Program-made: the position numbers and the translations under genes
Source: Rubripirellula sp.
Lineage (GTDB): Bacteria; Planctomycetota; Planctomycetia; Pirellulales; Pirellulaceae
Reading direction: 5' to 3'
DNA length: 38,125 bases
Assembly: GCA_028823035.1 (NCBI GenBank)
Contig: JAPKCI010000037.1
Span: 1 to 38,125 of the forward strand
Shown: positions 1 to 38,125 of the stretch, one piece after another
Numbering within the stretch: the stretch's first letter is position 1
Layout: every line of letters begins with the position of its first letter
The notes under the pieces: model-generated
Told to the model about the DNA's origin: nothing
The model's database searches: none
What the model saw: only the letters and a program-made list of their open reading frames with translations

Positions 1-1721
1 GCCAACAGACCCGGGATTACAAACCAGGCTGACCGCCCCCCGGTTTTCTGCTGCCCACCAACAGCCCAGCCTTCACTGTCATTCACTTTTGCATCGAATG
101 CATAGGTGACGGCGAACGGTCCATCCGTCTGCTCGATGTCAGCGAAACCATACGTGATGGGAACCTTCATCCATCGACCCTCTGACAGGTCATCCGTGAT
201 CTCAACGGTGATTTCCGAGAGCACGGCATTCCCATTATTGGCAGTGCCGACTCGCTCAGTGGGGGCATCAACCAAAGCTTCCAGATGTAGCGTTTGCCAT
301 TGAGTCCCGGATGTCAGCGGTGCGACGATGGTGGTTGTATCTTTCGTAGACGGGGTATCACTGAATTCGAACGAACCATCGTCGCGAATCCGCATTTCCA
401 TACCCGCTTCGGATTCGACAGTCGTGGGGGTCAACGACTCAACCCGTGGTTCAGTGCCCTGCACCAACGCCTGTTCCCAAGATTTTTGGGCCGCATCCAC
501 TGTCTCTATTGGGCTGGCCATTGATTCCTTCAATTCAGCGAGGGCCTGCTCGAATTCGTTCAGTTGCTGTTTTTGCTCCGCGGTTGGAACCAGAATCACT
601 GGTGCAGGGTTTTTGACGTTGGCATCCATTGCTCGCCCGTCCAGGCTGTTAAAGAACGCGAACAGTGAGTAGTAATCCTCCGATGAGATGGGATCAAACT
701 TGTGATCGTGGCAGACGGCACAGCCAGCGGTAAGTCCCAAGAAGATTGTTCCGAACGCGTTGGTGCGGTCGATCACGTTCCGGGTGAAGACCTCGTCATA
801 GATGGAACCTCCTTCATTCGTCGTCACGTTCAGCCGATTGAATCCACTGGCGATTCGGTGCTGCTCATTTGCCTCTGGCATCAGATCACCCGCCAACTGC
901 ATTTTCAGGAATTCATCGAACGGCATATTATTGTTGATTGCCTCAATGACCCAATCACGGTAAGGCCACATCTCGCGATAGTTGTCCAAGTGCAAACCAT
1001 GCGTATCGGCATAGCGAACCAGATCCAGCCAGTAGCGACCAACATGTTGGCCGAAGTGGGGCGATTGCAGCAGACGGTCGACCAGATGTTCATACGCTTC
1101 AGGTGAATCGTCAGAAAGAAACAGGGCAATCTGATCTCGGGTCGGCGGCAGGCCGTTGAGATCGAGGCTGAGTCGGCGAATCAGTGTGCGACGGTTCGCC
1201 CTCGGGTTCAATTCCAAACCTGCAGCAGTGGCTCGTCGGTCGATCAGATAGTCGATCGATGCGCGGCGATCACTGGCCACGTCTGGCGGCAACTCGGGGC
1301 GAGTGGGTGGGCTGAAAGACCAATGCTGTTCAACGGTGGCTCCCGACTCGACCCAGTGTTGCAGAATGTCTCGCTGCGACTGCGTCAAAGGTTTGTGGAA
1401 TTCCGGTGGTGGCATCAGGCTATCCAGATCACCTGAACCAATGCGGACCAGTAGCTTGCTATTGGCCGGAACGCCCGCAGTCACGACACTCGACAACCCG
1501 GCCGTTGTATCGAGACGCAATTCAGCTTCGCGTTTCTGTTCGTCTGGACCATGACAGGCGAAGCAGTGATCCGACAGAATTGGACGTACATCCCGAGAAA
1601 AATCGGGCGCCGATACATGGGTTGTTTCCTCCACTTCGGATGGCTGAGCAAATGAGGGGAGGATTGCGAAGCCGCTGGTGAGCATGACCGCCACGGCAAC
1701 GACACTGGGCCGGATGAGCAT
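1..1721 (-). CDS. PSCyt1/DUF1549 (PSCyt2) exported cytochrome-type protein, C-terminus beyond the window
   Basis: The reading frame stays open from an ATG at 1721 to the window edge (573 codons). The N-terminus is a signal peptide (MLIRPSVVAVAVMLTSG..., end near FAQ). It is followed by the planctomycete cytochrome c domain: FSRDVRPILSDHCFACHGPD carries a CxxCH haem motif at about residue 60. A linker leads into DUF1549, which includes the family pattern RRLSLDLNGLPPT, YWLDLVRYADTHG and GCAVCHDHKFDP (a second CxxCH). Members of this family usually continue into DUF1553 and are about 800-1000 residues long, so one third or more is probably missing at the left. They are often followed by a DUF1501 gene, which would lie outside the window. 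Family members are periplasmic and their substrate is not established; a redox role is inferred from the haem motif. I see no convincing promoter or Shine-Dalgarno. Confidence 0.9.
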   Translation of the reverse strand, partial: MLIRPSVVAVAVMLTSGFAILPSFAQPSEVEETTHVSAPDFSRDVRPILSDHCFACHGPDEQKREAELRLDTTAGLSSVVTAGVPANSKLLVRIGSGDLDSLMPPPEFHKPLTQSQRDILQHWVESGATVEQHWSFSPPTRPELPPDVASDRRASIDYLIDRRATAAGLELNPRANRRTLIRRLSLDLNGLPPTRDQIALFLSDDSPEAYEHLVDRLLQSPHFGQHVGRYWLDLVRYADTHGLHLDNYREMWPYRDWVIEAINNNMPFDEFLKMQLAGDLMPEANEQHRIASGFNRLNVTTNEGGSIYDEVFTRNVIDRTNAFGTIFLGLTAGCAVCHDHKFDPISSEDYYSLFAFFNSLDGRAMDANVKNPAPVILVPTAEQKQQLNEFEQALAELKESMASPIETVDAAQKSWEQALVQGTEPRVESLTPTTVESEAGMEMRIRDDGSFEFSDTPSTKDTTTIVAPLTSGTQWQTLHLEALVDAPTERVGTANNGNAVLSEITVEITDDLSEGRWMKVPITYGFADIEQTDGPFAVTYAFDAKVNDSEGWAVGGQQKTGGRSAWFVIPGLL

Positions 1722-2034
1722 GTGGATAATGATCTGAAGGAAGGGTGCGGGCTGTTGTGGCCATCGCGCACCGACCGCCACCCTACCAGTCTACCGTCGA
1801 ATACCATCCTCGGAAAACGAGAAGCGGACAATCGCCGACACTCTGGCGGCAACTTTTGGGCAACGCTCACAACCGTCAAAAAGGGAGGCTTGTTTCGTTC
1901 TACGCACGCAGTCGCGGGGTGCGGGGGGCAGGCACCGAGTGACGAATGCTCCGCTGATTGATGCGGTTTTGCCGATCGCTACGGGTGGATGGGTGATTGC
2001 CAGACCCGAATCCTGCCCCTCGCTTTCTGAGCAA
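1722..2034. other. Intergenic stretch without a recognisable gene
   Basis: This 313-bp gap separates two minus-strand genes, so it must hold the 3' end of the 5-oxoprolinase transcript and the leader of the PSCyt gene. Open frames exist but overlap neighbours and resemble no family. A GC-rich 5-bp stem (GGTGC/GCACC near 1915-1935) lacks a T-run on either strand. I do not call a terminator or promoter. Confidence 0.5.
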
Positions 2035-5000
2035 TCACTGCGATGCGGTGCCCCAGCCACCGCCTCCCGGGGTCTCAATGATCAGGCGATCGCCAATCTC
2101 TACCGAGAGTGATTCTGTCGCACCAAGCTGTCTTGTTTGCTGGTTGTGAACGAGCATATTGCGTCCCACTTTTCCAGGACTGCCCCCAGCGAGTCCGTAA
2201 GGGCCAAGATTGCGTCGCCCGGTCAACAGCGAAATCACGAGCGGCTTTAGAAACTCAAACTCGCGGATGATGCCATGACCACCACGATGCAACCCCCGCC
2301 CACCGCTACCACTACGAATGGCAAAACGAACTAAACGGACTGGCAGTCTGGACTCAAGAATTTCGGGATCGGTGATTCGAGTGTTGGTCATGTGTGTGTG
2401 AATCGCATCTGCGCCGGGCAGGTCCGCTGTTGCCCCACTTCCTCCACCGATGGTTTCGTAATAACCAAACGTCTCGTCACCTATCAACACATTGTTCATG
2501 GTGCCTTGCGAGGCTGCCGCTACGCCCAGAGCTCCTAGCAGGACATCGACAATTCGTTGGCTGGTTTCGACATTTCCTGCTACGACCGCAGGGCATTTGG
2601 CCGGGTCTTCATGAGGGGGTGGATCCAGAATTCCGCTTGGTATCTCGAGTGTGACATCACGAAGCACACCGTCGCAAAGTGGCAGATCCGAACCCGAGAC
2701 ACAGCGCAGGACATACAGCGTCGCTGCGGTCACGATTGCCGGAGTTGCGTTGAAGCCATGCGGGTGAACAGGGGCAGTGTCGAAACTGACTTTCAGGTGA
2801 TCTTCTTGCCGCTGCAGCGTCACGGCAATCCGGCTGCCGTCGTCGAGTTGATCTTCGAAACTCATCGGATCACCAGGCAGGGTTTGAATCCAACGTCGCA
2901 TCGAATCGCCGGCCAAGTCCAGAATCTGACCCATGAATGAGTCAACCGTTTCCATGGAGTAACGCTGGGCGAGTTCAATCAAGGCTCGCGAACCGTGTGC
3001 ACCTGCTGCTTGTTGCGCCGCGATATCAGCCAGATTTTCAGCTACGCACCGCGAGGGATAGCGTCCGCTGGACAGCAGTTGTTTTAATTCAGGCTGGTTG
3101 CTGGAACCAGATTGCACGAGAGCAAAGTTGCGAATCACAACGCCCTCATCCGCAAGCGTGTCAGCATCGGGCGGCATTGAGCCGGGGGTGCGTCCGCCTA
3201 TCTCTGCGTGATGGGCTCGCGATGCAACGTAGAAATCTGGCGATCCGCTTTCGGTGCCCGGGCTGCAGAATACTGGCGTTATCGCAGTTACATCAGGCAG
3301 GTGTGAGCCACCAGCATAAGGATCGTTGCTGAGATAACAGTCATGGGGTGACATGGTTGGGTAGTGGCGCATGATTTGCCGAACCGTGTGCCCCATGGCA
3401 CCAAGATGGACCGGGACATGGGGGGCATTCGCAATCAGCGAACCATCACCACGAAAAACAGCACAGCTGTAGTCGCGACGCTCTTTTACATTGACGCTGA
3501 TTGCAGTTCGTCGCAGTACTTCACCCATCGCATCGGCAATGCCCTGTAACCGGCGTGCGATCACTTCCAGCAAAATTGGATCGGAAGTCTCGGTGTGGTT
3601 TATCGCCCGCTGATTCGTGTTCAGTTCGCGAGAGGTGATTTCGACGATTCCGTCCTGAATCATCGCGGCTCGCCAGCCGGATTCCACCACGAGCGTTGAA
3701 TGTGGACCCGCAATCATCGCCGGTCCCTCGATGATTTGTTCTAACGAAAGTGACGCGCGTTCAATGATCTGTGTATCAACCCACTGACCGTTGTCCCACA
3801 ACTTGCCTGTTTCAGCCTTTTTTCTTGACCGCGCTGGCTGATAAGGCGCTGGCTGATGGGGCGTTGGCTGATGGGCAGACCGCAGAGTTGCGTCGCAGCG
3901 AAACGCCGCCAATTCCACGGCACGATCCGGCTGCGCGTACCCGAACACCTGCTGATGCCGTTGATGGAATCGATCTGTCAGCGTTTCAACAGGATTCAGC
4001 GGTAAGCTGAGAGGCGATTCGGTTCCGTGATATCGAAGGTCAGCCTCCAACTCATGTTCGAGGGTCTGCCCGGATTCCATCTCGTCTTGCAGGCTTCGAT
4101 TCGTCTCAACGATCAATGTTTCAGTCATGGAATGGATGGTCTGGGGATCCAGATTGTCGATCAGCTCGTAGACACCACGAGTGACGACCTGTCCGAGATC
4201 CGCCAATCCCATCCCCAGAGCACTGAGCATTCCTGAATCGGGATGATCGAGAATGCGTTTCATACCCAGCACGCTCGCGACACGGCACAGGTGTTGGCCG
4301 GCAGCGCCGCCGAACCCAACCAGGGCCATGTTCCGTACATCGCTGCCCTGAGCCGTGCTTACCGTGCGAACTGCTTCTGCCATGTGTGTGACAGCAATTG
4401 ACAGAAAACCCTCGGCCAGTTGTTCGCAGGAATGGATACCGGAGTCTCTGGGTATCTGGTTCAGAATTGACGTCAGAGCATCGTTTGCGGCATCGCGGTT
4501 TAAGGGAAACGGGAATCGACTTTCAGGAACTCGCCCCAATAACAAATTGACGTCGGTGACGGTCAGTGGCCCGCCACGCCCATAGCAAGCGGGACCTGGG
4601 TCCGCTCCTGCGCTGGTGGGGCCGACCGCCAGTCGTTGGTCAACCGTGTATTGGCAAATGGATCCACCACCTGCAGCCACCGTTTCAATATCCATCATTG
4701 GGGTCATGACACGGACGCCCGCGACACGCGATTCATAACGCCGGCCGATCTGATCCTCATACCGACTGACATCAGTGCTGGTGCCACCCATGTCCAAGCC
4801 AATCGCAGCAGGTGCAGCCGCTCGTTCTGCAACATGACCCAACGCTACCACGCCGCCGGCTGGTCCTGACAGAATGCTGTCGCGTCCACGAAATAAGGCG
4901 GGAGAAACCAATTTTCCGTTACTTGTCATCAATCGCAGGCGACACTGTGAGGCACCCCCAAACTGATTCCAGACCCGGGAAATATAGCCTGACAGAATTG

Positions 5001-5898
5001 GGTTCAGGTAAGCGTCCAGAACGGTTGTCTCGGTGCGCGACACATACTTGATCACGGGGGCAACTTCACTTGACCGTGATATGTTCTCGAAGCCTGCTTC
5101 TCGGGCGAGTTGTTCAATCGTGCGCTCGTGAGCATCATTCACGTGCGAGTGCAGTAGGCAGATTGCAAGTGACTCGACCTGCTCGCTCTTGAGCCGCGAC
5201 AAGCAGGTTCTCACCGCATCGACATCCAGTGATTGTAAGACTGTCCCGTTTGCGTCCAGCCGTTCCGGTATCTCGACCACGTGATCTGTTAACGGTTTCG
5301 TTTTCTGGATTGATAACGCGAATAGCTCAGGTCGATCCTGTTCACCAATACGCAGGATGTCGGCGAAACCGTTGGTGACCATTGCGGCCGTTTTCGCACC
5401 GCTCCGAGTTAACAGAGCATTGGTTCCCCGGGTTGTCCCCAAGCGAACATCAACGACTGGCAACGGGTCGCCCACAGGAACACCGAGCAGGATATGAGTC
5501 GCCAGTACCGGTGCTTCGAGGCCAGCATCCAATTCAATCACAGTATCCTGATTCAGCGTCACTGGTGGTTGGATGAGTGAATCGGAAGCCTTTGCCGGCC
5601 CTGTATCAGGAATCTCCGATGTTAACGTCAACACGCCTTGCTGATGCTGTTCGACGACGCCAATGGCACGGTGACGACCATCGCTATCCAGCAGAGAGAT
5701 TTTTGCGTGCTGCCAGAAACCATCAACCTCAATGCCGCCAATGTCTGTCACGCGAAAACAGTGTTCGGTGATGCGTTCGGCGATCCTGGCACGGACCACG
5801 CCACTGCTGAGTACCTTGGTCTGATGTTGTTCAGAACCGTCACGGACAAGGCAGTCAGTGAATGTTCCGCCGACATCGGCCCACACTGAAAGTGTCAT
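2035..5898 (-). CDS. 5-oxoprolinase-type hydantoinase HyuA-HyuB fusion
   Basis: This 1287-residue protein has the size and order of ATP-dependent 5-oxoprolinase, which opens 5-oxo-L-proline to glutamate in the cytoplasm. The N-terminal half is HyuA/oxoprolinase-like: [16 protein letters not shown] at residues 6-21 is the ASKHA phosphate loop, and [15 protein letters not shown] is the second one. The C-terminal half from about residue 767 is HyuB-like ([20 protein letters not shown], then [13 protein letters not shown] and GGGGWG near the end). Some family members act on hydantoins or acetone-type substrates, so the substrate is inferred from the single-chain fusion. The start codon overlaps the trkA stop by 4 bp (ATGA), so translation is probably coupled. 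A Pro/Gln-rich segment at about residues 674-689 comes from a 15-bp tandem repeat inside the HyuA part. Confidence 0.9.
3831..3875. repeat. Three 15-bp tandem units inside the 5-oxoprolinase gene
   Basis: On the plus strand the units are GCGCTGGCTGATAAG, GCGCTGGCTGATGGG and GCGTTGGCTGATGGG, directly adjacent. On the coding strand they give a [14 protein letters not shown] series. The repeat keeps the frame and looks like a recent slippage expansion in a surface linker. Confidence 0.9.
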
Positions 5899-7238
5899 GA
5901 GCCAAACAACGCCAGGCTTTCTTTTGCGGCGGGTTGATCAATCAGGGCGACTGCAATGTCACCTGGCTTGAGTGTGTCATTGGCGCGTGGTACTCGCACA
6001 AAACCATCGCGTTCGATAGCGGCGATCAAACAGCGACCGGACAACGGCAGTTCTGCCAGACTGGCCTCCGTGACCTGGGTGCCTTCGGAAACTTCGAGCT
6101 CATAGATTCCGATTGAACCATTCGGGATTTTGCTTTGGCTGATGATAGGACCCTCGTTCAGGAATCCCATGATTTGCCTTGCTGCCACATCACGTTCACT
6201 GACGGCTCGGTCAATCCCCAACTTGCCGACAACGTTGGCATAGTCAGGGCGTCCCACAACGCACATCACCCGCGCTGCTCCCAATTCTCTTGCTTCGACT
6301 CCAGCCATGATGTTGCTCTCATCACTGCCAGTGCACGCCACAAAGTAATCAACCGTGCCACCTCCCTCGTCCTCCAGGACACTGCGACGATTGGCATTGG
6401 CATGGATCACCGTTACGCCGGGTAACAGTTTTGCCAGCCGTTTGCAGTGTTTCTGATCACGCTCGAGCAACACGATGCGATAATCACGGCGGCTCAACGA
6501 GTCAGCGAGGTGATACCCAGTTTCCCCTCCCCCGGCGATCATCACACGTTGCTTGTGGTGCAGATCGGATTCGGAAACAAACATGCCACGGGTCTTGGTG
6601 ACCACCTCTGGCGAGCCAATCAGGCTGACTCGATCGCCCCCATGCAATTCATCTTCGCCGCTGGCGATCCACATCCGCCCCTCCCGGGCAATGGATCCGA
6701 TGCGGACGGCAGCTGGAATCTTCAGGTCTCTCAGCTTGTGTCCGGCACAGGCCGATTTTCCATCCACTGCGACTTCGTATACCTCTAATTGCCCGCGAGC
6801 GAAATGTTCCAGCGGTATCGCATCGGGATTCCGAATGGCTCGGGCCAACTCGAAAGCTGATAGCTGTTCCAGACTGAGCAAGCTGTCGATATTGAAGTGG
6901 CGCTGATAATCAAACGTGCTTAAATCATGAATGGCAGGGGCGTAGACCCGTGCAATGCTGCGCCGTGCCCCAAGTGCCTTGGCCATGCTGGCCGCGACGA
7001 TGTTGACATCGTCGTCACCCGTTACTGCCAGACACATGTCGGCAGAGCCGACTTCAGCCTGGAAAAGCACTGTGCTGCGGGAAGCACTGCCCACAATTGC
7101 TCGAACGTCCAGTTCGTTGTTGATCCGCTGGACATTCTCGGCATTACTGTCCACAACTGTGACGCTGTGTCCTTTCTTGCAAAGCATGTCTGCGACCCAG
7201 CGACCAACCGTACCAGCGCCAAGTGTCAGGACTCGCAT
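5895..7238 (-). CDS. trkA: Trk potassium-uptake regulatory subunit TrkA
   Basis: The 447-residue protein is the NAD(H)/nucleotide-binding cytosolic gating ring of Trk/Ktr potassium channels. It has the duplicated architecture of full-length TrkA. The first Rossmann domain starts with LTLGAGTVGRWVADML (GxGxxG at about residues 7-12) and ends its second strand in an acidic residue (VVDSN). An RCK_C domain follows at about 145-225. The second Rossmann domain begins RVMIAGGGETGYHLAD, and the second RCK_C domain lies at about 370-447. Length matches the family (about 450-460). No membrane subunit (TrkH/TrkG) is encoded in the window, so its partner lies elsewhere. It is the first gene of a two-gene unit: its TGA overlaps the ATG of the 5-oxoprolinase. 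The 256 bp upstream contain a 13-bp palindrome, TTACCT-C-AGGTAA, at 7407-7419. Confidence 0.93.
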   Translation of the reverse strand: MRVLTLGAGTVGRWVADMLCKKGHSVTVVDSNAENVQRINNELDVRAIVGSASRSTVLFQAEVGSADMCLAVTGDDDVNIVAASMAKALGARRSIARVYAPAIHDLSTFDYQRHFNIDSLLSLEQLSAFELARAIRNPDAIPLEHFARGQLEVYEVAVDGKSACAGHKLRDLKIPAAVRIGSIAREGRMWIASGEDELHGGDRVSLIGSPEVVTKTRGMFVSESDLHHKQRVMIAGGGETGYHLADSLSRRDYRIVLLERDQKHCKRLAKLLPGVTVIHANANRRSVLEDEGGGTVDYFVACTGSDESNIMAGVEARELGAARVMCVVGRPDYANVVGKLGIDRAVSERDVAARQIMGFLNEGPIISQSKIPNGSIGIYELEVSEGTQVTEASLAELPLSGRCLIAAIERDGFVRVPRANDTLKPGDIAVALIDQPAAKESLALFGS

Positions 7239-7494
7239 GAAATTCTGTCAGGAGTGGATGGAAATGAACAGGAATGAGTCGTTGAGCAGACCAGTCGGGA
7301 AGTCCACAACGGCGGGCAGCAAGGCAGGCTTCGCTTGTTCAGACCTCAACGGCGAATTTTACAGGCCTTGATCAATGGTCACGATTGCCGGGTGTCGAAG
7401 TGTGGGTTACCTCAGGTAAATCTAATAGAGAGCTCATGCACTCGAAAAAGCGATAGGTTTTGTTCTCTGACCGCCAAAATTTTCCAGATTGCTA

Positions 7495-7686
7495 CTAGAG
7501 CATCCAATCCAGTACGCAAATCACCACAAAAATAACTCCCATGAAACTGGTGATCCAGCGTCCCGTTTGCCAAGCGTGATGAAGAATCAGCTGGGTGTTC
7601 TCGTGACGTGTGCCCCCAAAAACCAACGCGATGGCGATGATTAGTGGAAGATAATAAAGCAGGTAGGTCGGTGAAATGGGAAGCAT
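7495..7686 (-). CDS. Small two-helix membrane protein (63 aa)
   Basis: I do not recognise a named family. The protein is short and hydrophobic: helix one is about residues 9-25 (YLLYYLPLIIAIALVFGG), then a charged or polar loop with TRHEN and HHAWQTGRWI, then helix two at about 45-62 (FMGVIFVVICVLDWM). The ordered topology and the conserved-looking loop argue that it is a real gene. It lies 65 bp downstream of the 203-residue membrane protein on the same strand, so they probably share a transcript. A longer overlapping frame has no membrane pattern and is rejected. It resembles short membrane proteins I associate with planctomycetes, but that is recall, not a search result. Confidence 0.65.
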   Translation of the reverse strand: MLPISPTYLLYYLPLIIAIALVFGGTRHENTQLILHHAWQTGRWITSFMGVIFVVICVLDWML

Positions 7687-7751
7687 GTCGCGTTACCAAA
7701 GGAAGTCAGAATACTGTCGATCCGGCATGAATGAGTTGACTCGCGATGTGA

Positions 7752-8363
7752 CTAGGTTGACTCTTCTTTTGCGTCCTCGTCCGCTGAATCAGCATCCTCT
7801 TTAGGTTCTTTTCTCCTGCCACTGATGGGGACCGACAATGGTCCGCCATAAGCATCGTAGATCACCAGAATGTTCAGCAGCCCGGCAATCACTGTGTACC
7901 ACGTCCCCATCTCATAGCCTGCGCCACGCCTCGCGTACCATGCGGATACTTCGTCAGCTTGGTTTTCCCGGACCGGACGCAGAGGGGGTGCCATGAAACC
8001 TCCCCACAGTGGTTCGTACTGTTTCGCAGTTTGTCCGCTCACCGGATCGGTGGCTTTTTTCATCCGGTTTACTTGAATTAAGGCGGGCAACGCTGCGCCG
8101 CCAACACCTGCCTGCAAAAAGTAGTGCCAACGCTTATCTCCTGACACCCACGAGGCGTAGACAACGTGCCCACCACCCAATGCGAATCCGAGGATCCAAG
8201 TCGAGAGGATGCACACCATGAACAGGCTGGCCTTGGTATACCGTCGCTGATAGAAGTGGCCCGCTCCGGGTACCAGCCACGCTAAAAAGGCGGCCAGTGT
8301 TCGGTTGCGGAGGTCAATCCGCTCACCGTCCACCAAAATGGTGTTGTTGCTATCAGCTGCCAT
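7752..8363 (-). CDS. Planctomycete TM2-like membrane protein (probably DUF6677)
   Basis: The 203-residue protein opens with a TM2-like stretch: RNRTLAAFLAWLVPGAGHFYQ (NRTLAAFLAWLVPGAGHFYQ), then RRYTKASLFMVCILSTWILGF, the arrangement seen in TM2/DUF6677-type proteins. Further hydrophobic segments are at about residues 57-72, 88-100 and 153-172. The middle loop (about 100-150) contains PLWGGFMAPPLRP and WYARRGAGYEMGTWYT. The tail from about 180 is highly charged and acidic (KEPKEDADSADEDAKEEST) and should be cytoplasmic. Function is unknown. It is the first gene of a likely pair with the 63-residue membrane protein and is divergent from the lipoprotein gene at 8544. Confidence 0.75.
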   Translation of the reverse strand: MAADSNNTILVDGERIDLRNRTLAAFLAWLVPGAGHFYQRRYTKASLFMVCILSTWILGFALGGGHVVYASWVSGDKRWHYFLQAGVGGAALPALIQVNRMKKATDPVSGQTAKQYEPLWGGFMAPPLRPVRENQADEVSAWYARRGAGYEMGTWYTVIAGLLNILVIYDAYGGPLSVPISGRRKEPKEDADSADEDAKEEST

Positions 8364-8465
8364 CAGTGACTTTGTGGTTGCGATGTAATCTGGCTCTTAT
8401 CAGTATCCCATTGTGAAAGAAAGCGATTCGCTCCGATAGGTGAATCTAGCTTGATCGAGTTTGTC

Positions 8466-8495
8466 TTGACGCGATTGCCTGGTTTTCGCTACATC
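8466..8495 (+). promoter_or_regulatory. Possible sigma-70-type promoter for the lipoprotein gene
   Basis: TTGACG at 8466-8471 is followed, after 18 bp, by TACATC at 8490-8495. The -35 is a 5/6 match and the -10 is poor. Its position about 50 bp before the ATG at 8544 fits that start and does not fit a longer upstream start. Weak call. Confidence 0.25.
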
Positions 8496-8543
8496 ACAGC
8501 TCTCATGTTTCTTGTTTCCCACCATTCGCTAGACGGCATTCGC

Positions 8544-9149
8544 ATGGACCGGTTCGCCCTTGGCTTCGGCTGCTTTATTTCTTTTTCACTCCTTGTAGGG
8601 TGTGGCTCTGATGCACAGGTGGCGCAGGATTCGGCTTCGCCAGCCCATCAGGTCGCTGCCCCCGCAGCGTCCACCCCTGCCCCAGTCCCTGGTCCGACCG
8701 ACGTTGTCAGCCAGTTTCTCGATGAAATTCGCCGAGGTGGTGAGGATTCTAGGGCACATACGCTGCTCACCAGCAGAGCGCAAAGCGAGTTGAAACGCAT
8801 CGGCCAGACGATTCAGCCAATCGGGTCACCGAGTGCTCGCTTCGAAGTCACGCGATTCGAATTGCACCCCGAAGATGATACAGCCGCGATGGTCCACAGT
8901 ATTTGGTCCGAACCGAATGCAGATGGCAGCACAATGACTGCCTCGCAAGTCGTATGGGCTTTACGCCAAGAATCGGCGTGCTGGCGGATTAGCGGCCTCG
9001 CAATTTCAATCGACCCCAATGCCGAGGATTTAGTCGTCTTTAATTTCGAAGATGGGAACCAGATGGCCTCAATGCTGGCCGAACCGGGTTCAGATCAAGC
9101 GGAAGTTTCGTCGCAGGCAGAAGCACCTGGAACGACTCTCAAACGCTGA
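8544..9149 (+). CDS. Lipoprotein of unknown function with a small globular domain
   Basis: Starting at 8544 gives a 201-residue protein with a textbook lipoprotein signal: MDRFALGFGCFISFSLLVGC, lipobox LVGC with Cys20. An in-frame start 93 bp upstream (8451) would bury this signal behind 31 residues, so I prefer 8544. A low-complexity Ala/Pro/Ser linker (about 25-55) leads into a compact domain (about 58-180): VVSQFLDEIRRGGEDSRAHTLLTSRAQSEL, then strands such as RFEVTRFELHPEDDTAAMVHSIW and VVWALRQESACWRISGLAI. The helix-then-sheet order and the CWRISG strand resemble NTF2-like/DUF4878-type folds; this is an inference. The C-terminus is Gln/Ser/Glu-rich. It is probably anchored to a membrane facing the periplasm. 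A terminator-like hairpin follows at 9195. Confidence 0.75.
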   Translation: MDRFALGFGCFISFSLLVGCGSDAQVAQDSASPAHQVAAPAASTPAPVPGPTDVVSQFLDEIRRGGEDSRAHTLLTSRAQSELKRIGQTIQPIGSPSARFEVTRFELHPEDDTAAMVHSIWSEPNADGSTMTASQVVWALRQESACWRISGLAISIDPNAEDLVVFNFEDGNQMASMLAEPGSDQAEVSSQAEAPGTTLKR

Positions 9150-9564
9150 TCCTCTGAGGGTCGACGCTCGACAGATAATGCCAAGTGAGGTGTAGAAAAC
9201 TCCTTTATTTACTTGTAGTGGAGTTTTTTATTCCATTGGTGGAATTTCTCATTCGCTGGTAAGCACTCTTGTTCCAAGCTGAACGCTGCTTGCTCCCCCA
9301 ACGAGCTGGCATCTGCAGTGCAAAATTCTCTAAATTTACCAAAGCCCCGATTGACACCTGTGTGACGGTAGTTAGCCTACTTGCTCAAAATTACGCGAAC
9401 GGAATAAGCTACGCAAACCCCCTAGGTTGTGTGCCGTTGCGTGACATCCGTGAACCATTTGGCATGTTGTCAAAGGCACGAGATGCGGGGCCTCAGGAAG
9501 TCAGGCTCAGAACCTTAATGTGCGAATTCGGATCGCACCTAACTCCGAACTCTGGAGATTGAAG
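9150..9564. other. Intergenic region between the lipoprotein and the Cys-rich protein
   Basis: Apart from the terminator candidate, this 415-bp stretch has a second hairpin at 9230-9245 (ATTCCA, TTGG loop, TGGAAT). It also holds the leader of the Cys-rich gene, with GGAG at 9554-9557 as its Shine-Dalgarno. I see no convincing -35/-10 pair and no coding frame that resembles a protein. Confidence 0.5.
9195..9232 (+). terminator. Rho-independent terminator candidate after the lipoprotein gene
   Basis: AAAACTCC at 9196-9203 pairs with GGAGTTTT at 9220-9227 (8 bp, 16-nt loop) and runs into a T-rich tail (TTTTTTATT). It lies 46 bp after the lipoprotein stop. The stem is A/T-rich, so efficiency may be modest. 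Confidence 0.55.
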
Positions 9565-10077
9565 ATGAATCGGACTGTGGTGAGCGGCTTTGCCGCGTTC
9601 GCACTATTAATTGGTGCTGGACTTGCTATGACTGAAACAACCGCCGAAGCTGGTCGCTGCGGCGGAGGATTGCTCTCTGGTCTGAAAGCCAAGAGCTGCG
9701 GCGGTAAAGTTCTCGGTAACCTCGACCTCGGCAAAAAGAGTTGTGGTGGTGGATTGCTTGCACGCCTTAAGGCAAAGCACGCTTCTGACTGCTGTGCACC
9801 TGAGGCAGCTCCTTGCGAAGCACCAGCTCCTTGCGAGCCAGTTCCTTGCGAGCCAGTTCCTTGCGAGACCGCGACTGATTGCTGTGCCGATGATTGCTGC
9901 AGCAAGCCAGGCCTTCTGAAGCGTCTGATGAGCAAGCTTCGTTCAAGGAATTCTTGCTGCGACGATCCTTGTGCAGCTGATCCTTGCGGAACTGTTGAAG
10001 AAGCAGCCAGCAGCAGCGATTCAGCTGAGGAAGCTGCACCGCCTGCACCAGTGGCTGACGCAAAAACTGACGCCTAA
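9565..10077 (+). CDS. Cysteine-rich exported repeat protein (170 aa)
   Basis: I know no named family for this. ATG 9565 has GGAG 7 nt upstream and opens a clean signal peptide (MNRTVVSGFAAFALLIGAGLAMTETTAEA, cleavage after AEA expected). A frame start at 9520 would place 15 unrelated residues before the signal. The mature part has 17 cysteines in about 140 residues. Three related segments recur: CGGGLLSGLKAKSC, then CGGGLLARLKAKHASDCC, then CCSKPGLLKRLMSKLRSRN followed by SCC. Each is Cys, then GLL-x-x-L-x-x-K/R, then Cys. Between the second and third lies a PCEPV series from a 15-bp DNA repeat. The C-terminus is acidic and Ala-rich. Planctomycete walls have been described as protein-rich and cystine-rich, so an envelope role is possible, but that is inference. 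Metal binding by the CC pairs is an alternative. Confidence 0.8.
   Translation: MNRTVVSGFAAFALLIGAGLAMTETTAEAGRCGGGLLSGLKAKSCGGKVLGNLDLGKKSCGGGLLARLKAKHASDCCAPEAAPCEAPAPCEPVPCEPVPCETATDCCADDCCSKPGLLKRLMSKLRSRNSCCDDPCAADPCGTVEEAASSSDSAEEAAPPAPVADAKTDA
9829..9867. repeat. 15-bp tandem repeat (about 2.6 copies) in the Cys-rich gene
   Basis: CCTTGCGAGCCAGTT occurs at 9829-9843 and again identically at 9844-9858, followed by a partial copy. It encodes PCEPV-PCEPV-PCE. A diverged 18-bp relative precedes it at 9811. The repeat is in frame and adds one Cys per unit. Confidence 0.9.
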
Positions 10078-10129
10078 TGGCGTGAACGCCTAGTAGTTAG
10101 AGCACGGTTTCCAACGCTGGAAAATGGAC

Positions 10130-11452
10130 TCAATCCGCCCCGTCGACCTCAGGTTCGACGGGGTTTTTTTGTGAACTGACGAGTTGTTTGACGATGTCGG
10201 GTCGCAGTCTGGCGACGTTATTGAAGTCATCGATGTCGTCGGGTTTTAAATACAGGTGCTCTGACTGGTCAGGATCTTGCACATAGAACCAGTCGGGCGT
10301 CGTTACCGCATGAACGATCCGATCTGACTTGGTGATGACGCTGGCGGGTGCATCCGACTGGCACCACTGTTCTGGCGACCATCCTGCTGACTGCCCACCG
10401 ACCGGGTTCGAATGGTTGGCGAGTTGATCCAGGATTTGAGGGAACGTGTCACCGCCGCTGAGGTGGGGCAGGTGTAGCGGTCCGATATCACTTACGATCA
10501 TGGGCAGTCGGATATCGGCACTTCGCAGAGGTCCCTGACGATGGCCAATCCAGCCATTTTGCCCCAGCTGAAAACCGCTTGTCCCAACGATCAAAACGTG
10601 AGGATCGTCGGCTTTTAGGGAGGTTAGAAGGATTTCCAGCAGGACGTCGATCAAACGAATCTGACATCCATAGGTTCGCATCCACGACGTCACCAGATCG
10701 GGATGAATTTCATTGGGTAACTGCAACGCCGGCGGGCTGACGTCATTAAAGATCGGCGGAAGTTTTTCCAGTTGTTCCATAACGGAGTTTTCTGCCTCGA
10801 GCAGTTCCACTTCGTCACTGGGGGTTAGTGATTCTTCATCATCTTCGTCAATCAGTGCTAAATAACGTGGAGCGTCCCAGCGAGTGGTCAAGAAATCACT
10901 GTGTAGCCACAGGATGCTCCAGTCTTCATCTTCCGAGTCACGCTCAATCGCTGCGGCTACCAGTTGCCCCAGTTGCGTATCAACAATGTCCTCTGCGGGC
11001 AGCGGACTCCATTCCTGTTCACGGTTATGCAGAGACAGCATGCGGTCAAAGGGCAAGTCTTCAAAGCTTGCAGCAATCTCCGCCACATCGGTGATCAGAT
11101 CGACGTTCCCACGGGCTTGCCAGTGGTTTTTCCAGCTCGGTGTTTGTTCGATCCCCTCGACCATTCGGTGAAACATTTCCGACGGTCGGTCTGTGGTCGC
11201 CAGCCAGCGATCCCAGACGCAGCCCGTGTTGGCGATCGCATCGACTGCGGGCGTTTGGTTCCACGATGATCCATAGCAACCCAGGGCAGCTGGTGTCAGA
11301 CCTTCGAGCGAAAGCACAACGAGGGGGCGAGGCTTCAATTGAATTCCAGCAAATTCGAGTTCCGAGATCGTGATGTTCTGATGTTGTTTTAAACGCTCCG
11401 AGGCAGTCGTGTGGACCGAGACGCGTAAAAGTACATTCCTTCCGCAAAGCAT
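10130..11452 (-). CDS. Sulfatase-like (alkaline-phosphatase superfamily) protein with a degenerate active site
   Basis: The 440-residue protein has the sulfatase fold outline: VVLSLEGLTPAALGCYG in place of the usual VLILADD...GCYG, then TPAVDAIANTGCVWDRW (the TPNLDRLA...G..F equivalent), a middle acidic insertion, and VLIVGTSGFQLG...GWIGHRQGP near the usual metal-site strand (VIFTSDHG). The catalytic CxPSR position reads TTDRPSE, with no Cys or Ser nucleophile at the formylglycine site, and the metal-binding DD is replaced by LEG. I therefore expect no sulfatase activity. There is no clear signal peptide, unlike the intact sulfatase at 26785. The first ~40 residues look non-homologous; a downstream GTG or similar start is possible. 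A binding or regulatory role is conceivable but unknown. Its 3' end carries the terminator of the convergent gene. Confidence 0.75.
   Translation of the reverse strand: MLCGRNVLLRVSVHTTASERLKQHQNITISELEFAGIQLKPRPLVVLSLEGLTPAALGCYGSSWNQTPAVDAIANTGCVWDRWLATTDRPSEMFHRMVEGIEQTPSWKNHWQARGNVDLITDVAEIAASFEDLPFDRMLSLHNREQEWSPLPAEDIVDTQLGQLVAAAIERDSEDEDWSILWLHSDFLTTRWDAPRYLALIDEDDEESLTPSDEVELLEAENSVMEQLEKLPPIFNDVSPPALQLPNEIHPDLVTSWMRTYGCQIRLIDVLLEILLTSLKADDPHVLIVGTSGFQLGQNGWIGHRQGPLRSADIRLPMIVSDIGPLHLPHLSGGDTFPQILDQLANHSNPVGGQSAGWSPEQWCQSDAPASVITKSDRIVHAVTTPDWFYVQDPDQSEHLYLKPDDIDDFNNVARLRPDIVKQLVSSQKNPVEPEVDGAD
10138..10170 (+). terminator. Strong rho-independent terminator for the Cys-rich gene, inside the opposing coding sequence
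   Basis: CCCCGTCGA at 10138-10146 pairs perfectly with TCGACGGGG at 10155-10163 (9 bp, 8-nt loop) and is followed by seven T. It is oriented to stop plus-strand transcripts 61 bp after the Cys-rich stop. The whole element lies in the last codons of the minus-strand sulfatase-like gene (stop at 10130), where it encodes the C-terminal KNPVEPEVDGAD. On the minus strand there is no T-run. Confidence 0.85.
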
Positions 11453-11581
11453 GCCTGACTGCTACCAATTCTATCGGCGGCATTCACTGGTGGCCTACGG
11501 CAAGCAGCGTGATCGGCCAGAGGGCCCTAAGAGACCGGCGGGCCGGGCTTGGGAAATCGGCTGAGGCGATCGCTCCGGCCC

Positions 11582-11646
11582 CGTGTTGGCTCCACAGGTA
11601 ACTCTCGTGTTGGCTCCACAAGTAACTCTCGTGTTGGCTCCACAGG
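11582..11646. repeat. 24-bp intergenic tandem repeat (2.7 copies)
   Basis: Units start at 11582, 11606 and 11630; each begins CGTGTTGGCTCCACA and the first two end GTAACTCT. The first two differ by one base. They lie between the lpdA stop (11735) and the start of the sulfatase-like gene (11452). On the minus strand a frame through them would read VEPTRELP repeats, but it shows no other sign of being a gene. Confidence 0.9.
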
Positions 11647-11734
11647 CAAAGGGACCCTGCTCGGGTAGATTTTCTGTCTAGCTGGCCTTTTGCTCGCTGA
11701 TTCGGCGGTCAGGGGGGCTGCTTCAGGACTGGCT

Positions 11735-13174
11735 TCAGGCTGTTGCAGGCTTCTTTTTCGGCTTGAAAATCTCGGTAGCCGTTCCGAAGTGAACTTCACC
11801 CGCGTTCATGAGTGTTTCGCTGAGGGTGGGATGGGGGTGCACGCTGTCGGTGATGTCATGAACTTCGCAGCCCATTTCAATTGCCAACACGGCTTCCGCA
11901 ATCAGTTCACCAGCGCCACTACCGACGATACCACAGCCCAGCACACGCTCTGTTTTGGGATCCACCAACCATTTGGTCAAACCGTTGGTGATGCCCAAGG
12001 CCTGTGCTCTACCGCTGGCAGCCCAAGGATAGATTTCGACATCGACCTCGATTCCCTCACGTTTGGCTTCTTCCTCTGTGATGCCGGCCCATGCAATCTC
12101 CGGGTCTGTAAAGACGACGGCGGGGATGGCGGCTTTATCGAAGGCGACGTTCTTACCGGCGACAACCTCGGCTGCCACGCGGCCTTCGTGTGTCGCTTTG
12201 TGGGCCAGCATGGGATCGCCTGCAATGTCACCGATGGCCAGAATGTGCGGATCAGCGGTCCGCTGTTGCTCGTCGCAGACCACGAAGCCCCGTTGGTTGA
12301 CTTGGACTTTCGTATTTTCGAGGCCGATTCCTCGTGTCACCGGCTTGCGGCCGATGCTCACCAGAACTCTGTCGTACCGTTCGTGGCCAAACTTGTCCGG
12401 GCCCTCAAAGGTCACCTCGATCTTGTCATCGATCTGGGTCAAGGATCCGACTTTGGTGTTCAGGAACACGCGGCCTTCGCACAGTTTGTCGATTTCCTTG
12501 GCAAGCGGTTTGACCAGATCGCGGTCGGCACCTGGCAGCAGTCCGTCCATCAACTCAACGACGCTGACCTTTGAGCCAAGCTGAGCGTAGACGCTGCCCA
12601 TCTCAAGACCGATGTATCCGCCGCCGACCACCAACATGGTTTCCGGAATGTCGGCCAACGCGAGAGCACCCGTGCTATCCATCACGCGGTCGCTGTCGAT
12701 CTGGAACGCCGGCGGCATGGCAGGCACGCTACCCGTCGCTAAAATACACGTGTCAAAGGTCAGGGTGCCTCCTTCAGGAATCGACTTATGATCACCCTCG
12801 AGTTTGAGTGTGGTCGAATCAATGAAGCTACCTCTTGCCTGAATCACCGTCACATTGCGACGCTTGGCCAGCTGTCCCAAGCCCCCGGTCAAATTCGAGA
12901 TGACCTTGTCTTTTCGAGCTCGCACCTTATCGATGTCAATTTTGGGTTTGTCTTCGTATACGACGCCCCATTCCTTGCGGAGTTCGTCGACTTCGCCGAT
13001 CACCTTGGCGACGTGCAGCAGAGCCTTGCTGGGGATGCATCCTCGCAACAAACAGGTACCGCCGAGCCTTGGTTCGGCCTCGACAATCGTGACATCCAGC
13101 CCCTCATCGGCTGCCAGAAACGCTGCGGCGTAACCGCCGGGACCACCACCTAAGACGAGAACTGGAGCATGCAT
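11735..13174 (-). CDS. lpdA: Dihydrolipoyl dehydrogenase (E3 of 2-oxo-acid dehydrogenase complexes)
   Basis: The 479-residue flavoprotein reoxidises lipoyl groups of pyruvate, 2-oxoglutarate or branched-chain complexes with NAD+. The FAD site is VLGGGPGGYAAAFLAADEG at about 6-24, and the redox disulfide is GGTCLLRGCIPSKALLH (CLLRGC in place of the more usual CLNVGC). The NAD site is VVGGGYIGLEMG, the second FAD strand HILAIGDIAG, and the catalytic His-Glu pair VHPHPTLSE lies near residue 450. No E1 or E2 gene is adjacent, so it probably serves complexes encoded elsewhere. ATG 13174 is preceded by AAGGTGAG with good spacing. A TGTGA-N6-TCACA dyad lies 45-60 bp upstream. Confidence 0.96.
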   Translation of the reverse strand: MHAPVLVLGGGPGGYAAAFLAADEGLDVTIVEAEPRLGGTCLLRGCIPSKALLHVAKVIGEVDELRKEWGVVYEDKPKIDIDKVRARKDKVISNLTGGLGQLAKRRNVTVIQARGSFIDSTTLKLEGDHKSIPEGGTLTFDTCILATGSVPAMPPAFQIDSDRVMDSTGALALADIPETMLVVGGGYIGLEMGSVYAQLGSKVSVVELMDGLLPGADRDLVKPLAKEIDKLCEGRVFLNTKVGSLTQIDDKIEVTFEGPDKFGHERYDRVLVSIGRKPVTRGIGLENTKVQVNQRGFVVCDEQQRTADPHILAIGDIAGDPMLAHKATHEGRVAAEVVAGKNVAFDKAAIPAVVFTDPEIAWAGITEEEAKREGIEVDVEIYPWAASGRAQALGITNGLTKWLVDPKTERVLGCGIVGSGAGELIAEAVLAIEMGCEVHDITDSVHPHPTLSETLMNAGEVHFGTATEIFKPKKKPATA

Positions 13175-13218
13175 GAGCGAAACTCACCTTGCAGATATGA
13201 AAAGGGAATGCATGAATT

Positions 13219-13234
13219 TGTGACAGCGATCACA
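13219..13234 (-). promoter_or_regulatory. CRP/FNR-type dyad upstream of lpdA
   Basis: TGTGA (13219-13223), six bases, TCACA (13230-13234). Both half-sites are exact matches to the CRP half-site and the spacing is the canonical 6 bp. It lies 45-60 bp before the lpdA ATG. I cannot place a confident promoter relative to it, so activation or repression is open. The rest of the 13175-13496 gap holds only this site and the rpsD 3' hairpin. Confidence 0.4.
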
Positions 13235-13435
13235 TGGATAAAGCGAACACCGATCACCGCTGCGATGTCGAAGCCCCAGACTAGATGTCATCGAGCGTTC
13301 ACCCTTCCCCAACCGGGAACCGATCATCGCAGCAGGGGACATTCCAGACCGGAGCATCCTCGTCACGCCTGACAAAAACGAGTCATCAATGCCAAACGGG
13401 CCAACGATTCAAATCGCAGTCTGCCGTACTCTGTT

Positions 13436-13475
13436 TGTCAGCGTTTGCAGCTGTGATGGTGTACAAACGCTGACA
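13436..13475 (-). terminator. Perfect 12-bp hairpin just after rpsD
   Basis: TGTCAGCGTTTG at 13436-13447 and CAAACGCTGACA at 13464-13475 form a 12-bp stem with a 16-nt loop, beginning 21 bp beyond the rpsD stop. There is no T-run on the minus strand, so it may be a transcript-end stabiliser or Rho-assisted terminator rather than a classic intrinsic terminator. Confidence 0.5.
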
Positions 13476-13496
13476 CTGAACAATATAACGACTGGT

Positions 13497-14105
13497 CTAG
13501 CGAGACAGGAATTCGACGACGCTGTTCGCGTCTACTGGCAGGCTGATGTCGCTTGGTCCTGGCATGCCGAGCACTGTCGCTTTCAGGTTCTCGCTGTCAA
13601 GCGTCACCCAATCAAGGGCGTCGGGAGCGGTATTCGCAATGACGCCTCGGTACAGGTTTTTCAGGTTTTCACGACCACGAACCTCGACGATATCGCCGGG
13701 GCGAAGCAAGTAGCTGGGCTTTGTGACTTTGACGCCATTCACGGTGAAGTGACCGTGGGCGACGCCCTGGCGGGCTTGAGGTCGTGTTTTGGTGAATCCC
13801 ACGCGGCGAACCACATTGTCCAAGCGTCGCTCGCACATCAACAGCAGCAACTCACCAGTATTGCCCGGTTTACGACCAACCGCATCGAAATAACGACGAA
13901 GTTGCCGCTCACCCAGACCGTAATAATGTTTGATCTTTTGCTTCTCGAGCAGGGCCAAACCGTAGTTGCTGGGTCGGCGACCACGGACGTGCATTCCGGG
14001 TGGTTGTGGGCGGCGGTCGAGCGCACGGGCTGCGCCTGATGTTTCGTAAATGAGTGTGCCGAGTCGACGGTTGATACGAGCTTTGGGGCCGGTGTAACGA
14101 GCCAT
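13497..14105 (-). CDS. rpsD: 30S ribosomal protein S4
   Basis: The 202-residue protein begins MARYTGPKARINRRLG and carries the S4 RNA-binding core (ERQLRRYFDAVGRKPGNTGE, then RRLDNVVRRVGFTKTRPQARQ and VNGVKVTKPSYLLRPGD). It is a primary 16S rRNA-binding protein that nucleates assembly of the small-subunit body. The N-terminus has no cysteines, so it is the zinc-free form. The frame is open for 357 nt upstream, but ATG 14105 has AGAAAGG about 9 nt upstream and matches the conserved N-terminus. It stands alone here, not with rpsM, rpsK or rpoA. A strong hairpin in its leader (14226-14248) and another after its stop frame the gene. Confidence 0.97.
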   Translation of the reverse strand: MARYTGPKARINRRLGTLIYETSGAARALDRRPQPPGMHVRGRRPSNYGLALLEKQKIKHYYGLGERQLRRYFDAVGRKPGNTGELLLLMCERRLDNVVRRVGFTKTRPQARQGVAHGHFTVNGVKVTKPSYLLRPGDIVEVRGRENLKNLYRGVIANTAPDALDWVTLDSENLKATVLGMPGPSDISLPVDANSVVEFLSR

Positions 14106-14548
14106 TGGCAAACCTTTCTGCGCCGCGTGGACGCTGTTCGAGGGGGTAGCGTGACAGGCTTCCACCCGTCCGCTGGACGCGATCCGTGCTTGGAATCGGC
14201 GTTTCCGCTGATGACCCAAACGAGGATGGCCTCGACAATCGAGGCCATTTGGTCGCGTGCTAAATTTCTTTTGCGGGCTAGAGTGTTGCTGGCAGAGGCG
14301 ATTTTGGCAAGAGGAAGCATTCAAAGAACGCCTGATTGGCTCGGAATACATCGACCATATTGCTCCAGCGACCGCCAGTCGGAGTTCGATGATCCAAACT
14401 CCTTTCTGCTGAACCGTCCTTCGACTACCGTGTAGGCCCCTCTTGCGGTAGCCCAGACTCATACGCGACCGCTCTTTGTTCCGAATCGTGCATTCATACT
14501 GTCGTCTGGGCAGAGATCAGTAGAAATAGCAACTCATAGGCAAGGTAG
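14106..14548. other. Divergent intergenic region between rpsD and the PfkB kinase
   Basis: This 443-bp region holds the leaders of both genes. The clearest element is the 10-bp hairpin at 14226-14248. On the plus side AAGG precedes the kinase ATG by 3-4 nt (a tight Shine-Dalgarno). I found no convincing -35/-10 pair for either gene. The long minus frame in phase with rpsD has no recognisable protein content. Confidence 0.5.
14226..14248 (-). promoter_or_regulatory. Leader hairpin upstream of rpsD
   Basis: ATGGCCTCGA (14226-14235), loop CAA, TCGAGGCCAT (14239-14248) form a perfect 10-bp stem with a 3-nt loop, 121-143 nt before the rpsD start. There is no T-run, so it is not an intrinsic terminator. 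S4 is a known autogenous repressor that binds leader RNA in other bacteria; a role here is inferred from position only. Confidence 0.35.
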
Positions 14549-15541
14549 ATGGCTGCAATAGACGTTTTTGGTGTGGGCAACGCGTTGGTTGATATCCAAA
14601 CACAGGTTGCGGATCAGGTCCTCACAGACCTCGGGATCGAAAAAGGCATCATGACGCTCGTGGATGAGGAGCAGCAGGCCGGCGTCTTGGGCAAACTCGA
14701 TGGCTCACCGCTGCATCGTTGTGCCGGAGGCTCTGCCGCAAATACGATCGTTGCTCTGGCCGAATTGGGCGCTTCGACAGCTTATGTCGGAAAAGTCGGA
14801 AATGACGAGATCGGTGCCTTCTTTCTCAATGACATGCGTGATCTCGGAATCGGCATCGATGTCACACCGGCTGCCAGCAGCACGGGAACTTGCGCTGTGC
14901 TGATCACGGGCGACGCCCAGCGGACCATGCTGACCCACTTGGGAGCATCGGCAACCCTGACTGAGGAGGACATCGACCCAGCATTGATCGAATCGGCCAA
15001 GTACGTCTACATCGAAGGATATCTACTAACCGGCGAGACAACCAAGGCGGCAGCGTACCGAGCTATGGATCTTGCCAAGCAAGCTGGCGTGAAAGTCGCT
15101 CTGACCGCATCCGACCCATTTTTGGTCAATATGATCCGTGATGAGATCTGGGATTTAGTCCAAGGTCCGGTCGATTTGTTCTTCTGCAATGAAGAAGAGG
15201 CGAAAAGCCTGACCAACGAAACCGATCCCATTCAATGTGCTGCCAAAATTCACAAACATGCTGAAAATGTCGCACTGACCCTTGGGAACAAGGGGTCCCT
15301 CATCATGCATGGCGGTGAGGCCTATCCGGTCGAAGGAGTCGATGTCAAAGCAATCGATACTACCGGTGCAGGCGATATGTATGCCGGTGCTCTGATGTAC
15401 GGGATTACCAACGGGATGGGCTGGCAGCAAGCTGGGCATCTCGCTTCTCATGCAGCGGCGAGAATCGTTTCTCAGATGGGAGCCCGGCTTGAACGTAAAT
15501 TCACGCCGGAAGAAGTCGCTGAATTTGCCGAGATGAGTTGA
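14549..15541 (+). CDS. PfkB-family carbohydrate/nucleoside kinase, adenosine-kinase-like
   Basis: The 330-residue ribokinase-fold kinase phosphorylates a sugar or nucleoside with [17 protein letters not shown] at the start is the substrate-side strand, [15 protein letters not shown] (about 60-74) is PfkB signature 1, and [16 protein letters not shown] (about 271-286) is signature 2, with the catalytic base Asp in GAGD. The ALVDIQ opening and the GGSAANT pattern are those of the adenosine-kinase subgroup (cd01168-type), but a fructose- or ribose-type substrate cannot be excluded from sequence alone. Length is normal. It is monocistronic as far as I can see, with a weak hairpin after the stop at 15569. 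Confidence 0.88.
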
Positions 15542-15568
15542 ATGTGAGGTCCATCAGAACTGCCAGTT

Positions 15569-15597
15569 GGGAAGTCCCTCGCAAGTGAGGACTGCCC
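15569..15597 (+). terminator. Weak hairpin after the PfkB kinase gene
   Basis: GGG-A-AGTCC (15569-15577) pairs with GGACT-G-CCC (15589-15597): eight pairs with one mismatch and an 11-nt loop. No T-run follows, so termination is uncertain. Confidence 0.3.
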
Positions 15598-15630
15598 GCA
15601 AGGGTAACCAATCTTGATCAGGCGGTTCCT

Positions 15631-15705
15631 CTCCGCCGTATCACGATGGTCTGCGCGTCTCCGCGGTATCACGATGGTCTGCGCGTCTCCGCGGTATCAC
15701 GATGG
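15631..15705. repeat. 28-bp intergenic tandem repeat (2.7 copies)
   Basis: Units start at 15631, 15659 and 15687. The shared core is GTATCACGATGG, preceded by CTCCGC and followed by TCTGCGCGT; the first copy differs from the others by one base (CCGCC versus CCGCG). The unit length is not a multiple of three, which fits a non-coding position. Confidence 0.9.
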
Positions 15706-15905
15706 CTTCTCCAAAAGCCAATGCGGATACTGACGCCGCTGCCAATGGTGATGTTTCCCTTTTCGGACTCTACCTGCGGTTTCGCGTCCCAAGACATATT
15801 CAGAGGTCTAGCGGATTGATATGGTTGATTACGCCAGTCGCGGGATCGTCTCAGCTACTGGCCACGGCACTCTTTCCTCTTCCATCCACCAAGAACAAGT
15901 CTCAA

Positions 15906-16325
15906 ATGGCTGTTGAAATTAAAGTCGGCTACAACGGTCAACTCCGCTGCGAAGCGACTCACGGTCCAAGCGGCGAGCAACTCAGCACCGATGCACCGAC
16001 CGACAATGGCGGCAAGGGCGAATCATTTTCTCCGACGGACCTGGTGGCAACTGCTTTGGGCACTTGTGTAATGACAATTTTGGGGCTGGTGGCCGAACGA
16101 CATGATGTTGATCTCAAAGGCACCAACATCGTGGTGACCAAGGAAATGGTCGCAGATCCAATTCGCAGAATTGGATCGCTGCGGACATTGGTCATGATTC
16201 CGTCTGAGACTGTGAAAGACGAAGAACTACGCACACGTCTGGAGGCCGCTGCAAGAAAGTGTCCGGTACACCAAAGCTTGCATGCTGATATCGATGCTCC
16301 TATCGAATTTCGATACTTGGGCTGA
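15906..16325 (+). CDS. OsmC/Ohr-family protein
   Basis: The 139-residue protein starts at ATG 15906 (MAVEIKVGYNGQLRCEATHG), the usual N-terminus of OsmC-like proteins. The two redox cysteines are LGTCVMTILGLVAERHDVDL (about Cys56) and ARKCPVHQSL (about Cys120), the pattern of organic hydroperoxide reductases of the OsmC/YhfA-like group. The SPTDLVATALGTC helix is typical. It should reduce organic peroxides in the cytoplasm with a thiol donor, although some OsmC relatives have other roles. No Shine-Dalgarno is obvious (AAGAAC about 12 nt upstream). Confidence 0.88.
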   Translation: MAVEIKVGYNGQLRCEATHGPSGEQLSTDAPTDNGGKGESFSPTDLVATALGTCVMTILGLVAERHDVDLKGTNIVVTKEMVADPIRRIGSLRTLVMIPSETVKDEELRTRLEAAARKCPVHQSLHADIDAPIEFRYLG

Positions 16326-16518
16326 TTTGGTCGCAAGCGTGGACTTGATCGCTCCCGTTCCCAGTTCGTGAAACGACAGGTCGGCATTCCACTACTATGA
16401 AGTGTTTGACTTTGACGGTCGTAGCGGTTGCAGCGATTCGCCCCTCCATGCTCGCTGCAAGGGATGCAAATAGCCGATTTTTTAAGAGAAGATTCATTCT
16501 CTCTTTTTGCGCGTGTGT

Positions 16519-19365
16519 ATGTCGGCAGCATCGATAGACGAAAACGTTGAATTGGAACGAGAGCCAAACCTCGTGCGGGATATCTGCGCGCTGGTGTTGA
16601 TTGCTTTCACTCTGATCTTGACCGTGTCGCTAGTGACCCACAGTGCGGCTGATCCTCTCGACACACCCATTTGGCCGATCAGTGAGTTCTATACACCTGA
16701 TGCGACGGTTTTTCCCCCGAATGCGACGATCACAAATGCGTGTGGTTACTGGGGAGCTTTGCTTTCATCCTTGCTGCTTGATGCACTGGGGGTCGCCACT
16801 GCGATTGTCATTGGTGCCATGGGAGGTGTCGCAACGGCTCTGATTCTGCGCGGTCATCTTCATGCTCCCGTTCTGCGGTCTTTGGGCGGTACCATCATCG
16901 TCGTCGCTGTGGCCACGGGGGCTGCCATGCTGCCATTGCAGGCATCTGGTCTGCCAGTTGTTGGCGGCGGTGGCTTTTTCGGTGCGATGACGTCGATCTG
17001 GTTGCTGGAACACTTCGCTCCGGCAGGCGCATGGATTCTGACGATGACTCTGTTGTTGATTGGCACTCTGATGACGAGCGATTACGCCCTGCTGTATGCC
17101 AGCAGGCGTTTGTTGAAAGAGGGTGCAAAGGTTTCGAGGTCGGGGATGCAGCGGGCTGCTGGGGTACTGCCTGCTTCACGCCGCCGCCGCCCATTCACCG
17201 ACTTGGAAGAACCAATCAAGATCAATGGGGATGACGAAGACGAAAGCACTGAGGAAGGTGGATCAGCGAGTTCGGATCGCAGCGAGCCAACCATCAAATT
17301 TGGTCGGCCCAAGAAAAAGTCATCAGTCATCAAGCCTGAATCTGATCCGGAAGACGTGGTTGAGGACGAGCAACTCGAAGAGTGTGAGGAGTACGAGAAG
17401 GAGTCCTACGAGGAAGAGGAAGAGGAAGAGGAAGAAGACTGGGATGACGCTGAAGAAGAATCAGAAGATACTGCCAATCGGGAATTGGAGATTCATAGTG
17501 AGACGCACAACGTTCGCAAGGATGAGCCTCACAACTTGTCGCAGCCCAAAGTAAAGGTACCCAAGAGAAAAACCAAAGCTGATTCATCCGAGAATCTGTT
17601 CGAGGAAATGAATGAATCGCTTCCCGGTGGCATGGAAGATTACCGTCTGCCCAGTGTTGAGTTGCTCCAGCAAAGTGACGACGTTTGCTACGAGGATCAA
17701 CTACATGAGGTGCGCCGCAAGGCTCATGTACTCGAAGAGACATTCCGGCACTTCGGGTTCAATATTCGCGTGGTCGAGATTGAAACCGGTCCGGTCATTG
17801 CACAGTACGAGATTGAACTTGAAGCTGGACTTCGGCTAAGTAAAATCACGGGACTTGCGGACGATTTGGCCATTGCTCTGCGGGTTCCCAGTGTTCGGAT
17901 AGTAGCACCTATTCCTGGCAAGAATACGGTTGGTATCGAGGTCCCCAACGAAACACGCCAGGTGGTGAGTCTCCGCGATGTGATCGAGGAATCAGACACG
18001 CGATCAGCCAAGATGAACATTCCGGTATTCCTTGGCAAGGATGTTTCCGGGAACCCAATGGTGGTCGACCTTGCAAAGATGCCCCACCTGTTGATTGCCG
18101 GTCGGACAGGTACGGGTAAGAGTGTGTGCCTCAACGCCATCATCACCTCGGTGCTGATGTGCTGCCGGCCAGACGAGGTGCGGATGCTCATGATCGACCC
18201 CAAAATGGTCGAATTGAGTGGCTATGGGCGTCTGCCACACCTGATGCATCCCGTGATCACCGATATGAGGAAGGCTGAAGCGATTTTGTCTTGGGCCGTC
18301 GGAAAGATGGAAGAGCGGTACTCGCTTCTGGCCAAAGTTGGGGTTCGTCATATCAACAGCTTTAATGATCTGGGTCGAGAAGAGATCATGCGTCGTCTGG
18401 AAATCGATGAGGCGGATGCGACCAGGGATGTGCCGGAAAAATTGCCATTCATTGTGATTATCGCTGATGAGATGGCAGACCTGATGATGACGGCAGGCAA
18501 AGATGTTGAGCAACACATCATTCGACTGGCACAGAAAAGTCGGGCAGTTGGTATCCACCTGATTCTCGCAACGCAGAAGCCAACGGTTGATGTGATCACC
18601 GGTCTGATCAAAAGTAACTTGCCTGCCCGTTTGAGTTTTCAAGTGGCAAGTAAGACCGATAGTCGCGTGGTGCTGGATGAAAATGGTGCTGACAAGCTGC
18701 TGGGCAATGGTGACATGCTGTTCCTGTGGCCTGGCACCAGCACCCTGATTCGTGGGCAGGGAACTTTTCTTTCCGATGAGGAGATCGACGCCGTCTGCGA
18801 ACATTGCAGCATGGGTGACCAGAACTTTGTCGGTGAACTGATGAACCTGAAAATCGAACAGGAAGGTGAAGGTACCGACGGAACGTCGATGGAGCAGATC
18901 AAAAAACGGGACGAGTTGTATGACAGCGCCATCGAGGTTGTCATCCGGGAAGGTCGCGGGTCCTGTTCCTTGCTGCAACGATGTCTTGGCATTGGTTATG
19001 GTCGAGCCGCCAAACTGATTGACTTCATGGCCGAAGATGGAATCGTGGGTGAATACAACGGCAGTAAAGCGAGGGAAGTCGTCATGACGATGGCCCAATG
19101 GCAGGCGATGCAGGGGCTTGATGCCGAAGAGGAAGACGAATTCCCAAAACGAGACGCTGCCGCAGCTTATGGACAGACAGAAGAATTAACAGCCGACGAA
19201 AATGCTCAGTCTGAGTACGAGGAAGCCGAAGCAGACGACGACGACGAAGAAGACGACGACGAAGAAGACGAAGCAGACGACGAAGCAGATGGCGACGAAG
19301 AAGATGGCGACGAAGAAGATGGCGACGAAGAAGATGGCGACGAAGAATACGAAGATTACGAGTAG
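16519..19365 (+). CDS. ftsK: DNA translocase FtsK/SpoIIIE with acidic linker and acidic C-terminal tail
   Basis: From ATG 16519 the protein has 948 residues (a TTG 12 bp earlier is possible). The N-terminal ~200 residues contain about four membrane helices (for example DICALVLIAFTLILTVSLV and WILTMTLLLIGTLM), which place it at the septum. A linker at about 230-370 is extremely acidic (runs of E/D including EEEEEEEEDWDD). The motor has LIAGRTGTGKSVCLN (Walker A, about 524-538), LMIDPKMVELSGY, FIVIIADEMADLMM (Walker B) and LILATQKP. The winged-helix gamma domain, which reads polar DNA sequences, is at about 797-865 (DSAIEVVIREGRGSCSLLQR). After gamma, where most FtsK proteins end, there is a ~75-residue Asp/Glu tail built on a 15-bp DNA repeat. 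Role: chromosome-dimer and terminus segregation at division. Confidence 0.95.
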   Translation: MSAASIDENVELEREPNLVRDICALVLIAFTLILTVSLVTHSAADPLDTPIWPISEFYTPDATVFPPNATITNACGYWGALLSSLLLDALGVATAIVIGAMGGVATALILRGHLHAPVLRSLGGTIIVVAVATGAAMLPLQASGLPVVGGGGFFGAMTSIWLLEHFAPAGAWILTMTLLLIGTLMTSDYALLYASRRLLKEGAKVSRSGMQRAAGVLPASRRRRPFTDLEEPIKINGDDEDESTEEGGSASSDRSEPTIKFGRPKKKSSVIKPESDPEDVVEDEQLEECEEYEKESYEEEEEEEEEDWDDAEEESEDTANRELEIHSETHNVRKDEPHNLSQPKVKVPKRKTKADSSENLFEEMNESLPGGMEDYRLPSVELLQQSDDVCYEDQLHEVRRKAHVLEETFRHFGFNIRVVEIETGPVIAQYEIELEAGLRLSKITGLADDLAIALRVPSVRIVAPIPGKNTVGIEVPNETRQVVSLRDVIEESDTRSAKMNIPVFLGKDVSGNPMVVDLAKMPHLLIAGRTGTGKSVCLNAIITSVLMCCRPDEVRMLMIDPKMVELSGYGRLPHLMHPVITDMRKAEAILSWAVGKMEERYSLLAKVGVRHINSFNDLGREEIMRRLEIDEADATRDVPEKLPFIVIIADEMADLMMTAGKDVEQHIIRLAQKSRAVGIHLILATQKPTVDVITGLIKSNLPARLSFQVASKTDSRVVLDENGADKLLGNGDMLFLWPGTSTLIRGQGTFLSDEEIDAVCEHCSMGDQNFVGELMNLKIEQEGEGTDGTSMEQIKKRDELYDSAIEVVIREGRGSCSLLQRCLGIGYGRAAKLIDFMAEDGIVGEYNGSKAREVVMTMAQWQAMQGLDAEEEDEFPKRDAAAAYGQTEELTADENAQSEYEEAEADDDDEEDDDEEDEADDEADGDEEDGDEEDGDEEDGDEEYEDYE
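19288..19347. repeat. Four 15-bp tandem units in the ftsK tail
   Basis: GATGGCGACGAAGAA is repeated exactly four times (19288, 19303, 19318, 19333), encoding DGDEE each time. It lies in a wider GAC/GAA low-complexity stretch from about 19215 and ends 18 bp before the stop codon. Confidence 0.92.
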
Positions 19366-19413
19366 AAGTGGCAGCGACGATCAGTCTCGCAGTGAACTGG
19401 CTAGACTGGTTGC

Positions 19414-19442
19414 TTGAACCATTGGCCGCCCGCTGCTATACC
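19414..19442 (+). promoter_or_regulatory. Candidate sigma-70-type promoter for ispD-tyrS
   Basis: TTGAAC at 19414-19419, a 17-bp spacer, and TATACC at 19437-19442. Each hexamer matches the consensus at 4 of 6 positions with ideal spacing. It ends 55 bp before the ispD ATG, in the 132-bp gap after ftsK. Confidence 0.4.
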
Positions 19443-19497
19443 GATCGCTTGACCGGATACCCGGCATCACCCTCGCCTCGCACCGCCAGTCTCTGTC

Positions 19498-20226
19498 ATG
19501 CACGATTCTGATCAGACATCTCTTGAGCCGGGCTGCATCGCTGCGATCCTGCCGGCGGCTGGTAGCGGTCAACGGTTTGGTGCGGTTACCAACAAGCTGT
19601 TTGCAAAATTGGCGGGGCAACCACTCTGGTATCACGCGGCGGCTAGGTTGGCTGCTTCCGATCTGGTCGGACGTGTCGTGTTGGCAATTTCTGAAACGGA
19701 CGAACCTGTTTTTCAGAGCCGCTACGCCCCGCTGATTGAACAACTGGGGATCGAACTTGTCCGTGGTGGCATTGAACGTACTGACAGCGTGCAAGCTGGA
19801 TTGGACCGGGTCGCTAGCGACTCTGGAATCGGCTTGGTGGCCATTCATGATGCAGCCCGCCCACTGGTTCGACCGGCGGATCTGGCAGCAGTCTTTGCCG
19901 CCGCTGGGCAGACAGGGGCAGCCATGTTGGCCACACCCGTACCTGGCACCTTGAAACGAGGGCGATTGGAAGGCCGCGGTTGCCTCACCGTCGATCGTCG
20001 TGAACTGTGGCTTGCCCTCACTCCTCAGGTTTTTCGCGTCGGGTTGTTAAAACAGGCCTATGGCAAGCACAATGGCCGACCGGCGACCGATGATGCCCAG
20101 CTTGTCGAGAGAATGGGGCATGACGTTACCATCGTGCAAGGTTCAGCCGACAATCTGAAAGTCACTTACCCCGACGACTTGCATGTTGCTGAGGCGATTT
20201 TGGCCATGCAAGCCCATCATGCCTGA
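19498..20226 (+). CDS. ispD: 2-C-methyl-D-erythritol 4-phosphate cytidylyltransferase
   Basis: The 242-residue enzyme couples CTP to MEP to give CDP-ME, step three of the non-mevalonate isoprenoid pathway, in the cytoplasm. The CTP loop is ILPAAGSGQRFG at about 16-27, with the catalytic Arg and Lys (KLFAKLAGQPL). IHDAARPLVRP is the second signature and LTPQVFR the MEP-binding segment. The GGIERTDSVQAGL and DNLKVTYPDDL patterns are also family-typical. Length is normal. The stop overlaps the first possible tyrS start by 8 bp, so the two genes are probably co-translated. A candidate promoter is at 19414-19442. Confidence 0.95.
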   Translation: MHDSDQTSLEPGCIAAILPAAGSGQRFGAVTNKLFAKLAGQPLWYHAAARLAASDLVGRVVLAISETDEPVFQSRYAPLIEQLGIELVRGGIERTDSVQAGLDRVASDSGIGLVAIHDAARPLVRPADLAAVFAAAGQTGAAMLATPVPGTLKRGRLEGRGCLTVDRRELWLALTPQVFRVGLLKQAYGKHNGRPATDDAQLVERMGHDVTIVQGSADNLKVTYPDDLHVAEAILAMQAHHA

Positions 20227-20256
20227 TAAGAACATGCCTGATAAGAACATGCCTGA
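20219..20256. repeat. 15-bp repeat that triplicates the tyrS start codon
   Basis: ATGCCTGATAAGAAC at 20219 and 20234, then ATGCCTGA at 20249. Each copy begins with an in-frame ATG. The first copy overlaps the end of ispD and contributes its TGA stop (20224-20226). Confidence 0.92.
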
Positions 20257-21562
20257 ATACAACTTGCTTGACGAACTGAAATGGCGTGGCCTGATCCATC
20301 AGTGTACCGACGAGGATGGATTGGCGAAAATCTTGGCCACCGGTCCCCAGGCGGTCTACATCGGGTTTGACCCAACCGCAGATTCACTTCATGTCGGCAG
20401 CATGATGCAGCTGATGATGTTGAGGCGATTCCAACAGGCAGGTCACCGTCCAATCGCACTCGTCGGCGGCGCCACGGGGATGATTGGTGATCCAAGCGGA
20501 AAGAGTGAAGAACGTAACTTGCTGTCAGCTGATCAGTTGCAGAAAAATATCACGGGCGTGGCGGCTCAGATGCGTCAATTCCTGCACTTCCATGACGATG
20601 AACAGGACCACGACGGTAACCAACAGTCAAACGGTGCTGTGCTGCTGAATAATTTCGAATGGATGAGTGGTTATTCCTATCTCGAGTTTTTGCGTGATGT
20701 CGGAAAGAGCTTTCCTGTGGGTGCCATGATGGGCAAGGAATCAGTTCGTTCACGTCTGGATAGTGAAGCCGGTCTCAGTTACACCGAGTTCAGCTACATG
20801 TTGTTGCAGGCTTACGACTTTGTGCATTTGTCGCGTGAGCATGGTTGTCTGATCCAAGCTGGCGGCAGCGATCAGTGGGGCAACATTACCGCTGGCATCG
20901 ATCTTGGACGACGGATGCTGGGGCGACAGCTGTTCGGGATTACCGCGCCACTGTTGACGACCAGCGATGGTCGCAAGATGGGCAAGACTGAGAGTGGAGC
21001 AATTTGGCTCGATCCGGCTCGAACCAGTCCCTACCAGTTCTATCAGTATTGGCGCAACGTCGATGATGCTGATGTGATGCGTTGCATCGCTTATCTGACT
21101 GAGATCCAGCGTGTTGAGTACGAAGAGTTGGCCGAGGCAACCCAAGCTGACCCCGGGCGACGTGTCGCACAAAATCGACTTGCCGAGTGGTTGACTGAAT
21201 TTGTGCATGGCGAGGATGGTTTGGTAAATGCGCTCAGAGCCTCGAAGATGCTGTTCGGTGGTGAGATTGGTGTCCAGTCGGACGCTAGTCTAGGTGAGAT
21301 TTTTGCTGATGTTCCCAGTCGAGAAGTGTCCCGTGAAAAGCTGGATGGTGAAGGTTACTGGATCGTCGAAGCACTGCAGGATGCTGGGTTGGTTGCAAGC
21401 GGTGGTGAGGGACGTCGAGCCGTCAAGGGAGGCGGGGTGTACGTCAATAACATCCGAGCAAACGATGAAAAACAGTGTCTCGATGTGTCAAATCTGGCGA
21501 GCGCAACCGTGATGGTCCTGAGAAAGGGCAAGAAGAATTACGCACTGTTGCGATTCGTCTGA
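20219..21562 (+). CDS. tyrS: Tyrosyl-tRNA synthetase
   Basis: The class I synthetase (447 residues from 20219) charges tRNA-Tyr. The HIGH-type motif is DSLHVGS (about residue 54 onward), the KMSKS-type motif is GRKMGKTESGA, and the tyrosine pocket includes YIGFDPTADSLHVG and GGSDQWGNITAGIDLGRR. An S4-like tRNA-binding domain follows at the C-terminus (EGRRAVKGGGVYVNN, then KKNYALLRF). Three in-frame ATGs (20219, 20234, 20249) arise from a 15-bp duplication. The last (MPEYNLLDELKWRGL) best fits the family start and leaves a 22-bp gap after ispD; the first gives an 8-bp overlap. I list the longest and regard the start as undecided. About 20 residues after the HIGH domain (HFHDDEQDHDGNQQSNGA) look like a family-variable loop. 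Confidence 0.95.
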   Translation: MPDKNMPDKNMPEYNLLDELKWRGLIHQCTDEDGLAKILATGPQAVYIGFDPTADSLHVGSMMQLMMLRRFQQAGHRPIALVGGATGMIGDPSGKSEERNLLSADQLQKNITGVAAQMRQFLHFHDDEQDHDGNQQSNGAVLLNNFEWMSGYSYLEFLRDVGKSFPVGAMMGKESVRSRLDSEAGLSYTEFSYMLLQAYDFVHLSREHGCLIQAGGSDQWGNITAGIDLGRRMLGRQLFGITAPLLTTSDGRKMGKTESGAIWLDPARTSPYQFYQYWRNVDDADVMRCIAYLTEIQRVEYEELAEATQADPGRRVAQNRLAEWLTEFVHGEDGLVNALRASKMLFGGEIGVQSDASLGEIFADVPSREVSREKLDGEGYWIVEALQDAGLVASGGEGRRAVKGGGVYVNNIRANDEKQCLDVSNLASATVMVLRKGKKNYALLRFV

Positions 21563-21602
21563 CTTGCCGTGGGTGCTGCTGAATCTGAATTGCGCTCGCG
21601 GC

Positions 21603-21620
21603 ACAGAAACAATTTTCTGT
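21603..21620. terminator. Short hairpin between convergent tyrS and the DUF58 gene
   Basis: ACAGAAA (21603-21609), loop CAAT, TTTCTGT (21614-21620): 7 bp, A/T-rich, without a T-run on either strand. It occupies the end of the 59-bp gap where two transcripts converge, so a bidirectional role is conceivable. Weak call. Confidence 0.3.
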
Positions 21621-21621
21621 C

Positions 21622-22968
21622 TTATCGCAGCAGAGTTTGCCGGCAGACCTCCGCGATGGATTCCTCGGTTGAAAGATGAAAGGTGGGAATCTTTGCTGAT
21701 ATCAGTGGCCCCGCGATTTGTGAATAGTCATTGATGTCGTGTGTGTTGATGATCACTGCGACTGCCCTGCCCCGCCTCTGCATACCAATCATCGCGCCCA
21801 TCGATTCTGGTGTGCATTGCTGCAGCAGGATCAACAGCGTGGTGTCCGCGGATATTTGTGATTCGCATTCGACCAGCAATTCTGACAAAGTTAGCCCGTC
21901 GGATCGTTCCAGTCGGGCGAGCGTTCGCACAATATCCTTGAAGTGAACAGGACCCCGTCCAGGTGTCGCAATGACAGGTCTGAGCCGTTCATTCTCAGAA
22001 GTCATTGATGCGGCATTTTCTGCTTCCCCTCGGACTCGATGATCACCCACCCAGCCTTCCAGCCGGATTCGGTCAGCGGCATCCCTGCCATTGGTTGCCA
22101 GACCTACCGGCTCATTTGTGTCATGAAGTGAATTGGCAATCGAGGCAGCTGCCGTGATCGCGAGATCACAGCGTACCGGTTCGTTCTGCTTGGGATTGCT
22201 ACTTGTGTGTAGATCCAAAATCAGGGTTGCCCCAACAATCGATGACGGCTCATAGATTTTGCTGTGCAGTGAACCTGTTCGCGCAGTTGCCGCCCAGTGG
22301 ACGCTTCGCAAGGGATCACCGGGTTGCCATAGACGGATGCCACGCAGACGTGTTGGATCGTCCATGATGTTGTCTCGCATGCGAATCTCACCAATCGGAC
22401 GTCGCGACCCGATCTCATAGGAACTCAGGGCCACGATATTGGGGAGGACAGTGACGTATTGCGGCTGTGTTCCAACCCGATAACGACGGTACATGCCCAT
22501 CATGTCACCTGTTTCCATCACCGTGGGGCCGATTTGAAAGTACCCTCGGCGGTTGCATTTGATCTCGTAGGTGAGCGAGCGGGTTTCGCCAGCTCCGAGC
22601 AATAGAACCTGAACCCGATCACCCTCAACTTGCAAGGTTGGCGGGTCAAAGCATGTTGCCCAGCGAGGCAGCAGGTCTTCCACGAGCAACCACAGGACCG
22701 GGAGACGACTGCGATTGGTCAATTTGACTTCGATTGGCAATCGTGATCCCATTTTAAGTTCATGGTCACCACCCAATCTTGTCGCGACGGTGGAACGTGA
22801 CCATGTATTGGCAAGGAAGGAATTGACCACCAGCAGGATTGCCGCAGCGATCGCCGCAATTACCCACAGGGCGGCTCCCGAAATCATGCCCGCCAACAGC
22901 AGCACGCTAATCCCCGCGATGATCGAAAACTTGGGTGTGGGGGCAACTTGGGCACCGGTGTCAGACAT
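21622..22968 (-). CDS. DUF58 membrane protein, partner of the MoxR ATPase
   Basis: The 448-residue protein has two membrane helices at about 14-52 (FSIIAGISVLLLAGMISGA and WVIAAIAAAILLVVNSFLA). A beta-rich domain follows (ELKMGSRLPIEVKLTNRSRLPVLW, RGYFQIGPTVMETGDMMGM). Next is the DUF58 signature: RMRDNIMDDPTRLRGIRLW, QPGDPLRSVHWAATARTG, KIYEP. The C-terminal ~180 residues resemble a von Willebrand A-like fold (ATLILDLHTSSNP near 255). DUF58 proteins usually sit next to MoxR ATPases and are thought to act in folding or assembly of envelope or extracytoplasmic factors; the substrate here is unknown. It starts 3 bp after the MoxR stop. The usual third and fourth partners (VWA, transglutaminase-like) are not present downstream, because tyrS converges. 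Confidence 0.88.
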   Translation of the reverse strand: MSDTGAQVAPTPKFSIIAGISVLLLAGMISGAALWVIAAIAAAILLVVNSFLANTWSRSTVATRLGGDHELKMGSRLPIEVKLTNRSRLPVLWLLVEDLLPRWATCFDPPTLQVEGDRVQVLLLGAGETRSLTYEIKCNRRGYFQIGPTVMETGDMMGMYRRYRVGTQPQYVTVLPNIVALSSYEIGSRRPIGEIRMRDNIMDDPTRLRGIRLWQPGDPLRSVHWAATARTGSLHSKIYEPSSIVGATLILDLHTSSNPKQNEPVRCDLAITAAASIANSLHDTNEPVGLATNGRDAADRIRLEGWVGDHRVRGEAENAASMTSENERLRPVIATPGRGPVHFKDIVRTLARLERSDGLTLSELLVECESQISADTTLLILLQQCTPESMGAMIGMQRRGRAVAVIINTHDINDYSQIAGPLISAKIPTFHLSTEESIAEVCRQTLLR

Positions 22969-22971
22969 GCG

Positions 22972-24081
22972 TCACGATGCTTTGATGGTGGGTACGGCGA
23001 TCTCGCCCACGATCTCCTCGATCACCTTTTCGCCAGTGATTTTACGGAGTCGACTTTCCGGTCGCACAATGAGTCGATGGTTCATCACCGGGGCAATGAT
23101 CTTCTTGATGTCATCCGGCAAAACATATTCTCGACCTCGGATCGCAGCCATCGCCTGTGAACCGCGAAAGAGTGCAATGGTGGCTCTTGGGCTTCCGCCC
23201 AGAGCAAGATCGGAGTGTTGTCTGGTTTGCGAAACAATTTGTAACAGGTACTCACGTACGCGCGGATCGACGTGAATGTTGCGGATGACTTGTTGCGCAG
23301 CCACGATCTCTGATGCTCGGGCGACTGGCTTGATACGATCGACTGGATGAGAGTACTGCAGCAAATCAAGCATCCGCAATTCTTCTTGCATGGATGGATA
23401 ACCGAGGCTGAACCGCATCATGAAACGGTCGAGTTGGGCTTCTGGTAGTGGGAAAGTGCCTTCATGATCAATCGGGTTCTGTGTTGCCACGACAACGAAG
23501 GGTGGTTCCAGAGAGTGGGTGTTGCCATCAACCGTGACACGTGCTTCCGCCATCGCTTCTAAAAGCGATGCCTGAGTTCGGGGTGTCGCGCGGTTGATCT
23601 CATCAGCCAACAGGATTTGCGTGAATACAGGCCCCGGTCGAAACTCGAATTGCGATGTTTTCTGATTGAAAATCGAGGTGCCCGTTACATCCGTCGGCAG
23701 GAGATCGGGTGTGCATTGGACCCGTTTGAATTTGCAACCGACACTTTTTGCCAAGGCCCGAGCAAGCATCGTTTTGGCGACGCCAGGTACATCTTCCAGC
23801 AGAATGTGGCCTCCGCTGAACCATGTGACGAGTGACAAAACCAATTGCTTGCGTTTTCCGACAATCGCCTGCTCGACGTTCCCAATAATACGTTTGGACA
23901 GTTCTCCGACCTCGGCCGGTGTCCGAATGGTGGCGACGGGCGGGCCGGGGCTACCGTCCGTCGAAACCCGTGTGGGAGGTGTCGTGACCCCCTTTTTTAC
24001 TGCCTTTTTAGCAGGATCCGTGCCTGAACTGGATCCAGGTGTCGGGGTGGAACCGGCTGGATTGGCGTCTTGGGCACTCAT
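22972..24081 (-). CDS. MoxR-type AAA+ ATPase
   Basis: The 369-residue protein has a Pro/Ser/Thr-rich N-terminal ~50 residues and then the MoxR core. Its modified Walker A is EDVPGVAKT (96-104; MoxR proteins use GxPGxAKT), and Walker B is ILLADEIN (156-163). Sensor 1 is VVATQNPIDHEGTFPLPEAQ, and GGSPRATIALFRGSQA is the sensor-2-side motif. RPGPVFTQILLADEINRATP is strongly diagnostic. MoxR ATPases act as chaperone-like activators with DUF58/VWA partners; here it is translated 3 bp ahead of DUF58. The long extension ahead of the core is unusual but low complexity, so it is probably disordered. Start ATG 24081 is the only reasonable one. Confidence 0.9.
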   Translation of the reverse strand: MSAQDANPAGSTPTPGSSSGTDPAKKAVKKGVTTPPTRVSTDGSPGPPVATIRTPAEVGELSKRIIGNVEQAIVGKRKQLVLSLVTWFSGGHILLEDVPGVAKTMLARALAKSVGCKFKRVQCTPDLLPTDVTGTSIFNQKTSQFEFRPGPVFTQILLADEINRATPRTQASLLEAMAEARVTVDGNTHSLEPPFVVVATQNPIDHEGTFPLPEAQLDRFMMRFSLGYPSMQEELRMLDLLQYSHPVDRIKPVARASEIVAAQQVIRNIHVDPRVREYLLQIVSQTRQHSDLALGGSPRATIALFRGSQAMAAIRGREYVLPDDIKKIIAPVMNHRLIVRPESRLRKITGEKVIEEIVGEIAVPTIKAS

Positions 24082-24156
24082 CTGACTTCCGTAACGTTTT
24101 CAAGTTGTGCTGAACGACGATCGTGATTGCAGTTATCATCATACTGTTGAAACCAC

Positions 24157-24185
24157 CTGTCGTCGCGACGGTTTTGCCACGACAG
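24157..24185. promoter_or_regulatory. Inverted repeat before the response-regulator gene
   Basis: CTGTCGT (24157-24163) and ACGACAG (24179-24185) are perfect 7-bp arms around 15 bp that include the palindrome CGTCGCGACG (24161-24170). It ends 26 bp before the response-regulator ATG, in the 130-bp divergent gap with moxR, so it could act on either gene. Function is unproven. Confidence 0.3.
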
Positions 24186-24211
24186 ACCGATCTGCTACAC
24201 ATGATAAGCCC

Positions 24212-24610
24212 ATGTTCGTTGTGCCGAACCTCCTCGTGACTGATGACGATAAAGCCTTTCGCAAGGTTGTTTGCGAAGGTCTTGCACGACGCGGTTTTCG
24301 AGTGACCGAGGCCTGTGATGGACGCGAAGCACTTGACTTGATCGAGCATTCACAGGTGCATGTCGCTTTGGTCGATATCCACATGCCCAACGTGAATGGG
24401 CTTGATGTAATTCGGCATTTGCACCAACGTCCATCCAGCCCGCCCTGTGTTTTGATGAGCGGTGAGTTGAATGATGAAATTCGTCGAGAAGCCCAACGGA
24501 TGCAGGTATACGATGTACTGAGCAAGCCTGTTCGCTTGGCGCAATTGACGACGATCGTCTCTGATGCACTGACTGAATATTACGGCTGGCAACCACCCCA
24601 AGCCAGTTGA
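24212..24610 (+). CDS. Single-domain response regulator (receiver only)
   Basis: From ATG 24212 the 132-residue protein is one CheY-like receiver domain with no output domain. The acidic pocket is LLVTDDDKAF (about 9-11), and the phospho-acceptor is Asp55 in VALVDIHMPNVNGLDV. The Thr/Ser switch is CVLMSGE and the conserved Lys is VLSKPVRLAQL. A start at 24107 would add 35 residues of no family character. It probably receives phosphate from a kinase elsewhere and acts by protein contact. The next gene in the same direction, 415 bp away, encodes a sensor-like TAXI protein, but the gap argues against a shared transcript. Confidence 0.85.
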   Translation: MFVVPNLLVTDDDKAFRKVVCEGLARRGFRVTEACDGREALDLIEHSQVHVALVDIHMPNVNGLDVIRHLHQRPSSPPCVLMSGELNDEIRREAQRMQVYDVLSKPVRLAQLTTIVSDALTEYYGWQPPQAS

Positions 24611-25025
24611 AGTTCCACAACCGTTAGATCTACTGAGCGATCTGCCAGACTCATCGGGTGGCTTCTGGAGTAAGTTTCAACACGCCTCAGTGCAGGCATA
24701 GGCATAGGCATAGGCATACTGAACGCACCAGAGTTACAACAGAGATAGTTGTGGATTGCTGAATGCCGAGCACCATTCGTTGCCGTTTCATTCAGGAAAG
24801 CTCTGGGCATGGTGCCGTTTGGTGCGGCATGGTCCAGTTTGTTACAAGCTGGCACTCACATGGTTCGAGGGAAATTGGATTTCAGCAATCAGTAAAGCTG
24901 AACCTCTGGTGTCATCGAGGCGACTGCACTTTCGGTCGTGTCCGTTACCCACGGTAGACTCGGAATGGTTTACGATGCAGTTCTCTGTCTTTGATGTCAC
25001 GACAACGGGTCATGGGTGAGTGGGG
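24611..25025. other. Intergenic region before the TAXI-type gene
   Basis: The only clear element in these 415 bp is a (GGCATA)4 microsatellite at 24695-24718. Short frames on both strands run through it (one reads MPMPMPMP), but they overlap neighbours or lack protein character. I see no firm promoter. Confidence 0.5.
24695..24718. repeat. Hexanucleotide repeat (GGCATA)4
   Basis: Four exact copies of GGCATA in tandem, intergenic. It is a likely length-variable microsatellite. Confidence 0.9.
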
Positions 25026-26432
25026 ATGGTAAATGACGCGAAACAATTGAAGTCTGAGGTGCTTTCCCCGCAAAATAAAGCGGAAGACATTGGAGGACCA
25101 GCGTCAATTCAACCTCGCCATCACTGGCGATTGGCAAGTCTGGTCGGGGTTCTGTCCCTCGCTGTACCTTTAGCCGCTTCCCTGATCTGGTTCAACTTTC
25201 TGTTTCCAACTCCAGGGAAGTACAGATTTGCTACCGGGTCCACTGCAGGTGTGTACGACAGTTTCGGTAATCTTTTCGCTGATGCGATGAAGGATTTTGA
25301 CGAAAGCATCGTCTTGGAAGTTACAGAGAGTGCTGGCAGCAAGGACAATGCGCGGCGACTCGAAGAAGGTGAGTGCCACTTCGCACTGCTTCAGAATGAC
25401 ACATCAGGTCAACGGTCTATCAGAAGCATTGCTGTCCTCTATGAAGAGACGCTTCATTTGGTGTGTCGCAAGGAGGCAAACATTCAAACGCTTTCAGATT
25501 TGGATGGTAAGGTCGTGGCTGTCGGCGAAGAATCCAGTGGAACATACTCTGTTGCAAATGCTCTGCTGGATTTTGCGTTGGGTGCCGGGTCGGCGGTCAA
25601 ACGGTTGCCGCTGAGCACAGTCGATACGCAGAACGGACTGCTGAGTGGTGAGATCGATGCGGCATTTTTTGTTTCCGGGTTGCGATCCAAGTCTCTCTTG
25701 GATTTGTTCAAAGATCCGTCGATGCAGTTGTTGCCGATCATGCCTGAAGTGGGACTCGGCGGCACAGATGATAACTCCGCGATGGAACTCGTCGAAGGAT
25801 TCAGGACCATCTATCCCTATGTTGAGGCTGCCACCGTTCCGATGAAAACGTACGGGGATTTACCCGTTCGAGCATTGCCGACGCTCAGTATTTCAGCCGT
25901 GCTTGTCTGCAGGGATGATGTGCCAAGAAGTGTCGTCAGCCAGGTCACTCATCTGCTATTTAAAGACAAAGCCGAACTTGCCAAACCACTGCCTCTTATT
26001 GCTGGCCTCAGCGAGAGCAATGCAACCAAGGGGCTGCAATTTTCAGTGCATGAGGGAGCGGACGATTATTACCGTCGACGCGAACCAGGGTTTTTGGCAG
26101 AGCATGCTGAATCGATGGGATTTGTCCTGACGCTCATTCTGTTGGGGTGGAGTGCCATTTCGGGAATCACATCGTTACGCCGCAAAGAGGCAAAAGACCA
26201 GATTGATCAGTACTACCAACGTGTGCTGGTGATTCATGATCGGATACACGACTGCAAAACTGAAGAGGCGCGAGTCACCCTTTATGCTGAGCTTGTCGCT
26301 ATCGAGCGGGAATCCAAACTCGAATTGATCGGGGAAACGCTCAGGCCGGACAACTCATTCGTCGTCTTGCAGAATATGCTTGCCAGTTCCATGGACGAAT
26401 TAAGGCCACCGAATCATCCTGCCGAAGGGTAA
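25026..26432 (+). CDS. TAXI-type (NMT1-like) solute-binding domain anchored by two membrane helices
   Basis: The 468-residue protein starts at ATG 25026 (GGGTGAG at 25014-25020 as Shine-Dalgarno; GTG 25020 is an alternative). Helix one is at about 38-62 (LASLVGVLSLAVPLAASLIWF). The periplasmic part (about 65-350) has TAXI/TRAP-binding-protein features: YRFATGSTAGVYDSFGNLFADAM, NARRLEEGECHFALLQND, LDGKVVAVGEESSGTYSVA and SGEIDAAFFVSG. Helix two is at about 364-386 (GFVLTLILLGWSAISGITSL), then a cytoplasmic helical tail of ~80 residues with many charged positions (KEAKDQIDQYYQRVLVIHDRI). Ordinary TAXI proteins are secreted and work with DctQ/DctM permease subunits, none of which is encoded in the window. 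This layout suggests a sensor or a membrane-held binding protein; I infer that from topology. Confidence 0.8.
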   Translation: MVNDAKQLKSEVLSPQNKAEDIGGPASIQPRHHWRLASLVGVLSLAVPLAASLIWFNFLFPTPGKYRFATGSTAGVYDSFGNLFADAMKDFDESIVLEVTESAGSKDNARRLEEGECHFALLQNDTSGQRSIRSIAVLYEETLHLVCRKEANIQTLSDLDGKVVAVGEESSGTYSVANALLDFALGAGSAVKRLPLSTVDTQNGLLSGEIDAAFFVSGLRSKSLLDLFKDPSMQLLPIMPEVGLGGTDDNSAMELVEGFRTIYPYVEAATVPMKTYGDLPVRALPTLSISAVLVCRDDVPRSVVSQVTHLLFKDKAELAKPLPLIAGLSESNATKGLQFSVHEGADDYYRRREPGFLAEHAESMGFVLTLILLGWSAISGITSLRRKEAKDQIDQYYQRVLVIHDRIHDCKTEEARVTLYAELVAIERESKLELIGETLRPDNSFVVLQNMLASSMDELRPPNHPAEG

Positions 26433-26710
26433 AACAGTGCATGGCTCTGAAGTTCAAGGCAATCCTGCGTCAGTCTGTGAGTTCTGGCCGGTAGACCTGG
26501 CGAACTTGTGCCACGAGGATCTTAACGGTCGAAATCCTGATTGGTTGGCGTGGGCGGCCTGCAGGAACTTCGGAACGGTTTTTGAGATTGCACCCCCCGG
26601 CAGCCTCTCTCGATAGCACGGAATGTTGTTTGACAATGACAACAGCAGCGTACTCAGACTGGCATTTGTTATCGGGTGACTGTCTGCGAGCCTGCTTCGG
26701 TGGATCGATT

Positions 26711-26742
26711 ACCTGTAAATTACAGGTGCCTGTTTGTACAAT
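26711..26742 (+). promoter_or_regulatory. Perfect 17-bp palindrome and -10 element upstream of the sulfatase operon
   Basis: ACCTGTAA-A-TTACAGGT (26711-26727) is a perfect palindrome with one central base. TACAAT at 26737-26742 matches the sigma-70 -10 at 5 of 6 positions and overlaps a second small palindrome TTGTACAA (26734-26741). The 17-bp element would cover the -35 position, so it is a plausible operator. It ends 58 bp before the sulfatase ATG. The rest of the 352-bp gap (26433-26784) shows no gene. Confidence 0.4.
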
Positions 26743-26784
26743 GCAGGCCCACCGTATTTTTCCAATGATTGTGAAAGTGAGTAC

Positions 26785-28215
26785 ATGAAGCGAATTGTTA
26801 CGTCCCTGTGCGGGCTTCTGTTGATCCTCGTATCGAGTCAGGCGGCACAGCCACCAAACATGCTGATGATTCTGGCTGATGATTGCACACACAATGATCT
26901 GCCCATGTACGGAGGGCAGAATGCTAGAACTCCTAATCTTGATCAGTTCGCAACCGAGGGGCTGATTTTTAATCGGGCATACCTCGCAGAAGCGATGTGC
27001 CAACCGTGCAGGGCTGAACTCTATTCAGGTTTGTATCCGATGCGGAATGGTTGTGCGTGGAATCACTCTTCCAGCTTGCCCGGTACACGGAGCATGCCTC
27101 ACTACCTCGGGAACTTGGGTTACAGGGTCGGATTGGCGGGTAAGGTTCATGTGTTGCCCAAGGAGGCATTTCCGTTCGAGCGTGTGAAGGGATTTGATGC
27201 GAATTGTGTCAGAAACCCGACACAGGTTCACGACATCTCTGCGGTGAGTGAATTCATGCAGCGTGACTCGACGCAGCCTTTCTGTCTGGTGGTAGCTCTG
27301 GTCGAGCCCCATGTGCCATGGGTCATGGGTGATGCATCCGCCTATCCACCGGGCAAGTTGAAGATGCCACCGAACTTGGCCGACACCAAACTGACACGTG
27401 AAGCATTTTCGAGGTATCTGGCCGAGATCACGTACATGGATTCGCAGGTGGGAGATCTGTTGAATGCGTTGGATCATGCGGGGCTTGCGGATGATACGCT
27501 CGTTCTTTTTTCGTCCGAACAGGGGTCGCAGTTTCCCGGGAATAAATGGACCAATTGGGATACGGGTGTGCATACCGCACTCGTTGCACGTTGGCCCGGG
27601 GTTGTTCCTGCCGGCAGGCGGACTGATGCGTTGGTTCAGTTCGCCGATGTTCTGCCAACGCTGCTGGAGGTGGCAGGCACTAAAGACGATTTAACAGACA
27701 CCCTGGATGGACAAAGTTTTCTCTCCGTTCTCAAGGGACAGTCACATCAGCACCGGCAGTACGTCTATGGCGTCCACAACAATGTTCCTGAAGGTCCGCC
27801 CTATCCTGTGCGAACGGTCAGCGATGGAACCTATCGGTACGTTCGCAATCTGCTGCACGAAAACCTGTACATTGAAAAACACTTGATGGGGATCAAGGGA
27901 AACGGTCTGTTGAATAATCCCTATTGGCAAACATGGATTTGGGATTCATGGGACTCACCGAGAACTTACGGTCTGGTTCAGCGATATATGAATCGGCCGG
28001 CAGAAGCGATTTACCACACGGCGACCGATCCCTACGAACTGCAGAATCTGATTGACACCGATCGTGGCAAAGAGATCAGAGAAACGCTTTCCCGCGAACT
28101 GGATCGTTGGCTATTGAGTCAAGGCGATCCCGGTATTGAGCAGGATACACCGCAGAGTCATCAGGCAGCCAAGCAGGGCGCACATCGATTTCGTCCCCCG
28201 ATGGTGAAGAAATGA
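26785..28215 (+). CDS. Exported sulfatase, N-sulfoglucosamine sulfohydrolase-like
   Basis: From ATG 26785 (GAAAGTGAG Shine-Dalgarno upstream) the 476-residue protein opens with a signal peptide (MKRIVTSLCGLLLILVSSQA). The metal site starts MLMILADDCTHNDLPMYGG, and the formylglycine site is CQPCRAELYSG at Cys72. This deviates from CxPSR by Cys75 in place of Ser. RVGLAGKVHVLPKEAFPFE, LVEPHVPWVMG and SSEQGSQFPGNKWTNWDTG are typical of the heparan-N-sulfatase (SGSH)-like branch, which acts on sulfated sugars in the periplasm or outside. A preceding in-frame start at 26734 adds 17 residues before the signal and is rejected. The stop overlaps the next ATG by 4 bp (ATGA), so it leads an operon with the PhoD-like and MtfA genes. 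Activity depends on a formylglycine-generating enzyme not encoded here. Confidence 0.9.
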   Translation: MKRIVTSLCGLLLILVSSQAAQPPNMLMILADDCTHNDLPMYGGQNARTPNLDQFATEGLIFNRAYLAEAMCQPCRAELYSGLYPMRNGCAWNHSSSLPGTRSMPHYLGNLGYRVGLAGKVHVLPKEAFPFERVKGFDANCVRNPTQVHDISAVSEFMQRDSTQPFCLVVALVEPHVPWVMGDASAYPPGKLKMPPNLADTKLTREAFSRYLAEITYMDSQVGDLLNALDHAGLADDTLVLFSSEQGSQFPGNKWTNWDTGVHTALVARWPGVVPAGRRTDALVQFADVLPTLLEVAGTKDDLTDTLDGQSFLSVLKGQSHQHRQYVYGVHNNVPEGPPYPVRTVSDGTYRYVRNLLHENLYIEKHLMGIKGNGLLNNPYWQTWIWDSWDSPRTYGLVQRYMNRPAEAIYHTATDPYELQNLIDTDRGKEIRETLSRELDRWLLSQGDPGIEQDTPQSHQAAKQGAHRFRPPMVKK

Positions 28216-29312
28216 AGCATTCCAGCATGGCAGTCATGAAACAGATTGTGCCAGTAGGCCCACTCTCAGCCCTTTTCCTGATTGGAATCTTGATGGCGTT
28301 CTCTAGTTTTCCTGTGATGACTCCGGCGCAGCCTCCCGAACAGGATCAGGTGCTGCGCAAGATCGTTTTTGGTTCCTGTATTCAACAAGATTTACCAACG
28401 CCGATCTTTTTTACCATGGCGGGTGAGTTCCCCGATCTGATTCTGTTTCTGGGTGACAATATTTATGCTGACACCGAAGACATGACCGAGATGCGGGCCA
28501 AGTATGATCGCCTGAATGCGAATGCTGATTTTCGCAAGTTGCAATCACGGTTTCCGATCATGGCGACCTGGGACGATCATGATTTTGGGGTCAATGATGG
28601 CGGGGCCGACTACCCTCAGCGTGTCTCTTCTGAGCAGGAATTTCTGCGATTCTGGCAGGTGCCTGCTGATTCTTCCGTGCGAAAGCGACCGGGTGTCTAC
28701 GACGCAAAGATATTCGGGCCCGAAGGAAAACGCGTTCAGATCATACTGCTCGATACACGTTACTTTCGCTCGCCGCTGCGGCGTGGTGAACGACGCATTG
28801 GTGGCCCCTATGTACCCGACAATGATCCTGCCAAAACCATGTTGGGCGAGACACAATGGCGATGGCTTGAGCAGGAACTGAAAAAGCCCGCGGAACTTCG
28901 TCTGATTGGAACGAGCATCCAATTCCTACCAGAAGCCAGAGGTCAGGAAGGATGGGGGAATCTTCCATTGGAACATCAGCGGCTGATCCGTTTGATTGCA
29001 GAGACGAAAGCTGCAGGTGTTATTTTTCTGAGTGGTGATCGTCATTGGGCCGAGTTGTCCGTTCTCAGTCAGAAAGTGCCTTATCCGCTGTATGATCTTA
29101 CGTCGAGCAGTTTCAATCAGATTCACCCTCGCGGCACACCCACTGAAAACTGCTTCCGGGCTGATGAACGTACCTACCACCGTGAAAACTACGGTGTGGT
29201 TCGTATCGATTGGACAGGTGCCAAACCCTCGGTCACGCTCGATGTCAAAGACATCGAGGCTGGGATCCGAATTGAAAAACAGATTTTGATTCGTGATCTG
29301 CAACCAAATTAA
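28212..29312 (+). CDS. PhoD-like metallophosphatase, exported
   Basis: The 366-residue protein has an N-terminal signal or anchor (hydrophobic about 16-34) and a PhoD-type metallophosphatase domain: KIVFGSCIQQD, ILFLGDNIYADTED, ATWDDHDFGVNDGG and FLSGDRHWAELS are the metal-binding blocks in order. PhoD family enzymes are phosphodiesterases or alkaline phosphatases in the periplasm. The gene overlaps the sulfatase stop by ATGA, so the two are coupled. The planctomycete pairing of a sulfatase with a phosphatase suggests joint release of sulfate and phosphate from the same polymer or environment, which is inference. It is followed after 29 bp by an MtfA-type gene. Confidence 0.88.
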   Translation: MKHSSMAVMKQIVPVGPLSALFLIGILMAFSSFPVMTPAQPPEQDQVLRKIVFGSCIQQDLPTPIFFTMAGEFPDLILFLGDNIYADTEDMTEMRAKYDRLNANADFRKLQSRFPIMATWDDHDFGVNDGGADYPQRVSSEQEFLRFWQVPADSSVRKRPGVYDAKIFGPEGKRVQIILLDTRYFRSPLRRGERRIGGPYVPDNDPAKTMLGETQWRWLEQELKKPAELRLIGTSIQFLPEARGQEGWGNLPLEHQRLIRLIAETKAAGVIFLSGDRHWAELSVLSQKVPYPLYDLTSSSFNQIHPRGTPTENCFRADERTYHRENYGVVRIDWTGAKPSVTLDVKDIEAGIRIEKQILIRDLQPN

Positions 29313-29330
29313 ATGACTCAATCACCGGGC

Positions 29331-29336
29331 AAGGAG
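29331..29336 (+). promoter_or_regulatory. Shine-Dalgarno deciding a GTG start
   Basis: AAGGAG ends 5 bp before GTG 29342. It supports that GTG as the start of the MtfA-type protein. Confidence 0.7.
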
Positions 29337-29341
29337 TCCAA

Positions 29342-30343
29342 GTGCTTGTTACCGAAGAAATAAATCGTAAGAACCAGCACCATGCTGTAATCATTGCTGG
29401 TGTGGTGGCAGTGCTTATCACTGTGTCGGCGTTGAAATGGTTTCCGGCTTTGTTGGCACTGCCATTGGCATGGTGGACCCATCACCTGTTGCGTCGTCGC
29501 ACGCTGCGGAGAATAGCGGTCGTTGCTGAGCCACTTCCCGATGCATGGGAAGAAGTGTTGCTCAGTAATGTGGTCTTTTTTCGGGCATTGGATGAGGCCG
29601 GGAAAGAGCGATTCCGGAATCTGGTCAAAGTGTTCATCGACGAAGTACCCATTACCGGAATTCGAACCGATGTTGATGACACAACCCGATCACTTGTGGC
29701 CGCCAGCGCGATCATTCCAATCTTCGGATTTGACGATTGGGAGTATGCCGGACTCGGTGAAATTTTGATTTACCCCGGGGCGTTTGGCGAAGACTATCGC
29801 ACCGATGAAGGGGTAAGCAGGAACACGTTGGGCATGATCGGAGTCAATCACCTCAGCGGGGTGATGATTCTTTCAAAGCCGGACCTGATTTCCGGTTTCA
29901 GAAATCATCAGGACAAACGAAATGTTGGAATTCATGAATTCGCTCATCTCGTCGACAAGGCCGATGGGTCAGTCGATGGCCTGCCAACAAATGTGGCCGG
30001 AGATGCCGCTGGGCCGTGGATTGGTTGGGTGGCCGAGGAACTGAAACGCGATCCGAGAGCTCGCGAGGAAATCGACGATTATGCTTATACAAATGAGGCA
30101 GAGTATTTTGCTGTCCTGAGTGAATACTTCTTTGAGGCCCCCGATATCCTGCAACAACGGCATCCGGAGGTCTACAGCATGATGCGGAAAATGTACCACC
30201 AGGACACGCGGAGCTTTCTTTCTGTGGTCAAGCCTCGGGCTCGCCGGGTGGGAAGGAATACTCCCTGTCCCTGTGGAAGCAGTAAGAAATACAAGAAGTG
30301 CTGCAGTCGCCGCACCAAGCGTGGCATCAAGTCGACTGCCTGA
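29342..30343 (+). CDS. mtfA: MtfA-type zinc peptidase with C-terminal SEC-C motif
   Basis: The protein of 333 residues starts with GTG 29342, supported by AAGGAG. The N-terminus has a double hydrophobic segment at about 17-48 (AVIIAGVVAVLITVSAL, then WFPALLALPLAWWTHHLL). The MtfA (DUF980) domain has the zinc motif HEFAHLVDKADGSVDGLP at about 198-215, and EAEYFAVLSEYFFEAP downstream supplies the third ligand. In E. coli MtfA binds the Mlc repressor and is a metallopeptidase; the partner here is unknown. Residues about 305-320 are NTPCPCGSSKKYKKCC, a SEC-C zinc motif also found in SecA, followed by a basic tail. E. coli MtfA lacks both the membrane segment and SEC-C. It sits 29 bp after the PhoD gene on the same strand. 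Confidence 0.85.
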   Translation: MLVTEEINRKNQHHAVIIAGVVAVLITVSALKWFPALLALPLAWWTHHLLRRRTLRRIAVVAEPLPDAWEEVLLSNVVFFRALDEAGKERFRNLVKVFIDEVPITGIRTDVDDTTRSLVAASAIIPIFGFDDWEYAGLGEILIYPGAFGEDYRTDEGVSRNTLGMIGVNHLSGVMILSKPDLISGFRNHQDKRNVGIHEFAHLVDKADGSVDGLPTNVAGDAAGPWIGWVAEELKRDPRAREEIDDYAYTNEAEYFAVLSEYFFEAPDILQQRHPEVYSMMRKMYHQDTRSFLSVVKPRARRVGRNTPCPCGSSKKYKKCCSRRTKRGIKSTA

Positions 30344-30534
30344 GATTGGAGTACGAGCGACTGGGAATATCGTTTGCAATCCTCCCCATGGAGTCCATTG
30401 AACGCCCAGTCCGGCGTCACTAATCGGTTCATCATGGGTGGATTAACGGGACCGCATGGATGGTCATCCGAGCCCTGTGGTGAAGCGGAGTAGAACGCTG
30501 GAGGAAAAAGGGAAGAACGAAATTTCTGACGTGA

Positions 30535-31908
30535 TTAAAGCTCCGGAATGTTGTCTGTGCCCTGTTGCATGGCGTCCGTTTGCAGCTTTGAGTCGGTGCT
30601 GGTTTGATCGCAAATTCTGTTTCGAAACAACGGGTAAAGGACCAATCCAACTGCGAGCGTGATAGCACTTGCGATTGCCGGTTTTGGATCATTTATGCCG
30701 TACAGGACGGCGAGGAAAAGTGTCGATAAAACATAGATAGCTGCGGGAATTCCGAACAACGGTAACCTGATCGAGTCGCCGTTTTTCCGCAGTCGGAACA
30801 CCATGCTGACAGTCAGGGCCGAACAAAGAGAAAGGGTCAACCCAAGGTAACCCAATAATTCCTGAAGCGTGCTGAACGAGATTGCAATGGATGCGATGAT
30901 TGCCTGAAACCAGATTGCAAAAATGGGCGTTTGGTTCTTGAATTGGAACCAACGGGGCAGGAATCTGTCATCCGCCATCTTCGCGTAAACTCGTGGCCCG
31001 CTCATGACCATCGCCGAGACCGATGTGAAAAGTGACAGACAGATGATGATACGAACGACGGTTGCGAATTGCGGACCACCCACCGCTGTCGCTGCCGTCG
31101 CTGCTATCTGTGAGACATCGTCGCTATTGGTGATCGTGCTGCCTGCCGGAGCGTAAACAAAGATGATGTTCAATGCGACATAGATCAGCGTGACAAGAAC
31201 GGTTCCGTAAATCATCGCACGGGGGACATTGCGAGCAGGTGATTTGATCTCGCTTGCCATGTAAATCGCTGCATTGAACCCGGCGTAGCTGAATGAGATC
31301 CAGACCAGCTGATTGGCGAATTCAAGAAAACCGCGCGGAGCATCAGGTGCGTTGGTCTGGGCGAGTGCCGTGCCCCCCGCCCAACTGGCAATTTGGCTGA
31401 CCGCGTACAGCAGGAACCCGCCAATTAAAATCAGCTTGACAATGACAAACAGGTCCTGAATTCGGGCAGCTGATCGAACACCAATGGTATGTAGGACAGC
31501 CACCACGACGACAGAAAAAATAGCGATGCTGCCGGCAGGTAAGCTGTCCGCATGGATCAGAGGTTTCAAATAGGCCTCCAAGCCGAGGGCGGCGACTGCG
31601 ATTGCCCCAGTGAATCCAGCCAGCAATGAGACCCAACCCGCCATCATCCCGGCGATCGGGTGCAACGTCTTGCTGAGAAAAAGATACTCGCCACCCGATT
31701 CTGTAAACCGTGACGCCAGCGATGAATAACCGATGGCACCGCAGATCGCGATAATTCCACCAACAATCCAGGCTGCTACGACCCGTTCAGAACTGCCCAG
31801 CGCAGCAAGGGTGAATCCACTTGTTGTATAGACGCCCACACCGATCATGCTCGCTGCTACCAACGTGGTAGCTGAGAAAAAATCGAGGGAGCGTTTGGGA
31901 GTAACCAA
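30535..31908 (-). CDS. Amino-acid permease, APC superfamily
   Basis: The 457-residue protein has about 12 hydrophobic segments and the APC opening: FFSATTLVAASMIGVGVYTT with GSSERVVAAWIVGGIIAICG, then YSSLASRFTESGGEYLFLSKTLHP (TM1-TM3 signature, glycine-rich TM1). It resembles the LAT/basic-or-neutral amino-acid transporter group; the substrate cannot be read. Mid-protein ISFSYAGFNAAIYMASEIKSP is a typical TM6 segment. It lies 69 bp downstream of the exported methyltransferase on the same strand and could share a transcript with it. It converges with mtfA; no strong terminator is visible in the 191-bp gap (only a 7-bp inverted repeat GACTGGG/CCCAGTC at 30359/30405 with a 39-nt loop). Confidence 0.88.
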   Translation of the reverse strand: MVTPKRSLDFFSATTLVAASMIGVGVYTTSGFTLAALGSSERVVAAWIVGGIIAICGAIGYSSLASRFTESGGEYLFLSKTLHPIAGMMAGWVSLLAGFTGAIAVAALGLEAYLKPLIHADSLPAGSIAIFSVVVVAVLHTIGVRSAARIQDLFVIVKLILIGGFLLYAVSQIASWAGGTALAQTNAPDAPRGFLEFANQLVWISFSYAGFNAAIYMASEIKSPARNVPRAMIYGTVLVTLIYVALNIIFVYAPAGSTITNSDDVSQIAATAATAVGGPQFATVVRIIICLSLFTSVSAMVMSGPRVYAKMADDRFLPRWFQFKNQTPIFAIWFQAIIASIAISFSTLQELLGYLGLTLSLCSALTVSMVFRLRKNGDSIRLPLFGIPAAIYVLSTLFLAVLYGINDPKPAIASAITLAVGLVLYPLFRNRICDQTSTDSKLQTDAMQQGTDNIPEL

Positions 31909-31977
31909 TCGAAGGATCCTGAATGGATGTGGGGGCAGGTAGCGTCGGCGAGTTTTTGAGTCGGTTTGGGTGGAGGG

Positions 31978-32772
31978 TTACGATGGAATGCGAGGCTTGC
32001 CTTTCGGAAAAGTGTTTGGCACCTTTCGAAATTCCAGAAAGTAGTTCTCTTTGAAACCCCCGATTTTTCGTTCCGCGATCAACTCGAATCCGGCCTTCTG
32101 AATTTCATCGATGAAGGTCTGCTTGCCTGCTCGCACGTGACCCAACGTCCATTCCCGTGAAGTGCCAGGGATGCGTTCAAAATCGATCACAATCACTCGC
32201 CCACCTTCAGACAGTGCGCGATGGATCGACTGCATCGTTTGATCCGGATACTCAAAGTGATGGTACACGTCGCAGATGAAAGCGAGGTCAATGCTGTCTG
32301 GCGGAAGGCAGATGGAACGGTCATTGCAAAATACAGTTGTCGTGTTTTTGAGACCGCGTTCTGCGAACAGAGTCGTCAGGTGCTGTGTGAATGGCGGCGA
32401 TATTTCAATGGCGTAGGCCCAGCCTGTTGGTCCTGTCGCTTCGCTCATCAAGGCGGTATAGAAACCAGTGCCGGCTCCCACGTCCGCAATACGGGTGCCG
32501 GGTTGGATTGCCAAGGCTTCCATGATCTCGCGTCGGGAGTGGTAGACCTCGCGACTTTCAATTTCGAATCGGGTGATCCACTCATCAACACTCATTTTTG
32601 GATCGATAAAATTCCGGTTGATGCCCGGTTTTACACTGGATGCACCATTGCCCTTTGCTAAGGGTGATTCAGGAATGGCAGTTGCTGGCTTCGTTGGCGA
32701 AACAGAACCGTCCTGTGTCATCGCAACTTGGTGAAGGAAGAGTGCCAGCAGGAGTGTCGTGATGCAACGCAT
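31978..32772 (-). CDS. Class I SAM-dependent methyltransferase with a signal peptide
   Basis: The 264-residue protein has a hydrophobic N-terminus (MRCITTLLLALFLHQVAMTQ) that reads as a signal peptide, then a spacer, and then a class I fold: motif I ADVGAGTGFYTALM at about residue 96-109, acidic strand AYAIEIS, motif for DLAFICDVYHHFEYPDQTM, and HRALSEGGRVIVIDFERIPG. This is the layout of UbiE/COQ5-type methyltransferases. SAM is normally cytoplasmic, so an exported methyltransferase is unexpected. Either the N-terminus anchors it to the membrane or the substrate is used differently. Related signal-bearing methyltransferases seem familiar from planctomycetes, but I recall no characterised one. 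It lies between ggt and the permease gene on the same strand. Confidence 0.82.
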   Translation of the reverse strand: MRCITTLLLALFLHQVAMTQDGSVSPTKPATAIPESPLAKGNGASSVKPGINRNFIDPKMSVDEWITRFEIESREVYHSRREIMEALAIQPGTRIADVGAGTGFYTALMSEATGPTGWAYAIEISPPFTQHLTTLFAERGLKNTTTVFCNDRSICLPPDSIDLAFICDVYHHFEYPDQTMQSIHRALSEGGRVIVIDFERIPGTSREWTLGHVRAGKQTFIDEIQKAGFELIAERKIGGFKENYFLEFRKVPNTFPKGKPRIPS

Positions 32773-32836
32773 GTGGATGATTGATTGGGGGCAAGAATGT
32801 TCATGAGTGTTTTTGACGAATCAGCTTGAGTGGGAT

Positions 32837-32878
32837 CGCCACGATGCCAGATCGCTTCGCCACGATGCCAGATCGCTT
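32837..32878. repeat. Exact 21-bp tandem duplication
   Basis: Two exact copies of a 21-bp unit start at 32837 and 32858; the unit begins CGCCACGATGCCAGATCG. It is intergenic, between the methyltransferase and ggt. Confidence 0.93.
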
Positions 32879-32947
32879 TGAGATCGACCAGTCTGTGCTA
32901 CATCTTCGGTAGCTTCGAATGGGTTGATTGTTGTGAGCCCCGCTTGC

Positions 32948-35386
32948 TCATCGGCGATTGTTCCTGTTTAAATCCCAGTTTAGCTTGAGCCAGTCAATCT
33001 TGACGACATCCGTGGAGGCAGTGAAGTCACCCGCCTGGCTCAGTCGCAGATACTTTGCAGGGCGGGAGGGAGCAACTTTTCCGATTCCGAGTTTTTTGTA
33101 TGTGTTGCTGTCCGCGTTGCGGGATGCGATCTGATACGTATTCTTGGTGGTGTCAAGTTCGAGGCGTATTACGATCGGTTGATCGAGGCGATTGTTTTGG
33201 GAAATGACAACGGGAGGAATGACCGTGCCTCGACCCAACGCTTCCCCATGGATCGTGATGTGTCCGCGCGAGTTTCTTGCCAACACCACTCTCGCTGCAA
33301 CTTTAGGTTGATCGCGATCACTGGTGAAGCCGATCCGAATTTTTTCATTACTCCGCCGACCTGTCAGATTGATCTGGTTGATCCTGAATTCGACGCTTAC
33401 CTTCGTGGCTGACTGGTTCAGTGGCAGGTAGGAATCGAGTGGCTCATCCGGATCTGATCGCTTAATTTGCAAGCACCCCGCACCATCAATCGATGAGCCA
33501 TGGATCGAATTGGTCCAGCTGTTGCGCATCTTTCCATGGTGCACTGCTGTCGATAAATCTGTTCCCGCGGCACCATCGAAATCCCATCTTCCCACGACAT
33601 TATGATCATGCGCTGCGGGTCCACCGCTGCGACGGTAGTCGGCAATTCCCACACGAGTGATTGCGTCGCTATCGATAGCGATCGTGTGGGCTGACCCCTG
33701 AGACGAACGGTTTCCAACGGCATGTCCCATCGCAACCAACGCGGCTTCGACCCTTGAATGCGGCAAGTTGCCTTTGTCTTCCAGTTCGATTCGATCCGGA
33801 AACCACTGGTGGTGCATGCGAGCCCCGGTAACCGCTTCGGCCGGGGATAAATGGAATTCGGTAATGCCGAGTATGATTCCCAGGACAGTGTTGATGATGG
33901 TACGACCGCCCGGGCTGCCAGTTACCAGGACCAGTTGTCCGTCCTTTTCGAGCATGGTTGGTGACATTGAACTGAGCATGCGTTTGCCGCCCAGGACGGT
34001 ATTGGGTTCCGTTCCGATGCGACCAACCCGATTGGTTTCTCCCGGAAACCAATTGAAGTCTCCCATTTCGTTGTTCAGCAGAAACCCAGCTCCCTTGACC
34101 ACCACTCGTGACCCCCAGCTGGCCTCCAGCGTGTACGTGTTGCTGACAGCCATCCCCTGGCTGTCCACGATGGAAAAGTGGGTGGTGTCCGGACTTTCGT
34201 CGACCAATTTTATTTCAGGGGTGATCGCTTCGCTGGGTGTTGCCGTGTTCAAATCAATGGATTGGGCAACTTCACGGGCGTAATCTTTGCTGGTCAGGAA
34301 CTCGGGAATCTTGGTGAAAGCGGGGTCGCCGATGTATCTGGCGCGATCGGCAAAAACGCGTCTGCAAGTTTCGGCAATTAGGTGAATGCATTGGGGATTG
34401 TACCGGTCTCGCCCTTTCATGTTGAAATTCTCGAGGATGTTCAGGGCCTCGATGATGCACGTGCCTCCCGAAGAGGGAGGCGGTGCGCCCAAGACCGTGT
34501 AACCCCGAAACGTGCCTTTCATCGCCGGACGCACAACGGATTTATATTGGCTTAGATCTTCCAGAGAGATCAGCCCATCGCCACGTTTCATTTCTTCGAC
34601 CAGCTGTTTCGCGATCGATCCTTCGTAGAATGCGTCTGGCCCATCTTGGGCAATGTGTTCCAGTGTGCGAGCGAGATCGGGCAGCACCAGTCGGTCACCT
34701 GGTTGCCAAACTGAACCGTCAGGTTTGCCATATACCCTTCTTAATTCGGCATACTTACTGTCCGAGCGGACGGGCTGCTTGCTCAAAATCGAGTTAAGAG
34801 AATTGGCCAGTGGTTGATCCACCGGAACGCCTTTGGCAGCCAATTTGCTGGCTGGCATCACAAGTCGGCTCCATCTCAAACGGCCATATTTTGTGTGGGC
34901 GAGGGCCAATCCACGCACCGTGCCTGGCACGCCTACTGCCTTGTGTGTGTAGGTCGTGTCCGACTTTTGAAACGAATCACGTTGCATCGACTGGGGTGCT
35001 ATTTCACGGTAGTCGATGCAGACGGGTGGTTGTCCATTTGCAGGGCGGACCAACATGAACCCACCACCACCAATGTTGCCCGCTTCTGGCCAGGACACAG
35101 CGAGGGCAAATGCGGTTGCCACTGCGGCATCCACCGCATTCCCATTGTCGAGCAGAATATCCCGTCCTATGCGACTGGCAATCTTTGAATCACTGACCAC
35201 CATGCCACCGTTGCTGCGAGCAATGTCAACTTGGCCGTCGGCTGCCGACAATCGTTGTGGGGTGACTGAAACAGCCAACAAGGTAACGATCCCGACAATC
35301 GCACAAATAAAAGCAAGGCGACCGTGGTGGGGGGGACTGATGCAGTACGACAAAGTTCTCTCCGGATACGATGGCGAGGTTGACAC
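32948..35386 (-). CDS. ggt: Gamma-glutamyltransferase with a C-terminal lectin-like extension
   Basis: The 812-residue protein is longer than usual Ggt (about 580). Residues about 24-47 form a signal or anchor (LAFICAIVGIVTLLAVSVTP), and residues 55-595 are Ggt. The autoprocessing and catalytic site is DTTHFSIVD (D400-T401-T402-H403), where Thr401 aligns with the catalytic Thr of E. coli Ggt. SSMSPTMLEKDG, GSPGGRTIINTVLG and NIGGGGFMLV are further signatures. After about 598 a ~215-residue domain starts VVGRWDFDGAAGTDLSTAVH and is strand-rich, resembling a concanavalin-like or LamG-type fold; it is not part of classical Ggt. Role: hydrolysis or transfer of gamma-glutamyl groups from glutathione and peptides outside the cytoplasm. 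The 5-oxoprolinase at 2035 could handle downstream 5-oxoproline. Confidence 0.9.
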   Translation of the reverse strand: MSTSPSYPERTLSYCISPPHHGRLAFICAIVGIVTLLAVSVTPQRLSAADGQVDIARSNGGMVVSDSKIASRIGRDILLDNGNAVDAAVATAFALAVSWPEAGNIGGGGFMLVRPANGQPPVCIDYREIAPQSMQRDSFQKSDTTYTHKAVGVPGTVRGLALAHTKYGRLRWSRLVMPASKLAAKGVPVDQPLANSLNSILSKQPVRSDSKYAELRRVYGKPDGSVWQPGDRLVLPDLARTLEHIAQDGPDAFYEGSIAKQLVEEMKRGDGLISLEDLSQYKSVVRPAMKGTFRGYTVLGAPPPSSGGTCIIEALNILENFNMKGRDRYNPQCIHLIAETCRRVFADRARYIGDPAFTKIPEFLTSKDYAREVAQSIDLNTATPSEAITPEIKLVDESPDTTHFSIVDSQGMAVSNTYTLEASWGSRVVVKGAGFLLNNEMGDFNWFPGETNRVGRIGTEPNTVLGGKRMLSSMSPTMLEKDGQLVLVTGSPGGRTIINTVLGIILGITEFHLSPAEAVTGARMHHQWFPDRIELEDKGNLPHSRVEAALVAMGHAVGNRSSQGSAHTIAIDSDAITRVGIADYRRSGGPAAHDHNVVGRWDFDGAAGTDLSTAVHHGKMRNSWTNSIHGSSIDGAGCLQIKRSDPDEPLDSYLPLNQSATKVSVEFRINQINLTGRRSNEKIRIGFTSDRDQPKVAARVVLARNSRGHITIHGEALGRGTVIPPVVISQNNRLDQPIVIRLELDTTKNTYQIASRNADSNTYKKLGIGKVAPSRPAKYLRLSQAGDFTASTDVVKIDWLKLNWDLNRNNRR

Positions 35387-35720
35387 TCAGGTAGGGTCAT
35401 CGGACTATGTTCGCACTAGGTACGAGCTTCGCCTCATGGGGCATTCATGCGAGGGTCTGCAACTGTAAGTCTACGGTGATCGGGCCCGTTCTGCTGACCT
35501 TTTACGGGAATCAGGATTTCCCTTTTTTTGCCGAAGCGGCACTTGTTCATGGGAACAGGCTTTCGAATTTCGGTCTGCGTGCTGACTCGGCAGGGTGAGA
35601 TCGAAAAAATGCCACCCCCACCCCACCCCAGTTTCCTGCTGCGATGTTACGATTTGACCTAATGCAAGATGTGGCGAAACTCGCCAGATGGCCAGACATT
35701 CAACGATTAAAGAGAAGACA
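35387..35720. other. Divergent intergenic region between ggt and icd
   Basis: This 334-bp stretch has no gene I can support. A 5-bp hairpin (TGCCG-AAG-CGGCA, 35530-35542) lies after a T-run on the wrong side to act as a plus-strand terminator. A C-rich run is at about 35610-35630. The purine stretch AGAGAAG at 35711-35717 is the likely Shine-Dalgarno of icd. No convincing promoter. Confidence 0.5.
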
Positions 35721-37967
35721 GTGTCCCTTCAATCTCAGAAGATCATTTATACCCATACGGACGAAGCCCCCGCCTTGGCAACACAGTCGCTGTTGCCGAT
35801 TATCCGAGCCTTTGCGGGTGTGGCTGGGATTCAATTTGAGACAAAAGATATCTCGTTGGCCGGACGTATTATTGCGAATTTCCCTGAGTCTCTGCAGGAG
35901 AATCAAAAACAGGCTGACGCGTTGGTCGAATTGGGGGCCCTCGCCAAGATCCCCGAAGCCAATATTGTCAAACTGCCCAATATCAGTGCTTCAATCCCGC
36001 AACTGGTCGCTGCAATTGAGGAACTGCAGCAACATGGATTCAGTGTTCCGGATTTCCCCGAAGAACCACAGAGTGATGAGGAAAGGGAAGCCCGCGGTCG
36101 GTATGAGAAGATTTTGGGCAGTGCCGTCAACCCGGTGCTTCGAGAGGGGAATTCGGATCGCCGTGTAGCTGGCCCCGTCAAGGAATACGCACGCAGTCAT
36201 CCACATTCGATGGGTGAGTGGTCGGCTGATTCCAAATCACACGTTGACCATATGGACCACGGAGATTTCTTTGGCAGTGAGCAATCGCATGTCATGGCAG
36301 AAGCAGGAGCTGTTTGCGTTGAACTTGAGGCGACTGATGGTACGAAAACAGTGCTCAAGAATGATCTTGCACTGCAGGCAAACGAGATTATCGATGCGTC
36401 GGTCATGAATCGATTGGCGCTTCGGGAATTCCTCGCAAATGCAATTGATGATGCGAAGAGTCAAGGAGTGCTGTTTTCCTTGCATTTGAAAGCCACCATG
36501 ATGAAGGTCTCTGACCCGCTTATCTTTGGTCATGCAGTCAATGTCTTTTACAAAGATGTGTTCGATAAGTATGCCGATGTTTTCCAGCAATTGGGAATCG
36601 AGGCCTGCAACGGGATGGGTGATGTTTACAGCAAGATTGAGATGCTGCCAGAGGATCAGCAGCAAGCCATCAAGGCAGATGTTGATGCGGTCTACGCTCA
36701 GCGTCCACCCCTGGCTATGGTCGATTCCGATAAGGGGATCACGAATCTACATGTACCGAGTGACATCATCATTGACGCGTCGATGCCTGCAGCAATCCGT
36801 GCGTCAGGAAAAATGTGGGGGCCCGACGGCAAGTTACATGATACCAAAGCGGTCATTCCGGATCGCTGTTACGCAGGTATCTATCAGGCAACCATTGACT
36901 TCTGCAAACAACATGGTGCTTTCGATGTCGCCACGATGGGAAGTGTTGCCAATGTCGGCTTGATGGCGCAGAAGGCAGAAGAATACGGGTCGCATGACAA
37001 AACATTCGAAATTTCGACTTCTGGCGTCGTTCGTGTTGTCGATGCGGCAGGTCAGGTGTTGCTGCAGCATCAGGTTCAGCAGGGTGACATCTGGCGGATG
37101 TGCCAAACGAAAGATGCACCGATTCAGGATTGGATTCGCTTGGCCGTTTCACGTGCCCGGGCGACTGGGGCAGCTGCTGTCTTCTGGTTGAACGAGCAGC
37201 GTGCTCACGATGCTAATTTGATTCGAAAGGTCGAACAGTATTTGCCAAGTCATGACGTTTCAGACATTGATATCAGTATCATGTCGCCCGTCGATGCGGC
37301 GACCCATGCCTGTCAACGTGCCAAGGACGGTCTGGATACGATCTCTGTGACCGGAAATGTGCTGCGAGACTATCTGACAGATCTGTTCCCGATTCTTGAG
37401 TTGGGGACAAGCGCGAAAATGTTGTCGATCGTCCCGCTGCTTGCAGGCGGTGGACTTTTCGAGACGGGCGCCGGTGGCTCGGCCCCCAAGCATGTGCAGC
37501 AGTTTGTCGAAGAAGGGCACCTGCGGTGGGATTCGCTCGGCGAGTTTCTGGCACTGGCGGTGTCCCTCGAAGACTTGGGAACCAAGACCAGCCATGCAGC
37601 CACGATCGTGCTCGCGAAAACCCTGAATCAGGCTACCGGAAAGCTGTTGGACAATGATCGGTCACCGAGTCGAAAAGTAAACGAATTGGACAATCGTGGC
37701 AGTCATTTCTATCTCACGCTGTATTGGGCTCAGGCCCTCGCAGATCAAACCGAAGATCCTGCCTTGCAGAAAGGGTTCAGTGGGCTGGCAAGAATACTCA
37801 GTGAATCTGAGTTGGCTATCGTTGAGGAACTCAATGCGGCTCAGGGATCAGCGGTGGATATCGGTGGCTACTATCATCCCGATCCCATCAAAGCCGCTCA
37901 GGCAATGCGACCCAGCCCAACCTTCAATGCCGCTCTTGAGACGCTCATTGCAGCATCCTCTGTTTGA
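35721..37967 (+). CDS. icd: Monomeric NADP-dependent isocitrate dehydrogenase
   Basis: The 748-residue enzyme (from GTG 35721) oxidatively decarboxylates isocitrate to 2-oxoglutarate with NADP+. It is the single-chain type, unrelated in sequence to the ~420-residue dimeric enzyme: opening [22 protein letters not shown], then [14 protein letters not shown], and [35 protein letters not shown] and [11 protein letters not shown] are further matches. I chose GTG 35721 because AGAGAAG is placed 3 bp before it and homologous proteins begin a few residues before KIIY; an in-frame ATG at 35688 has no Shine-Dalgarno and would add 11 residues. Length matches the family (about 740). The gene ends 24 bp before the next, convergent gene. 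Confidence 0.95.
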
Positions 37968-37991
37968 CGCGAGTAGGATAGGAGCGGATGA

Positions 37992-38125
37992 TTAGTCCTT
38001 AAATATTTTCGTCCGCATTTCACTCAACTTTTTCTCACCGTCTTCCTTCGAGAGCTTGCCGGCTTCGACTGCCGCTTCAATCTCTTCGGCGCCAGCCATG
38101 TAGCGACGTTTTTTTGCTTCCATGT
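37992..38125 (-). CDS. C-terminal part of a short charged protein, truncated at the right edge
   Basis: On the minus strand a frame runs from the window edge to TAA at 37992-37994. The visible 43 residues begin (if the edge-proximal ATG is used) MEAKKRRYMAG and continue AEEIEAAVEAGKLSKEDGEK, then KLSEMRTKIFKD. It is a highly charged helical segment. The pattern AAVEAGKLSKEDGEKKL is of a kind I associate with helical repeats in planctomycete proteins, where it may occur several times. The true start may lie outside the window. The translation is clean but function is unknown. Confidence 0.6.
   Translation of the reverse strand, partial: MEAKKRRYMAGAEEIEAAVEAGKLSKEDGEKKLSEMRTKIFKD

Follow-up and report, generated by a model that had tools for sequence, protein, structure and literature searches.

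Binding-protein folds have been recruited for sensing in AioX and ArrX, which are periplasmic partners of histidine kinases. GlnH, of the actinobacterial GlnH-GlnX-PknG system, belongs to a family of substrate-binding proteins (SBPs) other than TAXI. In that system the amino-acid SBP is proposed to feed an intracellular Ser/Thr kinase via a membrane protein, the three being separate proteins encoded in one operon (PMC8546545). Within the TAXI family, whose association with TRAP transporters is discussed in general terms in PMC5812351, VcGluP (8s4j) is a monomer whose partner is a TRAP membrane component; the residues around its bound glutamate are S40, V44, Y45, Y46, S75, Q93, H123, E125, G156, D157, Y200, M201 and G203, with Y45 and Q93 being critical (PMC11574862). 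Other TAXI proteins bind 2-oxoglutarate or phthalate, and orphan TRAP SBP genes exist (PMC12344293). BP0403 of Bordetella is a lipoprotein in which globular and helical domains at the N-terminus are followed by a TAXI domain at the C-terminus, and it is translationally coupled to gltS. Since an orphan TAXI protein of another architecture is thus paired with GltS (PMC12344293), a missing TRAP permease does not prove sensing.

Here we describe P0001, a planctomycete TAXI protein predicted to span the membrane twice, with a cytoplasmic tail and no linked TRAP gene, differing in all of this from VcGluP. It has its fold in common with VcGluP and TtGluBP (1us4/8u79). Like BP0403, it lacks adjoining TRAP permease genes and is of unusual architecture, and its likeness to GlnH-GlnX-PknG is in outline only. 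AioX and ArrX, unlike P0001, have no membrane-spanning tail. Among the papers listed in searches of the open-licence literature, none concerns membrane-spanning TAXI receptors or TAXI kinases, and the consulted parts of a Rhodopirellula transcriptome paper (PMC2754498) make no mention of TAXI or TRAP.

Architecture and binding pocket of P0001

The window, that is, the whole stretch of 38,125 nucleotides that was analysed, is contig JAPKCI010000037.1 of a Rubripirellula sp. assembly (GCA_028823035.1). On its plus strand, positions 25026..26432 hold a gene with an ATG start that encodes P0001, a protein of 468 aa; an in-frame GTG at 25020 is another possible start, and hydropathy positions follow the 470-aa numbering of the corresponding frame (25020-26432). 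Residues 68-350 match PF16868 with an E of 3.4e-36 and 125.8 bits (cut-off 27), and the protein scores 155.3 bits against TIGR02122 TRAP_TAXI (cut-off 84.35); with both profiles above their curated cut-offs and a TAXI fold in the predicted structure, P0001 belongs to the TAXI family. Hydropathy detects two hydrophobic helices, at 38-56 and 368-386, and the flanking charges, five Lys or Arg residues before TM1 and five after TM2, fit an N-in/C-in topology. An AlphaFold2 model built from 11 sequences (mean pLDDT 84.5) gives, in order, a helix at 31-59, the TAXI fold, a continuous helix at 361-407 and two further helices at 413-435 and 443-459, and the same helix arrangement is obtained when the C-terminal 126 residues are modelled alone. 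The model aligns with 8u79 over 278 residues (Z 34.9, rmsd 2.0 Å) and with VcGluP 8s4j over 279 (Z 33.5, rmsd 2.3 Å); matches in the structural library, among them the structures of AioX and ArrX, are confined to residues 61-351.

Four features can be delineated within the gene, all on the plus strand. TM1 (residues 31-59; 25116..25202) is marked by the AlphaFold2 helix, hydropathy and low identity as a poorly conserved signal anchor. It precedes the extracytoplasmic TAXI binding domain (residues 64-351; 25215..26078), which is assigned from profile, fold and pocket residues. The continuous helix 361-407 (26106..26246), in which TM2 is predicted to run on as a cytoplasmic stalk, is delimited by hydropathy, AlphaFold2 and identity. 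Finally, the cytoplasmic helical tail (residues 389-468; 26190..26429), with its helices 413-435 and 443-459, is recognised by alignment, profile and models. This arrangement bears out the first-pass annotation of the window, which had proposed a TAXI domain held between two membrane helices and followed by a tail of about 80 residues: profiles, hydropathy, flank charges and AlphaFold2 agree on it, the tail is predicted to be helical, and the C-terminal helix, whose solubility would have spoken against that proposal, contains the hydrophobic TM2. The TAXI domain would be outside the membrane, since lipoprotein-like signals, recognised by eye, precede it in two tail-bearing relatives (L162 and L166).

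Across the wider family of P0001 (11 rows), mean pairwise identity is 0.144 in the TM1 region (residues 31-61) and 0.409 in the linker and TM2 (352-388), the highest of the four regions compared; TM1 therefore looks like a plain anchor, and TM2 appears constrained. The tail also appears conserved, but at this breadth not more than the binding domain (0.304 vs 0.360). Proteins with this layout, TM-TAXI-TM followed by a conserved helical tail, are here defined as the tail-bearing anchored TAXI family, to which P0001 belongs. Profile searches matched no kinase domain in P0001, which is accordingly classed neither as a receptor Ser/Thr kinase nor as a histidine kinase.

P0001 keeps eight of the 13 VcGluP contact positions (S72, V76, Y77, S105, Q123, E141, G172 and G218), including those of the critical Y45 and Q93, and departs from it at five (D78, Y139, T173, F215 and V216), as read by eye in one alignment and from a second alignment that covered nine positions. 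At the positions of VcGluP Y45, Q93 and E125, the residues Y, Q and E are present in 42, 45 and 48 of 50 anchored rows, respectively, and in 24, 24 and 22 of the 24 rows of kinase-borne TAXI domains described below. Canonical planctomycete SBPs read F, N and N there in all 18 rows, a figure that stands for few independent events because these rows are near relatives; 16 of them have a TRAP DctM within 5 kb, and no row set includes the canonical SBP of G027, which the gene caller had passed over. The shared Y/Q/E against the F/N/N of the SBPs argues that the anchored and kinase forms have a glutamate-type pocket in common, and that canonical planctomycete TAXI SBPs probably bind something other than glutamate.

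TAXI classes and transporters in 60 genomes

The sample comprised 60 genomes, namely that of the window and 59 relatives, with TAXI matches in 42 of them. A second piece of one TAXI frame (G004:C482:3097-3306) was dropped before counting, and 85 of 86 TAXI rows were sorted into 19 of more than 150 bits (canonical SBPs), 41 mid-length frames and 25 frames of at least 600 aa. Frames were classed as anchored if they were 425-620 aa long or had a second hydrophobic segment; judged by hydropathy alone, TM2 passes the threshold of 1.6 in 23 of 37 anchored rows of one set and in 11 of 13 of another. DctM matches of 63 bits or more were taken as TRAP-scale; all those under 63 bits, together with second pieces of fused frames, were dropped from the DctM table. 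Defined in this way, a TRAP-scale DctM lies within 5 kb of 16 of the 19 canonical SBPs, of none of the 25 long frames and of none of the 41 mid-length anchored proteins, so that the adjacency to TRAP permeases that would have told against the first-pass proposal is not seen. Two of the three unlinked canonical SBPs are in assemblies of more than 1000 contigs (G008 and G015), and the third, in the one-contig assembly G027, is truly without linkage to a TRAP-scale DctM.

Moreover, 18 of the 42 TAXI-bearing genomes, three of them single-contig assemblies (G003, G032 and G041), have anchored or long forms only, with neither a canonical SBP nor a TRAP-scale DctM. At E <= 0.001, eight of these 18 show no DctM match, two have matches below the Pfam cut-off, and eight have weak ones (<=31.8 bits) that pass the cut-off of 23.8 alone or summed over the frame; frames of this kind in the genome of the window turn out to encode CitMHS and GntP. 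On the strength of these linkage and co-occurrence counts, service to a TRAP permease was rejected for the anchored class.

The contig of P0001 has no DctM match at E <= 0.001 in the profile search. In the genome of the window, DctM matches sit on the contigs C491, C60 and C443; the first is a fused DctQM of 774 aa, one such being present in the genome, and the other two contigs have weak matches, which belong to transporters of different kinds (CitMHS/TrkA_C and GntP). The absence of DctQ and DctM claimed at first thus holds for the neighbourhood of P0001, but not for the whole genome. Upstream of DctQM, contig C491 breaks inside the frame of an acidic EPKAEA repeat (L037:5797-6089), at the place where relatives have a canonical TAXI SBP adjoining DctQM. 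Because this repeat frame resembles the acidic low-complexity C-termini of several relatives' canonical SBPs, a TRAP-linked SBP is probably present in the window's genome, with its body missing from the assembly.

P0001 itself differs from a TRAP SBP in two respects, since its gene is not linked to a fused DctQM and the protein, with its TM2, is not a soluble or lipid-anchored one devoid of a C-terminal TM helix; none of the 18 canonical SBPs has a hydrophobic segment beyond residue 100. Nor is the gene adjacent or fused to gltS, as in the BP0403 type: the only GltS match of the genome is on another contig, C204. The best GltS scores, 43.6 bits for a single stretch and 58 bits for a whole frame, are both in the window's genome on that other contig. 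In ten of the 15 genomes tested there is no GltS match at E <= 0.001, a count on which service to GltS was set aside, and the matches in the other five pass the Pfam cut-off of 26.

All 41 mid-length frames were read. The P0001-type tail is present by profile in 23 (22 from the tail-profile search and one more, in G031, from a local search), 14 are nearest by BLAST to a second ('IYRWY') type, of which the window's genome has a paralogue at C277, and four are unassigned (L061, L193, L195 and L196). One scan with conserved-block patterns found relatives of P0001 at at least 11 loci in Rhodopirellula, Verrucomicrobiales and a cyanobacterium, and tail-bearing TM-TAXI-TM proteins are seen in Planctomycetota, Verrucomicrobiota, a cyanobacterium and Proteobacteria. 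The second type also occurs on Pseudomonas aeruginosa and Caballeronia plasmids, and proteins on Halioglobus and Methylobacterium plasmids are nearer to the P0001 type, as judged from four of 245 matching records; of the four, only the P. aeruginosa record annotates neighbours, and its 18 features include no TRAP gene. At the C-terminus of one SBP frame (L010:1213-2406), the translation ends in VSYTHLRAHETEADL, which resembles translated sequencing-adapter sequence and may be contamination.

The cytoplasmic tail and its genomic context

In an alignment of 17 tails, D394 of P0001 is the sole invariant Asp, and an Ala and an Asp are near-invariant. A profile of the tail gives 24 matches in 23 of the 60 genomes, of which 23 are in frames with a Pfam TAXI match; the 24th, L108 (G045), is a TAXI-like frame that scores 21.5 bits against PF16868, below the cut-off of 27. 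Across the phylum (294 genomes, the window's included), 22 of 23 matches are in TAXI frames, two of them cut short, and the remaining one is a chance match to an unrelated coiled-coil protein. No fusion of the tail to other domains was found among the profile matches, and larger open frames of 811, 734 and 704 aa, considered as tail fusions, turned out to encode TAXI proteins whose frames reach too far at the 5' end. In six close homologues from genus members, which form one close subgroup that is not P0001's own, mean pN amounts to 0.034 for the core of the tail, to 0.106 for TAXI and TM2 and to 0.467 for the extreme C-terminus, pN alone being used because dS is saturated; within this subgroup, the binding domain varies more than the tail core does. 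Comparison of the tail with Pfam (E <= 0.01) and with Foldseek (E <= 0.001) gives no match, the best Foldseek E being 0.85 and the hits mostly short, functionally uninformative helical bundles. Consequently, no output activity is recognised in the tail, and assignment to a known output domain was set aside.

The gene that precedes P0001 on the plus strand (24212..24610, with a start at 24107 or 24212) has Response_reg as its sole Pfam match at E <= 0.001, and is indeed the receiver-only response regulator that the first-pass annotation had named. The interval between this receiver and a sulfatase gene, delimited by synteny with relatives (24611..26733), holds the TAXI gene. The succession MoxR - receiver - sulfatase - PhoD is conserved in G005, G011, G009, G006, G018 and G020, with no TAXI gene between receiver and sulfatase; the gap there measures roughly 180-300 bp in five of these close relatives, and in G020 it is wider, at about 900 bp. 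The receiver adjoins MoxR in seven of the eight relatives read, the frame at that place in L135 having no match; in L130 (G005) its position was taken from the receiver search, the gene picker having chosen another frame over it. A receiver match at E <= 1e-25 is present in 17 of the tail-bearing genomes, and only in that of the window are the receiver and TAXI genes side by side. Of the remaining 16 genomes, 15 have them on separate contigs, an observation of little weight where assemblies are fragmented, and G003, a single contig, has them 1.07 Mb apart. Since the locus persists in six close relatives that have no TAXI gene there, the receiver is no conserved partner, and its candidacy, put forward on first reading, was rejected by synteny as far as a conserved pair is concerned.

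No telling repeats were seen at the junctions of the TAXI gene within 24611-26733, and its G+C is like that of its neighbours; a recent mobile-element insertion is not supported. Tandem copies of AGGCAT occur at 24694-24717, inside the same interval.

For the anchored proteins at large, 98 genes around 31 loci were compared, the cut genes L041:1-1269 and L054:3223-3666 having been left out of 100; genes of more than 1000 aa and frames with stops were skipped, and one of six pntAB loci stood for all. No Pfam family is found in more than three of these neighbours at E <= 1e-5, and no transporter is among their 25 commonest families. A sister form of tail-bearing TAXI lies beside pntB in six genus members (L042, L044, L045, L046, L048 and L049), with pntA also beside it in five of the six, whereas the contig of L048 ends in pntB.

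Kinase-borne TAXI domains and the proposed function of P0001

HRD and DFG motifs, hydropathy and similarity to the copy in the window's genome identify 24 of the 25 long frames as Ser/Thr kinase - one TM - TAXI proteins, the Pfam Pkinase test having been run on one long frame; the 25th, L109, bears the tail and has an extended N-terminus. In 19 of the 24 kinase-TAXI loci, an ECF sigma gene is found on the same strand, at most two genes away (six of the sigma genes were tested by Pfam, and L178, one of the five loci without sigma, is cut by the contig end), and the window's genome has such a pair on C333 (L063:5259-8264). On these grounds TAXI appears to serve as a sensor domain, in the window's genome as well. 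Like P0001, the kinase-TM-TAXI proteins carry a TAXI domain outside the membrane with a Y/Q/E pocket, and they represent the nearest apparent signalling use of the fold; unlike P0001, in which no catalytic domain is matched, they combine this domain with a cytoplasmic kinase and have just one TM, located ahead of it. No description of a TAXI-bearing kinase-sigma module was found among the open-licence papers listed, and TAXI and NMT1 are unnamed in the consulted main text of a survey of planctomycete Ser/Thr kinases (PMC11032199). The pairs seen here fit the kinase-controlled ECF factors reviewed in PMC8103513. Where region 2.2 has its DAED motif, the 19 sigma factors that accompany TAXI kinases read, by eye, D-P/A-A/S/L-D without a Glu, reminiscent of the altered DAED described for ECFs under kinase control (PMC8103513).

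A TAXI kinase is present in 14 of 23 tail-bearing genomes and absent in nine (Fisher P 0.014, phylogeny ignored and G031 not counted), and as an obligate partner of the tail it was discarded on account of these nine. In a tree of TAXI domains, from which L086 (partial) and L077, L079 and L080 (same genes as L040, L041 and L038) were left out, all 18 SBPs are on one side of a branch with SH-aLRT 100, and the eight kinase-borne domains included share a branch with eight anchored proteins (16 rows, SH-aLRT 96), one of which, L108, is very long-branched. The clade of P0001 is nearer to the SBP branch than to the kinase branch in this quick, midpoint-rooted tree with long branches flagged.

The reading that we favour, with somewhat better than even confidence and on the basis of sequences and models, is that P0001 is a receptor that spans the membrane, recognises a glutamate-like ligand and uses its tail to act on a partner encoded elsewhere. 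Specifically, the TAXI Venus-flytrap domain outside the cytoplasmic membrane would bind an anionic small molecule, with L-glutamate or a near analogue as the likeliest, and close upon it; the movement would pass via the conserved juxtamembrane segment and TM2, predicted to continue as a single helix into a cytoplasmic tail of three helices, and this tail may present the signal by changing its contact with the unlinked partner. The alignments and models document the architecture and its conservation, the lack of TRAP linkage, the conserved pocket and the same domain on kinases; from them we infer the ligand, the transmission of the signal and the partner. Against this reading speak the lack of any conserved signalling neighbour around the anchored loci, the tail's want of a recognised output activity, the nine tail-bearing genomes devoid of a TAXI kinase, the place of P0001's clade nearer to the SBPs in the tree, the lower identity of the tail than of the TAXI domain across its wider family, the weak DctM matches in eight of the 18 genomes without TRAP-scale DctM, and the GltS precedent. 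The earlier idea of a ligand sensor derived from a transport protein survives in its sensor-like half, supported by the lack of TRAP linkage, a tail confined to TAXI proteins, the glutamate-type pocket and the kinase-TM-TAXI proteins of the genome and its relatives, but not in its choice of the receiver as partner.

The main rival, credible because of the TAXI-GltS work (PMC12344293) and in our estimate unlikely, holds that P0001 serves as the tethered substrate-binding subunit of some transporter other than TRAP or GltS, its TM2 and tail docking to an unlinked permease through which the ligand is imported. Non-TRAP carriers can use TAXI proteins, as proposed for BP0403 and GltS (PMC12344293), the pocket of P0001 is intact, and its TM2 segment varies less than TM1, as might be expected of a docking helix; delivery outside the membrane, however, needs no slowly changing cytoplasmic tail, the commonest neighbour families include no transporter, and neither DctM nor GltS is matched at E <= 0.001 in G012, G023 and G026, which have the P0001-type tail, or in G041, which has the second type. 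It is very improbable that P0001 is an orphan second binding protein for the DctQM permease of its own genome (C491): that permease is present, but it has an adjacent SBP of its own in relatives and an apparent cut one on C491, canonical SBPs have a pocket unlike that of P0001, and in the 18 genomes described above the anchored or long forms occur without any TRAP-scale DctM.

A ligand-regulated accessory subunit, whose tail would directly control a cytoplasmic enzyme or membrane complex instead of a signalling cascade, is improbable to a lesser degree. The position of the sister form beside pntB, and beside pntA where the contig reaches, in all six genus members of one subgroup would suit such a role, as would a helical tail whose core is highly constrained in that subgroup; the linkage is limited to this close subgroup, however, the other loci read have other neighbours, and the pntB of the window's genome is on C78, not beside the P0001 gene. 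Least of all can we credit a pairing of P0001 with the receiver at 24212, which has in its favour that it is the next gene on the same strand: the TAXI gene is absent from the site in six relatives, the two genes are adjacent in one of the 17 genomes that have both, and a receiver needs a phosphodonor kinase, none of which is matched in P0001.

If the receptor reading of P0001 is extended to its family, tail-bearing TM-TAXI-TM proteins may be widespread, unrecognised one-chain receptors for glutamate-like ligands whose tail would feed Ser/Thr-kinase or other regulators, with the ECF-coupled TAXI kinases as a second sensory use of the fold, a generalisation that we offer tentatively and hold at rather less than even weight. 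Automatic annotation labels such proteins as TRAP transporter parts, as for the P. aeruginosa plasmid gene, and the label stands although 18 of the 42 TAXI-bearing genomes have no TRAP-scale permease match. Were these proteins receptors, the pocket (Y77, Q123 and E141), TM2 and the tail would be specific handles for testing, and many genomes would carry a mislabelled sensing system, hidden under the name of 'TRAP transporter solute-binding subunit'. In planctomycetes, the presence of TAXI kinases next to ECF sigma factors also points to an input signal that could be put to the test for a kinase-sigma module.
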